Shown here: positions 1 to 64,000 of the stretch, piece after piece | Numbering within the stretch: the stretch's first letter is position 1 | Layout: every line of letters begins with the position of its first letter | Assembly (NCBI GenBank): GCA_947462105.1 | Contig: CANHNJ010000003.1 | Coordinates: forward strand, 62,001-126,000 | Direction of reading: 5' to 3' | Source of the DNA: Alphaproteobacteria bacterium | GTDB taxonomy: Bacteria; Pseudomonadota; Alphaproteobacteria; Micropepsales; Micropepsaceae | Length of the DNA stretch: 64,000 nt | Translations under genes and position numbers: made by a program | Notes under the pieces: model-generated | The model's input: the letters and a program-made list of their open reading frames with translations, nothing else | What the model was told of the DNA's origin: nothing | Database searches by the model: none

Positions 1-248
1 GCGGCGCCGACACGCAGGGCACGGGCATCCGGCACGCCGAACAGCCGCGCCGCCTGCAGCACCAGGAAGGGGCGCAGGCGCTTGCCGCCCGCCTGGATGG
101 CGTAGCGCATCGCCTCTTGAACACGGGCCTGCTTGCCGTGCGGCGGCGGCAGCATCGCGTCCAGCGCGGCATCGACCAGCCCCGCCGATTCGGCGATGGC
201 GGCCTTGAGGGATTGGGCGTCGTAGGTGCGCGCGGTCGCGGTGGCCAA
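1..248 (-). CDS. ispA: Farnesyl/geranyl diphosphate synthase, IspA-like (N-terminal part only)
   Basis: Incomplete at the window edge: only about 82 N-terminal residues are present, read right to left. The stretch encoding MRYAIQAGGKRLRPFLVLQA matches the first conserved block of short-chain trans-prenyl diphosphate synthases (GGKRLRP binds the diphosphate of IPP). The catalytic Asp-rich motifs lie outside the window. No ATG is in frame upstream; the TTG at 248 gives a leader of about 46 residues before that block, slightly longer than in E. coli IspA, so I take it as the start with moderate confidence. The product would supply FPP, the substrate of HpnD/HpnC in the operon downstream. It is divergent from ispH, and together they place isoprenoid precursor genes beside the hopanoid operon. 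Confidence 0.8.
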   Translation of the reverse strand, partial: MATATARTYDAQSLKAAIAESAGLVDAALDAMLPPPHGKQARVQEAMRYAIQAGGKRLRPFLVLQAARLFGVPDARALRVGA

Positions 249-498
249 GATTTGGGTCCAATTCTGGTAGATGGCCGGTTTGCCCCAAAACCAGCTTGCA
301 GGCCGCTTTTAGCCCTTAAGGCCGCAAATCCGCCAGTCCCCAGGCCGCTTTCCGGCTAACCCCTTTGTGCAACGCGGCTATTCGGCAACAGAGTTGGGTA
401 GGTAAAGGGTTGCGGGCGCCCCCCCAAATGCGGGACAATGCTGCAATGCGATCAGCCCGGTTCGGGCTGCCCCTCCAAGCGCCAGTACCGGGAGCGTC
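249..498. promoter_or_regulatory. Divergent intergenic region between ispA-like gene and ispH
   Basis: Two hundred and fifty bases separate two divergent starts, so promoters for both must lie here. I cannot pick a convincing -35/-10 pair. A GGGAG ribosome-binding site stands just before the ispH ATG. The reading frames crossing this stretch look like chance GC-rich frames. Confidence 0.4.
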
Positions 499-1422
499 AT
501 GCGCGTTATTCTTGCCCAGCCACGCGGCTTTTGCGCCGGCGTCGTCCGCGCCATCGATATCGTCGAAAAGGCGCTCGATAAGTACGGCCAGCCCGTCTAT
601 GTGCGCCACGAGATCGTGCACAACAAGCATGTGGTGGAGTCGCTGAAGAACAAGGGGGCCCGCTTCGTCGAGGAACTGGACGAAGTGCCCGAAGGCGCTG
701 TCACCGTCTTCTCCGCCCATGGCGTGCCGCTGTCGGTGGTCAACACCGCCAAGGACCGTGGCCTGCCGGTGCTGGACGCGACCTGCCCGCTGGTTTCCAA
801 GGTGCACAACCAGGGCAAGCGTTATGTCGCCCACGGCCGCACCCTCATCCTCATCGGCCATGCCGGTCATCCCGAGGTCGAAGGCACCATGGGCCAGGTC
901 GGCGCGCCGGTGACGCTGGTCCAGGACGAGGCCGAGGTCGACGCCCTGATCATTCCCACCGACACGCCGGTCGCCTACATCACCCAGACCACGCTTTCGA
1001 TCGATGACACCAAGGGTATCATCGCCAAGTTGAAGGCGCGTTTCACCGACATTGTCGGCCCGGAAACCAGCGACATCTGTTACGCCACCCAGAACCGACA
1101 GACATCGGTGCGCGAACTGGCCATGCTGGCCGACGTGATCCTGGTGGTGGGGGCGGCGAATTCCTCGAACTCCAATCGCCTGCGCGAAATCGGCATCGAG
1201 GAAGGCCTGCCTTCCTACCTGATCAATGACGGCAGCGAGCTCAAGCCCGAATGGGTCAAGGGCAAGAAGGTCGTGGGCCTGACCGCCGGTGCGTCGGCCC
1301 CTGAAGAACTGGTGCGGCACGTGATCGAAGCGCTGGAGCGCATCGAACCCGTCACCGTCGAAACCATGGACGGCAAGAAGGAACATATCGAGTTCCGTCT
1401 GCCTGCCGAACTGAGGGCTTAA
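499..1422 (+). CDS. ispH: 4-hydroxy-3-methylbut-2-enyl diphosphate reductase
   Basis: Last step of the MEP pathway: reductive dehydroxylation of HMBPP to IPP and DMAPP in the cytosol by a [4Fe-4S] enzyme. The 307-residue length is normal. The three cluster cysteines are C12 (in QPRGFCAGV), C96 (DATCPLV) and C194 (ICYATQNRQ); the conserved substrate-contacting histidines H41 and H74, the GHPEVEG loop and the SSNSNRL motif are also present. The ATG follows a GGGAG ribosome-binding site at good spacing. The hpnH start lies two bases after the stop, so the two genes form a transcriptional unit tying precursor supply to hopanoid side-chain addition. Confidence 0.96.
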
Positions 1423-1424
1423 GA

Positions 1425-2591
1425 ATGGCTTCCTTACCGCTGATGCAGGCCGCCAAGATTGGCGCCTATGTGATGAAGAAGCACATTACCGGCCAGACCA
1501 AGTATCCGCTGGTGCTGATGCTGGAACCGCTGTTCCGCTGCAACCTGGCCTGTTCCGGTTGCGGCAAGATCGATTATCCTGATGACATCCTGAACCAGCG
1601 CCTGTCGGTGCAGCAATGCATGGATGCAATCGACGAGTGCGGCGCGCCCGCCGTTTCCATCGCCGGCGGCGAACCCCTGCTCCACCGCGACATGCCCAAG
1701 ATCGTCGAAGGTTATATCGAGCGCGGCAAGTTCGTCATCCTGTGCACCAACGCGCTGCTGCTGGCCAAGAAGATCGACCAGTACAAGCCGCACCCGAACT
1801 TCACCTGGTCGATCCATCTGGACGGCGACAAGGTGATGCACGACAAGTCGGTCTGCCTGGACGGCACTTATGACAAGGCCGTCGCCGCCATCAAGATGAG
1901 CAAGGAGCGGGGCTTCCGCACCCAGATCAACTGCACCCTGTTCGACGGCGCCGACCCCGAGCGCACCGCCGCCTTCTTCGACGAGATGATGAAGATGGGC
2001 GTGGACGGCATCACGGTTTCGCCCGGCTATGCCTATGAGCGCGCGCCCGACCAGGAGCATTTCCTCAATCGCGAGCGCACCAAGAAGATGTTCCGCGAGA
2101 TTCTCTCGCGCGGTCGCGGCGGTAGGAACTGGGACTTCACCAATTCCAGCCTGTTCATGGACTTCCTGGCGGGCAACCAGACCTATGAATGCACGCCCTG
2201 GTCGATGCCGCTCTACACCGTGTTCGGCTGGCAGAAGCCCTGCTACCTCTTGGGCGAAGGCTATGCCAAGACCTTCACCGAGCTGATGGAAGGCACGGAG
2301 TGGGAGAAGTATGGCGTCGGCAAGTACGAGAAGTGCGCCGACTGCATGGTCCATTGCGGTTTTGAAGGTACCGCCGCCAAGGACATGATCAAGAACCCGC
2401 TCAAGGCCCTGCCGATCATGCTGCGCGGCATCAAGACCGAAGGCCCGATGGCGCCGGATATCGACCTCTCCAACCAGCGCCCGGCGGAATACAACTTCTC
2501 CCAGCACGTTGAGAAGAAGATGTCAGAGATCCGCGCCGCCAAGGCCCGGGCCACTGAGGCCACGTCCCAGACGGCCACGGCAGCGGAGTAG
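1425..2591 (+). CDS. hpnH: Adenosyl-hopene transferase HpnH (radical SAM)
   Basis: In characterised hopanoid producers HpnH joins the 5'-deoxyadenosyl group of SAM to diploptene (hopene) giving adenosylhopane, the first C35 hopanoid. The radical-SAM cluster motif CX3CX2C is seen as C39, C43 and C46 (FRCNLACSGCGK), followed by the glycine-rich SAM motif IAGGEPLL. A C-terminal cysteine group (ECTPWS, then KCADCMVHCGF) is typical of SPASM-like extensions. Length 388 residues fits, with an Ala/Thr-rich tail. It lies immediately after ispH. Its last 69 bases overlap, tail to tail, the 3' end of hpnG on the opposite strand. Confidence 0.95.
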   Translation: MASLPLMQAAKIGAYVMKKHITGQTKYPLVLMLEPLFRCNLACSGCGKIDYPDDILNQRLSVQQCMDAIDECGAPAVSIAGGEPLLHRDMPKIVEGYIERGKFVILCTNALLLAKKIDQYKPHPNFTWSIHLDGDKVMHDKSVCLDGTYDKAVAAIKMSKERGFRTQINCTLFDGADPERTAAFFDEMMKMGVDGITVSPGYAYERAPDQEHFLNRERTKKMFREILSRGRGGRNWDFTNSSLFMDFLAGNQTYECTPWSMPLYTVFGWQKPCYLLGEGYAKTFTELMEGTEWEKYGVGKYEKCADCMVHCGFEGTAAKDMIKNPLKALPIMLRGIKTEGPMAPDIDLSNQRPAEYNFSQHVEKKMSEIRAAKARATEATSQTATAAE

Positions 2592-3224
2592 TTCCGCGAA
2601 CGCCTTGCCCGAATGACTGCCGGTGCGGATCAGCGCCGGCAGTTGCAGCGGATTTTTTGCCAGCGCCCACAGCACGCGGCCCACGGAAATGCCGCCGTCC
2701 GGCTGCATCGCCACCAGGGCGGCAGGCGCCAAGGCGTGGGATGCGTCGTCGGAAATCACCCGCAGCACTGCCAGCGGCAGCCCACGCTTCGCGGCGAAGC
2801 GCGCCGCGACCTGGGATTCCATGTCCACCACCAGCGCCCCACCAGAGGCGCGGAACAGAGCGGCCTTTGCGGCAGCACTGGCGATGACGATCTCGCTGCC
2901 GGTGATGGTTCCCTGATGCGCCGTGCCAAGGCGCGCTGCCAGCAGCACCCGCCACTTGCTGTCGCAAGGGAAGATGTCGGGCCCGGCGACAACGCTTTCG
3001 CCGATTACCACGTCGCCGACCTTGAGATGCGGCGACAGCGCCCCGCCAAGCCCGATGGAGATGACGCCGGTGATGTCGTCCTGCGGGACGTCAAGCTTAC
3101 TCGCCAGACCTACGGCATCGCCGCCGCCCGCCACCGCTACGACACCATCAGCACCTATGATCTCGGCTTCACGCGTCAGGCCGCAGACGGCAAGGATCGT
3201 CACTTTACTTTTCTCACAGGCCAT
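2523..3224 (-). CDS. hpnG: Hopanoid-associated phosphorylase/nucleosidase HpnG
   Basis: Purine-nucleoside-phosphorylase fold protein that removes adenine from adenosylhopane to give (phospho)ribosylhopane, the step after HpnH. Seen: the N-terminal strand TILAVCGLTREAEII, the glycine-rich VAGGG loop, ISIGLGGAL, and the VDMESQVAARFA motif with the catalytic Glu typical of MTA/SAH nucleosidase relatives. I use the ATG at 3224 (MACEKSK), which overlaps the shc stop by 11 bases; frame extends further upstream but that part would lie inside shc. The 233-residue product ends in an atypical Gly-rich tail that is antisense to the end of hpnH. It is the last gene of the minus-strand operon. Confidence 0.9.
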   Translation of the reverse strand: MACEKSKVTILAVCGLTREAEIIGADGVVAVAGGGDAVGLASKLDVPQDDITGVISIGLGGALSPHLKVGDVVIGESVVAGPDIFPCDSKWRVLLAARLGTAHQGTITGSEIVIASAAAKAALFRASGGALVVDMESQVAARFAAKRGLPLAVLRVISDDASHALAPAALVAMQPDGGISVGRVLWALAKNPLQLPALIRTGSHSGKAFAELLRCRGRLGRGLSGPGLGGADL

Positions 3225-5139
3225 GCTCAACGCGGCGCGTGTTGCTGGATTTGAGATTGCGATAACGCGCCAGGGCCCAAAGCGGGAAGAAGCGCGGATA
3301 GCCATGATAGTTGAGATAGAAGACGCGCGGGAAGCCGCCGCCGGTGTAATGCGCCTGGGTCCAGAGACCGTCGGCCTGTTGGTGCTCAGTCAGCCATTTC
3401 ACGCCGCGAACCAATGCCGGATGATCCACCTGCCCTGCCGCCATCAGGCCCATCAGCGCCCAGGCGGTCTGTGACGCGGTCGAAGGCGCGGGCTCATATG
3501 CCTTGTAGTCCAGCTTGTAGCTGTTGCAGTCCTCGCCCCAGCCGCCATCCGGGTTCTGGATGGCGAGCAGCCAGGCGGCACCCTTGCGCATCACGTCATC
3601 GTCCGGCGGCACGTCTGCGCCATTCAGCCCTGCCAGCGCCGACCAGGTGCCATAGATATAGTTGACGCCCCAGCGGCCCCACCAGCTTCCATCGTCGCGC
3701 TGGGTCTTGCGCAGATATGCCACGCCCTCATCCAGCCGCGCCCCATGCTGGCCCAGTTGCGCCAGCATGCCGACGCAGCGGCCCGAGACATCCTCGGTCG
3801 GAGGATCGTGCAGCGCGCCATGATCGGCAAAGGGAATGTTGTTGAGGTAATAATAGGAATTGTCGGCGTCGAAGGCACCCCAGCCACCGCCCCGGCTCTG
3901 CAGACCCTGCACCCACGCGTCGCCGCGCGCGATGGCGGCGTCATACCCTGATGCGAGGCCGGCCTTCTGGGCGCGATCCATCGCCATCACCACCACGGCG
4001 GTATCGTCTAGGTCGGGGTAATGGTCGTTGCGATACTGGAAAGCCCAGCCGCCGGGGCGCACATCGGGCCGTTTTTCTGCCCAGTCGCCCTTCACATCCA
4101 GCACCTGCAGCGGCTTCAGCCATTCCAGGCCGAGCGCCACGGCGGCGTCGGCTTCCGGCGTCCTGGCTTCCAGCAGCGCATGCGCCACCAGCGCCGTGTC
4201 CCACACCGGCGAGACGCAGGGCTGGCAATAGGCCTCATCACCCTTCACCACCAGCAGGTTTTCCACCGACTTGCGGGCGATGGCGTAATCGGGATGGTCC
4301 CTGGGATAGCCCAGAAGGTCGTACATCATCACGCTGTTGGCCATAGCGGGATAGATCGCGCCCAGCCCATCCTCGCCATTGAGGCGTTCGGTGGTCCAGG
4401 TGCAGCATTTCTCGATGGCGCGATGGCGTGGGCCTTCCGGCCATTGCACCTTCTTCAGGATCCTGTCGAGCACGGTAAAAAAGGCCGACCAGTACCTGTT
4501 CTGGTGCGGCGCGCGCGGATTGGCGGCGGGAACGCCGGGCACGAACAGTTCCGCCACATGGACGCCGCGCGGGTTGCGCGCCAGCGGCTGTTTCGCGCAC
4601 AGCACCAGCAGCGGCACGATCACGGTGCGAGCCCAGTAGCTCATCTTGGACAGGTGCACCGGGAACCAGCGCGGCAGCAGGATCAGCTCCGGCGGCACTG
4701 TCGGCACGTCGTTCCACGAACATTCGCCATAGAGCGCCAGCAGGATGCGGGTGAAGACATTGGCCTTGATGGCGCCGCCGCAGGCGTGGATGGCCTGCCG
4801 GGCGCGGACCATATGCGGCGCGTTGATGTCGTCGCCGATCATCTTCAGCGCGAAATAGGCTTTCACCGTCGCCGAGATGTCGAAAGCGCCCGCATGATAG
4901 AGCGGCCAGCCACCATGTTCGCCCTGGATACGGCGCAGGTAATTGCCGATCTTGCGCTCCAGCTCCAGGTTGGGCGTTTCGGCCAGGTAATGCACCAGCA
5001 GCACATATTCTGCCGGGATGGTGGCATCGGCCTCCAGCTCATAGACCCAATGCCCGTCCGGCCGCTGTTCGCGCAACAGACCTCCGGTCGCGGCCTTGAT
5101 GGCGGCTTCCAGTTCGGGCGTGTTCACAGGAGCGTTCAT
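3214..5139 (-). CDS. shc: Squalene-hopene cyclase
   Basis: Class II triterpene cyclase (HpnF) that protonates squalene and folds it into hopene/hopanol; a monotopic inner-membrane protein. The 641-residue length is normal. The catalytic acid motif DXDD is present as DLDD at about residues 376-379, very close to its position in Alicyclobacillus SHC. Several QW repeats are visible, for example QRDDGSWWGRW, QNPDGGWGED and QQADGLW. The start MNAPVNTPELEAA at 5139 follows the hpnE stop by seven bases. The gene is flanked by hpnE and hpnG in the same operon. Confidence 0.97.
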   Translation of the reverse strand: MNAPVNTPELEAAIKAATGGLLREQRPDGHWVYELEADATIPAEYVLLVHYLAETPNLELERKIGNYLRRIQGEHGGWPLYHAGAFDISATVKAYFALKMIGDDINAPHMVRARQAIHACGGAIKANVFTRILLALYGECSWNDVPTVPPELILLPRWFPVHLSKMSYWARTVIVPLLVLCAKQPLARNPRGVHVAELFVPGVPAANPRAPHQNRYWSAFFTVLDRILKKVQWPEGPRHRAIEKCCTWTTERLNGEDGLGAIYPAMANSVMMYDLLGYPRDHPDYAIARKSVENLLVVKGDEAYCQPCVSPVWDTALVAHALLEARTPEADAAVALGLEWLKPLQVLDVKGDWAEKRPDVRPGGWAFQYRNDHYPDLDDTAVVVMAMDRAQKAGLASGYDAAIARGDAWVQGLQSRGGGWGAFDADNSYYYLNNIPFADHGALHDPPTEDVSGRCVGMLAQLGQHGARLDEGVAYLRKTQRDDGSWWGRWGVNYIYGTWSALAGLNGADVPPDDDVMRKGAAWLLAIQNPDGGWGEDCNSYKLDYKAYEPAPSTASQTAWALMGLMAAGQVDHPALVRGVKWLTEHQQADGLWTQAHYTGGGFPRVFYLNYHGYPRFFPLWALARYRNLKSSNTRRVEHGL

Positions 5140-5146
5140 GGGCCGA

Positions 5147-6403
5147 CTATAATCGCAGATGCCTGGCCGCCAAGCGGGCGGCGGTCTCGCCGGAGCGGAT
5201 CGCTCCTTCGATGGTGGCGGGCAGACCGGTCTGGGTCCAGTCACCGGCCAGGATGATGTTGCGGACGGGCCCGCGCGGGCTGGGCCGCAACGCATCCTGT
5301 GCCGGGGTGGCGGCGAAGGTGGCGCGTTTTTCCTTGACGATCTGCCAGGGCGGCATGGGAGCATCAAGCTTCAAGGCACGCCGCACATCACTCCAGATGC
5401 GGGCAGCCAGGGCTTCGCGGTCTTCGTCCACCAGCGCATCGGCGGCAGAGGTGGTGGTAGAGATGCGGTCGGGGAACGTGAAAATCCATTCCGCCGTGCC
5501 GCCGATGACGCCCAGCATGGCAGACGCGCCGGGCGGCGGCGCGAGCTTGAAGTGCGCATTGACGATGGCGCGAAAATCGTTGGGCGCGGAGAGGCCCGGC
5601 AGCAGGCTTTGCGCCACCGGCGCATTCACCGCCAGGATGATGGCGTCTTTCATGCCGGTGGCGATCATCGCATCGGGGAATTCCAGCGCCCGCGCCGCGC
5701 GGCCCGCAATGGTGAAGCCGCGTAGCCGGGTGCCCAGATGCATCGTCGCGCCCTTCGCTGCCAGATACTGCAATGCCGGATCGACGAATGCCGCAGCCAG
5801 TGTCGGATGGGCGATGCGCGGGCGGCTGGCATGGCCGCCGCGCACCAGGCTTTGGCGCATCACCGAACCCGCCAGCGCGGCCGAAGCGGTCTCTGCTTCC
5901 GTGTTCAGCGCCGATACCAGGAATGGCTGCATCAGCCGCCGCCACAGCGCGCCGCGATCCTTCACCGCCGCGCCGATGGTGGCGGCCCGCCCGGCCCACA
6001 ACAAAGGTGCATAAGCGGCATAGTAGCCGGGCTTGGTGCCTGGAACCCGGCGATCCTTCGCGAAAATCCAGGCCGGAAAAAAGCCATTGCTCAGCTGCAG
6101 CCGCCAGCTTTTGTCATCGGCAAGATCGACGAAATCGACCACGGCCTGGTCGGGACCGGCCAGCGCATCCTTCGCGCCGATGCGCGACAGGTAGTTGCTC
6201 ACTGCGCCATTGCCCGACAGCACCAGGTGGTTTCCATTGTCGATAATGGCACCCATGGCGGGATCGAAATAGGAGCGGCAGCGTCCGCCTGCCTGTGGCC
6301 CGGCCTCGAACAGCGTTACCGCGATGCCGCGTTCGGCCAGCGCTGTTGCCGCCGCCAGCCCCGCCACGCCGCCGCCAATGACATAGGCCTTACCCGAGCC
6401 CAT
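5147..6403 (-). CDS. hpnE: Hydroxysqualene dehydroxylase HpnE (FAD-dependent)
   Basis: FAD-dependent amine-oxidase-fold enzyme that reduces hydroxysqualene to squalene, the last step of the bacterial HpnC-HpnD-HpnE route. The N-terminus carries the dinucleotide-binding motif VIGGGVAGLAAATALAERG (about residues 8-26), and the C-terminus has NIILAGDWTQTGLPATIEGAIRSG, the FAD-binding end typical of phytoene-desaturase relatives. Length 418. The start overlaps the end of hpnD by 14 bases, suggesting translational coupling. Confidence 0.94.
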   Translation of the reverse strand: MGSGKAYVIGGGVAGLAAATALAERGIAVTLFEAGPQAGGRCRSYFDPAMGAIIDNGNHLVLSGNGAVSNYLSRIGAKDALAGPDQAVVDFVDLADDKSWRLQLSNGFFPAWIFAKDRRVPGTKPGYYAAYAPLLWAGRAATIGAAVKDRGALWRRLMQPFLVSALNTEAETASAALAGSVMRQSLVRGGHASRPRIAHPTLAAAFVDPALQYLAAKGATMHLGTRLRGFTIAGRAARALEFPDAMIATGMKDAIILAVNAPVAQSLLPGLSAPNDFRAIVNAHFKLAPPPGASAMLGVIGGTAEWIFTFPDRISTTTSAADALVDEDREALAARIWSDVRRALKLDAPMPPWQIVKEKRATFAATPAQDALRPSPRGPVRNIILAGDWTQTGLPATIEGAIRSGETAARLAARHLRL

Positions 6404-7238
6404 GCTTCACGACAAGCATGAGCAACCGCCACTTGCCAAGCGAAACGCGGCGGCGCGGCGGCGCAAAGCCCGCCTTCTCGCTTTCCGCCAGGATCTCGGA
6501 ATAAACCGCACCCATCAGCGCGGGAGTGGCGATGCGGCCCCTTGGCTTCGCGGCCATGATCTTCTTCGCGGCGGCATAATGGCCATGTGCCAACACCGCC
6601 ACCTTGCGGCAAACGCTATCGATCTGGGGCTGTTCCACGATCCAGTCAGGATCCAGCGACTTGGCGCAGGCCATCTCGAACAGATATTCGCGCGGCAGGT
6701 ACAGGCGGCCAATGGCGGCGTCCTCGTCCACGTCGCGCAGGATATTCGTGAGCTGCAGGGCACTGCCAAGATGATGGGCAAGCGCGAAGCCCGGCCCTTC
6801 TTCCATGCCAAAAACCTTGATGGAAAGCCGCCCCACCGCGCTGGCCACCCGGTCGCAATACAGATCGAGCGTGGCGAGATCAGGCGCGACAATGTCTTCC
6901 GCCACATCCATCGCCATGCCGTCCAGCACGGCGATGAAATCTTCCTGCCGCAGGCCATACTGGGTGACAATGCCCGACAGGAACTGCGCCTGCCCGGCGG
7001 GTTCGCCGCGATACAGCGCCGCGATGTCGTCGCGCCAGCCATCCAGCCTGCGGCGGCGTTCCTCGCGGGTGCCGACACCGTCATCGGCGATATCGTCCAC
7101 CTTGCGGCAGAAGGCATAGATCGCAAACATCGCGTCGCGCTCGGCTTCCGGCATCAGCCGCATGGCGAGATAGAACGAGCTTTTGCTGGCCTTCTTCTTC
7201 ACCGCCTTGGCCTGGGGCGCATCCAGTGTGCTGGTCAT
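6390..7238 (-). CDS. hpnD: Presqualene diphosphate synthase HpnD
   Basis: Trans-isoprenyl diphosphate synthase head-to-head family; joins two FPP into presqualene diphosphate. First Asp-rich motif DDIADD at residues 48-53 (after AIYAFCRKV), second motif in NILRDVDEDA. Length about 282. I prefer the ATG at 7238 (MTSTLDAP) because a GAGG lies about six bases upstream; a GTG five codons earlier would overlap hpnC. Lys-rich N-terminus (KKKASKSS) before the catalytic core. Confidence 0.94.
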   Translation of the reverse strand: MTSTLDAPQAKAVKKKASKSSFYLAMRLMPEAERDAMFAIYAFCRKVDDIADDGVGTREERRRRLDGWRDDIAALYRGEPAGQAQFLSGIVTQYGLRQEDFIAVLDGMAMDVAEDIVAPDLATLDLYCDRVASAVGRLSIKVFGMEEGPGFALAHHLGSALQLTNILRDVDEDAAIGRLYLPREYLFEMACAKSLDPDWIVEQPQIDSVCRKVAVLAHGHYAAAKKIMAAKPRGRIATPALMGAVYSEILAESEKAGFAPPRRRVSLGKWRLLMLVVKHGLG

Positions 7239-7245
7239 GTGCGCC

Positions 7246-8100
7246 TCACCCACGTCTTGATGTAAAAAGGCGATTGAAGGCGAACACCGGCAACCGGCCC
7301 AGGAACAGGCGCGCCACGTCCAGCTTGGAATGATGTACGGGTTCGGACAGCGGGTCGCGGCGCATCAGCTTGGCGTTCAGATCCTCGGCGAGGGTTTGAA
7401 TGAGATCGACTTCCAAGGCAAGCCGTCCGTCCCGGATGCCACGGGCGAAAGGCCTGGCCCGGGCCAGCAATCCGGCGTTTTTCGCCGCCAGGCCGTGGAT
7501 GACCGCCTTCAGCGCGGGGCAGGCCTGCGGCGCGGCCAGGTCTTCCACCCGGGCCCCGGCAGCGGCCAGCGTGTCTTCCGGCAGATAGACCCGGTTCAGC
7601 GTGCGGTAATCCTTGGCGCAATCCTGCAGGTGGTTGATGACCTGCAGCGCGGCACAGAGCGCGTCATTGGCAGACCAGAGGTCGCGACTTTCACCATGCA
7701 CATCCAGCACGAAGCGCCCCACCGGCATGGCGGAATAGCGGCAATAGTCGATCAGGTCGTCCCAGTCGGCGGTGCGCAACTTGGTGCAGTCGCGGCGGAA
7801 CGCTTCCAGCAGGTCGAAGGCATGCACGGTCGAAAGACCGCGTTCCGCCAGGCTGGCGCGCAGGCGCAACCCCTCGGGCGAAACGTCGTTCTCGCCGGCG
7901 AGGGTGGCGCGCATCTCTTCCAGCAGGCGCAGCTTCTCGTCCGGCGGCGTCGTCTCGTGGTCGGAGATATCGTCGGCGAAGCGGACGTATTTGTAGAACG
8001 CCATCACCGGCGGACGGAAGCGCGGCGCGATCAGCACCGAGGCGACGGGAAAATTCTCGCCCGTGTGATCCTTGCCGGACTGCAGCGCGTTGCCGCTCAT
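7246..8100 (-). CDS. hpnC: Hydroxysqualene synthase HpnC
   Basis: Paralogue of HpnD that converts presqualene diphosphate to hydroxysqualene. The signature GENFPVAS at the N-terminus and ADDISDH (Asp residues 43, 44 and 47) distinguish it from HpnD; the second Asp-rich region is HLQDCAKDY. Length 284 residues. The ATG at 8100 overlaps the hpnB stop in an ATGA arrangement. Confidence 0.93.
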   Translation of the reverse strand: MSGNALQSGKDHTGENFPVASVLIAPRFRPPVMAFYKYVRFADDISDHETTPPDEKLRLLEEMRATLAGENDVSPEGLRLRASLAERGLSTVHAFDLLEAFRRDCTKLRTADWDDLIDYCRYSAMPVGRFVLDVHGESRDLWSANDALCAALQVINHLQDCAKDYRTLNRVYLPEDTLAAAGARVEDLAAPQACPALKAVIHGLAAKNAGLLARARPFARGIRDGRLALEVDLIQTLAEDLNAKLMRRDPLSEPVHHSKLDVARLFLGRLPVFAFNRLFTSRRG

Positions 8101-9269
8101 GCCTGGCTCCGCGCATCGCTTTGCGCGCGGCCTTTCCACATGCCGCCCTTGCCGCGCCAATACTGAAGCGCGGAATCCAGCGTGAAGAAGGCATAGAAGG
8201 CGGCGATGATCGGCAAGGTAAAGGCCCAGAGCGGCGAGAGCCGGTAATAGCGCAGAATGGGTTGCATCATCGCCACCATGATGATGCAGGCGATCCAGCC
8301 CGCCATCTGTGACGGCCCGTTGGCGAATTGCGCCACGCCGGGCGGCGCCAGATAGACCAGCACCAGGCCAAGAAGCGTGCCCACAAGCTTCAGGATCGAA
8401 TAATCCAGTTCAGCAAAGGCCGAGCGCGCCACCATGCGGCGGATTTCCGCCAGCGTCTCATAGGGGCGCAAGCTGACGGCGCGGCTGGAAAGGCCCAGCC
8501 AGATCGGGCCGCGCGTCTTCATCAACTTTCCGAGGCTGACATCGTCGATGATGTTGCGCCGGATGGCCTCGATGCCGCCCACTGTCTCCAGGTCTTTGCG
8601 ACGCGCCAGCATGCAGCCGCCCGCAGCCGCGGCCAGTTTCTGCTTCGGATCATTCACTGCTCCGAAGGGATAGAGCATGGCGAAGAAAAAGACGAAGGCC
8701 GGGATCAGAAAATGCTCGACCAGCGTGCGTGCCGACAGCTTCGCCATTTGCGAGGTCAGCACCAGCCCGCCTGTTTCCGCCCGCGCCACCAGCCGGACCA
8801 GGTTGTCGGGGGCATGGCTGATATCGGCATCCGTGAACCAGATGAATTCCGGGGCACGCGCCTTCGCGGCGTCGAGGCCTTGGCTCATATCCCAGAGCTT
8901 GCCGGTCCAGCCCGGCGGACGCGGCGCGCCTGACAGCACGGTGACCGGCCCACCCAGCGCACGCGCGGCAATGGCGGTACCGTCATCACTTTGGTCATCC
9001 ACCAGGATGATGTGGAAATCGCCGGGATAATTCTGCGCGATCAGGCTGCCTAGCGAACGGGCGATGACATCGGCCTCGTCACGCGCTGGCACCACAGCCA
9101 CCACGGACGGCCACGTCATAGGTGCCAGCAGCTTGCTGTCGGCGTCACGCTCACGGAACAGCCAGAACATGCTGCGTCCGAACGCTAGGTACAGCCACAC
9201 CAGCAACGGAATAATACCGAAGAGGAAGCCCGCAATATTGTGAATGGGCCAGGTCAGCAGGTCCATCAT
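8097..9269 (-). CDS. hpnB: Hopene-associated glycosyltransferase HpnB
   Basis: GT2-family membrane glycosyltransferase found in hpn operons; its exact acceptor is not established. An N-terminal membrane segment (residues about 8-28) precedes the GT-A domain with VVPARDEAD, the VDDQSDDGT motif and the metal-binding-like FTDADISH; two or three hydrophobic segments follow at the C-terminus. Length 390. ATGA overlaps with hpnA upstream and hpnC downstream indicate strong coupling. Confidence 0.92.
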   Translation of the reverse strand: MMDLLTWPIHNIAGFLFGIIPLLVWLYLAFGRSMFWLFRERDADSKLLAPMTWPSVVAVVPARDEADVIARSLGSLIAQNYPGDFHIILVDDQSDDGTAIAARALGGPVTVLSGAPRPPGWTGKLWDMSQGLDAAKARAPEFIWFTDADISHAPDNLVRLVARAETGGLVLTSQMAKLSARTLVEHFLIPAFVFFFAMLYPFGAVNDPKQKLAAAAGGCMLARRKDLETVGGIEAIRRNIIDDVSLGKLMKTRGPIWLGLSSRAVSLRPYETLAEIRRMVARSAFAELDYSILKLVGTLLGLVLVYLAPPGVAQFANGPSQMAGWIACIIMVAMMQPILRYYRLSPLWAFTLPIIAAFYAFFTLDSALQYWRGKGGMWKGRAQSDARSQA

Positions 9270-10258
9270 TTCAGATATCCGTTGCTGCCGAACCAGGCCA
9301 GCGCGTCTTCCAGTCCCCTGGCATAGGGCCTGGCGCCATAGCCCAGCTCGCGCTTCGCCTTCTCGGACGAAAAGAACATGCGATAGCGCGACATGCGCAG
9401 CGCGTCGGCCGTGAGGAACGGCTCCTTGCCGGTTATGCGGGCAACAGCCTCGGCTGCATACGCCAAGGGGAAAAGAGGCCCGCGCGGCAGCTTCACGCGC
9501 GGCGGCTTGCGCCCCACCATGTCGCCGATATCGCCCAGCATCGCCTGCAGCGGCACATCGGTGCCGCCCAGGATGTAGTTCTCGCCGATCTTGCCCTTTT
9601 CCAGCGCCAGGAAATGGCCTTCCGCCACGTCCTCGACATGCACCAGGTTGAGCCCCGTATCGAGGAAGGCGGGCATCTTGCCGTTCGCCATCTCGACGAT
9701 GATGCGGCCGGTGGGCGTGGGCTTGATGTCGCGCGGGCCAATGGGCGTGGACGGAGACACAATCACGCAGGCAAGTCCCTCCTCCGCGATGCGGCGCTCC
9801 ACTTCGCGCTCGGCCAGAAGCTTGGAAAGCTTATATGCGCCGATCACGCTTTGCGGCGTGTGGCGCGAGGTTTCGTCCACCGCTACGCCATTGACCGGCT
9901 TCAGCGCCGCGACCGAGGAGGTATAGACAATGCGCTCGACGCCCGTGGCCTGCGCTGCGCCCATCACGGCACGCGCGCCCTGCAGATTGTTGTTGGCGAT
10001 CTCGTTTGGATCACGGGCCCAGAGCCGGTAATCGGCGGCGACATGGAAGAGATAGCGCACACCGTCCAGGGCGCTTGTCATCGATGCCGCGTCGCGCATG
10101 TCGCCGGTGACCGCTTCGACGTCCAGCCGGGCGACATTGGCGCGATTGGCGGCAGCGCGCATCAAAACCTTGACCTTGAAGCCACGTGCCACCGCAGCGC
10201 GGGCCACTGCGGCGCCGACAAAGCCCGATGCGCCGGTGACCAGCACCGTATCGGTCAT
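9266..10258 (-). CDS. hpnA: Hopanoid-associated sugar epimerase/dehydratase HpnA
   Basis: Extended short-chain dehydrogenase/reductase. The Rossmann motif TGASGFVGAAVA is at residues 8-19 and the catalytic YKLSK (YxxxK) follows GVIGA near the middle; the GRDIKPTPTGR region matches HpnA proteins. Length 330. Role in side-chain sugar processing is assumed from operon conservation rather than proven. Overlaps hpnL and hpnB by four bases each. Confidence 0.92.
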   Translation of the reverse strand: MTDTVLVTGASGFVGAAVARAAVARGFKVKVLMRAAANRANVARLDVEAVTGDMRDAASMTSALDGVRYLFHVAADYRLWARDPNEIANNNLQGARAVMGAAQATGVERIVYTSSVAALKPVNGVAVDETSRHTPQSVIGAYKLSKLLAEREVERRIAEEGLACVIVSPSTPIGPRDIKPTPTGRIIVEMANGKMPAFLDTGLNLVHVEDVAEGHFLALEKGKIGENYILGGTDVPLQAMLGDIGDMVGRKPPRVKLPRGPLFPLAYAAEAVARITGKEPFLTADALRMSRYRMFFSSEKAKRELGYGARPYARGLEDALAWFGSNGYLK

Positions 10259-11223
10259 GGCGCGCTCCGCAGGGCGGTGCGGCCTTCCACGGCTTGCCAG
10301 TAGATCAAGGCAGGCACGCCGAGAACAATCTCGCGGGCCCGTTTCAGCAGCGAGACGGCAATGCCGGCTTCGGCGGGCAGGCCGAACAATTGCGCCAGCG
10401 CGGCATAGCCGCCTTCCTGCACGCCGATGGCGGCAGGCACGAAGACGGCGATGGACCGCAGGGTGCAGAGCAACGCTTCCAGCGCCAGCGCATCAAGGAA
10501 GGAAATCTCGACACCTACCAGGTAAAAGGCGATCCATGTGCCGATGCCACTGCCGACCCAGGCCACCAGATGCCATGTGGCGGAGACCGCCAGTCGGCCC
10601 GGCGCTTCATAGATCTCGTGGATAGCGTCGCGGAAGGAAACACCGTGATCGGCGTTTGGGAAAAAGCGCAGCGCCAGCTTCTCGATGAAGGCGGAGCCGC
10701 GCTTTTGCAAAGCGATCAGGCCGATGATGCCGGGAATGCCCAGCAACAGCACGGCGGCCAGCGATTGCAGCAGCCAGCCCGACTCCACGATGCCGCCCAG
10801 ATGCAGCACCGCGATGGTGACGCCGAATGCCAGGAAGGCGATCTGCGCCATGGCCTCGGTGGTGGCGTCAGCTGCGACGGAAGCCGAGGCATAGGCCCCA
10901 TTCATGCCCTTCAGGATCATCAGCCGCGCGGCCGCGACCATCCCACCCACGGGTGAGAAGGGCGAAATATCGGCGATGGAGTCGCGCACCAGGCGCGCGA
11001 TATAGAAGTGATGCAGGCTGCGGCGATGCTCCGGCGGCAATAGGGCGACCCAAGCCAGCGCCGCCGTGAGCAGGATCAGCGCCGCATAGAGGCAGAGCAG
11101 CGCCAGACCACCCAGCCCCGCCCGCGCCACCGCGCCCAGCACGGCGCCAAAGCCCACCGCCCAGATCACCCAGACGGCGGCGACAAGGCCTGCCAGCAGC
11201 GCGAGGAACACGCCCCACTTCAT
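10255..11223 (-). CDS. hpnL: Hopanoid-associated integral membrane protein HpnL
   Basis: Polytopic membrane protein of the lysylphosphatidylglycerol-synthase transmembrane-domain family (UPF0104-like), about 7-8 hydrophobic segments over 322 residues, starting MKWGVFLALLAGLVAAVWVIW. Conserved inner motifs such as RDSIADISPFSPVGGM and PAAIGVQEGGYAAL are typical of the family. Members near hpn genes are named HpnL; transport or flipping of hopanoids has been suggested but is not shown by sequence. It follows diiron protein 1 by 18 bases. Confidence 0.88.
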   Translation of the reverse strand: MKWGVFLALLAGLVAAVWVIWAVGFGAVLGAVARAGLGGLALLCLYAALILLTAALAWVALLPPEHRRSLHHFYIARLVRDSIADISPFSPVGGMVAAARLMILKGMNGAYASASVAADATTEAMAQIAFLAFGVTIAVLHLGGIVESGWLLQSLAAVLLLGIPGIIGLIALQKRGSAFIEKLALRFFPNADHGVSFRDAIHEIYEAPGRLAVSATWHLVAWVGSGIGTWIAFYLVGVEISFLDALALEALLCTLRSIAVFVPAAIGVQEGGYAALAQLFGLPAEAGIAVSLLKRAREIVLGVPALIYWQAVEGRTALRSAP

Positions 11224-11241
11224 CGCCGATTGTCCTTTCCG

Positions 11242-12090
11242 TCAGGCCGGCAGCGGCTTGGCGCGGAAGCTCCACAAGCGCAGGGCGCCAAGCGCCGCTT
11301 CCGCCAGCTGCGGCAGGAAGCTAGGCTTCAGAAATTCGGCGTCGAAGGCATCCATGCGGCGGCGGTTTTCCGAATAGCAGTCTTCCAGGAAACGCCGGAA
11401 GGTGAAGCCGTCCAGGAAGACGCTCGCCTGGGTAGCGTTGAATTCCTTGCCATCATTCAGTTCGGCGCCACGTCGTGCGGTACCGACCATGCGGCCCAGG
11501 GCACGCATGTAATAGCGGAAATCGATCAGTGGCAGGACAGCGCGCGCGAGAATGCCCTTCTGCGCCTGCTGATAGGCCATCCAGTTGACGAAGAAGACGA
11601 TGTGGCGCGTCTCCTCGTACATCAGAGTTTCGAAGATGGCGAACATCTCCTTGGGTAGAAACTGGCTCTGCATCGCGATCTTGAAGACACCGAAGCCCAG
11701 GAAGGAATCCATGCACTCACCAAAGCCGAAATCCTTGAACTTGGTTTCGACGTCGCCGTCGATAACTTCCAGCGGCCGTTCAGCGGCGTCGATGCCGTAT
11801 TTCTCGATCATTACCCGGATCAGCTTGGCATGGCGCGCTTCCTCGAAACCCTGCAGCGCGATGGCTTCCTTCATCACCGGATCGGTGACGGTCTCGGTGA
11901 AGGCGGCGACGATGGCCCCGGCGCGGCGCTCGGTGTAGAAGACTTCTTCCCAGAACGGCACCGATTTCAGGCGCGCCAGCGCGGCTTCGTCCAGCACAGG
12001 CCAGGGGAGCGTATCGGGATCATAATCGGTATAGGTCTGCTTGAAGTGCGCACAGAACGCATCGCGATGTTCGAGGGAACCGATTTTCAT
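11242..12090 (-). CDS. Ferritin-like diiron-carboxylate protein 1 in hopanoid operon
   Basis: 282 residues with the four-helix-bundle diiron ligand pattern: E54 (FYTERRAG), E84xxH87 (FEEARHA), E125 (GFGECMDSF) and E160xxH163 (YEETRHIVFFVNW). I cannot match it to a characterised enzyme. Oxidases, hydroxylases, desaturases and N-oxygenases all use this fold. A paralogue lies at 12848-13753 with the same ECxDSF and EExRHIxFFVNW signatures. The ATG at 12090 overlaps the methyltransferase stop (ATGA) and the gene ends 18 bases before hpnL, so it belongs to the hopanoid operon. No signal peptide or membrane helix. Ferritin-type iron storage is unlikely given the length and the single diiron pattern. 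Confidence 0.8.
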   Translation of the reverse strand: MKIGSLEHRDAFCAHFKQTYTDYDPDTLPWPVLDEAALARLKSVPFWEEVFYTERRAGAIVAAFTETVTDPVMKEAIALQGFEEARHAKLIRVMIEKYGIDAAERPLEVIDGDVETKFKDFGFGECMDSFLGFGVFKIAMQSQFLPKEMFAIFETLMYEETRHIVFFVNWMAYQQAQKGILARAVLPLIDFRYYMRALGRMVGTARRGAELNDGKEFNATQASVFLDGFTFRRFLEDCYSENRRRMDAFDAEFLKPSFLPQLAEAALGALRLWSFRAKPLPA

Positions 12091-12851
12091 GACAGGCTCT
12101 TTTCTGCGGGTGCCATCAGCACCGTGGTCTGGAAGAAGGGATGCCAGCTGCGCGAGACCAGCGCCAGGCGCGGCGAACGGCAGAAGGCGCGATCGATGCG
12201 GCGCGACAGGCGTGTGGCCTTGTCCCAGCCGCCGGCGAACAGGTGATTGCTGAGCACGCACAGGCCACCCGGCGCCAGCAGGCCAGCAACCTGTTCGGCC
12301 ACCGCATCCAGCCCCGCATCATCGGTGCGGGGCAGGTAATAGAGCGTGTCCATGATGGTGACGAGATCGAAGCGGCCTTCAATGCCTTCCGGCAAGGCGG
12401 CGATGTCACCCTGCTGGAAGCCCAGATTGGCAGTGCCGCCATGGCGCTTGCGGGCATGTGCGACGGCGGTCTGCGCCACATCCACGCCCAGGACGTAATC
12501 GGAACGCGCCGCCAGCAGCAGCGACAGGGCGCCCAGGCCGCAGCCCAGATCGAGTGCCCGCCCATACCGTCGCCCCGGCGGCAGCAATGACATCACGGTA
12601 TTGTATTTGCGGGCCTGATAGCTGTAGCGCGGATTGAATGATTCCCACGGATCGTCGCACTCGCCATAGATCGCCTCGAAGGCGGCGTTGCGGCTGCTGG
12701 CCGATTCCAGCTGGGCGATGCGCGCGTCGGTCTTGCCGCCCACGATCAGCATCCAAAAATCCTGCGGCCGCAGGGCGTAGCCCTTGGCAAAGTCCCACCG
12801 CCCCTGTGCCGAGGCCGATGCGCGTTCGGGATGCGGCCCCGCTTCCATCAA
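12087..12851 (-). CDS. NodS-like class I SAM methyltransferase in hopanoid operon
   Basis: 254 residues. SAM motif I is ALDLGCGLGALS (about 99-110), the acidic motif after it is VLGVDVAQTA, and motif IV-like IMDTLYYL follows. Upstream of motif I is CDDPWESFNPRYSYQARKY (about 65-83), which resembles the DDPW...E.. K region I recall from NodS, the N-methyltransferase of Nod-factor synthesis. The C-terminal strand region GLLAPGGLCVLSNHLFAGGW also fits that family. HpnI adds a GlcNAc and HpnK deacetylates it nearby, so a free amino sugar would be available as an N-methylation target; that is inference. Four-base overlaps with both diiron genes. Confidence 0.78.
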   Translation of the reverse strand: MMEAGPHPERASASAQGRWDFAKGYALRPQDFWMLIVGGKTDARIAQLESASSRNAAFEAIYGECDDPWESFNPRYSYQARKYNTVMSLLPPGRRYGRALDLGCGLGALSLLLAARSDYVLGVDVAQTAVAHARKRHGGTANLGFQQGDIAALPEGIEGRFDLVTIMDTLYYLPRTDDAGLDAVAEQVAGLLAPGGLCVLSNHLFAGGWDKATRLSRRIDRAFCRSPRLALVSRSWHPFFQTTVLMAPAEKSLS

Positions 12852-13753
12852 GCCGCCTTCTTCTTGGGACCGATGAACTTGAGGGCGATCCGCGCCATGA
12901 AGGGCACGAAGCGCGGCCGCTTGAGCCGGACATCATAGGGCGCCAGGCGTCGGTCATTCTCTTCGAGGCAGACCGCAACAAGCCCGCCGACATCGAGATC
13001 GGAGCCCAGAGCCTCGGCGCCATTGACGGTGAAGTTGGCGTCCTGTTCGCCATGTCCGACATCCTTGGCGATACCGATGCGCTCATAAATCAGGAATATC
13101 CAGACGGCGAGAACCTTCAATTCAAAATAGGGGCGGCGCCAGAACGGCATGTTGCGGCGATGCCAGGCGATCCAGTTGACGAAAAACAGGATGTGGCGGG
13201 CCTCCTCGTTCACCACCGGATCGAAGGTCTGCACCAGCTCGGGCGGGAAATAACCCGTGTCCTTCGCCGCCTTGAACAGGCCGAAGGCGAAGAAGCTGTC
13301 GATGCATTCGCTGTAGCCGGTGACCATGAAGGCCCATTCCGGGTCTTTCGGACGCGCCGGCACCGGCTCTGGCGCCAGCGTGACGCCATACGCCTCGACC
13401 AGGTTGGCCAGCACATGACGATGGCGGCGCTCTTCAAAACCGTTCAGCTCGATGGCCTTGCGCAGCAGCGGATCGGGCACGCCCTCGGCATAGGTGCAGA
13501 CATTCATGCCCGCATTGTTCTCGGTCTGCACCGCGATGTCCCAGATCGGCAGCGACGTGATGCGCTTTTCCGCTTCCGGTTCCAGCTTGGGCCAATCCAG
13601 TACTGCGGGGCGATAGGGGTCAAATGTGTCGAGCAGCGTCTTGCAGAACAGGCGCTTGTGTTCGTCCGAGCCATATTTGATCGGGCCGCCGCCCGGCCAG
13701 GTGCCGGTGTCGCGGGAAAGATCGGGCGGGGTGGCGAAAACGTGCGTGCTCAT
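12848..13753 (-). CDS. Ferritin-like diiron-carboxylate protein 2 in hopanoid operon
   Basis: 301 residues; paralogue of the protein at 11242-12090. Diiron ligands: E78 (VQTENNAG), E108xxH111 (FEERRHR), E149 (YSECIDSF) and E184xxH187 (NEEARHILFFVNW). It has a longer Pro/Gly-rich N-terminus (about 25 extra residues) and a basic C-terminal tail ending GPKKKAA. The ATG at 13753 follows the hpnK stop by eight bases; its stop overlaps the methyltransferase start. The two copies differ in the second helix (EEARH versus EERRH), so they may form a heterodimer or act on successive substrates. Function unknown. Confidence 0.8.
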   Translation of the reverse strand: MSTHVFATPPDLSRDTGTWPGGGPIKYGSDEHKRLFCKTLLDTFDPYRPAVLDWPKLEPEAEKRITSLPIWDIAVQTENNAGMNVCTYAEGVPDPLLRKAIELNGFEERRHRHVLANLVEAYGVTLAPEPVPARPKDPEWAFMVTGYSECIDSFFAFGLFKAAKDTGYFPPELVQTFDPVVNEEARHILFFVNWIAWHRRNMPFWRRPYFELKVLAVWIFLIYERIGIAKDVGHGEQDANFTVNGAEALGSDLDVGGLVAVCLEENDRRLAPYDVRLKRPRFVPFMARIALKFIGPKKKAA

Positions 13754-13761
13754 GCTGGGCC

Positions 13762-14604
13762 TTAATGTATCGGAAAGTCGCAAAAGCCGCCAAGACAGAT
13801 ATCCCCGCCTTGCGTTGCCGCAATGACAGCCGGATCCAGCAGGGCGGCGCGTTCCTCCGCATAGCGGTAGCCGGGGGCCGAGCCCGGATAGGCCCCGGTA
13901 GCGGGATGCAGGTAGATTTCCGACAGGCCTTCCGGGAGATTTTCGAGAATCCCCTTCAGGCGCGCGCCCGTCATCGCACCGGACCAGGCTAGGCCGAACA
14001 CGGCATCGGGGGAAACAATGCCCGCCCTGGCGAAACGGCGGCGCAATCCCTGCGCGAAGGGCCGTGTGAGGGCTGCGACAGAAGAGCCCTTGTAGGGCTC
14101 GATCCTGGCCAGCGTCACGGCGGGCTCCAGCGGCACCCGCGCCGCCTTCAGTCCGAAATCGCGGCCAATGGACAGCATCAATGCCGCGATGGTGGGGTGC
14201 AGGTGGAAATGCTTGTGGGCGTTGACATGGTCCAGCGCCAGCCCGGTGGCGCGGAAGGCGGCAAACTGGGCCGCAATCTCTTCCGCCAGCTGTCGTTTAA
14301 CATGGGGCAGGAAGAACATCGCCGCGCCCGCCCGCGCCATGTCGGTGCGGAAATTGCCGTGCACGTCGACAAGATCGGGCACCTGCGAAACCGGTAGCAC
14401 CGGCGCGCCTTCCACCAGTACCAGATGCAGCCCGACGCGCAGAGACGGGGCAGCTTTCGCCCGCGCCACCGCGTCGGCAGCCGCCGGCGCCGCTACCATC
14501 AGGCTGGTGGCGGTGAGGATGCCCTTGGCATGCGCCTCCAGCACCGCGTCGTTGACTTCGCGCGCGGCGCCGAAGTCATCGGCCGTGACGACAAGGCGCT
14601 TCAA
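13762..14604 (-). CDS. hpnK: Hopanoid amino-sugar deacetylase HpnK (YdjC/ChbG-like)
   Basis: In the Burkholderia pathway HpnK deacetylates GlcNAc-bacteriohopanetetrol to the glucosamine form. N-terminal VVTADDFGAAREVNDAV carries the metal-binding Asp-Asp of the YdjC family, and VGLHLVL and DHVNAHKHFHLHP supply the histidines. Length 280. Only one base separates its ATG from the hpnJ stop. The neighbours HpnI and HpnJ make the assignment firm. Confidence 0.92.
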   Translation of the reverse strand: MKRLVVTADDFGAAREVNDAVLEAHAKGILTATSLMVAAPAAADAVARAKAAPSLRVGLHLVLVEGAPVLPVSQVPDLVDVHGNFRTDMARAGAAMFFLPHVKRQLAEEIAAQFAAFRATGLALDHVNAHKHFHLHPTIAALMLSIGRDFGLKAARVPLEPAVTLARIEPYKGSSVAALTRPFAQGLRRRFARAGIVSPDAVFGLAWSGAMTGARLKGILENLPEGLSEIYLHPATGAYPGSAPGYRYAEERAALLDPAVIAATQGGDICLGGFCDFPIH

Positions 14605-14605
14605 A

Positions 14606-16042
14606 TCACGCGGCGTTCTGGTTCTGGCGATCGCGCAGGAACTGGAAGAACTCTACGCCTTCACGCAGGCGACGCTTCATCATGCCTTCCTGCGTCACCA
14701 TTTCCTTGACAATCGAGCCGATCTTGCTCGGGCGGAAATAGAACTGGCGATAGAAGGTCTCCAGCGAGTCGAAGATTTCCTTGTGGCTCAAATGCGGATA
14801 GTGGAGCGGCGCGATCTGGATACCGTCATCGGTCACCAGTTCGGCATTGGCGGCATCGAGCCAGCCATTCTGCACCGCCTGATTGTAGAGGAAGGTGCCC
14901 GGATAGGGCGCGGCCAGCGAGATCTGCACGGTGTGCGGGTTGATGCGCTTGGCGAATTCGCGGGTCTCGCGCATCGTCTCCAGCGTCTCGCCCGGCAGTC
15001 CCAGGATGAAGGTGCCGTGAATCTGGATGCCCAGCGCGTGGCAGTCCTTGGTGAACTGCTCGGCAACCTCGATGCGCATGCCCTTCTTGATGTTGTGCAG
15101 GATCTGCTGGTTGCCGGATTCATACCCGACCAGCAGCAGGCGCAGGCCACCTTCCTTGAGCTTCTTCAGCGAGGCGTAGGGCACATTCGCCTTGGCGTTG
15201 CAGGCCCAGGAGATGCCCAGCTTGCCCAGCTCGGCGGCAATGGCTTCGGCGCGCGGCAGGTCGTCGGTGAAGGTGTCGTCGTCGAAGAAGAACTCCTTGG
15301 TCTGCGGGAAGGCCTTCATCGCCCACTTGATCTCCTCGACCACATGGCTGACCGAACGCGTGCGATAATTGTGGCCGCCCACGGTCTGGGGCCAGAGGCA
15401 GAAGGTGCAGCGCGACTTGCAGCCACGGCCGGTATAGATCGAGATATAGGGGTGCTTGAGATAGCCGATGAAGTACTTCTCCATCTCCAGATCGCGCTTG
15501 TAGATCGGCGTCACCCAGGGCAGCGAGTCCATGTTCTCGATGATGGGGCGGTCAGCATTGTGCGTGATGACGCCCTGCTTGTTGCGGTACGAGATGCCCT
15601 TGATGTCGGCCCAGGGCTGATCGTCGGCAACATCCTTGATGGTGAAATCGAACTCGTTGCGGGCGACGAAATCGACAGCCGGCGCCTTGATCATCGAGCC
15701 TTCGGCATCGACGGCGACCTTGGCGCCGATCAGGCCGGCCTTCAGGCTGGGATTGGCAGCCTTCAGCGCCTCGATCACCTTCACGTCGGAGGCGAAGGAC
15801 GGGACCGAGGTGTGCGCCACCACCAGGTCGAAATCCTTGGCCTGGGCCACGACCTCGGCAAGTTGGGTGTTGTGCGGCGGCGCGTCGATCAGCTTGGAAT
15901 TCTCCACCAGCGCGGCAGGCTGGGCCAGCCAGGTGGGATACCAGAAGCTCTTGATCTCGCGCTTGGCCTGGTAGCGCGAGCCGGCGCCGCCATCAAAGCC
16001 ATCGAACGAGGGAGCCTGCAGAAAGAGCGTGCGCATAGACAT
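14606..16042 (-). CDS. hpnJ: Hopanoid radical SAM protein HpnJ
   Basis: Radical SAM enzyme that converts glucosaminyl-bacteriohopanetetrol to the cyclitol ether (ring contraction). An N-terminal B12-binding-like region (about 1-190) is followed by the cluster motif CX3CX2C in GRGCKSRCTFCLWPQ. The core strands FFFDDDTF and ILGLPGETLETM are as in this family. Length 478. The start MSMRTLF at 16042 has a GAAGGA ribosome-binding site. It sits between hpnI (12-base gap) and hpnK (1-base gap). Confidence 0.93.
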   Translation of the reverse strand: MSMRTLFLQAPSFDGFDGGAGSRYQAKREIKSFWYPTWLAQPAALVENSKLIDAPPHNTQLAEVVAQAKDFDLVVAHTSVPSFASDVKVIEALKAANPSLKAGLIGAKVAVDAEGSMIKAPAVDFVARNEFDFTIKDVADDQPWADIKGISYRNKQGVITHNADRPIIENMDSLPWVTPIYKRDLEMEKYFIGYLKHPYISIYTGRGCKSRCTFCLWPQTVGGHNYRTRSVSHVVEEIKWAMKAFPQTKEFFFDDDTFTDDLPRAEAIAAELGKLGISWACNAKANVPYASLKKLKEGGLRLLLVGYESGNQQILHNIKKGMRIEVAEQFTKDCHALGIQIHGTFILGLPGETLETMRETREFAKRINPHTVQISLAAPYPGTFLYNQAVQNGWLDAANAELVTDDGIQIAPLHYPHLSHKEIFDSLETFYRQFYFRPSKIGSIVKEMVTQEGMMKRRLREGVEFFQFLRDRQNQNAA

Positions 16043-16054
16043 TCAGATAGTCCT

Positions 16055-17212
16055 TCAGTTCACGGATTGGGTCATGGCGCCTGATGGCGCAATATCGAAA
16101 CGGGCGCCGCGCCAATGCACCGTCTCACCGAACAGTGCTTGTACGAAAACGGCGAAGCTCAGCAGGTCGCGCAGCGGCAACAGCCAGAAGGGCCCGGCAT
16201 AGGTGCCGAAGAGGCCGTCGATGCGGTGCTTGAGCAGCAGCCGCGCGCTCAAGGTGGCCGCCATCGCGGCAAGGCTGACGGGCGCAAAGCCCAGCGCCAG
16301 CAACGACAGCACCGCGAACGCAAAACCAAACGTGACGATGCTGCCCAGATTTCCCGCCGGGTCGATGCGGTGGATGGTATGGCGCCAGCGCCGCTCGTGG
16401 CGGAACAGGTCCATGAAGGTCGGCTCGACGGCGGTGTGCGCCACGCCCAGCGCCGGCATCGCGAGCGTATGGCCCATGGCGCGCACGGCGCGGCCGATCT
16501 CGTAATCATCGGCCAGGCAGTCGGCAAAGGCCGCAAAGCCACCGACATCGTCCAGCGTCTTGCGGCGCAGGGCGATGGTGGAGCCGAAACAGGGAGACGC
16601 CAGGCCCAGCGCGGTACCGACCACGACATTGGGCAGGAAGTCGTAAGAGGTGCCCATCGCCGCCAGCTTCGACCACAGGCTGTTGTCGCCCTTCACCACT
16701 TCGCCAGTGTAGAGACAGGTGACGATGCCAACGCCGGGGCGCTGCAGCGCCGCCGTGACCTGCGCCAGCCAGTGCGGCTGTACCGCGATGTCGCTGTCGG
16801 CCAGCACCAGCGTGTCGTGCTTGGCCACCGCCATGATGCTGATGAGGTTGGAGACCTTGGCGTTGGCGCCCTGGCTCACCACCTCGACCGCCATCGCGGT
16901 ATCGAGCTGCGGATACTTGGCCTGCAACGCCTGCACCACCGCCACGGCGGGATCAGCGTCGTCATGGACGCCGAACACGATCTGCACCGCGCCGGGATAA
17001 TTCTGCAGGCAGAAGCTTTCCAGGTTTTCGAACAGGCCGGGCTCGCAGCGATAGAGCGGCTTGAGGATCGTCACCGGCAGATGCACGGCGGGGACATTCG
17101 CTTCCGCAGCCATGAAACGGCGCACGCAGAGGACGGCGAAGACGGCATAGGCCGCGCCCAGCAACGCCAAGCCTGCCAGCGCCCAGCCGATCATGGTGAA
17201 AAGAAACGCCAT
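16055..17212 (-). CDS. hpnI: Hopanoid glycosyltransferase HpnI (GlcNAc transferase)
   Basis: GT2/GT21 (ceramide-glucosyltransferase-like) membrane enzyme that adds N-acetylglucosamine to bacteriohopanetetrol. N-terminal membrane segment FLFTMIGWALAGLALLGAAY, then VTILKPLYRCEPGL, VLADSDIAV (DXD-like), and the acceptor-side D...RHERRWRHTIHR motif ((Q/R)XXRW) before C-terminal membrane segments. The start at 17212 (MAFLFTM) follows AGAAG-like purines; an upstream GTG would add seven residues. First gene of the operon. Confidence 0.92.
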   Translation of the reverse strand: MAFLFTMIGWALAGLALLGAAYAVFAVLCVRRFMAAEANVPAVHLPVTILKPLYRCEPGLFENLESFCLQNYPGAVQIVFGVHDDADPAVAVVQALQAKYPQLDTAMAVEVVSQGANAKVSNLISIMAVAKHDTLVLADSDIAVQPHWLAQVTAALQRPGVGIVTCLYTGEVVKGDNSLWSKLAAMGTSYDFLPNVVVGTALGLASPCFGSTIALRRKTLDDVGGFAAFADCLADDYEIGRAVRAMGHTLAMPALGVAHTAVEPTFMDLFRHERRWRHTIHRIDPAGNLGSIVTFGFAFAVLSLLALGFAPVSLAAMAATLSARLLLKHRIDGLFGTYAGPFWLLPLRDLLSFAVFVQALFGETVHWRGARFDIAPSGAMTQSVN

Positions 17213-17450
17213 CACTTCTTTCCGGGCCCCCACCCGCTATTCGTCACCTTATTAGTTATTCGCACCCGCAGCGCCAAGCGTTGATTTGGACACAGTTTGC
17301 GACAATCAATTACTTAAATATCTGATTCTATTAGATTTATTGAAACTCCAAGGTTCCGTTCGAGGCAAGTACTAGCCCCAGGGTCGAAAAAAGGCGGGAT
17401 TTCGCAGATGCGAAGCCGTAATGAAGACGCGCCCTAACGTCCTTGGACCA
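17213..17450. promoter_or_regulatory. Divergent promoter region of the hopanoid operon and dusB
   Basis: The only long AT-rich gap around the 14-gene operon: roughly 17280-17350 contains CAATCAATTACTTAAATATC and further A/T runs, in contrast to the GC-rich surroundings. The operon promoter must lie here since every downstream junction overlaps or is below 20 bases. I cannot name a specific regulator site. Confidence 0.5.
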
Positions 17451-18473
17451 ATGATTACGCTACAGATCGGCGATGTGACGATCCCCGGCCGGGTGCTGGC
17501 CGCACCCATGACCGGCGTCACCGACCTGCCCGCCCGCCGCATCGCGGTAGCGGAGGGCGCCCCCTATGTTGCCACTGAAATGGTGGCCTGTGATGCCTTT
17601 GCCCGGGGGCGGCCCGATGTGGTCCGTCGCGCGGCTGGCGAGGACCTGCCCCTGCGCGTGATCCAGCTGGTGGGCCGCGATCCACAATGGGTGGCGGCGG
17701 GCGCCAAGCTGGCCGAGCAGGCCGGCGCCGACATCATCGATCTCAATTTCGGCTGCCCCTGCAAGGAAGTGACAGGGGCACTGTCGGGCTCCGCCCTGAT
17801 GCGCGAGCCGGAACTGGCTGGCCGCATCATCGCTGCGGCGGTAGAGGCCACCTCGCGGCCCGTGACGCTGAAAATGCGGCTAGGCTGGGACGAAAACAGC
17901 CGCAATGCGCCGGAAATCGCAGCGCAGGCGCAAGCCCTGGGCGTGCAGGCCATCACCGTCCATGCGCGCACGCGCAACCAGTTCTACAAGGGCAATGCCG
18001 ACTGGCGCGCCGTGGCAGCGGTGCGCGCCGCCACCAGCCTGCCCCTGATCGTGAATGGCGACATCATCAACGCCGCCACGGCGCGCGAAGCGATGGCCCT
18101 TTCCGGCGCCGATGGCGTGATGATCGGGCGCGGTGCCTATGGCCGCCCCTGGGCGATGGCTGCGATCAACCGCAGCCTGAATGACCCCGAAGGCGGTATG
18201 GAATCAGAACCCGGCCTCACGCACCGGCTGGATGTAGCGCTTCAACATTTCAGTGACACGCTCAAATTCTACGGCGATGTGCTGGGCCTGAAAATATTCC
18301 GCAAGCACCTGGGCTGGTATGTCGAACAGGCATTTATGCCTGCCGATGCCGCCCAAAGACGGGCCGCGAAGGCCCGATTGTGTCAAATCGACAATGCGAC
18401 AACCGTCGAATCGTCACTCATCGCACTTTGGTCGGATTTGCCCCTTCCAATGTCCGCACCGGTGACTATTTAA
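17451..18473 (+). CDS. dusB: tRNA-dihydrouridine synthase DusB
   Basis: FMN enzyme that reduces uridine in the tRNA D-loop. TIM-barrel strands VLAAPMTGVTDLP, the catalytic-cysteine segment NFGCPCKEVTG, VTLKMRLGW, ITVHARTR and IVNGDI followed by GVMIGRGAYGRPW (phosphate binding) are all present. I prefer the ATG at 17451 (MITLQIGDV), which aligns with known DusB starts; an in-frame ATG at 17421 would add ten residues. It is divergent from the hopanoid operon. In many alphaproteobacteria this gene precedes ntrB/ntrC, but not here. Confidence 0.93.
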   Translation: MITLQIGDVTIPGRVLAAPMTGVTDLPARRIAVAEGAPYVATEMVACDAFARGRPDVVRRAAGEDLPLRVIQLVGRDPQWVAAGAKLAEQAGADIIDLNFGCPCKEVTGALSGSALMREPELAGRIIAAAVEATSRPVTLKMRLGWDENSRNAPEIAAQAQALGVQAITVHARTRNQFYKGNADWRAVAAVRAATSLPLIVNGDIINAATAREAMALSGADGVMIGRGAYGRPWAMAAINRSLNDPEGGMESEPGLTHRLDVALQHFSDTLKFYGDVLGLKIFRKHLGWYVEQAFMPADAAQRRAAKARLCQIDNATTVESSLIALWSDLPLPMSAPVTI

Positions 18474-18540
18474 GGGCTGCGAAAGAGCCGTATTTTGCTG
18501 ACATTGTCAGCTTCTTGAACGAACACCTTTGGGGGATTTC

Positions 18541-19626
18541 ATGCGCCGGTTCCTGATCGTTGGCACGCTGGGCGCCGCCCTGCTCGCAGGTTGCGGTGAA
18601 CAGGGCGGTCCGCCGCCGCAGATGCCGCCGGCTTCGGTCGGCGTGTTGACCATCGCCGAGCAGGCGGTGTCGCTGGCGAACGAACTGCCCGGGCGCACCA
18701 GTCCCTTCGCAATCTCCGAAGTGCGGCCGCAGATCTCCGGCATCGTCACGCGCCGCCTTTTCACCGAGGGCTCCAACGTCCGCGCCGGCCAGCCGCTCTA
18801 CCAGATTGATCCCGCGCCCTATCGCGCCGTACTGGACAGCGCCGAGGCAACCCTGGGCTCTTCGCGCGCCAAGGCCGAGCGCTATGCCACCCTGCTGAAG
18901 CAGAACGCCATCAGCGCCCAGGACAATGACGACGCCCAGGCGGCCTATAAGCTGGCCCAGGCGACGGTGCAGAGCGCCCGCATCAACATGAACTTCACCC
19001 GCATCGCCGCGCCGATCAGCGGCCGCATCGGCGCTTCGGCCGTGACGGAAGGCGCGCTGGTAACGGCGCAGCAGGCGCAGGCGCTGGCCACCATCTCCAC
19101 CCTCGATCCGATCTATGTCGATATCGACCAGTCGAGCAACGAGCTGATCGCACTGCAGCGCGCCGTGAGCCAGGGCGGCGTCGATTCCAAGAGCCCCGCG
19201 ACGGCGGCGGTGACGCTGAAGTTCGATGACGGCACCAGCTATTCCCATGAAGGCAAGCTGCAGTTCACCGATGTGACGGTCGATCCCTCCACCGGCGCGG
19301 TGCGCCTGCGCGCGATATTCCCCAACAAGGAAGGCCTGCTGCTGCCCGGGCTCTACGTCCGCGCCGTGGTCACGCAGGGCATCGACACGCGCGGCATCCT
19401 GATCCCGCAGAATGCGGTGGGCCGCGACACCAAGGGTGATCCCACCGTGATGGTGGTGGACGCCAAGAACCTTGCCCGCCTGCGCCCGATCAAGACCGGC
19501 CGTGCCGTGGGCAATCAGTGGCAGGTGACCGAAGGCCTGAAGGTCGGTGACAAGGTGATCGTGGAGGGCCTGGCCAAGGTACAGCCCGACATGCCCGTGG
19601 CGCCGCAGGAAATCGCGAAGAAGTAG
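18541..19626 (+). CDS. RND efflux periplasmic adaptor lipoprotein (AcrA/MexA family)
   Basis: Membrane fusion protein linking an RND pump to an outer-membrane channel. A lipoprotein signal with lipobox LLAGC (Cys about residue 18) starts the 361-residue protein; then the lipoyl halves (VRPQISGIVTRRLFTEGSNVRAG), the alpha-hairpin (LKQNAISAQD), the second lipoyl half (APISGRIG) and the beta-barrel region are visible. The ATG at 18541 is the signal-peptide start. The pump gene follows 11 bases downstream. No outer-membrane factor or TetR regulator is adjacent. Confidence 0.93.
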   Translation: MRRFLIVGTLGAALLAGCGEQGGPPPQMPPASVGVLTIAEQAVSLANELPGRTSPFAISEVRPQISGIVTRRLFTEGSNVRAGQPLYQIDPAPYRAVLDSAEATLGSSRAKAERYATLLKQNAISAQDNDDAQAAYKLAQATVQSARINMNFTRIAAPISGRIGASAVTEGALVTAQQAQALATISTLDPIYVDIDQSSNELIALQRAVSQGGVDSKSPATAAVTLKFDDGTSYSHEGKLQFTDVTVDPSTGAVRLRAIFPNKEGLLLPGLYVRAVVTQGIDTRGILIPQNAVGRDTKGDPTVMVVDAKNLARLRPIKTGRAVGNQWQVTEGLKVGDKVIVEGLAKVQPDMPVAPQEIAKK

Positions 19627-19637
19627 GGCGAAAACAC

Positions 19638-22600
19638 ATGGGTTTCTCCCGCTTCTTCATCGACCGCCCGGTCTTTGCCTGGGTCATCGCGATCGTCACC
19701 ATGCTGGCGGGCGGCATCGCCGCGCTGTCACTGCCGATCGAGCAATATCCCGACATCGCGCCGCCCGCGATCAGCATCAACGCCTTCTATCCCGGCGCCG
19801 ATGCCCAGTCGCTGCAGAACTCCGTCACCCAGGTGATCGAACAGCAGCTCAACGGCCTGGACAATTTGCTCTACTTCTCCGCCTCCTCCACAGCGGATGG
19901 CGCGGCGACCATCACCGCCACCTTCGCGGCGGGCACCGATCCCGACATCGCCCAGGTGCAGGTGCAGAACAAGGTGCAGTCGGCGGTGCCGCTGCTGCCG
20001 GCCGCCGTGCAACAGCTCGGCGTGCGCGTCCAGAAGGCCCAGTCCAACTTTCTGATCGTGGTCGCGGTCTATGACGACACGGGCCGCTACAACAATGTCG
20101 ACATTTCCGACTTCATCACCTCGCGCATGCAGGACCCGATCGGCCGCGCGTCCGGCGTCGGATCGACCCAGGTATTCGGCGGCCAGTACGCCATACGCAT
20201 CTGGCTCGACCCCTACAAGCTGAAGAATTTCGGCCTGCAGCCATCGGACGTCACGGCGGCGGTGCAGACCCAGAACGTGCAGGTCTCGGCCGGCCAGATC
20301 GGCGCCCAGCCGACGGTGAAGGACCAGGCGATCAACGCCACCGTCACCGCCCAGTCGCGCCTGCAAACACCGCAGCAGTTCCGCGACATCATCCTCAAGA
20401 CCTCCACCAGCGGCGCCGTCGTCAAGCTGGGCGATGTCGCCCGCATCGAGCTGGGCGCGGAAAGCTATGACCTGACCAGCCTGTTCAACGGCATGCCCGC
20501 CGCCGGTGTGGCGGTGATGCTGGCGCCAGGCGCCAACGCGCTGACCACTGTCGCCGCCGTCAAGGAGCGCGCCGAAGCCCTGCGCACCGCACTGCCGCCG
20601 GGCATGAAGATGAGCTATCCGGTGGACAACACCGACTTCATCCGCCTGTCGATCGAAGACGTCATCAAGACGCTGATCGAGGCGATCATCCTGGTCGTGC
20701 TGGTGATGTTCCTGTTCCTGCAGAACTGGCGTGCCACGCTGATTCCCGCCGTGGCGGTGCCGGTGGTGCTGCTGGGTACCTTCGGCATCCTGGCCATGTT
20801 CGGCTACACCATCAATACGCTGACCCTGTTCGCGCTGGTGCTGGTGATCGGCCTGCTGGTCGATGACGCCATCGTCGTGGTCGAGAATGTCGAGCGCATC
20901 ATGCACGAGGAGCATCTTCCGCCCCGCGAGGCCACCCTCAAGAGCATGGAAGAAATCACCGGCGCCCTGATCGGCATCGGCCTGGTGCTGACGGCGGTGT
21001 TCCTGCCCATGGCCTTCTTCGGCGGCTCCACGGGCGTGATCTACCGCCAATTCTCCGTCACCATCGTCGCGGCCATGGTGCTGTCCATCCTGGTGGCGCT
21101 GATCCTGTCGCCGGCCCTGTGCGCCACGCTGCTCAAGCCCGTCGAGGAAGAGCAGAAGGCGATGGCCAAGCGCTGGTTCGGCTGGTTCAACAACGGCTTT
21201 GACAGTTTCCGCAACTGGTATGGCCGCTGGCTGGCACGCTTCCTCAAGCACGCCTGGATCACAATGGCGGGGTTCGCCGCCATCGTGGCGGTGATGGCGC
21301 TGCTGTTCGTGCGCCTGCCCACCGGCTTCCTGCCCGACGAGGACCAGGGCTTCATCTTCAACCTGATCACCCTGCCCGCCGGCACCACCCAGCCCAAGAC
21401 GCTGGAAGTGGCGCAGCAGGTGGCCAAGCACTACCTCGGCCAGGAAAAGGACAGTGTCGACTTCGTGTTCGCCGTGGCTGGCTTCTCCTATGCCGGCTCG
21501 GGCCAGAACACCGGCATGGCCTTCACCCGCCTGAAGGATTGGAGCGAACGCAAGGGCGCGCAGACCCGCGCCCCCGCCATCGCCCAGCGCGCCAACATGA
21601 ACTTCTTCTTCAACATCCGCGACGCCCAGGTCTATGCCCTGGTGCCGCCGTCGGTGCAGGCGCTGGGCAACGCCACCGGCTTCGACATCCAGATGCAGGA
21701 TCGCGGCAATGTCGGCCATGCCGGCCTGATCGCGGCCCGCAACCAGCTCCTGGGCCTTGCGGCGCAGGACCCCATGCTGGCTGGCGTGCGCCCCAACAGC
21801 CTGGACGATACGCCCCAGCTGCATATCGATATTGACCAGGCCAAGGCCGGTACGCTGGGCGTGCGCCTGGCGGACATCAACCAGACCCTCAGCGCCGCCT
21901 GGGGCTCGAACTACATCAACGACTTTGTCGATCGTGGCCGCGTCAAGCGCGTCTACATGCAGGGCGATGCGCCCTATCGCATGACGCCGCAGGACCTGGA
22001 CCGCTGGCATGTGCGCGCCACCAATGGCGCGATGGTGCCGTTCTCGTCCTTCGCCACGGCGCGCTGGACGATCGGACCGGCGGCGCTCAACCGCTACAAC
22101 GGCCTGCCCTCGATCCAGATCCAGGGCGCGGGCGCGCCCGGCGTCAGCTCGGGCACTGCGCTGAAGGAGCTCGACAAGCTGTTCCAGCAACTGCCCAAGG
22201 AAGTGGGCTACGAACTGACCGGCCTCTCCTTCGAGGAGCAGGCGGCCGGTTCGCAGGCACCGCTGCTCTATGGCCTCTCCATCCTGGTCATCTATCTCTG
22301 CCTCGCCGCCCTGTATGAAAGCTGGGCAATACCGATGTCGGTAATGCTGGTGATCCCGCTGGGCGTGATCGGCGCCCTGCTCGCCACCTACGCGCGCGGC
22401 CTGTTCAACGACATCTACTTCCAGGTCGGCCTACTCACCACCATCGGACTGTCGGCCAAGAACGCCATCCTGATCGTGGAGTTCGCGGTGGATGCCGAAA
22501 AGCGCGGCGCCACGGCCTGGGACGCGGCGATGGAAGCGGCGCGCCTGCGCCTGCGCCCCATCCTGATGACCTCGATCGCCTTCATCGCGGGCGTCATGCC

Positions 22601-22751
22601 GCTGGCGCTGGCGAACGGCGCGGGTGCCGGCAGCCAGAACGCCATCGGCACCGGCGTGACGGGCGGCATGATTTCCGCCACCATCCTCGCCATCTTCTTC
22701 GTGCCGGTGTTCTTCCTGCTGGTAAACACCAAGCTGCAGAAGCACAAGTAA
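19638..22751 (+). CDS. RND multidrug efflux transporter, HAE1 family (AcrB/MexB-like)
   Basis: Inner-membrane proton-driven exporter, 1037 residues with the usual 12 membrane helices and two large periplasmic loops. Typical blocks: FFIDRPVFAWVIAI at the start, GLLVDDAIVVVENVERIM in helix 4 with the proton-relay Asp pair, GFLPDEDQG, and AKNAILIVEFA near helix 10. Partner of the adaptor just upstream. Substrate cannot be told from sequence. Confidence 0.95.
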   Translation: MGFSRFFIDRPVFAWVIAIVTMLAGGIAALSLPIEQYPDIAPPAISINAFYPGADAQSLQNSVTQVIEQQLNGLDNLLYFSASSTADGAATITATFAAGTDPDIAQVQVQNKVQSAVPLLPAAVQQLGVRVQKAQSNFLIVVAVYDDTGRYNNVDISDFITSRMQDPIGRASGVGSTQVFGGQYAIRIWLDPYKLKNFGLQPSDVTAAVQTQNVQVSAGQIGAQPTVKDQAINATVTAQSRLQTPQQFRDIILKTSTSGAVVKLGDVARIELGAESYDLTSLFNGMPAAGVAVMLAPGANALTTVAAVKERAEALRTALPPGMKMSYPVDNTDFIRLSIEDVIKTLIEAIILVVLVMFLFLQNWRATLIPAVAVPVVLLGTFGILAMFGYTINTLTLFALVLVIGLLVDDAIVVVENVERIMHEEHLPPREATLKSMEEITGALIGIGLVLTAVFLPMAFFGGSTGVIYRQFSVTIVAAMVLSILVALILSPALCATLLKPVEEEQKAMAKRWFGWFNNGFDSFRNWYGRWLARFLKHAWITMAGFAAIVAVMALLFVRLPTGFLPDEDQGFIFNLITLPAGTTQPKTLEVAQQVAKHYLGQEKDSVDFVFAVAGFSYAGSGQNTGMAFTRLKDWSERKGAQTRAPAIAQRANMNFFFNIRDAQVYALVPPSVQALGNATGFDIQMQDRGNVGHAGLIAARNQLLGLAAQDPMLAGVRPNSLDDTPQLHIDIDQAKAGTLGVRLADINQTLSAAWGSNYINDFVDRGRVKRVYMQGDAPYRMTPQDLDRWHVRATNGAMVPFSSFATARWTIGPAALNRYNGLPSIQIQGAGAPGVSSGTALKELDKLFQQLPKEVGYELTGLSFEEQAAGSQAPLLYGLSILVIYLCLAALYESWAIPMSVMLVIPLGVIGALLATYARGLFNDIYFQVGLLTTIGLSAKNAILIVEFAVDAEKRGATAWDAAMEAARLRLRPILMTSIAFIAGVMPLALANGAGAGSQNAIGTGVTGGMISATILAIFFVPVFFLLVNTKLQKHK

Positions 22752-22766
22752 ACGCGATACAAGCGC

Positions 22767-22806
22767 AAAAAGGCCCGACTCCCGAAAGGAAGGCGGGCCT
22801 TTTCTT
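22767..22806. terminator. Bidirectional rho-independent terminator
   Basis: Stem AGGCCCG (22771-22777) pairs with CGGGCCT (22794-22800), extended by an A-run on the left and TTTTCTTT on the right. It sits between the RND pump and the convergent ppc gene and can serve both. Confidence 0.85.
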
Positions 22807-22817
22807 TGGCGTGACGG

Positions 22818-25478
22818 TCAGCCCGAATTGCGCAAGCCGGCCGAGACGCCGTTGATCGACATGTGAATGCCGCGATGGATTTCCTCGCTCTCGTCGCCTG
22901 CACGGCGGCGGCGCAGCAGGTTGATCTGCAAATGGCCAAGGGCATTGACGTAAGGCAGGCGCCGGTTGATCGATTCCGCCAGACTGGGATTCTTTTCCAG
23001 CACCTGCTTCTGCCCGCTGATCGCCAGCACCGCCGCATGGGTCGCATTCCATTCCGCCTCGATGCGGCCGAAAACGCTATCGGCCAGGGCGCGATCTTCC
23101 ACCAGACCGGCATACTGCTTCGCCAGGGCCATGCTCGACTTGGCCAGCACCATTTCCATGTTGGCGATGGTGGTGCGGAAGAAGGGCGACACTTCGTAGA
23201 TAGCCCGCAGCTTGTCGAGCCCGACCTGGTGCGCCGCTGTGCCAAAGCCGAACCAGCCCGGCAGCATCACGCGGGCCTGCGACCAGGAGAACACCCAGGG
23301 AATGGCCCGCAGGTCCTCGATGGCGCCCGACTTGCTGCGCGAGGCAGGGCGGCTGCCGATCTTGAGATCGGCGATTTCTGGCAGCGGCGTGGACTGGCGG
23401 AAATAGACTTCGAAGCCCGGCGTCTCATAGACCAGGCCGCGATAATGCTTGAAGGCCGCCAGGCTCAGCGCTGCAAGATCAGCGGCGCCCTGCGTGTCGG
23501 CGGCATCGCCACCCGGCTCGAGTTCGGCCAGCAGGTTGGCGACCACGATGGTTTCCAGGCTGGCGCGGCCCATATCGGGGTCGCCATACTTGCTCGACAC
23601 CACTTCGCCCTGTTCGGTGATGCGCAGGCCCAGCGCCGAGGCGCCCTGCGGCAGCGCGCGGACCGCGTCATAGCTGGAACCGCCGCCGCGGCCCACCGCG
23701 CCGCCACGGCCATGGAAAAAGCGCATGCGAATGCCCGCCTCCTGCCCCAACGCCACCAGCCGGGCGATGCCCATGCGGATTTCCCAGTTGGAGGTGACAT
23801 AACCGCCATCCTTGTTGCTGTCGGAATAGCCAATCATCACTTCTTGCAGATTGTCTTGTGCGCCCAGCATGGCGCGTACCAGCGGATGGGCGAAATATTT
23901 CCGCATTACCGTCTCGCTCTCGCGCAGGTCGGTCACGGTTTCGAACAGCGGCACGATGCGCAGGGACGCCCTGGGCGGATTGCCCGGCACAAGCAGCCCG
24001 GCCTCCTTCATCAGGATAGCGGTTTCCAGCATGTCAGAAACACTGGCCGCCTTGGAGATGACGTAGTTGGCCACTGCGCCATCGCCGAAGCGGCGCTTCA
24101 GCAAGGCGGCACGATCGGCGATCTCCAGCTCGCGCAGGGTTTCGGCGGTGTATTCGGCATACGGCGAACGCAGCGGGCGCGGGCTGGCAAGCTCGGTCAG
24201 CAGCACATTTACCCGCGCCTCTTCATCCAGGTCGAGATAGTTGGACACCACCTTGGCGGCCGCCAGCAGCTCGGCCACGGCGCGCTCATGCACGTCCGAA
24301 TTCTGACGCACATCCATCGCCGCCAGATGGAAGCCAAACGCGCCCACCGCCTCGCGCAATTCTGTCAGGCGGCCTTCCGCCAGGTCGGCATCGCCATTCT
24401 CGCGCAGCGACTGGATGATCACGTCGAGGTCGGCAATGAAGGCTTCCGGCGTTTCATAGGCGGTCGCAACGAAGCGCGCCGGATTCTTGGGGCCGTCACC
24501 CAGCAGCGCGACACGGGTCGCAGCCATGCGGGCATAGCAGGTGATCAGGGCGCGGCGGTAGGGTTCGTCCGCTTGCTGCGCCGAGGTATGTTCCAGCGGC
24601 GCGCGCAGAGCCTTCAGCGCATCACTGGTGGAGACGAGGTCGTCGGAAACCGCCAGCTCCACACCCAGGCCGTGGATTTCCGTCAGATAATGGGTCAGCA
24701 CCGCTTCGGACTGGTTGCGCACCGCATAGTCCAGCGTTTCCGCCGAGACGAAGGGATTGCCGTCGCGGTCGCCGCCCACCCAGGAACCGGGACGCAGGAA
24801 AGCCGCCGGCGTCTGCAGACCGAACAGCCGGGCCACCTTGCGCTGCACGATGGGGACCTGGCCGATGAAGGTGCTGCGGAAGACCGACAGCGCATTCTTG
24901 ATCTCGTCGGTGACATGGATGCGGATGGAACGCAGCATGCGCGTCTGCCACAGGATGCGAATCTCGCGCTTCAGGCGCGCATCCACCTCTGCCTCGCACC
25001 AGGGCTGGCGCGCCTGCAACAGCGATGAGATGGCAGCATCGCGATCCAGGATGGATTTGCGCCGCACCTCGGTGGGATGGGCAGTGAGCACGGGCGCCAG
25101 CAGCGCCTCGCGCAGGAAGGCACGCGCCTTTGCGGCATCCACGCGTCCTGCCACTTCCTCCACCTGCACCGAACGCGCCTGTCGCGCTTCGGCGCGCAGG
25201 ACATGATCGTCGGCGATATTGGCAAGCTGGGAGAAGATCGTGAAGGCCCGGATCAGCAGCAGCAGGTCATCCTCGGGCACCTCCGCGATGCGCCCGCCCA
25301 AGGCCGTAAGGCTGGCGCCGCTGCGATAGTCGCCGATGGACTGGCGCCGCACATCCTCGATCAAGCCCAGGGTGGCGGCCCCATGCTGCTCGCTGATCAC
25401 TTCGCCCAGAAGGCGGCCCAGCAGACGGATGTCGGGAGGGCTCTTGAGCCCGGCGGTGGCGGCAGAAGGAGCGTTCAT
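22818..25478 (-). CDS. ppc: Phosphoenolpyruvate carboxylase
   Basis: Anaplerotic carboxylation of PEP to oxaloacetate. 886 residues. The first active-site block VLTAHPTEVRRKS carries the catalytic His; FHGRGGAVGRGGG is the second; the C-terminus INGVSAGLRNSG matches the conserved end that binds feedback inhibitors. Start MNAPSAAT at 25478. Convergent with the RND pump genes. Confidence 0.97.
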   Translation of the reverse strand: MNAPSAATAGLKSPPDIRLLGRLLGEVISEQHGAATLGLIEDVRRQSIGDYRSGASLTALGGRIAEVPEDDLLLLIRAFTIFSQLANIADDHVLRAEARQARSVQVEEVAGRVDAAKARAFLREALLAPVLTAHPTEVRRKSILDRDAAISSLLQARQPWCEAEVDARLKREIRILWQTRMLRSIRIHVTDEIKNALSVFRSTFIGQVPIVQRKVARLFGLQTPAAFLRPGSWVGGDRDGNPFVSAETLDYAVRNQSEAVLTHYLTEIHGLGVELAVSDDLVSTSDALKALRAPLEHTSAQQADEPYRRALITCYARMAATRVALLGDGPKNPARFVATAYETPEAFIADLDVIIQSLRENGDADLAEGRLTELREAVGAFGFHLAAMDVRQNSDVHERAVAELLAAAKVVSNYLDLDEEARVNVLLTELASPRPLRSPYAEYTAETLRELEIADRAALLKRRFGDGAVANYVISKAASVSDMLETAILMKEAGLLVPGNPPRASLRIVPLFETVTDLRESETVMRKYFAHPLVRAMLGAQDNLQEVMIGYSDSNKDGGYVTSNWEIRMGIARLVALGQEAGIRMRFFHGRGGAVGRGGGSSYDAVRALPQGASALGLRITEQGEVVSSKYGDPDMGRASLETIVVANLLAELEPGGDAADTQGAADLAALSLAAFKHYRGLVYETPGFEVYFRQSTPLPEIADLKIGSRPASRSKSGAIEDLRAIPWVFSWSQARVMLPGWFGFGTAAHQVGLDKLRAIYEVSPFFRTTIANMEMVLAKSSMALAKQYAGLVEDRALADSVFGRIEAEWNATHAAVLAISGQKQVLEKNPSLAESINRRLPYVNALGHLQINLLRRRRAGDESEEIHRGIHMSINGVSAGLRNSG

Positions 25479-25593
25479 GGGTAGATTATTGCACCTGCGA
25501 AATCACCTGTCACCGGGGCACTGGGGCTGTCCGGAGCCAGGCCGCTGGGCTTAAGCTGCCGGCAACAACACAGACAATATGGGGAGAGACGAC

Positions 25594-26715
25594 ATGAAGA
25601 AGAGCTGGTTGATCCTGGCCGGACTGGCGCTGGCCGCCACACCCGCCATGGCACAGAACAAGCCACGCATTTTGAGCGTCGATCATCATACCAGCGTCGT
25701 CTCGGCCGCACCCGCAGCGCTGGGGCGAACCATGCAGCTATATCTGCGCGAGCGCATCCGTGCCGGCGCCAAGCCCGATCCCGCCAAGCTGGTGCTGTTC
25801 GTGCATGGCGCGGGTACCCCCGCCGAAGTCAGCTTTGACGTGCCATATTCCACCTATAGCTGGATGGCCTACCTAGCCGAGGCCGGCTACGACGTTTTCT
25901 CGGTGGACATGGAAGGCTATGGCCGTTCGCAACGTCCCGCCGCCTTCGCCGACAGGTGCAATCTTTCGGACGCACAGCGCGAACAACACAAGGCGCCCGC
26001 CGATTGCAAGCGCAGCCATGAAGGCGGCTCCACCTCGCTGGTCTCCGACTGGAACGACATCACCGCAGCGGTGAACTACATCACCCGCCTGCGCGGCGGC
26101 ACGAAGGTTTCGCTGGTGGGCTGGTCGCAGGGCGGCCCGCGCACCGGCGGCTGGGCCGCGCTCAATCCGCAACGCGTCAACCGGCTGGTGGTGCTGGCGC
26201 CTGCCTATAACCGTGCCGCCGGTCAGTTGCCCGCAGCAGGCGCGGGTCGCGGCGCGGCGCCGAACATCGCCGCCTTCAACACCCAGAGCGAGGAAGAGTT
26301 CACCGCCAACTGGGACCGGCAGGCACCCTGCACTGGCCAGTATGAACCGGCGGCGAAGCAATCGGTGTGGCGCGAGATGCTGGCCTCCGATCCGGTCGGT
26401 GCGAAATGGACGCCCGCAGGTCGCCGCGCGCCTGTCACCGCTGCCAGCGCCAGCTGGACCACCGACTTGGTGCGCAACATGAAAATTCCCACCCTGATGG
26501 CGGTGGGCGTGCATGACGGCCAGGTCAACCCGCAGAATGTGCGCAACCTGTACGAGGATATCGGTGGCGATAAGGCCTTTGTGGAGCTGGCCTGCTCATC
26601 CCACAACGCCATGTGGGAAAAGAACCACCTGCTGCTCTTCGCGGCCTCGCGCGAGTGGCTCGACAAGGGAACCGTCAACGGTCAGAAAAACGTCATGCTG
26701 AAAATGGGAGAGTAA
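25594..26715 (+). CDS. Secreted alpha/beta hydrolase
   Basis: 373 residues, signal peptide MKKSWLILAGLALAATPAMA with likely cleavage after AMA. The alpha/beta-hydrolase core shows LVLFVHGAG (oxyanion hole), FSVDMEGYGRSQ, and the nucleophile elbow VGWSQGG (Ser about residue 183). A later SSHNAMWEK supplies a candidate catalytic His and a stretch TLMAVGVHDGQVN a candidate acid. A GGGGAGAG ribosome-binding site precedes the ATG at 25594. Substrate unknown. Confidence 0.85.
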   Translation: MKKSWLILAGLALAATPAMAQNKPRILSVDHHTSVVSAAPAALGRTMQLYLRERIRAGAKPDPAKLVLFVHGAGTPAEVSFDVPYSTYSWMAYLAEAGYDVFSVDMEGYGRSQRPAAFADRCNLSDAQREQHKAPADCKRSHEGGSTSLVSDWNDITAAVNYITRLRGGTKVSLVGWSQGGPRTGGWAALNPQRVNRLVVLAPAYNRAAGQLPAAGAGRGAAPNIAAFNTQSEEEFTANWDRQAPCTGQYEPAAKQSVWREMLASDPVGAKWTPAGRRAPVTAASASWTTDLVRNMKIPTLMAVGVHDGQVNPQNVRNLYEDIGGDKAFVELACSSHNAMWEKNHLLLFAASREWLDKGTVNGQKNVMLKMGE

Positions 26716-26749
26716 GCGTTATAGCTTTCACACCTTGCCCGGAGTTCCC

Positions 26750-27508
26750 ATGACCAGAAATTTCTTCTGGTACGACGTCATGACCACCGACACGGCGGCA
26801 GCGACGAAATTCTATGTCGATGTGGTGGGCTGGGTGCCACAGCAGACGGGCACGCCTGGCTACACCGCTCTTTCCCTTGATGGTGTCGGCGTGGCGGGCC
26901 TGATGGCGGTGCCGGAAGACGCCGCCGCGATGGGCGCGCGGCCCGCCTGGATGGGCTACATCCATGTCGCCGATGTTCCCGCCATGATGGAAGCCATTCG
27001 CGCAGCGGGCGGCAAGATCTGGAAGGGGCCGGTGACGATCGAAGGTGTCATCACGTTCGCGGTCGTGTCCGACCCGCAAGGCGCGGGCTTCCTGATCGCC
27101 ACGCCCCTGATCAAGGACGCGCCGCCGCGCCCCGCGCCCAAATCGCCCGGCACCATCGGCTGGCATGAACTCTACGCCACCGACTGGAACGCCGTATGGC
27201 CCTTCTATGAGAAGCTGTTCGGCTGGACCAAGACCACCGCCGTGAACATGGGGCCGATGGGCACCTAACAGCTTTTCTCGGCAGGCGACGGCGATATCGG
27301 CGGCATGATGAACCGCCCGGCGCAGGCGCCGATGGCCTATTGGAACTACTATATCGTCGTGCCTTCGGTCGAAGCGGCGGACAGGAAGATCGCGGCCGGC
27401 GGTGGCCAGATCGTGGTTCCGCCCATGCAGGTGCCGAGCGGCGGCTGGGTCCTGCAGGCGATGGACCCGCAAGGTGCTGTTTTTGCTCTGACTTCTGCAC
27501 AGAAATAG
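26750..27508 (+). pseudogene. Two-domain VOC (glyoxalase-like) protein interrupted by one stop codon
   Basis: Two tandem vicinal-oxygen-chelate modules, each starting with a W/Y-rich strand (FFWYDVMTTD and GWHELYATDWN). A TAA at 27266-27268 falls inside the second module: the reading frame ...MGPMGT*QLFSAGDGD continues without any shift to a proper family end (PSGGWVLQAMDPQGAVFAL) and a stop at 27508. A Tyr is the expected residue at the stop, so one base change (TAC or TAT to TAA) explains it. Start ATG at 26750 has CGGAG upstream. Either a recent nonsense mutation or a base-calling error. Confidence 0.82.
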
Positions 27509-27540
27509 CGCCGTCACGGCTTTTCGGCTAGAAGCGGGCG

Positions 27541-28086
27541 ATGCGCGCCCTGCTCATTGCTGCCTTCCTGCTTTGCACCACGCCCGCCTTCGCGGCCGAT
27601 CCCGCGCTCACGCCTGCGGCGAGCCAGGCCTATCTGACGAACAATGCGCGCCAGCCCGGTGTCAGCGTGCGGCCCAGCGGCCTGCAGGTGCGCATCCTGC
27701 GAACCGGTGTTGGCCGCCGCTTCACGCCCGGCGACGCGCTGCAGATCTATTACACGGCCAAGCTGATCAACGGCACGATGGTGGACGGCACCACGCCCGG
27801 TCTTCCCGCACCCATCGAACCGGCCCAAACACTGAAGGGCCTGGGCGAAGGCCTGGCCGCCATGCGTGAAGGCGACCGCTGGGAGCTGACGTTGCCGCCG
27901 TCGCTGGCCTTCGGCGCCAAGGGCGCCAACAGCGGCGCGGTGCCGCCGGACCAGGCAATGATCTTCGATGTCACCGTCGCGTCGGTCACGCCCGCCGCCC
28001 GCGCTGTGGCTGGTGGACCCAATAGCGGCTTCGGCGTCACCGCGCGCAATGGCGAGACCCGCGCCTTCTGGGCGATCCAGCCGTGA
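27541..28086 (+). CDS. Secreted FKBP-type peptidyl-prolyl cis-trans isomerase
   Basis: 181 residues with signal peptide MRALLIAAFLLCTTPAFA. One FKBP domain: GDALQIYYTAKLINGTMVDGT, LGEGLAAMREGDRWELTLPPSLAFG, and MIFDVTVASV. Acts as a periplasmic folding helper. The stop overlaps the dusA start (CCGTGACG), so the two are translationally coupled. Confidence 0.9.
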   Translation: MRALLIAAFLLCTTPAFAADPALTPAASQAYLTNNARQPGVSVRPSGLQVRILRTGVGRRFTPGDALQIYYTAKLINGTMVDGTTPGLPAPIEPAQTLKGLGEGLAAMREGDRWELTLPPSLAFGAKGANSGAVPPDQAMIFDVTVASVTPAARAVAGGPNSGFGVTARNGETRAFWAIQP

Positions 28087-29057
28087 CGCCGCATCGCTTT
28101 TCCGTCGCGCCGATGATGGACTGGACCGACAGCCCCTGCCGGGTGCTGCACCGGGCGCTGACACGCCATGCCCTGCTCTATACCGAGATGGTGACGGCCG
28201 AAGCGGTGCTGCATGGCGACCGCCAGCGCCTGCTGGGCTTCGAGCCTGCCGAGCATCCGCTGGCGCTGCAGACGGGCGGCAGCGATCCGGCCAGACTGGC
28301 CCAGACCGCGAAGATTGCCGAGGATTTCGGCTATGACGAAGTAAACCTGAATGTCGGCTGTCCGTCGGACCGGGTGCAGTCGGGCCGCTTCGGCGCCTGC
28401 CTGATGCGCGAACCCATGCTGGTGGCCGACTGCATGGCGGCGATGAAGAACGCGGTTGCCATCCCCGTGACCGTGAAGTGCCGCATCGGCGTCGACAACC
28501 AGGACCCGGAAGTGTCGCTGCGGGCGCTGGTGCAGGCATGCGCCGCCGCCGGCGTGACCCATTTCACCATCCATGCCCGCAAGGCCTGGCTGGAAGGCCT
28601 GTCGCCCAAGGAAAACCGCGATGTGCCGCCGCTGGATTACGACCTGGTCTATCGCGTCAAGCGCGAAAATCCGCACCTGACCATCAGCATCAATGGCGGC
28701 ATCGAAACGCTGGAGCAGGCGCAAGCGCATCTGGCCCATGTCGATGGCGTGATGCTGGGCCGCGCCGCCTACCAGAACCCTGCCCTGCTGGCGCAGGTCG
28801 ATGCCCACATCTTCGGTGGTGACGCCGTGGCGCTGGACGATGCGGTGGCGGTCTATTGCGAGCATGTGGAACGCGCACTGGCACGGGGCATGCGCCTGCA
28901 CACGCTGGTCAAGCCGATGCTGGGCCTGTTCAACGGGCGGCCCGGCGCACGCCAGTTCCGCCGCCATCTCAGCGAGAATGCCGTGCGCGATGGCGCCGGC
29001 ATCACCGTGTTGCGCGAGGCGCTGGCGCTGGTACGCCCGGCCCGCGCGGCTGCCTGA
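28083..29057 (+). CDS. dusA: tRNA-dihydrouridine(20/20a) synthase DusA
   Basis: Second Dus enzyme of the window. FSVAPMMDWTDSPCR start, catalytic-Cys segment NLNVGCPSDRVQSG, VTVKCRIGVD, FTIHARKAWLEGLSPKENR (the DusA-specific insert) and ISINGGI, VMLGRAAYQNP. 324 residues. The start is GTG at 28083, overlapping the FKBP stop. The C-terminal helical domain ends in an Ala/Arg-rich tail. Confidence 0.94.
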   Translation: MTPHRFSVAPMMDWTDSPCRVLHRALTRHALLYTEMVTAEAVLHGDRQRLLGFEPAEHPLALQTGGSDPARLAQTAKIAEDFGYDEVNLNVGCPSDRVQSGRFGACLMREPMLVADCMAAMKNAVAIPVTVKCRIGVDNQDPEVSLRALVQACAAAGVTHFTIHARKAWLEGLSPKENRDVPPLDYDLVYRVKRENPHLTISINGGIETLEQAQAHLAHVDGVMLGRAAYQNPALLAQVDAHIFGGDAVALDDAVAVYCEHVERALARGMRLHTLVKPMLGLFNGRPGARQFRRHLSENAVRDGAGITVLREALALVRPARAAA

Positions 29058-29696
29058 TTACTTTATCGCCGGGTGGACGTAGCCCGGCTGCAAAACTTTC
29101 TTCGGATCAGGCCGCACGCTGAGATAGGTCACGTGATCGCCAATCGCTGTCCAACCATGCGCCACATTGGCAGGGATCACGATCACATCGCCGACATGCA
29201 CCACGCGATTGACGGTCGGGCCATAGACCTGGCCGCTGCAGGACGGCCCGTTCAGCACCCGCGTCACATCGCTGTCAGGCGCAGACGGAGCGCCGTTCAC
29301 GATCTGCCCGCCGGTGATCAGCGTGCCGGAGCCGGAGGTAACAATGTACGTCTCCACCGTGTCGGTATGGGAGATCATGCCGCGCTGGCCTGCGGCGGCA
29401 CCAGCGGGTGCCGTAGCAAGACCACAGGTCGGCGCGCCGGCGGGCCGTGCTGCAGCGGCAGCAGAGGCATTGCCCTGTGAGGCCGCGCCAGCCGGGGTGG
29501 CACCGCGATGGACCACCGCGACCGAGAGCTGGTAGCTGCCCATGTCGAGGACGCGCAGCGTACGGTCCGTGGCGGTGCCCGATTTCAGCACCGCCTGGAT
29601 CTGGTCGTTCATGATGTAGGTGGCGCTGTCGGTCTGCGCCAGGACAGCGGACGATGCCATGCAAAGAACCAGTGCGCCAAGAATGACCTTGTTCAT
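29058..29696 (-). CDS. Secreted cupin-domain protein
   Basis: 212 residues, signal peptide MNKVILGALVLCMASSAVLA. An Ala-rich linker in the middle separates two beta-rich parts. The cupin core reads HTDTVETYIVTSGSGTLITGG and GDVIVIPANVAHGW, giving one metal-binding His and a later His but not the complete textbook motif. No catalytic role can be assigned. Convergent with dusA and downstream of the phosphomannomutase gene. Confidence 0.8.
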   Translation of the reverse strand: MNKVILGALVLCMASSAVLAQTDSATYIMNDQIQAVLKSGTATDRTLRVLDMGSYQLSVAVVHRGATPAGAASQGNASAAAAARPAGAPTCGLATAPAGAAAGQRGMISHTDTVETYIVTSGSGTLITGGQIVNGAPSAPDSDVTRVLNGPSCSGQVYGPTVNRVVHVGDVIVIPANVAHGWTAIGDHVTYLSVRPDPKKVLQPGYVHPAIK

Positions 29697-29753
29697 GCCT
29701 GCCTCCCGTTATTTCGCGCCAGCTTACGCTGCCGCCGGGCAGAGGCAAGCGCG

Positions 29754-31253
29754 CTAGATTCTCTGATCGTATTCGCCTACTTCGGGGAATTTTCTCAGGC
29801 GGCCATCGATTTCGGCGAACATGGCCCGCATCTTTTCTTCCGAGACCGGGCTTTCCACCACCACCACCAGCGACGGCTTGTTGGAAGAGGCACGCACCAG
29901 GCCCCAGGTGCCGTCTTCCAGCGTCACGCGCACGCCGTTGACCGTCACCACGGAGAGAATCTTCTGGTCCAGCAGCGTTTCGCCCCTGGCGGCCAGGTCG
30001 GAATATTCCTTCACCAGCGCCTCGACCACCGCGTATTTCTTGTCGTCGGGACATTCCGGCCCCATGGTCGGCGAGCCCCAGGTCTTGGGCAGGTCATCGT
30101 AAAGTCCCGACAGCTTGGCGCCCGGCCCGGCGCGATCCAGCATCTGCAGCACGGCGATGCCCGCCACGATGCCGTCATCATACCCCTTGCCGATCGGCGC
30201 ATTGAAGAAGAAATGACCCGACTTTTCGAAGCCCGCCAGCGCGTTCAACTCGCTGGTGCGGCGCTTGATGTAGGAGTGGCCGGTCTTCCAGTAATCGGTC
30301 TTGACGCCACGCTGCTTCAGAACCGGATCGGTGAGGTAAAGGCCCGTGGACTTCACATCCACCACGAATTGCGGATTGGGGAATTCCTTCGACAGGTCAC
30401 GCGCCAGCATCACGCCGATCTTGTCGGCAAAAATCTCGCGGCCCTGGTCATCCACCACGCCGCAGCGGTCGCCGTCGCCGTCAAAACCCAGGCAGAGATC
30501 GGCGCCCGCTGCCTTCACCGCATCGCCCATCGCGTGCAGCATGTGCAGGTCTTCGGGATTGGGATTGTATTTGGGGAAGGTGAAATCCAGCTCATTGTCC
30601 ATCGGGATCACTTCGGCCCCGATGCGGCGCAGCGCTTCGGGCGCAAAGGCGCCAGCCGTACCGTTGCCGGTGGCGGCCACGACCTTGATGGGGCGCGACA
30701 GCTTGATGCCCTTCGTCACGTCCTGCAGATAGGTCTCGCGCATGTCGGGCACGGCGATATACGAACCGCCCGCGCGTTCCTTCCACAGACCGCCCAGCAC
30801 GATCTCTTTCAGGCGGTTCATCTCGTCCGGCCCGAAAGTCAGCGGGCGCTTGGCGCCCATCTTCACGCCGGTCCAGCCATTCTCGTTGTGACTGGCGGTC
30901 ACCATCGCCACGGCGGGGCAATCCAGCGCGAACTGCGCGAAATAGGCCACCGGCGACAGCGCCAGGCCGATGTCATGCACCTCGCAGCCGGCGCTCAGCA
31001 GGCCCAGCGTCAACGCCTGCTTGATGGAAAGAGAATAGGACCGGAAGTCATGGCCGGTGACGACCTTCAGCGGCACGCCGATCTCGCCCAGATAGGTCCC
31101 CAGGCCCATGCCCAGCGCCGTGATGCCCAGCAGGTTGATGTCCTTGCCGAACAGCCAACGCGCGTCGTACTCGCGAAAGCCGTTGGCCGTCACCAGCGGC
31201 ACATTCTCGTAATCGAGGGTGTTGGGCTTGAGGTCGGCGCGGGGCTTCTGCAT
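29754..31253 (-). CDS. Phosphomannomutase/phosphoglucomutase
   Basis: Alpha-D-phosphohexomutase, 499 residues, interconverting 1- and 6-phosphates of mannose or glucose for surface polysaccharide. Phosphoserine loop VTASHNENGWTGVKMG, metal loop GFDGDGDRCGVVDD, sugar-binding loop and C-terminal phosphate-binding RASSNKPSLVVVVES are present. The ATG at 31253 (MQKPRADL) is preferred over an upstream start. Long for the family because of an N-terminal extension and inserts, as in other alphaproteobacterial forms. Confidence 0.92.
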   Translation of the reverse strand: MQKPRADLKPNTLDYENVPLVTANGFREYDARWLFGKDINLLGITALGMGLGTYLGEIGVPLKVVTGHDFRSYSLSIKQALTLGLLSAGCEVHDIGLALSPVAYFAQFALDCPAVAMVTASHNENGWTGVKMGAKRPLTFGPDEMNRLKEIVLGGLWKERAGGSYIAVPDMRETYLQDVTKGIKLSRPIKVVAATGNGTAGAFAPEALRRIGAEVIPMDNELDFTFPKYNPNPEDLHMLHAMGDAVKAAGADLCLGFDGDGDRCGVVDDQGREIFADKIGVMLARDLSKEFPNPQFVVDVKSTGLYLTDPVLKQRGVKTDYWKTGHSYIKRRTSELNALAGFEKSGHFFFNAPIGKGYDDGIVAGIAVLQMLDRAGPGAKLSGLYDDLPKTWGSPTMGPECPDDKKYAVVEALVKEYSDLAARGETLLDQKILSVVTVNGVRVTLEDGTWGLVRASSNKPSLVVVVESPVSEEKMRAMFAEIDGRLRKFPEVGEYDQRI

Positions 31254-31367
31254 GGCGGTCCTGCAAATGGGCTCTTGGGCGGGGTTTAGGGTGGGCGACG
31301 GCAAAGCGCAACCTTCAAACCACAGCGCGCCGTGCTAGGATCGGCCCCATGAAAAGGCATTCACAGC

Positions 31368-32168
31368 ATGCGTGAAAATAGCGCGATTTCGGCGGATTTC
31401 TGGGCCGCCCTGCCCGCATTGCTGCCCGGCCGGGTCTGGCTGGTCGGTGGGGGGCCGGGCGATCCCGGCCTGATCACCGCCCTGGGCCTGAAGGCGCTGG
31501 CCGACGCCGATGTCATCCTGCACGACGCGCTGATCGATGAACGCCTGCTGGCGCTGGCCCGGCCCGACGCCGAGCGTATCTATGCTGGCAAGCGCGCCGG
31601 GGTAAAAAGCTGCAAGCAGGACGAGATCAGCGACACGCTGGTGGCGCTGGCGAAGGACGGCAAGCGCGTGCTGCGCCTGAAGGGCGGCGACCCTTTCGTG
31701 TTTGGGCGCGGCGGCGAAGAAGCGCAGGCCTTGGCGCGGGCGGGCGTGCCCTTTCGCATCGTGCCGGGCATCACTGCGGGTATCGGCGGCCTGGCCTATG
31801 CCGGTATTCCCGTGACGCATCGCGACACCAACCATGCCGTCACCTTCATCACCGGACATGGCAGCGACGGCAAGCTGCCGCATCTGGACTGGGGCCGCGT
31901 GGCGAAAAGCGCACCGACGCTGGTCTTCTACATGGGCCGGCGCTTCGCAGGCGAGATCGCCAGCGTGCTGATCGCGGGCGGGCGCGATGGCGATGAATCC
32001 GTCGCCATCGTCGCCAATGCGACGCGGCCCGACCAGAGCATGATTGTCACCACGCTGGCCGGACTGGCCGAGGCGGCGGAACGCAGCCCGGCACTTTCCA
32101 TCATCGTGATCGGCGAGAATGTGAAGCTGGCGACAGAGCTCAACTGGCTTGCTGCGGCTTCGGCGTGA
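31368..32168 (+). CDS. cobA: Uroporphyrinogen-III C-methyltransferase (SUMT)
   Basis: SAM-dependent methylation of uroporphyrinogen III to precorrin-2, the branch to siroheme and cobalamin. VWLVGGGPGDPGLIT, LHDALID, RLKGGDPFVFGRGGEEA and VPGITAGIGG are the standard SUMT blocks. 266 residues, single domain (no CysG dehydrogenase part). Siroheme would serve sulfite or nitrite reductase; B12 would serve cobalamin-binding radical SAM enzymes such as HpnJ if that binds B12. Its 3' end overlaps the DUF1289 gene on the other strand by 29 bases. Confidence 0.94.
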   Translation: MRENSAISADFWAALPALLPGRVWLVGGGPGDPGLITALGLKALADADVILHDALIDERLLALARPDAERIYAGKRAGVKSCKQDEISDTLVALAKDGKRVLRLKGGDPFVFGRGGEEAQALARAGVPFRIVPGITAGIGGLAYAGIPVTHRDTNHAVTFITGHGSDGKLPHLDWGRVAKSAPTLVFYMGRRFAGEIASVLIAGGRDGDESVAIVANATRPDQSMIVTTLAGLAEAAERSPALSIIVIGENVKLATELNWLAAASA

Positions 32169-32349
32169 GCCGTTCTGGCAGTTCTGCCATGATGACAAGC
32201 TGTTCCGCCTCGCTCATATCGGGCCAGCGCTCGATTTCCTCCAGCGTGCGGCCACAGCCACGGCACAGGTCGCGCAGCGCGTCGTAGCCGCAAATTTTCA
32301 CGCAGGGGCTCGGCATGGCCGGAATTATGGCCTTTTCGCTCGAAACCAT
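32140..32349 (-). CDS. DUF1289 small cysteine-rich protein
   Basis: 69 residues. The DUF1289 pattern is clear: SPCVKICGYD then LCRGCGRTLEEIERW, four cysteines that could bind a metal or Fe-S cluster. Function of the family is not known. The ATG at 32349 has AAGG upstream; MPSPC eleven codons later is an alternative start. Confidence 0.82.
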   Translation of the reverse strand: MVSSEKAIIPAMPSPCVKICGYDALRDLCRGCGRTLEEIERWPDMSEAEQLVIMAELPERLTPKPQQAS

Positions 32350-32416
32350 ACAACGACCTTAACCGCGGCTTAACAGCGTCGGAGCGACAATCCGGGCGAA
32401 TTTCCGGAAGTCTCTC

Positions 32417-32947
32417 ATGGCCAAGGCCGCGTTCCACAAGAACCAGCGTGTGTACGTCAAGCCGGTCGGCACCTGGGCGCTGATTGAACATGTCGTGCCG
32501 CATTGGGCCAAGGGCCTGGATGAACCGATCCGTGTTCACTACGACGTCGGCCTGGGCCGCGAATTCACGGCCGACGAACTGGTGAGCGAAGAGCCGATGG
32601 GCGACAAGATCACCGCCGCCAACGAAGCCTGGCGCGTGGTCCGCGCCCGCAACAAGTGGCAACCCGCCGAGGATTGCGCCCGCCATCCGGTGCCGGGCAC
32701 CTATCCGGTGGTGATCACCGGCAAGGAAGACTGGGGTGGCTGGCGCGTGCCGGGCGCCGAGTATGATCTGGACCCCAGCAAGGTCGAGGAACAGGCGCGG
32801 CTGATCGCCAGCGCGCCCAAGCTGGCCGCCTTCGCGGGCGGGCTGGTGGACTGGGTGCGCAAGTCGGGCGAGGACATGCCCGATTCACTGGCCGAACTGG
32901 CGCACCAGGCGCAGGACATCCTGTCCCACGTCAAGGGACAGGGCTGA
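32417..32947 (+). CDS. Conserved hypothetical protein
   Basis: 176 residues, soluble, acidic C-terminal half with a long helix (LAELAHQAQDILSHVKGQG). The N-terminal part NQRVYVKPVGTWALIEHVVPHW looks like a small beta-barrel (KOW/SH3-like). I recognise the type from alphaproteobacterial genomes but no function. Tail overlaps the end of the GT87 gene on the minus strand by 17 bases. Confidence 0.75.
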   Translation: MAKAAFHKNQRVYVKPVGTWALIEHVVPHWAKGLDEPIRVHYDVGLGREFTADELVSEEPMGDKITAANEAWRVVRARNKWQPAEDCARHPVPGTYPVVITGKEDWGGWRVPGAEYDLDPSKVEEQARLIASAPKLAAFAGGLVDWVRKSGEDMPDSLAELAHQAQDILSHVKGQG

Positions 32948-34160
32948 GCGCCCTTCGCCGATACACCAGCACAAAACAAAGCAGCATTGCGATCACGGCC
33001 ACCGGAATGAATGTCAGCTCGGCGAGCTGGCGCGCGGCGACCGGCGCAAACCAGAGCAAGGCCAGAAGCGAAGCCTCGTAGGGCGCAAATTTTTCCGCTT
33101 GCCCTTCCGCCACAAGCAACGCGATGACCGGCGCCAGCAGCATCAAATCGTAATCCAGGCCATAGGGCGTCGCCAGCAGCGCGCCCAGGCAGAGCGCTGC
33201 GCCCTTGTATCCCTGCGGCGCCTGGCTGCGCCAAAGCCGAACCAGTCCGATCATCACCAGTCCCATGACGGCAAGCTGTGCGCCATAGGCCAGCGCGATG
33301 GAACCGCCCCACAGGCGCACCCAGGCGAACACACTCTGGATCTTGTGGAAGCCGGTGCCGCCCTGCTCCAGCACGACCGTGCGGGTGAAATGCGCCGATT
33401 CCAGAAAGGCGGGCCAGACCTGGGACCCGAACAAGGCCGTGGTCAACGCCGCCAGCGCCAGGACGGTCGTCGTGGCGCTGGCGATGACGCGCCAGCGCCC
33501 AGTCGCCGCGAGCACGATGGGGATGAACAGGCCGAATTGCGGCTTGTAGGCCAGCAGTCCAAACAGGCATCCTGCCAGCAACGGCCTGCTGTCCAGGAAC
33601 GCCAGCGCGCCAGCGAACAAAGCCGCCGTGAGAAAACCATTATGGCCATGTGTGAGATTGACGAACACTGCCGTGAATCCCAGCGCCAGCAATAGCCAGA
33701 GTGGGTCGTTCGCCAGCGCTGGCGTGGCGCTGGTCCGCAGCAGCAGCAGGGTCGCGCCCTGCCACAGGATCAGCGCGGGAATTTAAGGAAGCTGCGCCAG
33801 CGCGCCGGCGATCAGCAGAAAAAAGGGCGGGTAGTGCCAGCCGAAGAATTCCGTCTTGGGCCCGAATATCGCCTGCTCTGCCTGATACTGGCGCACCATA
33901 TCGAACGGCGCGGTGGCGTCGCCCTGCCCCGCCGCCACGCCCGCCGCATAGACATTGGAGAAATCCGTGCCCAGAGGGCGGCCGGCGTAATCGCTGAGCC
34001 CCTGCGCCGTGAAACCCAGATAGAGAATCGCGGCACAGAAACCCGCGATCATCAACACCGCCCAGGCGGTCATGCGCCCGCGCGTCAGGAAGCGGCCGTC
34101 ACGAATCCGACTGAAGAAGCTGTGCACCAATGCCCTGGTCTGAGTCCCACAGTCCGACAT
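32931..34160 (-). pseudogene. GT87-family (DUF2029) membrane glycosyltransferase interrupted by one stop codon
   Basis: Polytopic membrane protein of about 409 codons: PLGTDFSNVYAAG and WHYPPFFLLIAG at the N-terminus, then LTHGHNGFLTAALFAG, LLAYKPQFGLFIPIVL and LATPYGLDYDLMLLAPV, all typical of polyprenyl-phosphate-mannose-type GT87 enzymes. A TAA (minus strand, at 33783-33785) splits it: GALAQLP*IPALILWQ. The frame is unbroken on both sides and a Tyr is usual after that Pro, so a single base change explains the stop. Either a recent nonsense mutation or a sequence error. Confidence 0.8.
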
Positions 34161-34266
34161 TGGGGCTTCCCCGCAAGCCACTCAAGGCCGTCCACCCGGA
34201 TTTGCCGGTGCCAAGCCGGGCATGGCCGCGTTATAAGAGCGCCCCCGCCGCCACCAGCGAGTCTCC

Positions 34267-36891
34267 ATGCGTACCGAAGAACCCCGCACCATCCATCTTG
34301 CCGATTATCACGCGCCCGATTTCCGCATCGAGACGGTGACACTGGATTTCACGCTCGATCCGCAGGCGACGAAGGTCGCATCGAAGCTCGTGATCGTTCG
34401 CAAGGGAGACGCCGCCGCGCCGCTGCGGCTGGATGGCGAAGCGCAGAAACTGCTTTCGGTAACACTGGACGGGCGCGCCCTGTCGCAGGGCGACTACCTG
34501 CTCGACGACAAGAGCCTGACCATCGCTGCGGTGCCCGATAAATTCACCCTGGAGATCGTCAGCGAGATCGCGCCCGCCGCCAACACGGCACTGGAAGGAC
34601 TGTACCAGTCGGGCGGCATTTTCTGCACCCAGTGCGAGCCGGAAGGCTTTCGCCGCATCACCTATTTCATCGACCGGCCCGACAATCTCTCCGTTTTCAC
34701 GGTGCGGATCGAAGCCGACCGCCAGCAATACCCGGTGCTGCTCTCCAACGGCAATCGCGTCGAAGCCGGGCCGTTGCCGGGCGGGCGTCACTTCGCGCGC
34801 TGGCACGACCCCTTCCCCAAGCCGTCCTATCTGTTCGCGCTGGTGGCGGGCGATCTGGGCAGCATCCATGACAGCTTCACCAGCATGACGGGCCGCTCCA
34901 TCGCACTGGAAATCTTCGTCGAGCACGGCAACGAACCCCGCGCCCATTACGCCATGGGCGCTCTGAAGCGGTCGATGAAATGGGATGAAGAGGCCTATGG
35001 CCGCGAATACGACCTCGACATCTTCATGATCGTCGCCGTCAGCGCCTTCAACATGGGCGCGATGGAGAACAAGGGCCTCAACATCTTCAACGACAAGGTG
35101 TTGTTGGCCTCGCCGGAGACAGCCACCGACGACGATTATGCCCGCATCGAAAGCGTGGTGGCGCACGAGTATTTCCACAACTGGACCGGCAACCGCATCA
35201 CCTGCCGCGACTGGTTCCAGCTTTCGCTGAAAGAGGGTCTTACCGTCTTCCGTGACCAGAGCTTTTCCGGCGATGTTCGCAGCCACGGAGTCCAGCGCAT
35301 CCAGGATGTGCGCAGCCTGCGCGGCCGCCAGTTCCCCGAGGATGCCGGTCCGCTGGCGCATCCGGTGCAGCCGCAGAGCTATATCGAGATCAACAATTTC
35401 TACACCTCGACCATCTACGAGAAGGGCTCCGAGGTCATCGGCATGCTCAAGACGCTGGTCGGCGACGAAGGCTACCGCAAAGCCACCGACCTGTATTTCG
35501 CGCGTCATGACGGTGAAGCCACCACCATCGAGACCTGGGTGAAGTGCTTAGAGGATGCCTGCGGCCGTGACCTGACCCAGTTTCGCCGCTGGTACGCCCA
35601 GGCCGGCACGCCGGTGGTGGAAGCGCGCGGCGCCTATGATGCCACCGCGAAGACCTACACGCTGGAGCTGACCCAGTCGCTCGCGCCCACACCGGGCCAG
35701 CCGGAAAAGCTGCCGCTGCACATCCCCGTGCGCATGGGCCTGGTGGGCCAGACCGGCGCGCACCTGCCATTGACGCTGGATGGCGAGAACCTGACCGGCC
35801 CGGAAACGCGCGTGCTGGAACTGACCGATGCCTTCCAGCGCTTCGTTTTCACCGGCGTGGCGGAAGAAGCGATGCTGTCGCTGGGGCGCAACTTCTCGGC
35901 CCCCGCAATCTTCAGGACGGCGCACACCCGCCACGATCGCGCCGTGATGATGGGCAGCGACAGCGATGCCTTCAATCGCTGGGAAGCGGGCCAGATCCTG
36001 GCAGCGGAGATCATGCTCGATGTCGCGGCACCCGGCACCAGCGGCGACAGCGCAGCTTACGTCGCCGCCATTGGCGACGTGCTGCGCCACGCCGAAGACG
36101 ATCCCGCCTTCGCCGCCCAGATGCTGATGCCGCCCACCGAAAGTGAACTGGCGGCCAAGCGTACGCCGGTCGATCCCGACGCCATTCATGCTGCGCGCAT
36201 GGCGCTGGTGCGGGCGGTTGCCAATGCGCATGGCAAGCGGTTCGCCGAACTCTACGAAGCCAGCCAGGGCGAGGCCGGGCAATACAGCCCCGACGCGAAA
36301 TCGGCAGGCCGCCGCGCCCTGCGCAACGCCTGCCTGCGCTACCTCACGGCGGAAGACGATGAAGCCTCGGCGGGCCTGGCCGACGCGCATTACCGTACCG
36401 CCACCAACATGACGGACATGATCGTGGGACTGGCCGCTCTCACCCGCATGGAGACGCCACGGCGCGACGCCGCCTTCACCCACTTCCATGACCGCTTCAA
36501 ATCCGACCCGCTGGTGATGGACAAGTGGATGGGCCTGCAGGCAGGCTCGATCCTGCCCGAAACCGTGCTGGCGGTGCGCGTACTGATGAAGCACCCCGCC
36601 TTCGACATCCGCAATCCCAACCGGGTGCGCGCCCTGATCGGCGCCTTTTCGGTCAATCACCTGCGCTTCCACGGCGCGGATGGCGGCGGCTATGCCCTGG
36701 TGGGCGCGGTAATCCGCCAGCTCGACCCCATCAACCCGCAGGTCTCGGCGCGGCTGGCTGGCAGCTTCGAAAGCTGGCGGCGCTATGATGCGAAGCGCCA
36801 GGGGCTGATGCGGGCTGAGCTGGAAGCGATCAAGGCCCTGCCCGGCATTTCGCCCAATCTCTTCGAAATCGTCTCGAAGATGCTTGGCTAG
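34267..36891 (+). CDS. pepN: Aminopeptidase N (M1 family)
   Basis: Cytosolic zinc aminopeptidase, 874 residues. The exopeptidase signature GAMEN lies in FNMGAMENKGLN, and the zinc site is HEYFHNWTGNR with the downstream Glu in LSLKEGLTVFRDQ. The N-terminal beta domain and long helical C-terminal domain match the bacterial PepN type. Complete and unremarkable. Confidence 0.97.
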   Translation: MRTEEPRTIHLADYHAPDFRIETVTLDFTLDPQATKVASKLVIVRKGDAAAPLRLDGEAQKLLSVTLDGRALSQGDYLLDDKSLTIAAVPDKFTLEIVSEIAPAANTALEGLYQSGGIFCTQCEPEGFRRITYFIDRPDNLSVFTVRIEADRQQYPVLLSNGNRVEAGPLPGGRHFARWHDPFPKPSYLFALVAGDLGSIHDSFTSMTGRSIALEIFVEHGNEPRAHYAMGALKRSMKWDEEAYGREYDLDIFMIVAVSAFNMGAMENKGLNIFNDKVLLASPETATDDDYARIESVVAHEYFHNWTGNRITCRDWFQLSLKEGLTVFRDQSFSGDVRSHGVQRIQDVRSLRGRQFPEDAGPLAHPVQPQSYIEINNFYTSTIYEKGSEVIGMLKTLVGDEGYRKATDLYFARHDGEATTIETWVKCLEDACGRDLTQFRRWYAQAGTPVVEARGAYDATAKTYTLELTQSLAPTPGQPEKLPLHIPVRMGLVGQTGAHLPLTLDGENLTGPETRVLELTDAFQRFVFTGVAEEAMLSLGRNFSAPAIFRTAHTRHDRAVMMGSDSDAFNRWEAGQILAAEIMLDVAAPGTSGDSAAYVAAIGDVLRHAEDDPAFAAQMLMPPTESELAAKRTPVDPDAIHAARMALVRAVANAHGKRFAELYEASQGEAGQYSPDAKSAGRRALRNACLRYLTAEDDEASAGLADAHYRTATNMTDMIVGLAALTRMETPRRDAAFTHFHDRFKSDPLVMDKWMGLQAGSILPETVLAVRVLMKHPAFDIRNPNRVRALIGAFSVNHLRFHGADGGGYALVGAVIRQLDPINPQVSARLAGSFESWRRYDAKRQGLMRAELEAIKALPGISPNLFEIVSKMLG

Positions 36892-36978
36892 CCATTCGCA
36901 GGGATACCCCGTGACTCGCGCAGGCCCATAATCTGCAAAACGAATCAGGGCTTTGTGGCCCTGGGGCGCGGCTTGGGG

Positions 36979-38574
36979 ATGGCAATGAGGCATGTTTGGC
37001 AGTTCACGGCGGGGGCGCTGACCGGCGCTATCCTGCTATGCGCTGCTCCAGCCCAGGCCCAGGGTCCCGGCTTCGAGATCGTCAGCAACGGCCCGGCGCT
37101 GGAATTGCGCTTTCGCGGCGTGCCCCTCAAGAGCGTGCGGGCCGACGATAACCAGAACGCGCTCTCGCTCGATTTCAACCAGCCCGTCGATCCGGCGATC
37201 TTCGACGCCCTGGTCCGCCAGCTGCCGCAATGGGTCGGCATGGCCTACACCACCTATGACAATGGCGTGATCCGCGCCACGCGGCCCGTCACCTTCCTCA
37301 CCCGCCAGGAGACAGATGGCTTCTCCCTGCGGATGCAGCCGCGCAGCGGTGCGCCTGCCACGGCGCAGATGGCGCCCCCACCTGTCGCACCCCAGCAACT
37401 GCCCGGTCCGGTGATGGCGCCCTATCCGCAGGCGCCGCAGCCTTATCCGCCCCAGCCAGGCTATCCGCCCCAGCCCGGTTACCCGCCGCAGCCGCAGGGT
37501 GGCGCGTAGCCGCCGGTGCCATTCGCGCCCTACGAAACCTATGGCGCCGCCCGCAATTATTACGGCCTGCGCTATGCGTCACGCCGCGCTGACCCGATGT
37601 GGGAGAAGGCCTTTAACCGCGCCGCGATGCGTTCGAACTCCGACGCGGGCTTTGGCGTGGAGATCAAAAATTTCAAGAATAATGACCGCATCCTGGCCAG
37701 CCGCGCCCATGTGAAAGTGGCGGTCGGCAGCGGCATCGCCCTGCTAGGCAGCATCACCGACGTGGATTCCGAAGCCGCAGTCGTGCGCACCGCGACCGGC
37801 ACCTTCGCCATCGACAAGCGCAATGCCCTGACCGGCTCGGCCGGCGTCTCGCTGGAGATGGGCCCCGACACCGAACTGACGCTGGAAGTCCTGCTCGGCA
37901 ACGGCACGGCGGGCGGCAAGCTGGGTGTCTATGGCGGCAGCCCCGACGGCTTCCTGTCAGCAAACCTAATCTATCACCAGCCGCTGCTGACCACGGCGGA
38001 AGCCATCCTGAACAAGGGCAGCACCGACGGGATCGAGATTTCCGCCGCCAGCCGCCTGGGCTGGGGCCTGTGGGGCAGCCTGGAAGGCCGCTACACCAAT
38101 TACGGCACCGCCACCGCCAAGGACGCGGTGCAGACCGAAGGCTGGGACGGCAACCTGCGCTGGGACTATGACCTGGGCGGGCTGTCGGCGGGCCTGAGCT
38201 ATGACGGACATGGCGAATACCGCGTCGCCTACAAGACGCTGACCGGCACCGTGCCCTCGCCCTATGTGCCGCTATCCATCCGCAACATGGAGACGCATGC
38301 CGCCACCGGCGCGCTCTCCTCGACGCTCTGGGATGGGCTCTGGTTCGATCTCTATGGCGGCTATGTCTATGACCGCTACGCCAAGACCAGCGGCGGCCTG
38401 TATGGCCTGTCGATCCGCTATACGCCGGTGCCGGGCCTGGACTTCGAGCTGGGCGCGCGTCGCTCCAACGTCTCGATGACGCAGGGCATGACCGGCGGCG
38501 AGACCAGCGCTAGCCTGTCCATGACGCTGGGCTTTGGCGGGGCGCCGCGCACCGGCCAGTTCGCCCTCTGGTAG
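36979..38574 (+). pseudogene. Outer-membrane beta-barrel protein with Pro-Tyr linker, interrupted by one stop codon
   Basis: Signal peptide MAMRHVWQFTAGALTGAILLCAAPAQA, then a globular AMIN-like part (about 30-115), a linker of YPPQPG repeats (37435-37500), and a C-terminal part rich in alternating aromatic/polar strands ending in FALW, the usual C-terminal barrel signal. A TAG at 37507-37509 falls in the linker (QPQGGA*PPVPFAPYETYG) with the same frame continuing to 38574. The repeat rhythm predicts Tyr there, so one base change (TAC to TAG) is the simplest reading. If the stop is real, the barrel would be lost. Function unknown; a surface or cell-envelope role is likely. Confidence 0.72.
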
Positions 38575-38640
38575 TTCAAACCGCTTGATAAGCTGCGGCT
38601 CCCGCCATTAGCCTGAAGTGGCTTTCGGCGGAGTATCCTC

Positions 38641-39732
38641 ATGCGTCTATCGGTCCTGGCCACCAGCATCGGCATTTTCGCGGCGGCTGCGGTGGGCGGC
38701 TATTTCCTCTGGACGCCGAAGGGCAAAGCACCGGGCGGCACGGTGACGCTGTTCCAGTGGGAGGATTACACCGGCGCCGCCTTCCTCGCCGACTATGAGA
38801 AGACGTATCGCGAGAAACCCCAGACCGCCATTTTTGCCGACGAGGACGAGGCCTTCGCCAAGATGCGCGCCGGCTTCAAGCCGGACGTGATGGGCCCCTG
38901 CTATTATGAATTCCCGCGCTGGCAGGAAGCGGGCCTGCTCAAGCCCATCGACACCAGCAAGCTCAAGAACTGGAACAAGATCTCCGCCACCCTGCGCAAC
39001 CTGCCGGGGATCGACGCCGGCAACGGCAAGGTCTGGTTCGTGCCGCATTACTGGGGCAACACCTCACTCACCGTCCGCACCGACCTGGCACCGGAATACG
39101 CCGCGTCGAACAGCTGGGAGATCCTGTTCGATCCCAAATACAAGGGCCGCGTCTCCGTACTGGACGGCGTCGATGACGTCATTCCCTTCATCGCCCACAT
39201 GATCGGCGTCGATGCCTACAACATGGACGAGGCGGGCTGGCAAAAGGTCCAGACCAAGCTGAAGCAGTTGATGCCGCAACTGCGCTTTGTCTCCTCCGAC
39301 GACACGGCGCTGGCGCAGAGCCTGGCCTCGGGTGAACTGGTGGCGGCGATGAGCTGGCGCACCACGTTCGCGGGCCTGCACAAGGAGGGCAAGCCCGTCA
39401 CCTATCTGGAGCCCAAGGGCGGCATGTTCACCTATGTCTGCGGCCTGGTGATGCATGCCGACACCAAGAACGAGGAAAAGGCGCTGGCGCTGATCGACTC
39501 CTCCATCAGCGACGCGGCGGCACGCCATAGCATCGAGGATATCGGCGACGAGCCCGCCAACGAGGCGGCGCTGAAGCAGGTGCCCGACGCAGTATTCGCG
39601 AATCTGCGCCTGTCGCGCGATGTCGAATCCTTCCTCAAGAGCGGCATCTTCCAGCGCCGCTTGAAGGACAAGGAAAAGCTCGTCAACGCCTGGACCGAGA
39701 TGCGCGCCGGCGTGGCCGAAGCGCAGAAATAG
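38641..39732 (+). CDS. Extracellular solute-binding protein, polyamine (PotD/PotF) type
   Basis: 363 residues. An N-terminal hydrophobic segment (SVLATSIGIFAAAAVGGYFLW) acts as signal or anchor. The binding-protein fold shows VTLFQWEDYTG, DVMGPCYYEFPRWQEAGLL and VPHYWGNTSLTVRTD, all like spermidine/putrescine-binding proteins. No permease or ATPase gene is adjacent. The polyamine genes speD and speE are 2.5-4.5 kb downstream. Confidence 0.85.
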   Translation: MRLSVLATSIGIFAAAAVGGYFLWTPKGKAPGGTVTLFQWEDYTGAAFLADYEKTYREKPQTAIFADEDEAFAKMRAGFKPDVMGPCYYEFPRWQEAGLLKPIDTSKLKNWNKISATLRNLPGIDAGNGKVWFVPHYWGNTSLTVRTDLAPEYAASNSWEILFDPKYKGRVSVLDGVDDVIPFIAHMIGVDAYNMDEAGWQKVQTKLKQLMPQLRFVSSDDTALAQSLASGELVAAMSWRTTFAGLHKEGKPVTYLEPKGGMFTYVCGLVMHADTKNEEKALALIDSSISDAAARHSIEDIGDEPANEAALKQVPDAVFANLRLSRDVESFLKSGIFQRRLKDKEKLVNAWTEMRAGVAEAQK

Positions 39733-39733
39733 A

Positions 39734-40916
39734 TCAGCGCGATTTCAAGACGAAGTGCGCTGCGAATCGTCCGGCGCGACCTGAAACGCAAGGCACCGGT
39801 TCGGCATCCTCGCTGCAGAGATAAAGCCCCGGCACCCGCGTCACGGCGCGGGTGAAGGCGGGCGCCAGCAATTGCGCCAGGCTGGCGCGCGGGCGGCGCT
39901 TGGGTGGCGTCACCGTCACGCCGCTCAGCGCGCCCGCCAGTCCCGGCATGGCGCGCGACAGCGTCTTGACCAGTTTCGCCGCCAGCGGCGCCTGCAAGGC
40001 CGCCCAGCCCTGTGGTGGCAACACCGGCATCAGCGGCAGGCTCACCACCAGTGCACGCGGGGTCTCGGCCAGCACTGCGAAGGGCAGCAACGGCGGCAAG
40101 CGCCCGGCACGGGCGGCTTCATGGGCGTCGGCGTAATCCTCCGGCAACAGCGCGGCGACACAGCGGCCCGCTTGCAGCGTTGGCGGCAGCGCCACGCCAT
40201 CGCCCAGCGTGAAGACGATCCGCGCCTCGCCCACCGCGCTGTCTTCCGGCGGCCGTTCCAGCCCCGCCAGCCGCTCACCCTGCCCGCGCGGCAGGCTGGA
40301 AAGAACGGCGCGGGCGCTGATGCGCTCGCCATCCTCCAGCCGTACGCCTGCCGCCTGGCCGCGCGACACCAGGATCTCGGCAACGGCCATGCCCAGCTGC
40401 AGTTGCGCGCCGCAGGCGCGGCGACTCGAAATGACGCGCCAGGAAATCCGCCGCGCCCGTGACACATTCCCGCGCAAAGCGGCGGCGCGCACCCGGCTGC
40501 CACAAAAGATCAGCGGCGCGGCCTTCGTGCCGCGGCTCGGCCCACCAGCCGGCCAGCGCCTGGGCGCGCGCCTGCAGCTCTGCCTGGAATGGCCCCCAGG
40601 CTTCGGCATCGCTTTCACTGATGGCCGCGATAGCGCGGGCGGCGGCACGGCGGTCGCGCGGCAAGGTCAGCGGCGGCTCTTCATCGTCCCAGCCGGTAAG
40701 GCCAAGATCGCGGGTGCGGAAACTGAGACCATGCTGCGCCAGCTTCAGGTCGGCGATCATCGCCTGGTCGAGCGCAAAGAGCAGGCCGCGCGGCTCCGGC
40801 GGCGCCAGCTGCTTTTCCACCACCAGCACCCGCGCGCCACTGCGCGCCAGGTAACTCGCCGCCGCCAGGCCGCCGACGGTCGCGCCGATCACCACAAAAT
40901 CGAAATCGCGGCTCAT
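39734..40916 (-). pseudogene. FAD-dependent oxidoreductase (phytoene-desaturase-like) 2, frameshifted
   Basis: N-terminus DFVVIGATVGGLAAASYLARSG is an FAD-binding fold. Coding continues in one frame to about 40430 and then in another frame to a plausible C-terminus (GLYLCSEDAEPVPCVSGRAGR) and a stop at 39734. The switch needs one base removed (or two added) in the GC-rich run at about 40405-40435, around the CATTTCGAGTCGCCGCGCC segment on the minus strand. The ATG at 40916 overlaps the stop of the neighbouring oxidoreductase. Substrate unknown. Confidence 0.72.
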
Positions 40917-42012
40917 TGAGCCGCTCCCAGATCCGTCATCACCGCCACGGCGGCGGCGATGCCCGCCGCGCCCAGCCCCAGGGGACCGGCGGCGCTGGAA
41001 GGACCGACAAGGTAGAGCCGCGTCACGGGCGTGCGCGGGCCGGGGCGGAAGGCCAGCATCTGGTCGGGCGCCAGCATGCCGCCGTCCAGATCGCCGCCGG
41101 TGAGGCCGAGCGCCTCTTCGATATCCGGCGGCACGATGGTCGCCGCTGCGATCATCCGGGGCAGGCCCAGCGGCTGCAGCCGTTCCAGCGCCCGCGACAG
41201 CAGCAGCGCGCGCGTGCGCCTTCCATCCGCCAGGCGCCGGTGTCGCGCAGCAGGCCGGGTGCCAGGTCGCTCCAGCGGAACAGGCTGAGAAAGGTGCGCT
41301 TGAAATCGAGGGTGGAGATGACGGCGCGCGCTTCCAGCCGGCCGTCACCCGTTACCACGGCTGCAGCGCGGCCTTCGCGCAGGACGATCTCGGAGACTTC
41401 CTGGCCGTGGCGCAGTTCGACGCCCAGCGCGTTCGCCCGCGCCTCCAATGCCGCGCCGATAGCCCCCAGGCCGCCCTGACGGGCGCGGACCTGCGGCGCG
41501 GCGAAGAGGCTGAGCGCGCTGCCCGCCAGTTCCGGATCGGTGGCGCGGCCCGCCAGCGCCGTGCGCCAGTCGCCCTGGCCACTATGGGCGCGCAGGTCGG
41601 CGATGCTCTGGTCCGCCCAGTCACTGCCGGGCCAGGGCCGCGCCGCCGATGGCAGCGCCGCCTTCACCTTCTCCACCAGACCGCGCGGCGGCAGCACCAC
41701 GGCTTCGGCCAGCACACGGGCAAAGGCGCGGGCGCGGCGCTGGACGATGTCGGCACCCACCGGCGCGAAATCCTCGGTCAGGCCGTCGGGCAGGCCCAAC
41801 AGCGGCAGCGCCAGCGGCGGCGGCGCGGCCACCGTGTCGGCGTAAGGGCTGGCGGTAAATCCGGGTGCAAATTCGGAGGTGACGCAGCGGCCGCCGGCAT
41901 GCGCGGCGCGCTCCAGCACCACCACCTTGCGGCCGGCGCGCGCCAGCATCGACGCGGCGGCAAGGCCGTCAGCGCCGGCGCCGATGATCGCCACGTCATA
42001 TCGCAAAGTCAT
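40913..42012 (-). pseudogene. FAD-dependent oxidoreductase (phytoene-desaturase-like) 1, frameshifted
   Basis: Begins MTLRYDVAIIGAGADGLAAASML, with the second FAD block VVVLERAAHAGGRCVTSEFAPGF typical of CrtI-like amine-oxidase-fold enzymes. The frame breaks in the CG/CAG-rich run at 41201-41220; one missing base restores ...RLLLSRALERLQPLG followed by the FAD-binding C-terminus LYLVGPSSAAGPLGLGAAGIAAA and the stop at 40913. Coupled (ATGA) to the next oxidoreductase, so the pair probably worked together. Carotenoid, hopanoid or retinoid-like substrates are all possible. Confidence 0.75.
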
Positions 42013-42048
42013 GGTCCTGCGGTCCTTGCAGGACAATACGCGCAAGCA

Positions 42049-42079
42049 AAAAGGGCGGAAACGATGTTTCCGCCCTTTA
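42049..42079. terminator. Strong rho-independent terminator (bidirectional)
   Basis: A perfect 13-base stem AAAGGGCGGAAAC / GTTTCCGCCCTTT (42050-42062 with 42066-42078) and a three-base loop, flanked by an A-run. On the minus strand it ends the speD transcript with a T-run. Confidence 0.88.
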
Positions 42080-42217
42080 AGTTAATTTGCGCGCTCTCCG
42101 GCACGGGATCGGCGCGAACACCGTGCCCTCAGGCACGGCAGGCGGCCGATCCAGGAACCGTTCCGGCGGGCACGCTGGGCATTCGCACGTCTGGCGTGCG
42201 TTCGCCCGGCGGGCGTC

Positions 42218-42694
42218 TTAAACGACGCCGCGCTTGTGCTCGCCGACCACGACGCGGCCGGGGTTGAAGGCGCGCTTGAAGACTTCGATCGCCTTGCGGG
42301 GGTCGGCATCGCCGCACATGAAGACGTCGAAGGCCGCGAAGCCCTTCTCCGGCCAGGTGTGGACGCTGATATGGCTTTCCGCCAGCACGGCCACGCCAGA
42401 GATGCCGCCGCCTTCCTCGAAGGTGTGGAGGTGGATGTGCAGCAGGGTGGCGCCGGCTTCGTTGACGGCGTCGATCAGGGCGGCCTCGATGCGGTCGCGC
42501 TCGTTCAGGCCGGTGGCTTCCCACAGGTCGATGATGACGTGGCTGCCGGCATAGGAGATGCCGTTCTTGTTGATGAAGTGGTCCTTCATGTCGTCATTTG
42601 AAGGCGTGACGACAACCGGACGCGGCGCCTTGGCGGCGGCGCGGGGTTTGATTTCTTTTTGCGGATTCGCCGCAACCAAATTGAGTCGAGCCAT
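42218..42694 (-). CDS. speD: S-adenosylmethionine decarboxylase proenzyme
   Basis: Pyruvoyl enzyme that makes decarboxylated SAM, the aminopropyl donor for spermidine. The self-cleavage site is the Glu-Ser in VLAESHISVHTWPE, which generates the pyruvoyl group; HLHTFEEGGG and FDVFMCGDADP are the other family blocks. 158 residues from the ATG at 42694 (MARLNLVAA), preceded by AGGTG. The N-terminal 45 residues are an Ala/Lys/Pro-rich extension before the usual core. Divergent from speE. Confidence 0.93.
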   Translation of the reverse strand: MARLNLVAANPQKEIKPRAAAKAPRPVVVTPSNDDMKDHFINKNGISYAGSHVIIDLWEATGLNERDRIEAALIDAVNEAGATLLHIHLHTFEEGGGISGVAVLAESHISVHTWPEKGFAAFDVFMCGDADPRKAIEVFKRAFNPGRVVVGEHKRGVV

Positions 42695-43095
42695 GAGACA
42701 CCTACCCGTCTTAGAGTTGACACCCACGCCTTGGTCTTGCGGACTTCCGGACGCGCCTTAAAGAAGAAAGCGACGGACGGGGGTCACCCATTCGTCGCTT
42801 CGTCCGGCTTTTTTTCTCGCCGGGTCGAAATGGGAGATAGGGCCTGCTGCCCCCCCATGCAAGAAAAAAATCCCCCCTCGGCAATTTTTTTTCCCCGCTG
42901 TGTCTGAGCGCCACGCTCCGGCGCTGTGGACAAGCGGCGCCATGACGGCGCGCACGACGCGGAAAGGCCCGCCAAATCGACACTAGACGCGCGCGCGACA
43001 CGCGCTGAGGTAGACAGGAAGGCGCGCGGGCCGTAAGAGGCGTTTCCTCGCCCACCGGCAGCCTTTGGCGCTGTCACAATCGCTAAGGAAACGTT
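42695..43095. promoter_or_regulatory. speD-speE divergent region with nested inverted repeats in the speD leader
   Basis: Four hundred bases between divergent polyamine genes. On the speD (minus) strand: CCGGACG (42807-42801), AAGCGACG (42800-42793), an apical part with GGGTGACCC, CGTCGCTT (42775-42768), a 14-base bulge, then CGTCCGG (42753-42747). This predicts a 7-bp outer stem stacked on an 8-bp inner stem, about 55-115 bases before the start codon. On the + strand the same hairpin is followed by a T-run (42808-42815) and could terminate. The remainder (42830-43095) has A/T and C tracts and presumably the speE promoter; I see no coding signal. Confidence 0.55.
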
Positions 43096-44007
43096 ATGGC
43101 CCGTCCCCAGCCCCAGCCTGCCAAGACCAAGCGCCAGCACAAGGCGTCCGATGACAGCCAGGTGGAGCGTCTCCACCGCGGTTACGCCCAGTCCATGGAG
43201 ATCACCAAGGTGCTGGCGGACGAGCAGAGCCAGTTCCAGCACATCCGCATCTTCGACACCGTCGCCAATGGCCGGGTGATGACCCTGGACGACATCGTCC
43301 AGATCACCAGCCGCGACGAGAGCGCCTATGCCGACATGCTCACCCATCTGCCCATGCTGGAGCATGGCAAGGTCGAGCGGGTGATGATCGTGGGCGGCGG
43401 CGATCTTTCCATCGCTGACGAGGCCCTCAAGCACAAGAATGTGAAAGAGGTCGTGCTGGTCGATATCGACGGCCGGGTGATCGAGCTGTGCCAGCGGCAT
43501 TTCGGCGATGTCAACGCCAAGGCCTTCAAGGACAGGCGCATGGTGATCGAGGCGGCGGACGCCTTCGAATATCTGGGCCGCAAATCGTCGAAGAATCGCT
43601 TCGACCTGATCATCGCCGACCGTCCCGATCCGGTCGGTCCCGGCAAGGCGCTGTTTGGCGAGACCTTCTATGACCGCGTCAAGAATGCATTGCGTCCCGG
43701 CGGCTATGCCACCTTCCAGACCGGCGTGCCCTTCTACCAGCCCTGGGAGATCACCGAGGCGCTGCAGGAGCTGAAGCGCTTCTTCCCCAAGTGCGGCCTC
43801 TATCTCACCGTCGTGCCGACCTATATCGGCGGCTTCATGGCCCTTTCCTGGGCCACCAAGGGCGGCAAGGCGCTGGGTACCCCGGCCGGGATCAAGAAGG
43901 CGGCGGGCGCCTACAAGCGGTCCAAGCTGAAGTGCGAATATTACAACCCGCAGGTCCATGCGGCCGCGTTCGCCCTGCCGAACTGGATCGCCAAGCTGGT
44001 TCCCTAA
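43096..44007 (+). CDS. speE: Spermidine synthase (polyamine aminopropyltransferase)
   Basis: Transfers the aminopropyl group from decarboxylated SAM to putrescine. 303 residues. RGYAQSMEI, FDTVANGRVMTLDDIVQ, RDESAYADMLTHLP and the catalytic-Asp region FDLIIADRPDPVGPGKALF match the family. The glycine motif usually written GGGDGG reads GGGDLSIADE here (after VMIV), which is unusual at the nucleotide-binding loop. N-terminal 25 residues are a basic Pro/Gln/Lys extension. Pairs with the divergent speD. Confidence 0.9.
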   Translation: MARPQPQPAKTKRQHKASDDSQVERLHRGYAQSMEITKVLADEQSQFQHIRIFDTVANGRVMTLDDIVQITSRDESAYADMLTHLPMLEHGKVERVMIVGGGDLSIADEALKHKNVKEVVLVDIDGRVIELCQRHFGDVNAKAFKDRRMVIEAADAFEYLGRKSSKNRFDLIIADRPDPVGPGKALFGETFYDRVKNALRPGGYATFQTGVPFYQPWEITEALQELKRFFPKCGLYLTVVPTYIGGFMALSWATKGGKALGTPAGIKKAAGAYKRSKLKCEYYNPQVHAAAFALPNWIAKLVP

Positions 44008-44050
44008 GTTCGCCCCTCCGCCCTTCCCGCGTGCTGTGCTAGGTCACAGC

Positions 44051-44431
44051 ATGTTTGAAAAGCGCGCCCTGCAATCTGCCGTTGCCATCGCCGGCCTGGT
44101 GCCCCTGACCGCTGGCGCGCTGGGCGTGCTCGAACCCGGCATGCTGGGTCTTTATGGCGGCGCCAATGCCATCGCCCATGCCGCCTATCTCAGCGGTCTT
44201 CTTCTGGGCATAGGGCTCGCCTACTGGTCGCTGTTGCCCGACCTGGAGAAGCGTGGCGGCGCCTTCACACTGCTGACCGCCATCGTGGTGGCGGGCGGAC
44301 TGGCCCGGCTCTACGCCGCCTTCCGGCTGGGCAGCCTGGCGCCGGGCATCGCCCTGCCGCTGCTGATGGAGCTGTGGGTGACGCCGCTGCTGTGGCGCTG
44401 GCAGCGCCGCGTCGCCCGGCGCAGCCGCTAG
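44051..44431 (+). CDS. DUF4345 small membrane protein
   Basis: 126 residues, four hydrophobic segments; the block AHAAYLSGLLLGIGLAYWSL and LLTAIVVAGGLARL is the DUF4345 pattern. No function is known. I use the ATG at 44051 (MFEKRALQ), 43 bases after the speE stop. A terminator follows at once, so it is probably the last gene of the speE unit. Confidence 0.8.
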   Translation: MFEKRALQSAVAIAGLVPLTAGALGVLEPGMLGLYGGANAIAHAAYLSGLLLGIGLAYWSLLPDLEKRGGAFTLLTAIVVAGGLARLYAAFRLGSLAPGIALPLLMELWVTPLLWRWQRRVARRSR

Positions 44432-44436
44432 AAACA

Positions 44437-44468
44437 AAAAAGCCCCGGACTCGCATCCGGGGCTTTTG
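44437..44468 (+). terminator. Rho-independent terminator
   Basis: Stem AGCCCCGGA (44441-44449) pairs with TCCGGGGCT (44456-44464), loop CTCGCA, then TTTT. Ends the speE-DUF4345 unit; the A-run on its left also suits the minus-strand receptor gene. Confidence 0.88.
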
Positions 44469-44488
44469 CTTTCCGAAACACCGCCCCG

Positions 44489-44552
44489 CCTCCCCTTGCG
44501 CGCAGCGCTTAAGGGGAGGTGGCCGTAGCACGCTCGCAAGCGTGCTACGGCC
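44489..44552. repeat. REP-like double hairpin
   Basis: Two adjacent inverted repeats: CCTCCCCTT (44489-44497) with AAGGGGAGG (44511-44519), then a perfect 14-base stem GGCCGTAGCACGCT / AGCGTGCTACGGCC (44521-44534 with 44539-44552) around CGCA. There is no T-run, so it looks like a dispersed palindromic element rather than a terminator. It lies between convergent gene ends. Confidence 0.65.
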
Positions 44553-44563
44553 GAAGAGGTGAA

Positions 44564-46741
44564 TTAATGCCGGATGGTCAGGCCGATACCGAACACGCGC
44601 GGATCGCCCACAAAGCCGGTCAGGTTGTTGAAGTCGATCGCGCCCTGGACGTTCGCCTTGTCGGTGATGTTCTGGGCATAGGCATAGAGATCGTAATTGC
44701 CGCTGGGCCAAGTGTAGCCGATCTTCAGATCGCCCTGGTAGTTTCCGTTCGCGTTGAACTCACGCGAGGTATAGAGGAAGAAGTTGGTGTAACCCTGCAC
44801 CCACCAGCTCGTGTTGAAGAACAGCGCGTCGCCGCCGGACAGCGGGGAGCTGTAGTTGGCCGTGAGCGAGAGCAGGAAGTCCGGCGCCTGCGGGAACGGG
44901 TTGTTGTTGATCTGCGCGAAGCCGCCGACCACCGGGTCGGTGACGGTGCACTGGGCACAGATGCCCGACCGCAGACCCGCATCGCGGATGGCCGTGTGGG
45001 TCCAGCTGGCGCCCAGGTTGACGGTGAGGTTGTTCATCGGCAGCCAGGTGACATCCGCTTCGGCGCCATAGGCTTCGCCGCCACGGGCATTCAGCAGGAT
45101 GATGGAGTTGCCCACCGCCGCGCCGCCGACGGCGGAGAACTGCATGTTGTGGACGTAGTACTGGAAGCCGCTGAGGTTGACGCGCAGAGTGTCGGTCAGG
45201 TCGCTCTTGATGCCGGCTTCATACGACAGCACGTTTTCCGACCGGGCGGTGGAGAAGCCGCTACCAAAGGCCAGGTTACGGCCCTGGATCGAGGGCGCGC
45301 GGAAGCCGGGGGCGGCGCGGGCATACAGATTGGTGCTGTCCATCAGCTCATACATCACGCTGGCATCCCAGCTGACGAAGTTGCCGCCCAGCTTGACCAG
45401 GGGCTGCTTGCCGGTCGGGAAGATCAGCGGACCGGCGGCGGTCATGCTCTTGACGTCGCTGGTCCAGCGCACACCACCGGTGAAGGTGAAGGCATCCAGC
45501 TTTTAGCTGGCCTGGCCGAACAGGGCGAAGGAGACGTTGCCCTGGTGCACCGTGGTCTTCGGCACGAAGCCGGGATCGGTGCTGTTGTCGAAATCATTCG
45601 AGAAGTAGAAACCGCCAACCTGCCAGGTCAGCGGGCTCGACGCGTCATCGCTGGCGAGGTGAATTTCCTGCGTGAACTGGTGCAGATTGTCGAGGCCGTC
45701 CTTGGTGTCCGACGGGAAGGGAATGAAGCCCGGGCCGCTGACCATGTTGCCGCCATCGATGTCGCCGCGGCTGTAGCCGTGGGTGGTCTCGTAGCCGGTG
45801 ATCGAGGTCAGCTTCACGCCCGGGAGCACGTTCCAGGCCAGGGTGAGGCCGCCACCGACGCCGTTATAGGCGGCCGGGTTGTTGGCGCCGCCATCGAACG
45901 CCACCTTGTTGTAGACATAGTTGGCGTTGAGGTCGTTGCTGCCCTTGGTGAAGATGTTGGCACGGAAGATCGCGGCCGTGCCCGAGAAGGAGCGGCCATG
46001 TACATTGAGCAGGGCCGAGAAATCGTCGCTGGGCTGCCACAGCAGCTGCACACGGCCAGCACGGTCTTCGTACCCGCCCAGGGCGCTCTTCTGACCGGTG
46101 AAACTGTTGTCGATATAGTCGGAACGGTTCTGCCACAGGCCCGAGAAGCGAACGGACAGCGTATCGGTCAGGCCGACGCCATAGGCGCCTTCGACATTGG
46201 CGGTGTCCAGCGCGCCATAGGAGCCGGTGAGATAATAGCTCGGGTCCTGGGTCGGCTTGGCGGTGGTGAAGGAGATGATGCCGGCGGTGGTGTTGCGGCC
46301 GAACAGCGTGCCCTGCGGGCCGCGCGCGATTTCGATGTTCTGCAGGTCAAACAGGGGCTGGCTCTTCAGCACCACGTTTTCCTGCACGATGCCGTCCATG
46401 ATGATCGAGACCGGCTGGCTGGCGGCCAGGTCGAAATCGGCATTGCCCAGGCCACGGATATAGAAGCGCGGCGCGACGCGGCCGTTCGAGGATTCGGCGT
46501 AGAGGCTGGGGACATGGTTGGCGATCGCCTTCACGTCCTGGCCCGACTGGAAGATCATGTCCAGGCGCTCACCGGCCAGGGTCGAGGTCGAGACCGGCAC
46601 GTCCTGCTGGTTCTCGGAGCGACGGTCGACCGTGACCATCACCGTCTCCAGCTCCTGCGCCATCGCCGTCTGGGCCAGCGCAATGAGTGAGGCGCAGCCC
46701 ATCAGGATGGCGGCGCTCTTGGAGAGATTGTTGGATTTCAT
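44564..46741 (-). pseudogene. TonB-dependent outer-membrane receptor interrupted by one stop codon
   Basis: Signal peptide around SAAILMGCASLIALAQTAMAQ, then the plug domain (VMVTVDRRSENQQDVPVS, GLGNADFDLAASQPVS, IEIARGPQGTLFGRNTTAG) and a long barrel ending in FGIGLTIRH. A TAA at 45503-45505 (minus strand) breaks the barrel: ALFGQAS*KLDAFTFTGGVRW. The frame is the same on both sides and Tyr is usual at this strand turn. Total about 725 codons, normal for the family. The ligand is not evident. ATG at 46741. Confidence 0.85.
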
Positions 46742-47016
46742 GTGTCGTAACCCTCGAAATTGGCGCGGCACGATGCCGGCGCTTGGCGGCCCCTTGCGGG
46801 GCCTTCAGTGGCGCGCCCTTGGGCACGCCTTACTTCTGGGCGGAGCCTCGTCCAGGGGATCATTTCAAATCAACGAGAATTGCTGCAGCGCAACATTGTG
46901 ACCCCATTTTTGGGCCACCTGTGACGAAAAGATGACGGTTGCGGCAGTTTCCAGGGGCTTTTCTTTCTGAGGCTGACCGCCCATCTTTGGGCGGAATCAG
47001 CAGGAAAATCGCACAG
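46742..47016. promoter_or_regulatory. Divergent region between TonB receptor and thioredoxin-like gene
   Basis: 275 bases. Contains a hairpin GGCCCC/GGGGCC (46788-46803, loop TTGC) in the receptor leader. Nothing resembling a Fur box or coding sequence stands out. Confidence 0.35.
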
Positions 47017-47988
47017 ATGGCTTTGATTGGCCCCGGTGGCCGCCCCGTCACCTCCCAGCCCGCCCAGAATGCCGCCGCCGCCGGCCCGGCCAGTCCCTGG
47101 ATCAAGGATTCGGGCTTGCAGACCTTCGCCGCCGACGTGCTGGAAGCCAGCCGGGAAGTCCCCGTGATCGTGGATTTCTGGGCCCCGTGGTGCGGCCCCT
47201 GCAAACAGCTTGGCCCGGCGCTGGAAAAGGCGGTCACCGAGGCAAACGGCGCGGTGAAGCTGGTGAAGATCGACATCGACCAGAATCCGGAGATCGCGCA
47301 GCAGTTGCGCATCCAGTCCATTCCCACCGTCTATGCCTTCAAGAATGGCCAGCCGGTGGACGGTTTCCAGGGCGCGCTGCCCGACAGCCAGGTGAAGCAG
47401 TTTGTTGCCGGGCTGACCGGCGCAGGTCACGGCCACGGTCATGGCGGCCCCGAGCACACGGCCGAAGTCCTTGCGATGGCGGCAGAAGCGGTGGCCGCAG
47501 GCGACATGGCGACCGCAGCGCATGCCTATGGCCATGTGCTGCAGGACGAGCCGGGCCATCCGGCCGCCGTCGCCGGGCTGGCGCGCTGCTACCTGCTGGG
47601 CGGCGACGCCGAGCGCGCAAAAACAACGCTGCAACTGGTGCGCCCCGATGGCACCAACGACGACGCCATCCGCGCGGTGGAAGCCGAGCTGAAACTGCTG
47701 GAGAGCGCCGCCGCCGCGCCCGTACCGGGCGCGCATGCCGAACTGGAAGCCAAGCTGGCCGCCGACCCCAATGATCACCAGGCCCGCCATGACCTGGCAT
47801 TGGCGCTGGATGCCAGCGGCGACCGCGACCGCGCCATCGCCGAACTGCTGGAGCTGGTAAAGCGCGACCGCAAATGGAACGAGGATGCGGGCCGCAAGCA
47901 ACTGGTGACCTTGTTCGAGGCGATGGGCCCGGCCGATCCGCGCACCATCGAGGCACGGCGCAAGCTCTCTTCTCTCCTGTTCGCATGA
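47017..47988 (+). CDS. Thioredoxin-domain co-chaperone (YbbN/CnoX-like) with TPR region
   Basis: 323 residues from the ATG at 47017. A thioredoxin fold (about 30-140) with the active site WAPWCGPCKQL and cis-Pro in QSIPTVYAF, followed by a His/Gly linker (GHGHGHGG) and helical TPR-like repeats to the end. Unlike E. coli CnoX, which has lost the CxxC, the redox pair is intact here. Likely protects proteins during oxidative stress. The stop overlaps the next start (ATGA). Confidence 0.9.
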   Translation: MALIGPGGRPVTSQPAQNAAAAGPASPWIKDSGLQTFAADVLEASREVPVIVDFWAPWCGPCKQLGPALEKAVTEANGAVKLVKIDIDQNPEIAQQLRIQSIPTVYAFKNGQPVDGFQGALPDSQVKQFVAGLTGAGHGHGHGGPEHTAEVLAMAAEAVAAGDMATAAHAYGHVLQDEPGHPAAVAGLARCYLLGGDAERAKTTLQLVRPDGTNDDAIRAVEAELKLLESAAAAPVPGAHAELEAKLAADPNDHQARHDLALALDASGDRDRAIAELLELVKRDRKWNEDAGRKQLVTLFEAMGPADPRTIEARRKLSSLLFA

Positions 47989-48440
47989 GGCTGGCGGCGG
48001 CGCTCCTGGTGCTGGCGCTGGGCAGCGAAGCCGTCGCGCAACCGCGCGCCATCGTGCCGCTGACGCCGCAGCAGCAATTGCTGGCGGCCGACCGCAATTT
48101 CGCGAAGCTGTCGGAGTCGCGTGGCCGCGCCTATGCCTTCCTTGCCATGGCGACGAACAATGCCCGCCTGTTCGGCGCGGGCGGCGCGCCCGCCATCTAT
48201 GGCCGCGCCCAGGCTTTCCGGGCGCTGTCACGGGGCCAGAACAGCCGCATGCGCTGGGCGCCCGCCGCGTCGGGCCTTTCCGGCGATGGCGGCATGGGCT
48301 GGACCGATGGCCGCTGGGAAATCGTTGCGGGCGGGACCGTTGTGAACAGCGGCCACTACCTCACCGTCTGGACCAAGGACCGGCGCGGCGCCTGGAAAGT
48401 GCAGAACCACATGAACACGGGCGATCCGGCGAAAAAGTGA
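47985..48440 (+). CDS. Secreted NTF2-like (DUF4440-type) protein
   Basis: 151 residues, signal peptide MRLAAALLVLALGSEAVAQ. The body LAADRNFAKLSESRGRAYAFL...YLTVWTKDRRGAWKVQNHMN has the cone-shaped NTF2/SnoaL pattern. No function can be given. Starts inside the stop of the thioredoxin-domain gene. Confidence 0.75.
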   Translation: MRLAAALLVLALGSEAVAQPRAIVPLTPQQQLLAADRNFAKLSESRGRAYAFLAMATNNARLFGAGGAPAIYGRAQAFRALSRGQNSRMRWAPAASGLSGDGGMGWTDGRWEIVAGGTVVNSGHYLTVWTKDRRGAWKVQNHMNTGDPAKK

Positions 48441-48452
48441 TATAGTCCGGCC

Positions 48453-49106
48453 ATGCTCGCACCCTTTCACAGTTTCACCGACCTGCCCGCGCACCTGCCG
48501 CTGTTCCCGCTCACCGGCGTGGTGCTGCTGCCGCGCGGGGCGTTGCCGCTGAACATTTTCGAGCCGCGCTATCTCAAGATGGTGGACGATGCGCTGAAGG
48601 GCGACCGCCTGATCGGCATCATCCAGCCTTCGCAAGACCCGGACCGCGTCCTCAAGCCCAATCTTTCCGCCGTGGGCGCTGCGGGCCGCATCGTCTCGTT
48701 CCGCGAGACCGACGATAATCGCTATCTCATGACCCTGTCGGGGCTCTGCCGCTTTCGCCTCACCAGCGAAGTGGCGGGCGATACACCCTATCGCCTCGGC
48801 GCCTGCGACTTTTCGAGCTTCGCGGGCGACCTGGCGGAAAGCGGCGACGAGAATGACTTTCCCCGCGACCGGCTGATGGCGGCGCTGAAGGATTATCTCA
48901 ACAACCACGACCTGAAGGCGGACTGGAAGAGCGTGATGAACGCGCCGCCCGAAGCGCTGGTCAATGCGCTGGCGATGATGTGCCCCTTCGAGCCGGCGGA
49001 AAAGCAGGCCTTGCTGGAAGCGCCCGGCTTCGGCGATCGCGCTTCCACGCTGGTGGCGCTGCTGGAAATGGCGCGCAACTTTGGCGGCCCGCAGACCATC
49101 AATTGA
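48453..49106 (+). CDS. Lon N-terminal-domain protein (LON substrate-binding domain)
   Basis: 217 residues with only the N-terminal domain of Lon protease: [30 protein letters not shown] and IGIIQP. There is no ATPase or protease domain. Common alphaproteobacterial neighbour of Trx/TPR and Trm112 genes. Role unknown, perhaps substrate recognition. Confidence 0.9.
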
Positions 49107-49107
49107 C

Positions 49108-49293
49108 ATGAACGCCGATCCCAAGCTGCTGGAAATCCTGGTCTGCCCACTGACGCGGACGCGCCTCACTTATGACCGCGACAGGCAGGAGCTGGTGTCG
49201 AAGGCTGCCGGGCTGGCCTTTCCCATCCGCGATGGCGTGCCGGTGATGCTGGCGAACCAGGCCCGGACGCTGACCGACGCCGAACGGACATGA
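49108..49293 (+). CDS. Trm112 family protein
   Basis: 61 residues. [17 protein letters not shown] and [13 protein letters not shown] are the Trm112 pattern; only one Cys of the usual zinc set remains. In eukaryotes Trm112 activates methyltransferases; the bacterial role is unclear. Coupled to both neighbours. Confidence 0.87.
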
Positions 49294-49592
49294 ATTCCAT
49301 CTGGCCGACCGAACTGCGCCTCAACCCGGCGCGCGACATCCTGACCATCGCGTTCGACAATGGCGAAAGCTTCGCGCTGGCCGCCGAATATCTGCGGGTG
49401 GAGAGCCCTTCTGCCGAAGTGCGCGGTCATGGCGGCGGACCCAGGCAGCTCGTGCGCGGCAAGGAAAATATCAAGATCAAGGCGCTGGAGCCGGTGGGCA
49501 ATTATGCCGTGCGCATCATCTTCGATGATGGCCATGACAGCGGCCTTTATAGCTGGGACTATCTGGGCAAGCTGGGCCGCGAGCAGGCTTAA
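49290..49592 (+). CDS. DUF971 protein
   Basis: 100 residues: [37 protein letters not shown], and [19 protein letters not shown] match DUF971, the domain also fused to gamma-butyrobetaine hydroxylases. Often found near Fe-S assembly factors. ATG overlaps the Trm112 stop; its end overlaps pyrD tail-to-tail by four bases. Confidence 0.88.
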
Positions 49593-50620
49593 GCATCCAC
49601 GCCAACAGCTTCAGGAACGCTGTCATACCCGTCCCTGGTTAAACACTCGGCCAGTTCGCTCTTGATGCGCGCCACCAGTCCCGGCCCCTCGAACACCAGC
49701 GCCGAGTAAAGCTGCACCAGGCTCGCGCCCGCGCGGATCTTGGCATAGGCGTCCGCGCCGCTGGCGATGCCGCCCGCACCGATCAGCGTGAGCTTGTTGC
49801 CGACACGCTGGCGCACGCCCTTCAGGATTTTCGTCGATGGCACCAGCAGCGGCGCGCCCGACAGGCCGCCGGTTTCGCCCGCATGCATGCTTTGCAGCAG
49901 CGGCCGCGCGATGGTGGTGTTGGAGACAATCAGCCCATCAATGCCCGACATCAGCGCCACGGCGGCGATCTCGTCCAGCGCGGCGTCATCAAGATCGGGC
50001 GCGATCTTCACCAGCACCGGCTTGATCGCGGCCCCGCGCGCGTCTTGCACCGTGCCGATCAGGCGCGTCAGTTCTTCCTTGTTCTGCAAGCCGCGCAGGC
50101 CCGGCGTGTTGGGCGAGGAGATGTTCACCGTCACATAGTCGGCCAGCGCCGCCAGCGCGGCAAAGGCGGTGCGATAATCGGCGATGCGGTCGGTGCTGTC
50201 CTTGTTGGCACCGATATTGATGCCGACAATGCCCGAACCGGTGCGGCGCTGCAGGTTCGCCGCCGCCAGCGCCATGCCGCCATTGTTGAAGCCCATGCGG
50301 TTGATGACGGCGCGGTCTTGCGCCAGGCGAAACAGGCGCGGGCGCGGATTGCCGGCTTGTGGCCGCGGCGTGACCGTGCCGCATTCGACGAAGCCGAAGC
50401 CCAGCTTGCCCATTGCATCGGGCACGGCGGCATTCTTGTCGAAGCCCGCCGCCAGCCCCACCGGGTTGGGGAAGGACAGACCCAGCGCCTGCACCCGCAG
50501 CATGGGCGGATCGCCCAGCCGGCGGGCGGGCAATGGCACCTTGCCCAACAGCGCCAGGGTCAGGTCATGGGCGGTTTCCGCCGGCAGGCGGCGCAGCAGG
50601 GAAGCCCCGAAATTCAGCAT
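49589..50620 (-). CDS. pyrD: Dihydroorotate dehydrogenase (quinone), class 2
   Basis: Membrane-associated FMN enzyme of pyrimidine synthesis. N-terminal amphipathic hairpin (FGASLLRRLPAETAHDLTLALLG) marks class 2. FMN and catalytic regions: NPVGLAAGFDKNA, NRMGFNNGG, VNISSPNTPGLR (with the class 2 catalytic Ser), VKIAPDL, LIGAGGI. 343 residues. Start ATG 50620 aligns with known proteins; an in-frame ATG at 50650 with a better AGGG site would add ten residues. Confidence 0.95.
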   Translation of the reverse strand: MLNFGASLLRRLPAETAHDLTLALLGKVPLPARRLGDPPMLRVQALGLSFPNPVGLAAGFDKNAAVPDAMGKLGFGFVECGTVTPRPQAGNPRPRLFRLAQDRAVINRMGFNNGGMALAAANLQRRTGSGIVGINIGANKDSTDRIADYRTAFAALAALADYVTVNISSPNTPGLRGLQNKEELTRLIGTVQDARGAAIKPVLVKIAPDLDDAALDEIAAVALMSGIDGLIVSNTTIARPLLQSMHAGETGGLSGAPLLVPSTKILKGVRQRVGNKLTLIGAGGIASGADAYAKIRAGASLVQLYSALVFEGPGLVARIKSELAECLTRDGYDSVPEAVGVDA

Positions 50621-50761
50621 TTTACCTGTTACCCCAACCAGAGGATGCATTACCCTGCCTAGATTGCCCTCTAGACGGGTGTATAGGCATGGCCTATAAG
50701 CCCACCTAGGAATAATAGCCGAAATCCGGACTGATTTCTTAAAATAGTTAACGCGGCGCCG

Positions 50762-51391
50762 ATGCTGACACACCTGCAAATCTGGCGCGCCCTCGACGCG
50801 CTTGCCGCGCGGCATAACATGTCGCCATCGGGTTTGGCCAAGCTTGCCGGACTGGACCCCACCACCTTCAACAAGTCCAAGCGCGGTGCCGCCACCGGCA
50901 AGCTGCGCTGGCCCTCGACCGAGAGCATCGCCAAGGTGCTGGGTGCCACCGGCGCCAGCCTGGAGGATTTTGTCGCCCTGGTGACCGAGTCGCCGACGCG
51001 GCGCAGCCGGCTGGTGCCGCTGATCGGCATGGCCCAGGCGGGCAACCACGGCTATTTCGACGATGCGGGTTTTCCGGCCGGCAGCGGCTGGGAGGAAATC
51101 GCCTTTCCCGAACTGGCCGACGAGCATTGCTATGCGCTGGAGATCACCGGCGATTCCATGCTGCCGGTCTATCGCGACGGCGACCGCATCATCGTGGCGC
51201 CGTCGGGCAATCTGCGGCGCGGCGACCGCGTCGTGGTCAAGACCCATGCCGGCGAAGTGATGGCCAAGCAACTGGGCCGCATGACGGCGCAGCGCATCGA
51301 GCTGAAGAGCTTCAATCCGGCGTTTGAAGACCGGGCCTTTGCGTTGAGCGACGTGGGCTTCGTGCATCGGATCATCTGGGCGAGTCAGTAA
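50762..51391 (+). CDS. S24-family repressor (HTH plus LexA-like peptidase)
   Basis: 209 residues. An N-terminal helix-turn-helix (MSPSGLAKLAGLDPTTFNKSKRG) and a C-terminal S24 domain with the nucleophile in EITGDSMLPVYRDGD and the general-base Lys in VMAKQLGRM. Such proteins cleave themselves with RecA after DNA damage or act as phage-CI-like repressors. No phage genes are near, so a chromosomal stress regulator is likely. Targets unknown. Confidence 0.88.
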   Translation: MLTHLQIWRALDALAARHNMSPSGLAKLAGLDPTTFNKSKRGAATGKLRWPSTESIAKVLGATGASLEDFVALVTESPTRRSRLVPLIGMAQAGNHGYFDDAGFPAGSGWEEIAFPELADEHCYALEITGDSMLPVYRDGDRIIVAPSGNLRRGDRVVVKTHAGEVMAKQLGRMTAQRIELKSFNPAFEDRAFALSDVGFVHRIIWASQ

Positions 51392-51400
51392 AACGCCCTT

Positions 51401-51500
51401 GTCATGGCCCGCAAAAGCGGGCCACCCAGATGACGTCTACGCCCAACTTTCAAGCATCGCGTTATTCCACCTGGATGGCCCACGGTAAGTGGGCCATGAC
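51401..51500. repeat. Inverted pair of REP-like palindromes
   Basis: GTCATGGCCCGC-AAAA-GCGGGCCACCCAGATGAC (51401-51434) and, in opposite orientation, CCACCTGGATGGCCCAC-GGTAA-GTGGGCCATGAC (51467-51500). The two share GTCATGGCCC and GGGCCA(C/T)CCAG in inverse order, a BIME-like arrangement, 33 bases apart. Confidence 0.75.
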
Positions 51501-52079
51501 AATGCGCATTGCGGGCGCGCGTCTGCGCGACCCGCGAAACAGGCGCGGGGGAAGGCACGGCATCACCGCGAGGCGGCCAGTTAGTTTCGTCCGCTCCTTT
51601 TCAGAGCGGCAACGCCCGTTGGGGCGTCAGTTTATGCCTCACGGCAACGTCACGCCCGGCGATTTTGGGCCGCTTCAAGCTCCGCCAGTGTTCTATCCAG
51701 AACCGTCCACTGGACGGTTCCGCCGGATTGCCCTCGGGCAACACGGACACTCAGGATCGTCTCCTGCCTGGTTTAGTACGGCGTGCATCACGCCGGGCCT
51801 CCAGGGATTCAAGAAGCGACCTCGTGGCCCACCCGGATTCGTCACCTCCGGTGCAGTTCACGACGCCGTCCCGACCCACGTTGCAGACGTCCGGAACGTC
51901 CCCCGCACGGGTCAGGCAATGCGAAAGTTAGGCGTGATTTTGAAAAGCGAAAGATGGGGATAGCGATATCAGGCGGCTATCCACGCGGGGCGCGTTGAAG
52001 CGGTTGCAGAATTGCCGCGCAAATCCCCGGGCTGTCGCCGGGTCATGACATGTGGGGTCAGGCGCGCAAAGCCCGACGC
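51501..52079. other. Structured gene-free stretch
   Basis: About 580 bases without a credible gene; reading frames across it have unnatural composition and no recognisable protein. It contains several tight inverted repeats: GAACCGTCC/GGACGGTTC (51700-51720, loop ACT), CGGCGTG/CACGCCG (51779-51795, loop CAT), GACGT/ACGTC near 51890, and CCCGG/CCGGG near 52027. I could not match tmRNA, RNase P RNA, 6S or SRP RNA motifs. It may be an unannotated structured RNA or a decayed element. Confidence 0.4.
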
Positions 52080-52427
52080 TTACGCCGCGTCGTGCCACAC
52101 AGCCAGTTCGTTCCCGTTGGGATCGGCAAAGTGAAAGCGCGAGCCGCCGGGGAATGAGAAGGTCTCGCGGACGATCCGGCCCCCGGCTGCTTTCACCCGG
52201 CGTTCGGCATCCGCCAGGTCATACACGTAAAAGACAACCAATGGCCCCGTGCGTTCCACGGAGGCGGCGCGCTGAAATCCACCCGTCAGACGTCCATCCT
52301 CAAAGCTGGTGTAATCGGGGCCATAGTCCGTGAAGGCCCAACCAAAAACATCCTGATAAAATGACTTGGTGGCTTCGAGGTCCGTTGCCGGAAACTCGAT
52401 ATAGTCCACGGTGCAATCGCGCTTCAT
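52080..52427 (-). CDS. VOC family protein (single domain)
   Basis: 115 residues: TVDYIEFPATDLEATKSFYQDVFGW at the start and FHFADPNGNELAVWHD at the end define one glyoxalase/bleomycin-resistance module. Function is unknown. Intact, unlike the larger VOC gene near 27 kb. Confidence 0.9.
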   Translation of the reverse strand: MKRDCTVDYIEFPATDLEATKSFYQDVFGWAFTDYGPDYTSFEDGRLTGGFQRAASVERTGPLVVFYVYDLADAERRVKAAGGRIVRETFSFPGGSRFHFADPNGNELAVWHDAA

Positions 52428-52528
52428 TTCTCTTCCCCTGTGTCACGGCCCTGAGCAAAGGCCTTAAGGATAGCCTGAAACGTCTGCACCCGTGCATCAA
52501 AGCGCACGGGTGCGGACGGCAGGCGGTA

Positions 52529-53308
52529 TCAGCGCAGGATGCCGGCGGAGGATTTCCACAGCACGAAGATCGCGACGCAGACAACTGCCACCGCGAAGCT
52601 GCGGGAGAGCATCCCGCGCTTTTGCGACAGGCGGACGGAAAGCCTGACCCCGGCCAGGCCGCCCACGATGCCGCCACTCACGAAGACGGCTGCGATCCGC
52701 CAGTCCACCAATCCGGCCAGGGCATAGCTTGCGGCGGTGGTCATGCCGAACGCGCCCACCGAGACCAGTGACGACCCCACCGCATTGATGGCGACCATCC
52801 CGCTGCCCAGCATGATCGCGGGCACGATGAGGAAGCCGCCGCCAATGCCGAAGAAGCCCGACAGGAAGCCGACGATCAATCCGGCGCCCGCCAGGCGCAG
52901 CGCGATGTCCCGGTTGATATGCACCAGCGGATCGCCGCCGGCGGCGCGGCCGCCGAACATGCCCGCCGCCACCCCCAGCATGACCAGCCCGAACAGGAAC
53001 AGCAGATGGCCGCCATCAACCTTCTGTCCCAGATACGTGCCCAATGCCGCACCCGTCATGCCCGCAAGGGCGAACATGGTGGCGCAGGGCCATTTCACGG
53101 TTCCGGCGCGCGCGTGGGAAATCAGGTTGGCGAAGGCATTGGCCGACACGGCCAGGGCGCTGGTGCCGATGGCAACATGCGTGTCCTTCACCCCCACCAC
53201 ATAGACCAGCAGCGGCACCGCCAGGATCGAACCGCCGCCGCCCAGCAGGCCCAGCGCGAAGCCGACCAGCGTGCCCGACCCGAAGGAGAGCAGATCGGCC
53301 CATGCCAT
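52529..53308 (-). CDS. TauE/SafE-family sulfite exporter-like permease
   Basis: 259 residues with about eight hydrophobic segments; GFALGLLGGGGSILAVPLLVY and SGFFGIGGGFLIVPAIM are the duplicated Gly-rich motif of the family. Exports sulfite or other sulfur anions. Its ATG overlaps the stop of the rhodanese gene, so it belongs to the sulfur cassette controlled by the ArsR regulator. Confidence 0.9.
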   Translation of the reverse strand: MAWADLLSFGSGTLVGFALGLLGGGGSILAVPLLVYVVGVKDTHVAIGTSALAVSANAFANLISHARAGTVKWPCATMFALAGMTGAALGTYLGQKVDGGHLLFLFGLVMLGVAAGMFGGRAAGGDPLVHINRDIALRLAGAGLIVGFLSGFFGIGGGFLIVPAIMLGSGMVAINAVGSSLVSVGAFGMTTAASYALAGLVDWRIAAVFVSGGIVGGLAGVRLSVRLSQKRGMLSRSFAVAVVCVAIFVLWKSSAGILR

Positions 53309-53832
53309 CAGGCGGGCTTCCGGTTCCAGGGCATGACGCCCAGCAGCTTGGCCATGCCGCACCAGCCGGAAACACCGGCAAAGATGAGACCGGCGCCCAC
53401 GAAAGCCGACAGGGCGATGAAGAGCGGCGAAACCAGCCAGGCGAGCAGCAGGCCGAGCACGATCAGCGCGCCCGCCGCGATCTGAACCTGCCGTTGCAGC
53501 ACGATGGGCTTGGAGCGGTCGATGGTGGTGGCGTTGCCCGCAGCCTTCCAGCCCGAGAGACCGCCCTGAAGGATATAGGCCTCGGGCGCGCCGCAGGCCA
53601 GCAGACGCTCGGCATTGTCACAGGTGCGCTTGCCGCTCTGGCAATGGAAGATGAGTGCGGGCGCGGCCTGGCCGCGAAGCGCGGCGGCGTCGAAGCTGGA
53701 CAGCGAATGCAGCCGCGCGCCGGGAATGGATTCGCGCGTATGCTCCATCGGCTCGCGGATATCGACCAGGATGGCCGCGCCGCTGTCGAGCCTGCGCCGG
53801 GCTTCGGCGGGCGTAATCATGGGAAGGGTCAT
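53308..53832 (-). CDS. Rhodanese fused to a DUF2892 membrane domain
   Basis: 174 residues. Rhodanese domain first, with the active-site loop FHCQSGKRT (persulfide-forming Cys) and LQGGLSGWKAAG; then two membrane segments of DUF2892 type (AAGALIVLGLLLAWLV and FVGAGLIFAGVSG). Such fusions sit in bigR-type operons and move sulfane sulfur. The ATG at 53832 lies just inside the end of the regulator gene. Confidence 0.9.
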   Translation of the reverse strand: MTLPMITPAEARRRLDSGAAILVDIREPMEHTRESIPGARLHSLSSFDAAALRGQAAPALIFHCQSGKRTCDNAERLLACGAPEAYILQGGLSGWKAAGNATTIDRSKPIVLQRQVQIAAGALIVLGLLLAWLVSPLFIALSAFVGAGLIFAGVSGWCGMAKLLGVMPWNRKPA

Positions 53833-53837
53833 CTGTA

Positions 53838-54152
53838 TTACCTCTTGCAATAGATGTCGTGCAGCACGCCCAGGATGCGGGCCGCATCCGGGTCAAAAAT
53901 GCGATAGAAGATCGAGACGCCCTCGCGGCGCGTCGTCACCAGGCCCTCGTCGCGGAGCCGGGACAAATGCTGCGACAGGGCCGACTGGCTGAGGCCGGAA
54001 CGTTCCACCAGTTCACCGGCGGTGCGCTCGCCCCCCACCAGGTCGCACAGCACCCGCAGCCGCGCCTCGTGCGAGAGCGCCGCCATCATGGCGGCGGCGG
54101 CGGCGGCATGCTTGCGCATCGCTTTCAGGTCTTTGGCCGAAATTGTGTCCAT
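53838..54152 (-). CDS. ArsR/SmtB-family sulfur regulator (BigR/SqrR-like)
   Basis: 104 residues with a winged helix (LVERSGLSQSALSQHLSRLRDEGLVTTRREG). Two cysteines at positions 36 (RVLCDLVGG) and 102 (IYCKR) lie where BigR and SqrR have the pair that forms a disulfide or tetrasulfide with persulfides. The divergent operator is a perfect palindrome. It likely represses both its own operon and the MBL gene until sulfide or persulfide builds up. Confidence 0.88.
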   Translation of the reverse strand: MDTISAKDLKAMRKHAAAAAAMMAALSHEARLRVLCDLVGGERTAGELVERSGLSQSALSQHLSRLRDEGLVTTRREGVSIFYRIFDPDAARILGVLHDIYCKR

Positions 54153-54174
54153 ATTCCCCGTCCTTCGGGACTTG

Positions 54175-54198
54175 ATATATTAGATGTCTCTAATATAT
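54175..54198. promoter_or_regulatory. Palindromic operator of the sulfur regulator
   Basis: ATATATTAGA - TGTC - TCTAATATAT: a perfect 10-base inverted repeat with a four-base spacer, AT-rich in a GC-rich genome, midway between the divergent regulator and MBL genes. It resembles the AT-rich BigR box. Confidence 0.85.
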
Positions 54199-54222
54199 AC
54201 AAGCGGCGATGGAGAAAAAATC

Positions 54223-55083
54223 ATGAAGCCCGCAATTCAGGTATTTTTCGACGAGCAGACCTTCACCATCACCTACCTAGTGAGCGATCCGGCGACGCGG
54301 CGCGCCGTCATCATCGACCCGGTGCTGGACTATGATCCGAAGAAGGCCCGCACGGCGACACACTCCGCCGACCGCGTGCTGGACGCCGTGAAGGCGGGCG
54401 GCCTGACCGTGGACTGGATCCTGGAAACCCATGCCCATGCCGATCACCTGTCGGCGGCGGTCCATCTCAAGGCGGCCACGGGCGCAAAAGTCGCGATCGG
54501 CGAACACATCAAGGATGTGCAGAAAGTGTTCGCGCCGATCTTCGACGCGAAGGATGTACATGGCGACGGCGCCCAGTTCGACCACCTGCTGAAGGATGGG
54601 GAGGTGCTGGCGGCCGGCGGACTTGCCATCGAAGTGATGCGCACACCCGGACACACGCCCGGCTGCGTCAGCTATCAGGTGGATGACCATGTCTTTGTCG
54701 GCGACACGCTGTTCATGCCCGATTACGGCACCGCGCGGACGGATTTTCCCGGCGGCGATGCCCACGCCCTGTACCACTCCATCAAGCGCATCCTGGCGCT
54801 GCCGCCGGAAACGCAGCTGTGGATGTGCCACGACTACAAGCCGCCCGGCCGTGACAGCTATCTGTGGCATTCCACGGTCGGCGAACAGCGGGCGCACAAT
54901 GTGCACATCCATGACGGGATCACGGAAGAACAGTTCGTGGCGACCCGTGTGGCGCGGGACAAGACGCTGGCGGCGCCGGTTCTGCTGTTGCCCGCCGTGC
55001 AGGTGAATATCCGGGCCGGGCAAATCCCGCCCAAGGATGCGAACGGCCAGGTCTATCTCAGGCTGCCGGTGGACAGGCTTTAA
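54223..55083 (+). CDS. MBL-fold persulfide dioxygenase-like protein (Blh/ETHE1 type)
   Basis: 286 residues from the ATG at 54223. Metal ligands are in ETHAHADHLSAA and HTPGCVSY, with VGDTLFMPDYGTARTDFPGGDA and MCHDYKPPGRD as in ETHE1/Blh enzymes that oxidise glutathione persulfide to sulfite. The TauE-like exporter could then remove sulfite. Controlled from the shared operator. Its stop overlaps the next minus-strand gene tail to tail by four bases. Confidence 0.9.
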   Translation: MKPAIQVFFDEQTFTITYLVSDPATRRAVIIDPVLDYDPKKARTATHSADRVLDAVKAGGLTVDWILETHAHADHLSAAVHLKAATGAKVAIGEHIKDVQKVFAPIFDAKDVHGDGAQFDHLLKDGEVLAAGGLAIEVMRTPGHTPGCVSYQVDDHVFVGDTLFMPDYGTARTDFPGGDAHALYHSIKRILALPPETQLWMCHDYKPPGRDSYLWHSTVGEQRAHNVHIHDGITEEQFVATRVARDKTLAAPVLLLPAVQVNIRAGQIPPKDANGQVYLRLPVDRL

Positions 55084-55847
55084 GGATAGCCCTGATATTT
55101 GCGCACCAGCGCGTCGAAGCGCGCGCGGTCGCCCGGCAGGGCCGACTTCAGCTGTGTTGCGCGGGCCTGCATGGCGCGCTCGTAAGCCGTGGCGGGGGCG
55201 GCCTGCAGCGTCGCATCGAGTTCGGCGGTGAGGCGGGCGCGATAGCTGTCGGGATCAAAGCCCGCCAGCGTCAACGCCACCTGGTAGCGCACCGCGACAT
55301 TGCCCGGCGCGAGGCGCACGGCGCGGTCGAACAGCGTCAGCCCCTGTTCCAGCGTTGCGCCATAGAGACGCCGCGCCAGGAAGGGGCCGCCCGCATTGAC
55401 CACTTCGACATTCCAGCCGCCCAGCGCTGCGACGGCATAGGGATTGTCGGGCTCGGCGGCGATGGCGGCGTCGAGCGCATCCTTGGCCTGCCCCGGCATG
55501 TTCGCCAGCCGCGCCCGGATCAGGCCGATGATGCGCGCCTGGTAGCCCAGCGACGCCGCCAGCCAGGCCTGGCCATCAGCAAGCTGGGGATCGGCGGCGA
55601 TGGCGGCGCGCGCCAGCGTTTCGGCGCGCTTGAGGCAATCCAGGCACGGCGCACCCTGCAAGGCGGCATCGCCCAGCGCGGCGCGCGCCGCCAGCGCATA
55701 ACCGGCGGCGCTGTGCGACGCCTCGCCGGCGCGGATCGCGTCTTCATAGCGGCCGCGCGCATACAAATCGTAGAGCGCAGGCGGAACCGGGGTCGCGGCG
55801 GATACGGGCAGCGTCAGCAGCAGCAGCGCGATGGCCCAGTGTTTCAT
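55080..55847 (-). CDS. Secreted TPR-like protein
   Basis: 255 residues, signal peptide MKHWAIALLLLTLPVSAA, then helical repeats of TPR/Sel1 flavour (YARGRYEDAIRAGEAS, AIAADPQLADGQAWLAASLG, AVRLAPGNVAVRYQVALTLAG). A CLDCLK pair of cysteines lies in the first third. Function unknown; a periplasmic scaffold is likely. Confidence 0.78.
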   Translation of the reverse strand: MKHWAIALLLLTLPVSAATPVPPALYDLYARGRYEDAIRAGEASHSAAGYALAARAALGDAALQGAPCLDCLKRAETLARAAIAADPQLADGQAWLAASLGYQARIIGLIRARLANMPGQAKDALDAAIAAEPDNPYAVAALGGWNVEVVNAGGPFLARRLYGATLEQGLTLFDRAVRLAPGNVAVRYQVALTLAGFDPDSYRARLTAELDATLQAAPATAYERAMQARATQLKSALPGDRARFDALVRKYQGYP

Positions 55848-55868
55848 GGCGTCGTTACCGCTTGCCAG

Positions 55869-55940
55869 CCTCATCCTTCGACAGGCTCAGGATGAGGCGT
55901 GTTTTCCTCGCCCTCATGGTGAGCTTGTCGAACCATGCGG
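55869..55940. repeat. REP-like repeat with the TTCGACAGGCTCAGGATGAGG motif
   Basis: CCTCATCC-TTCGACAGGCTCA-GGATGAGG (55869-55897) is an inverted repeat; a related arm CCCTCATGGTGAGCTTGTCGAACCATG follows at 55911-55937 in the opposite sense (compare TTCGACAGGCTCA with TGAGCTTGTCGAA). This is a dispersed intergenic palindrome I recognise from many alphaproteobacteria. Confidence 0.75.
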
Positions 55941-55956
55941 ACGAGCTGCAACAGCT

Positions 55957-57567
55957 TCATCCCTGTACGAACGCGCCGGCCAGCGCCTTGCGGATCATGG
56001 CGGCGGTTTCCTGCGTGCCGAACAGGGCGGCAAAGGACCCGAAGCGCGGGCCCGCGCTCTGCCCGAACAGCACTTCGTACAGCGCCGCGAACCAGGCGCG
56101 CAGGGGATCGAAGCCGTGCGCCTTGCCGATCTCGTACACGACGTTCTGCACGGTGACGGCGTCACGCTCGCCGGCCATCGCATCCAGCCGGTTCGCCAGG
56201 TCTTCCAGCGCGGCGCGTTCCTTGTCGTCGGGCAGGCGGTATGTCTTGGCCGGTTTTACAAAGTCCTCGTAATAGGCCAGCGCATAGCCCGCCAGCCTGT
56301 CGAGGCCGGGATTGGCGTCCGGCGACGCGCCCGGCGCATAGTCGCGGATATTGCCCCACAGCACGTCGCGCGTGTGCGCGTTCGAGGCGCTGACCAGATT
56401 GAGCAGCAGCGCGAAGCTGACCGGATAGCGTTCGTCCGGCGGCGCCCCGGCATGGATGTGCCAGACCGGGTTTTCCAGCCGCTGCTCTTCGCTGGTCTCG
56501 TTGGCATGATAAGACTCCAGCAGGCCGATATATTCGTCCACCGCCTTGGGTATCACGTCGAAATAGAGCCGCTTGGCGGTGCGCGGCTTGCTGAACATGA
56601 ACAGGGCGAGGGATTCCGGCGAGCCGTATTTCAGCCAGTCCTCGATCGAGATGCCGTTGCCCTTGGACTTGGAAATCTTCTGGCCGGTATCATCGAGGAA
56701 CATCTCGTACATGTACTGGTCGGGCGGCGTGCCGCCCGCGATCTTGCAGATGGCGCTGTAGAGCGGCGCCTGGCTCAAATGATCCTTGCCGTACATCTCA
56801 TAGTCCACGCCCAGCGCCGCCCAGCGCATGCCCATGTCGGGCTTCCATTGCAGCTTGCAATGGCCGCCAGTGACGGGAACCGTTTCCAGCGTGCCGTCTT
56901 CTTCGACATAGGTGATGGTGCCCCGGGCGACATCGCGGTCCACCACCTTGGCCAGCAGCACCTTGCCGGAGCGGGGTGAAACCGGAAGAAACGGCGAATA
57001 GGTTTCCTGCCGCTCCTCGCCCAGGGTGGGCAGCATCACCTTCATCACCTCGTCATACTTCGCCAGAATCTTCAGCAGGGTTTCGTCGAAGCGGCCCGCG
57101 CGGTAGGTGGCGGTCGAGGACCAGAATTCGTAGCGAAAGCCGAAACTGTCCAGGAACGAGCGCAGCCGCGCATTCATGTGCGCGCCAAAGCTCTCATGGG
57201 TGCCGAAGGGATCGGGAATGGCGGTGAGCGGCTTGCCCAGGCTGGCGGCGATCATCGCCTGGTTGGGCAAATTGTCCGGCACCTTGCGCAGCCCGTCCAT
57301 GTCGTCGCTGAAAGCGATCAGGTGGGTGGGCACATCGCTGAGGGTTTCGAACGCCTTGCGCACCCAGGAGGTGCGCGCCACTTCGCCAAAGGTGCCGATA
57401 TGCGGCAGGCCCGACGGGCCATAGCCGGTCTCGAACAGCACCTGTGCGACGGTTTCGCCCCGGGCCTTGCGCGCCTCGACGCGCGCCACCAGGCGCCGGG
57501 CCTCCTCGAAAGGCCAGGCCTTGGCTTCAAATGCCTGCTCGCGCAACGTTTTCACGGCAAAATTCAT
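55957..57567 (-). CDS. lysS: Lysyl-tRNA synthetase, class I
   Basis: 536 residues. Class I motifs [10 protein letters not shown] (HIGH) and [10 protein letters not shown] (KMSKS) rather than the class II motifs. Class I LysRS is characteristic of Archaea and most alphaproteobacteria. Complete; start [11 protein letters not shown] at 57567. Confidence 0.96.
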
Positions 57568-57637
57568 CCTTCGTTAAGGGGCAGCTTAAGCCATTTGAAA
57601 GGGCGCGAAAGCTAGGATTTTGGCAGGGACAGCGTCA

Positions 57638-59628
57638 ATGACCGGGAAAGACCCTGTAGGCCACGAGGAATCGCGCGCGGTGTTCGCCGGGCGCATCGAT
57701 ATCCTCTATGCGCTCGGCCGGCATTACCTCTCCCTGCCCTTCGGCGTCCTGTGTGTGCCCGCGACGCTGCTGGCCGGTGCGATGCCGGGCGCCCTGCCCT
57801 TCACGCCGCTGCTGATCCAGATGGCGGTCGTGATCGCCGCCGAACAGCTCACCACCGCCTATCGCAAGCGCCATGAGCGCGGCGAGCATCCCGACGATCC
57901 CGCTTACTGGGCGCGGCGCTATACTTTCGTCTCGGCCATCGCGGGCGCCACCTGGGGCCTGGGCGCGCTGTTCTGGTTCGTCTGGGGCTCCTTCCCGGCC
58001 CAGGCCTATCTGGCGCTGGCCTTCCTGGGCATGACCGCGACGGAGTTCATCGCCCGCTCCGCCCATCGCCCCGCCTTTGCCGCACACACCATCTGTTCGC
58101 TCGGCCCGCTGGTCGGGCTGCTGCTGTTGCAGGGCGGCCTTTATGCCGCCATGACCGCCATGCTGGTGATCCTGTTCGCGGCGGTGCTGATCAGCTATTG
58201 CAACTGGATGGCGAAGCTGCTGGACGAAAGCGTCCAGCTTCGCAACGAGAATTCCGACCTGGTGGTGCGCCTGTCGCGCGAAAAGGGCGAAGCCATCATC
58301 GCCCGCGACAGCGCCGAGGCCAGCGCGCTGGCCAAGTCGTCCTTCATCGCCAACATCAGCCACGAACTGCGCACGCCGCTGAACGCGCTGCTGGGCATGG
58401 CGCAATTGCTGGAACGCGCCGAGCTGCCCAAGCAGCAGGCCGACCATGTCAAGGTGATGCTGGAAGCGGGCCGTGGCCTGCAGACCCTGCTGGACGACGT
58501 CATCGCGCTGACCCGCGACGATGCCGAGCAACTAGAAGACGAGGATTGCGATCCGCTCCAGACCGCCCGCGCCGTGGTGCGCCTGCTGCAGCCGCGCGCC
58601 TGGGAAAAGCGCCTGCGCCTGTCGCTCACCGCAGCGGGCAACCTGCCGCGCGTTGCCGCCGATCCGCGCCGCGTCCGCCAGGTGCTGCTCAAGCTGCGCG
58701 ACAATGCGCTGAAATTCACCGATCGTGGCCTGGTCGAAGTGCGGCTGGACGAGATGCGCGACGAGACGGGCGGGTGCTTTGTCCGCTTCACCGTCGCCGA
58801 TACCGGCCTGGGCGTGGCGGCAGAAACGGCGCACCTGCTCTTCAGCCCCTTCACGCCGGGCGACAATAGCTTTGCCCGCGCCCAGCAGGGTGCGGGGCTG
58901 GGCCTGGCCGTGGCCAAGCGCATCGTCTCGCAGGCCGGCGGCGCGATCGGCTTCGAGAGCGTGCCCGGCGAAGGGGCGCAGTTCTTCTTCACGCTGCCAG
59001 TCTCCGGCATCGCGACGCTGTCGGCACCGTTCGGCAGCTCGGGCGAGACCAGCCAGCCGCCGCCATCGGGCCTGGCCCTGCTGCTGCATTCCACCGTGCC
59101 GGGCGTCACTGCCGGTCTTGCCAACCTGCTAGAGCCGTTCGGCAACAGCATCACCGTTGCGCCGACGCTGGCCGACGCCATCGCGCAGGCGGGCAAGAAT
59201 CGCTGTATGGCGCGCTGGCCCAGTTCATGGCGCGGCCCGAGGATGGGACGGCAAAGGAAGCGCGCGCGCCGGAGCGCGTCGCCGCCATCGATGCGCTGGC
59301 CTTCTCGACGCTGGAGAAATCGGTCGGCATCAAGTCGCTGGTCGATATCCTGCAATGCTACATCGTCACCGCCGAGCAGCTCACCAACGCGCTGGGGCAA
59401 GCCTGTGCCGAGGAGAAATGGGACGAGGCGGCGCGCCTGGCCCAGGACATTGTCGGCGCGGCGGGCGGGCTGGGCCTCACCGCCGTCACCCAGGCGGCGC
59501 GTCTGTTCGCGCAGAAAACCCGCTAAGGCGAAGATCACCATGCCTTGCGCAACGCGGCGCAGATGGTGATGGGCGAGCATCTGCGCGCGAAGCAGGCGGT
59601 GACGCATCTTTATCCGGACGTAGCCTGA
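57638..59628 (+). pseudogene. Hybrid sensor histidine kinase with HPt-like end, frameshifted and with a stop
   Basis: About six N-terminal membrane segments (residues 20-200), then the H box FIANISHELRTPLNALLGM, N box LRDNALKFTD, G1 box DTGLGVA and G2 box GAGLGLAV; a degenerate receiver-like part follows. At 59195-59212 the frame shifts: one missing base restores YGALAQFMARPEDG. The new frame runs into a TAA at 59524-59526 and then on to 59628 (GEDHHALRNAAQ...YPDVA). The HPt motif AQDIVGAAGG has Gln (59443-59445) where the phosphorylated His is expected. Kinase core itself is intact. Confidence 0.8.
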
Positions 59629-59712
59629 TTTTTATTTGGTCGCGCGGCCAACGCAAAAGTCTGCAACTTTTGCTGGCCGTCGCTCCGCTGCGGTGCCTAA
59701 GATACGCCGCTC

Positions 59713-62469
59713 ATGTCCTTCCCCCTTATCGAGTCGCTCCCGGCGCTGGTTCCCGCGCCACCCGGCGCTGCCGTCCTTGAAGACGGCAAGGCGCGCCGCG
59801 CCGCGCTGCGCGATGCCCGCGCCATTCTTGAAGGCGGTGACGTATTGGTCGCCCATGCCGGTTTCACGGCGGGGCGGCTGGGCACCAAAGGCGCAACCGC
59901 ACCTTATGATGTGATCGAACTGTTCGCCTTTGTGCGGCCCGGCCAGGCCTTTGTGCCATCGGCGGGCGGCATGGCGCGGGTGCTGGGGCTGGGCTTTGCC
60001 CGCACGCCTGAAGAGAGCGCGGCGCTGCTGCCGCAGATCGCGCGGCACCTGCTGCGCGAAGTGGAAAACGCATCATCCGACGCGAAGGCCGCGATGGCGC
60101 CACTGGTTGGCACGCTGGCGCGGGCGGGCTGGCGCTGGGCCGGGCTGCTGCAGGCCCTTGTTGGCGAGGTGCCGCATGGCTCGCCCATCGCCGGGCTGGA
60201 AGTGTGGCGCGGCCTGGCCGCGTGGGAAGACGAAGCGGCGCCGGGCCAGCCGGGATCGCAACCGGTCACGCCCGACGAAGCCGCGACGCGGCTGGCGCGG
60301 CTGGTCAGCGAAGCGCGGCCCGAGCAGGAAGCCTATTCCCGGGCCGCGACCTATGCCTTTGGGCCGCGCGAGGTGGTGGGCGCGCCGAAAGTGGCGCTGC
60401 TGGAAGCGGGCACCGGCACCGGCAAGACGCTGGGCTATCTTGCCCCCGCCAGCGTCTGGGCGGAGAAGAACGGCCCGGGCCTGTGGATCAGCACCTACAC
60501 CCGCAACCTGCAGCGCCAGATCGTGCAGGAGATCGCGCGGCTCTATCCCGATCCCATCGAGCGCGCGCAAAAAGCCGTCGTGCGCAAGGGCCGCGAGAAT
60601 TATCTCTGCCTGCTGAACTTTGAAGAGGCGGCCAAGCGCACGGCGCTGGCACCGGGCCCACGCAGCATCGCGCTGGGGTTGATCGCGCGCTGGGCGACAT
60701 CGGGTAGCGATGGCGACATTTCCGGCGCCGGCTTTCCTGCCTTCCTCGCGTCTGCCATGCCGCTCTCGACCGTCACCGACCGGCGCGGCGAATGCATCTA
60801 TGCCGCCTGCGCCCATTACCGGCAGTGCTTCATCGAAAAAGTGGTGCGCAAGGCGCGCACCGCCCCCATCGTCATCGCCAACCATGCGCTGGTGATTGCG
60901 CAAGCATCGCAGGACTGGCTGGCGACGGATGAAACCACGGATTCCCCGGAACCCGAGAATGGCAGACGGCTGCGCTATGTCTTCGACGAGGGCCATCATC
61001 TGTTCGACGCCGCCGATAGCGGTTTTGCCGCCCTGCTGTCGGGCCGCGAGATGTCCGAACTGCGCCGCTGGGTGCGTGGCCCCGAAGCGCGCACCCGCAG
61101 CCGCATGCGCGGGCTGGAAGAACGGCTGAAGGATCTGATCGCCGATGACGAAGCGGCGCGCCACGCGCTGGAAGAGGCCGTGCAGGCATCGTGTGCGCTG
61201 GCGGGCGAAGGCTGGACGCAGCGGCTCTCCAGTCCGCGCGGGCCGGGCGAAGTCTTTCTGGCGCTGGCCTATCAGCATGTGCGCGCCCGCAGCGGCGAGG
61301 CCGACAATTTCTACACCCTCGAAGCCGAACCCCATCCCATGCCGGAGGATCTGGCGGAGGCGGTGCGCGGCCTGGCGCGCGCCCTGAAGCGGCTGGCCGA
61401 TCCCTTGAGCCACCTGGCGCATCTGCTGCGCAAGAAGATGGCCGACAAGACCGCCGATATCGAACCTTATACCCGCGCCCGTCTCGATGCCGCCGCGCGC
61501 GGGCTGGACCGCCGTGCCAAGCGCATCCTGCCTGCCTGGATGGCGATGCTGGAGACGCTGGAGACCGGCGAGCTGAATGACGAATTCATCGACTGGTTCG
61601 AACTCAAGCGCGAGGATGGCCGTGACAGCGATATCGGGCTGGAGCGGCACTGGATCGACCCCACCATCCCGCTGGCGGCCGAAGTCTTCGCGCCCGCGCA
61701 TGGCGCGCTGGTGACATCGGCAACGCTGCGCGATTCCAGTGCCGACGACTGGACGGCGGCCGAAATCCGCACCGGTGCGGGCCACCTGCTGGAGCCGCCG
61801 CGCCGCGCCATGTTCGGCTCGCCCTTCGACTATGCCAGGCAGGCGCGCATCTTCGTGGTCAATGATCTGCCGCGCCGCGAGCCCGAGGCGCTGGCGGCGG
61901 CGATGCGCGAACTGTTTCTTGCCAGCGGTGGCGGCGCGCTGGGGCTGTTCACGGCGGTGCGCGCCCTGAAGGACACCGCCAGCCGCATCACCGAACCCCT
62001 GGCGCTGGCAGGCCTGCCGCTCTACGCCCAGCATATCGACCGGCTCGATACCGGCGCGCTGGTCGACCTGTTCCGCGCCGAGGAGAATGCCTGCCTGCTG
62101 GGCACCGATGCGCTGCGCGATGGCGTCGATGTCCCGGGGCGCAGCTTGCGGCTGGTCGTGTTCGACAAGGTGCCCTGGCCCAAGCCGACCATCCTGCACA
62201 AGGCGCGGCGGGCCCGTTTCGGCAAGGGCTATGACGACCTCATCACCCGCTTCCGGCTCAAGCAGGCCTTTGGCCGCCTGATCCGGGGGCCACAGGATCA
62301 TGGCTGCTTCGTGATCCTGGAAGGGGCGACGCCGTCACGGCTTCTGAACGGGTTGCCACCGGATGCGCCGGTCAAGCGCGCCGGGCTGGCCGAGGTGATT
62401 GGGGATATCCGGATGTTCCTGGGGCCAAATGCTATCTCTGGCGAGAGCAGCCCTCTTATAACCTCCTGA
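59713..62469 (+). CDS. DinG-family ATP-dependent DNA helicase
   Basis: 918 residues, superfamily 2, XPD/DinG-like. An N-terminal extension of about 220 residues precedes Walker A (LEAGTGTGKTLGY). Fe-S cysteines are seen in YLCLLNF and CIYAACAHYRQCF; DEAH-type box FDEGHHLF; C-terminal motifs VTSATLRD and QAFGRLIRGPQD. Unwinds DNA or R-loops during repair. Its stop overlaps the start of the dCTP deaminase gene (TGATG). Confidence 0.92.
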   Translation: MSFPLIESLPALVPAPPGAAVLEDGKARRAALRDARAILEGGDVLVAHAGFTAGRLGTKGATAPYDVIELFAFVRPGQAFVPSAGGMARVLGLGFARTPEESAALLPQIARHLLREVENASSDAKAAMAPLVGTLARAGWRWAGLLQALVGEVPHGSPIAGLEVWRGLAAWEDEAAPGQPGSQPVTPDEAATRLARLVSEARPEQEAYSRAATYAFGPREVVGAPKVALLEAGTGTGKTLGYLAPASVWAEKNGPGLWISTYTRNLQRQIVQEIARLYPDPIERAQKAVVRKGRENYLCLLNFEEAAKRTALAPGPRSIALGLIARWATSGSDGDISGAGFPAFLASAMPLSTVTDRRGECIYAACAHYRQCFIEKVVRKARTAPIVIANHALVIAQASQDWLATDETTDSPEPENGRRLRYVFDEGHHLFDAADSGFAALLSGREMSELRRWVRGPEARTRSRMRGLEERLKDLIADDEAARHALEEAVQASCALAGEGWTQRLSSPRGPGEVFLALAYQHVRARSGEADNFYTLEAEPHPMPEDLAEAVRGLARALKRLADPLSHLAHLLRKKMADKTADIEPYTRARLDAAARGLDRRAKRILPAWMAMLETLETGELNDEFIDWFELKREDGRDSDIGLERHWIDPTIPLAAEVFAPAHGALVTSATLRDSSADDWTAAEIRTGAGHLLEPPRRAMFGSPFDYARQARIFVVNDLPRREPEALAAAMRELFLASGGGALGLFTAVRALKDTASRITEPLALAGLPLYAQHIDRLDTGALVDLFRAEENACLLGTDALRDGVDVPGRSLRLVVFDKVPWPKPTILHKARRARFGKGYDDLITRFRLKQAFGRLIRGPQDHGCFVILEGATPSRLLNGLPPDAPVKRAGLAEVIGDIRMFLGPNAISGESSPLITS

Positions 62470-63602
62470 TGGCCCAACCCAGCCCGATTCCGGACAGCCC
62501 TTTTGGCCGCCATGCCAGCGGCATCATGCCCAGCCATGTGCTGGAGCGGCTGATCGCTGATGGCCGCGAAGTAATCCCCGCCGAGCCGCTGGTGCCGGGC
62601 CAGCTCCAGCCCGCCAGCCTCGATCTGCGGCTGGGCGCCAAGGCGTGGCGGGTGCGCGCCAGCTTCCTGCCCGGCCCCAATGCGACGGTCGCCGACCGCC
62701 TGCCCTCGGTCTTCATGCACGAGATCGACTTGACCAACGGCGCGGTGCTGGAGACGGACTGCGTCTATATCGTGCCGCTGCTGGAAAGCGCCGCTCTCAG
62801 CCCCGGCATTTGCGGTGCGGCGAACCCGAAGAGTTCGACCGGGCGCATTGATGTCTTTGTCCGGCTGATCACCGACCATGCCGCCGCCTTCGACCGCATA
62901 GCGCCGGGCTATTGCGGCCCGCTCTTTGCCGAGATCAGCCCGCGCACCTTCCCGGTGCTGGTGCGCAAGGGTTCGCGCCTGAACCAGCTTCGCCTGCGCC
63001 ACGGCGCGCCCACCTCCAGCGATGCGGCGCTGAAGGAACTACATTTGCGCAGCCCGCTCACCGACACCACGCCGACCATCGATGGCGGCCTGTGTCTTTC
63101 GATCGACCTGAAGAGCGCCGACCCGCAGAGCGGCCGCATCGGCTGGCGCGCCAAGCGCCATACCGGGCTGATCGATGTCGACAAGCCGGGCCTGCTCGAT
63201 CCGTGGCAGTTCTGGGACCCCATCATGGCCGACCCCGGCGGCTGCCTGGTGCTGGACCCGGACGAATTCTACATCCTGGCCAGCCGCGAACGCGTCGCCA
63301 TTCCGCTGGACCATGCCGCCGAGATGGAGCCCTTCAACCCGCTGGTGGGCGAGTTCCGCGTTCACTATGCCGGCTTCTTCGATCCCGGTTTCGGCGTGGA
63401 AACGGGCAAGCCCCCGACGGCCCGCGCCGTGCTGGAAGTGCGTTCGCGCGAGGTGCCTTTCATCCTGGAACATGGCCAGGTGATCGGGCGTCTGGTGTTC
63501 GAACGGCTGACCGATCCGCCGCCAACCTCGTATGGCGAAGGGCTGGGGTCCAATTACCAGCGCCAGGGCCTGAAGCTTTCCAAGCACTTCCGCGCGCCCT
63601 GA
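62469..63602 (+). CDS. dcd: 2'-deoxycytidine 5'-triphosphate deaminase, long form
   Basis: 377 residues, about twice the length of E. coli Dcd, with two dUTPase-fold halves as in the alphaproteobacterial long form. QLQPASLDLRLG, GAANPKSSTGRIDV and the second half LDPDEFYILASRERVAIPLDHAAEMEP are visible. Makes dUTP for thymidylate synthesis. Translationally coupled to the helicase. Confidence 0.93.
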   Translation: MAQPSPIPDSPFGRHASGIMPSHVLERLIADGREVIPAEPLVPGQLQPASLDLRLGAKAWRVRASFLPGPNATVADRLPSVFMHEIDLTNGAVLETDCVYIVPLLESAALSPGICGAANPKSSTGRIDVFVRLITDHAAAFDRIAPGYCGPLFAEISPRTFPVLVRKGSRLNQLRLRHGAPTSSDAALKELHLRSPLTDTTPTIDGGLCLSIDLKSADPQSGRIGWRAKRHTGLIDVDKPGLLDPWQFWDPIMADPGGCLVLDPDEFYILASRERVAIPLDHAAEMEPFNPLVGEFRVHYAGFFDPGFGVETGKPPTARAVLEVRSREVPFILEHGQVIGRLVFERLTDPPPTSYGEGLGSNYQRQGLKLSKHFRAP

Positions 63603-63884
63603 CAATCTGGAACGGTTCCATTTCTCCGGGGACGGACCATTTGCCTGGTTCCGCAGATGTTGCGGGAAACACACAGCCCCCTTGAAAAAGCAATTCTGTC
63701 ACAAGCAAACCGCATAACCCGGTTGCGTCTGATTGCCGCTACGGCACAGTTAGGGCGTTGCGGACGGACGGTTTGGGGAAACCCCGCAGTGTTTGGGTCG
63801 ACACCTTCAAATTGAAGGAGGGCCTGAAGGTCCAATTCAAGGGGGCAGAAGTGAGGCGGCTACGGCGCAAATGTGCCGGCCGCC
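63603..63884. other. Intergenic stretch with small hairpins
   Basis: 280 bases between convergent genes. Contains GGGG-AAA-CCCC near 63776, the palindrome CCTTCAA-A-TTGAAGG near 63810 and a stem TGAGGCGGC/GCCGCCTCA (63852-63860 with 63879-63887, inner CGGC/GCCG) followed by TGTTCTTT, a weak terminator on the + strand. No coding signal. Confidence 0.4.
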
Positions 63885-64000
63885 TCATGTTCTTTCAGGG
63901 CTCTTTTTCGCGCGCACCAGATCGGCGATCCCGAACGGCAGGTAATAGAGACCGAGCGAGAGCATGCCGATGCCCACCAGTTGCGGGATGTACCAGGGCC
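63885..64000 (-). CDS. Membrane protein, C-terminal fragment
   Basis: Cut off by the window end. The 37 readable residues (PWYIPQLVGIGMLSLGLYYL, then PFGIADLVRAKKSPERT) form one membrane helix and a basic tail before a TGA at 63885-63887. No family can be assigned from so little. Confidence 0.5.
   Translation of the reverse strand, partial: PWYIPQLVGIGMLSLGLYYLPFGIADLVRAKKSPERT

Follow-up and report, generated by a model that had tools for sequence, protein, structure and literature searches.

Hopanoids are the bacterial counterpart of cholesterol, and few molecular fossils are used as much as hopanes. Some of the enzymes that modify hopanoids, namely the methylases HpnP and HpnR and the aminotransferase HpnO, are optional and occur in some producers only (PMC12583986). 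A survey published in 2025, covering 54 alphaproteobacterial strains, reported that the genes for bacteriohopanepentol and bacteriohopanehexol are unknown, with no candidates evident near the hpn clusters (PMC12583986), and our own literature search for a side-chain hydroxylation gene of hopanoids found none. Here we report on a family of ferritin-like proteins, DiA and DiB, which are good candidates to be the long-missing enzymes behind these extra hydroxyls of the hopanoid side chain.

The hpn operon and its ferritin-like proteins

The locus lies on the minus strand of the window, the whole stretch of 64,000 nucleotides that was analysed, and its operon order is hpnI-hpnJ-hpnK-DiA-MT-DiB-hpnL-hpnA-hpnB-hpnC-hpnD-hpnE-shc. 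The HpnI, HpnJ, HpnK, HpnL, HpnA and HpnB proteins of the window pass the curated NCBIfam cut-offs, and the gene calls agree with the earlier note in placing DiA and DiB between hpnK and hpnL, where they flank a methyltransferase gene (MT).

16055-17233, minus strand: hpnI, glycosyltransferase (TIGR03472, 415 bits; cut-off 310)
14606-16042, minus strand: hpnJ, B12 radical SAM cyclitol ether synthase (TIGR03471, 805 bits; cut-off 577.6)
13762-14604, minus strand: hpnK, hopanoid glucosamine deacetylase (TIGR03473, 366 bits; cut-off 232.6)
12848-13753, minus strand: DiA, ORF of 301 aa, ferritin-like diiron protein, tentatively proposed as a hopanoid side-chain (C-31) hydroxylase
12087-12848, minus strand: MT, SAM-dependent class I methyltransferase (ATG start at 12848, alternative TTG at 12851)
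11242-12090, minus strand: DiB, 282 aa, ferritin-like diiron protein, tentatively proposed as a C-30 hydroxylase or heterodimer partner
10255-11223, minus strand: hpnL, membrane protein (TIGR03476, 260 bits; cut-off 195.65)

Eight bases separate hpnK from DiA, and MT and DiB overlap by four bases (ATGA). The four-base overlaps first read on both sides of MT hold for this second junction, but DiA and MT overlap by a single base (TGATG) when the ATG is taken as the start, and by four bases only with the TTG. No dedicated reductase or ferredoxin gene is encoded beside DiA and DiB.

Both proteins have the complete E/ExxH/E/ExxH ligand set that had been read in them at the outset. In DiA this set comprises E78, E108xxH111, E149 and E184xxH187, and the numbering of DiB is that of DiA minus 24. 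The six diiron ligand residues are invariant across 82 representatives of the family with the single exception of an H111Q substitution, and E107, R110, C150, R186, I188 and N193 (DiA numbering) are invariant too.

13421-13432, minus strand: first ExxRH motif of DiA, E108-H111 (82 representatives, one H111Q; E78 codon at 13520-13522)
13193-13204, minus strand: second ExxRH motif of DiA, E184-H187 (invariant in the 82 representatives; E149 codon at 13307-13309)
11830-11841, minus strand: first ExxRH motif of DiB, E84-H87 (from the alignment and conservation in the 82 representatives; E54 codon at 11929-11931)
11602-11613, minus strand: second ExxRH motif of DiB, E160-H163 (from the alignment and conservation in the 82 representatives)

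The AlphaFold2 model of DiA is a helical bundle (pLDDT 84.8, pTM 0.86), in which helices 70-90, 95-121, 138-166 and 178-201 carry E78, E108/H111, E149 and E184/H187, respectively; each long core helix of the predicted four-helix bundle thus holds one ligand group. A fold search with this model returned the R2-like ligand-binding oxidase (R2lox) and the ribonucleotide reductase subunit RNR R2 as the best matches (E=1.8e-3), and a search with the model of a DiA-DiB fusion added stearoyl-ACP desaturase and aldehyde-deformylating oxygenase (E 0.05-0.07), both of which act on long aliphatic substrates. Sequence searches of Pfam, NCBIfam and the PDB gave no model that names DiA or DiB, and the Pfam gathering cut-offs of Ferritin_2, Rubrerythrin and AurF were not reached (best 18.4 bits against 24.7). 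The E-values of family members against these three Pfam models are also weak. Over Pfam and NCBIfam together, the closest approaches were hits below threshold, one to Ferritin_2 and one to an AcsF-type model. Taken together, the sequence and the predicted structure point to membership of DiA and DiB in the ferritin-like diiron oxidase superfamily, with which binding of metal and use of O2 would be expected.

DiA and DiB align without gaps over 267 residues at 33% identity (E=4e-56) and are therefore true paralogues. A recent tandem duplication as their origin is rejected by the tree of the 82 representatives, in which DiB, together with the DiB halves of the fusions, forms a deep clade (SH-aLRT 100). 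Among relatives DiA alone is the commonest arrangement; the others are a DiA-DiB pair that overlaps directly, in one clade, and the DiA-DiB fusion. Fusions are present in six genomes: in five MAGs, whose titles give Rhodospirillales or Alphaproteobacteria, the two proteins form one polypeptide of 580 residues encoded before hpnL, and in the sixth (G425) they lie within a single frame of 1353 residues. All of the DiB-bearing genomes inspected have a DiA-type gene, except for one (G058) whose contig ends just before DiB. DiB is an older, optional partner of DiA, and the proposal that the paralogues act jointly or successively gains from the occurrence of DiB only where DiA is and from the existence of the fusions. 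The same two observations would suit an obligate heterodimer that makes one product, with one subunit binding the substrate and the other activating O2; we consider this doubtful, given that DiA alone is the commonest form, that DiA and DiB both keep complete ligand sets, and that the fusion model displays no confident domain packing or interface (pTM 0.51).

The methyltransferase matches the Pfam models Methyltransf_25 (1.2e-15) and NodS (1.4e-13; 51.5 bits against a cut-off of 24), and scores 48 bits against the NCBIfam NodS equivalog, for which the cut-off is 300. NodS is its best specific family, although generic methyltransferase models score equally well or better. Since NodS N-methylates a deacetylated glucosamine and HpnK makes one, it is a reasonable guess, by analogy, that MT may N-methylate the glucosamine or cyclitol head. 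A methylated cyclitol ether is known from Tistlia, the position of the methyl group being unknown. MT is found in three of the 96 genomes of the window's taxonomic family: that of the window, that of a close relative with DiA-MT-hpnL and no DiB (G077, L179; contig L047 is near-identical), and a third (G024) in which an MT relative (44%) adjoins hpnL without DiA. On this distribution MT is rejected as an integral part of the tailoring module, in which the earlier note had included it; it is a recent, rare, lineage-specific insertion that stands outside the conserved unit. In the loci inspected within the same taxonomic family, DiA has hpnK (or hpnJ) on one side and hpnL or hpnA on the other, and as a rule it stands there alone. 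From these loci and the scarcity of MT it follows that the DiA-MT-DiB triad is specific to the window's genome and that DiA is the core. The idea of a hopanoid-tailoring module is thus right in outline, but the triad is not its conserved form; relatives have DiA alone, DiA-DiB or the fusion. The module should be redrawn with DiA as a widespread hpn gene, DiB as its older optional partner and MT as a local addition.

Distribution and linkage to hopanoid genes

A DiA/DiB family member is present in 56 of the 96 genomes of the window's taxonomic family. A scan of named genomes returned 582 relatives, and the best 80 of these were used for the locus counts; they come from Alphaproteobacteria (Sphingomonas, Novosphingobium, Caulobacter), Gammaproteobacteria (Dyella, Nevskia) and Burkholderiales (Cupriavidus, Paraburkholderia, Trinickia). 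In 74 of these best 80 of 582, spread over the Alpha-, Beta- and Gammaproteobacteria, hpn genes lie at most 2.5 kb away. The earlier note would have yielded if most homologues had turned up away from hpn operons and in some other role; instead, 74 of the nearest 80 stand beside hpn genes. DiA is a widespread, so far unnamed, conserved gene of hpn clusters. In Sphingomonas its adjacency to hpn genes holds even where hpnA-E and shc are divergent.

The family also follows the capacity to make hopanoids. In an alphaproteobacterial sample of 385 genomes with 27 carriers by strong match, Shc was found in 25 of the 27 carriers against 78 of the 358 non-carriers (Fisher p=1e-13, or 5e-11 without the window's genus, relatedness being ignored), and the two carriers without detectable Shc are fragmented genomes (G221, G399). 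A comparison within 101 Sphingomonas genomes gave Shc in 11 of 12 carriers and in 6 of 89 non-carriers (Fisher p=9e-10, relatedness again ignored). Hopanoid genes are patchy across this genus. A non-hopanoid role of distant or solo homologues was checked through Shc and none was found; all 15 of the further carriers have Shc, including those with DiA far from any hpn gene. DiA and DiB are very probably hopanoid-dedicated enzymes with a putative diiron centre, and the oxygen-type diiron family devoted to hopanoids that had been envisaged is supported, with even the distant solo copies residing in Shc-positive genomes.

DiA is present in about a quarter of the Shc-positive alphaproteobacteria (25 of 103). 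This bears on a non-catalytic role for a ferritin-like protein, either in iron storage or in shielding the radical SAM enzymes HpnH and HpnJ from oxidative damage, a role with which the ferritin fold and the invariant metal ligands would be in keeping. Nearly all of the Shc-positive genomes would need such protection, yet only this minority has DiA, and the closest solved folds are oxidases and not ferritins; we therefore regard a non-catalytic role as highly improbable.

The earlier note linked the proteins to the HpnI/K/J branch, whose glucosamine or cyclitol ether head they might oxidise, or whose HpnJ they might assist. Gene order favours such a role, with DiA placed between hpnL and an immediately preceding hpnK or hpnJ in most of the nearest relatives, Sphingomonas included, as does the occurrence of HpnJ in 13 of the 27 carriers against 16 of the 358 non-carriers among the 385 alphaproteobacterial genomes. 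However, 12 of the 25 genomes with both DiA and Shc are without HpnJ, and the association of DiA with HpnJ among Shc-positive genomes (p=0.004) weakens to p=0.085 when the window's genus is left out. Furthermore, one genome without HpnJ (G160) has a shc-hpnEDCBA-DiA cluster together with DiB and a gene for an RND transporter that looks HpnN-like on inspection. A strict tie between DiA and HpnJ is rejected on these grounds, a specific link to the branch is not supported, and tailoring of its products is unlikely to be the function of DiA and DiB. For the same reasons the hopanoid itself is more likely to be the substrate than the cyclitol ether head.

Lipid profiles and the proposed hydroxylation

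The sum of pentol and hexol differs widely between lineages (Table 3, PMC12583986): it is 0-1% in Hyphomicrobiales, 1% in Rhizomicrobium palustre (Micropepsaceae) and 15-90% in six of the eight hopanoid-producing Sphingomonadales, while these compounds are common in acetic acid bacteria and reach 77% in Enhydrobacter. The pentol producers also include Sphingomonas mali, S. haloaromaticamans, Stakelama, Sphingobium estronivorans and Nitrospirillum; Novosphingobium rosa, Sphingomonas changbaiensis and Rhodospirillum rubrum are pentol-free. Hexols are confined to Rhodospirillales, and Sphingomonadales make pentols and no hexols (PMC12583986). The MAGs with DiA-DiB fusions are titled Rhodospirillales, the order to which hexols are confined, or Alphaproteobacteria.

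Genotype and lipid profile agree in two cases, one matched at the level of the strain and the other at that of the species. In Sphingomonas formosensis CC-Nfb-2 (L079), DiA follows hpnK in the hpn operon and there is no DiB; this strain contains 23% pentol and hexol and 1% unsaturated BHPs (Table 3, PMC12583986). Burkholderia cenocepacia carries DiA at 60% identity, and a pentol cyclitol ether is annotated in strain K56-2 (PMC8560942), the DiA gene having been read from another strain. Each of the 12 Sphingomonas carriers has a single family member, which fits the presence of pentols without hexols in Sphingomonadales.

Our data suggest, with some reserve, that DiA, and DiB with it, may act as a hopanoid side-chain hydroxylase. 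In the proposed reaction DiA, working with O2 at an Fe2 site bridged by carboxylates, would place a hydroxyl on the C-31 methylene in the side chain of bacteriohopanepolyols and so form bacteriohopanepentols, and DiB would either add the next hydroxyl at C-30 to give hexols or serve as the catalytic partner of DiA. In the operon of the window the products would pass through HpnI/K/J to yield pentol or hexol cyclitol ethers, which the inserted MT could possibly methylate. We put forward more tentatively the fuller version, in which these would be the first aerobic side-chain hydroxylases of hopanoids, DiA for pentols (C-31) and DiB for hexols (C-30), as ancient paralogues that became fused in some lineages. 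The 1% pentol of Rhizomicrobium palustre and the lack of a reductase or ferredoxin gene beside DiA and DiB count against the proposal. A pentol cyclitol ether is also present in Rhodopila strain LVNP, which was cultured for the most part without oxygen, the culture used for LC-MS not being stated (PMC8590665); if the pentol came from an anoxic culture, it would speak against an O2-dependent route in that organism.

Hydroxylation, desaturation and N-oxidation had all been offered as reactions at the outset; hydroxylation now appears the likeliest, and the other two fit the lipid data less well. Desaturation would make DiA and DiB the missing ring desaturases behind the delta-6 and delta-11 unsaturated BHPs, akin to soluble acyl-ACP desaturases, which share the fold. 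The genes for those desaturases are likewise unknown (PMC12583986), the fold search with the fusion model picked up stearoyl-ACP desaturase, and B. cenocepacia makes an unsaturated cyclitol ether too (PMC8560942). The reading nevertheless fits poorly, because Sphingomonadales have pentols, up to 90%, and almost no unsaturation, with 0-1% unsaturated BHPs (Table 3, PMC12583986). S. formosensis, whose hpn operon includes DiA, follows the same pattern, and the survey proposes another gene for the desaturation, encoding a sterol desaturase-type protein (PMC12583986). We thus judge ring desaturation to be distinctly unlikely.

The gap in the genes for pentols and hexols can now be tested, because the family combines the hallmarks of an oxygenase with a place inside the hpn clusters of three proteobacterial classes and a close tie to hopanoid producers. 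If side-chain hydroxylation is the function of DiA and DiB, pentol and hexol hopanoids would become predictable from genomes; their biomarkers might then serve as oxygen indicators, and the geological record could be asked in concrete terms about their link to O2.

Comparison with known systems

Like DiA, R2lox and RNR R2, the top folds for the DiA model, are built on a four-helix bundle with two carboxylate-rich metal motifs. They differ from it in sequence (about 15% identity, TM ~0.52) and in gene neighbourhood, and the NCBIfam cut-off of R2lox is missed, the best match being that of one family member at E=0.25. The MiaE-like tRNA hydroxylase is a ferritin-like diiron hydroxylase, to which a PDB profile search gave a weak match spanning the four-ligand core (E=0.0089). 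This score is borderline, and DiA has about 70 extra C-terminal residues and a genomic link to hopanoids.

AcsF, the oxidative Mg-protoporphyrin monomethyl ester cyclase, is a diiron oxygenase with a related motif stretch, and one family member matches its profile weakly (NF010172, E=2.4e-4). The aligned stretch is short and the scores are far under the cut-off: DiB reaches 15.3 bits against 391, and the DiA of the window has no match. No bacteriochlorophyll genes were seen beside DiA and DiB. The B12-dependent radical SAM protein HpnJ is related to BchE, in parallel with the likeness of DiA and DiB to AcsF.

DiA resembles HpnP, HpnR and HpnO in being an optional hopanoid modifier found in a subset of producers. 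These three have other folds and other chemistry and are often encoded outside the hpn cluster, whereas DiA is usually inside it.

Probable further hopanoid genes in the window

The beginning of the window carries three candidate hopanoid-pathway genes, assigned by inspection:
499-3305, adjoining shc (squalene-hopene cyclase): probable ispH, hpnH and hpnG
Their position next to shc makes it likely that the window encodes the complete C35 hopanoid pathway.

Fused and solitary forms of the diiron proteins

The paralogous ferritin-like diiron proteins DiA and DiB are joined in a single reading frame in genome G425:
L156:8270-12331, minus strand: DiA and DiB open frame, 1353 residues, with a provisional start
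Both proteins lie within its C-terminal half, and the first 740 residues gave no Pfam match at 0.001. In five Burkholderiales loci (L122, L123, L125, L137 and L139) DiA is a single gene apart from the hpn genes; the genomes of the first three are nevertheless Shc-positive, and in L122 and L139 DiA lies near genes that, by inspection, resemble an acyl-CoA carboxylase operon.

Variation around hpnJ

Close relatives that share this gene order (L048-L067) fall into two groups by the identity of their HpnJ, the B12 radical SAM cyclitol ether synthase, to the window copy, at ~90% or ~62%, while that of DiA stays at 80-92%; two hpnJ lineages therefore seem, from these sequence identities, to have been exchanged in place. 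At L025, L030/L031, L035, L068, L070, L073, L074 and L085, DiA follows hpnJ or is in its cluster, and no hpnK, the hopanoid glucosamine deacetylase gene, is found near hpnJ. These loci contrast with the accepted pathway order, in which HpnK acts before HpnJ.
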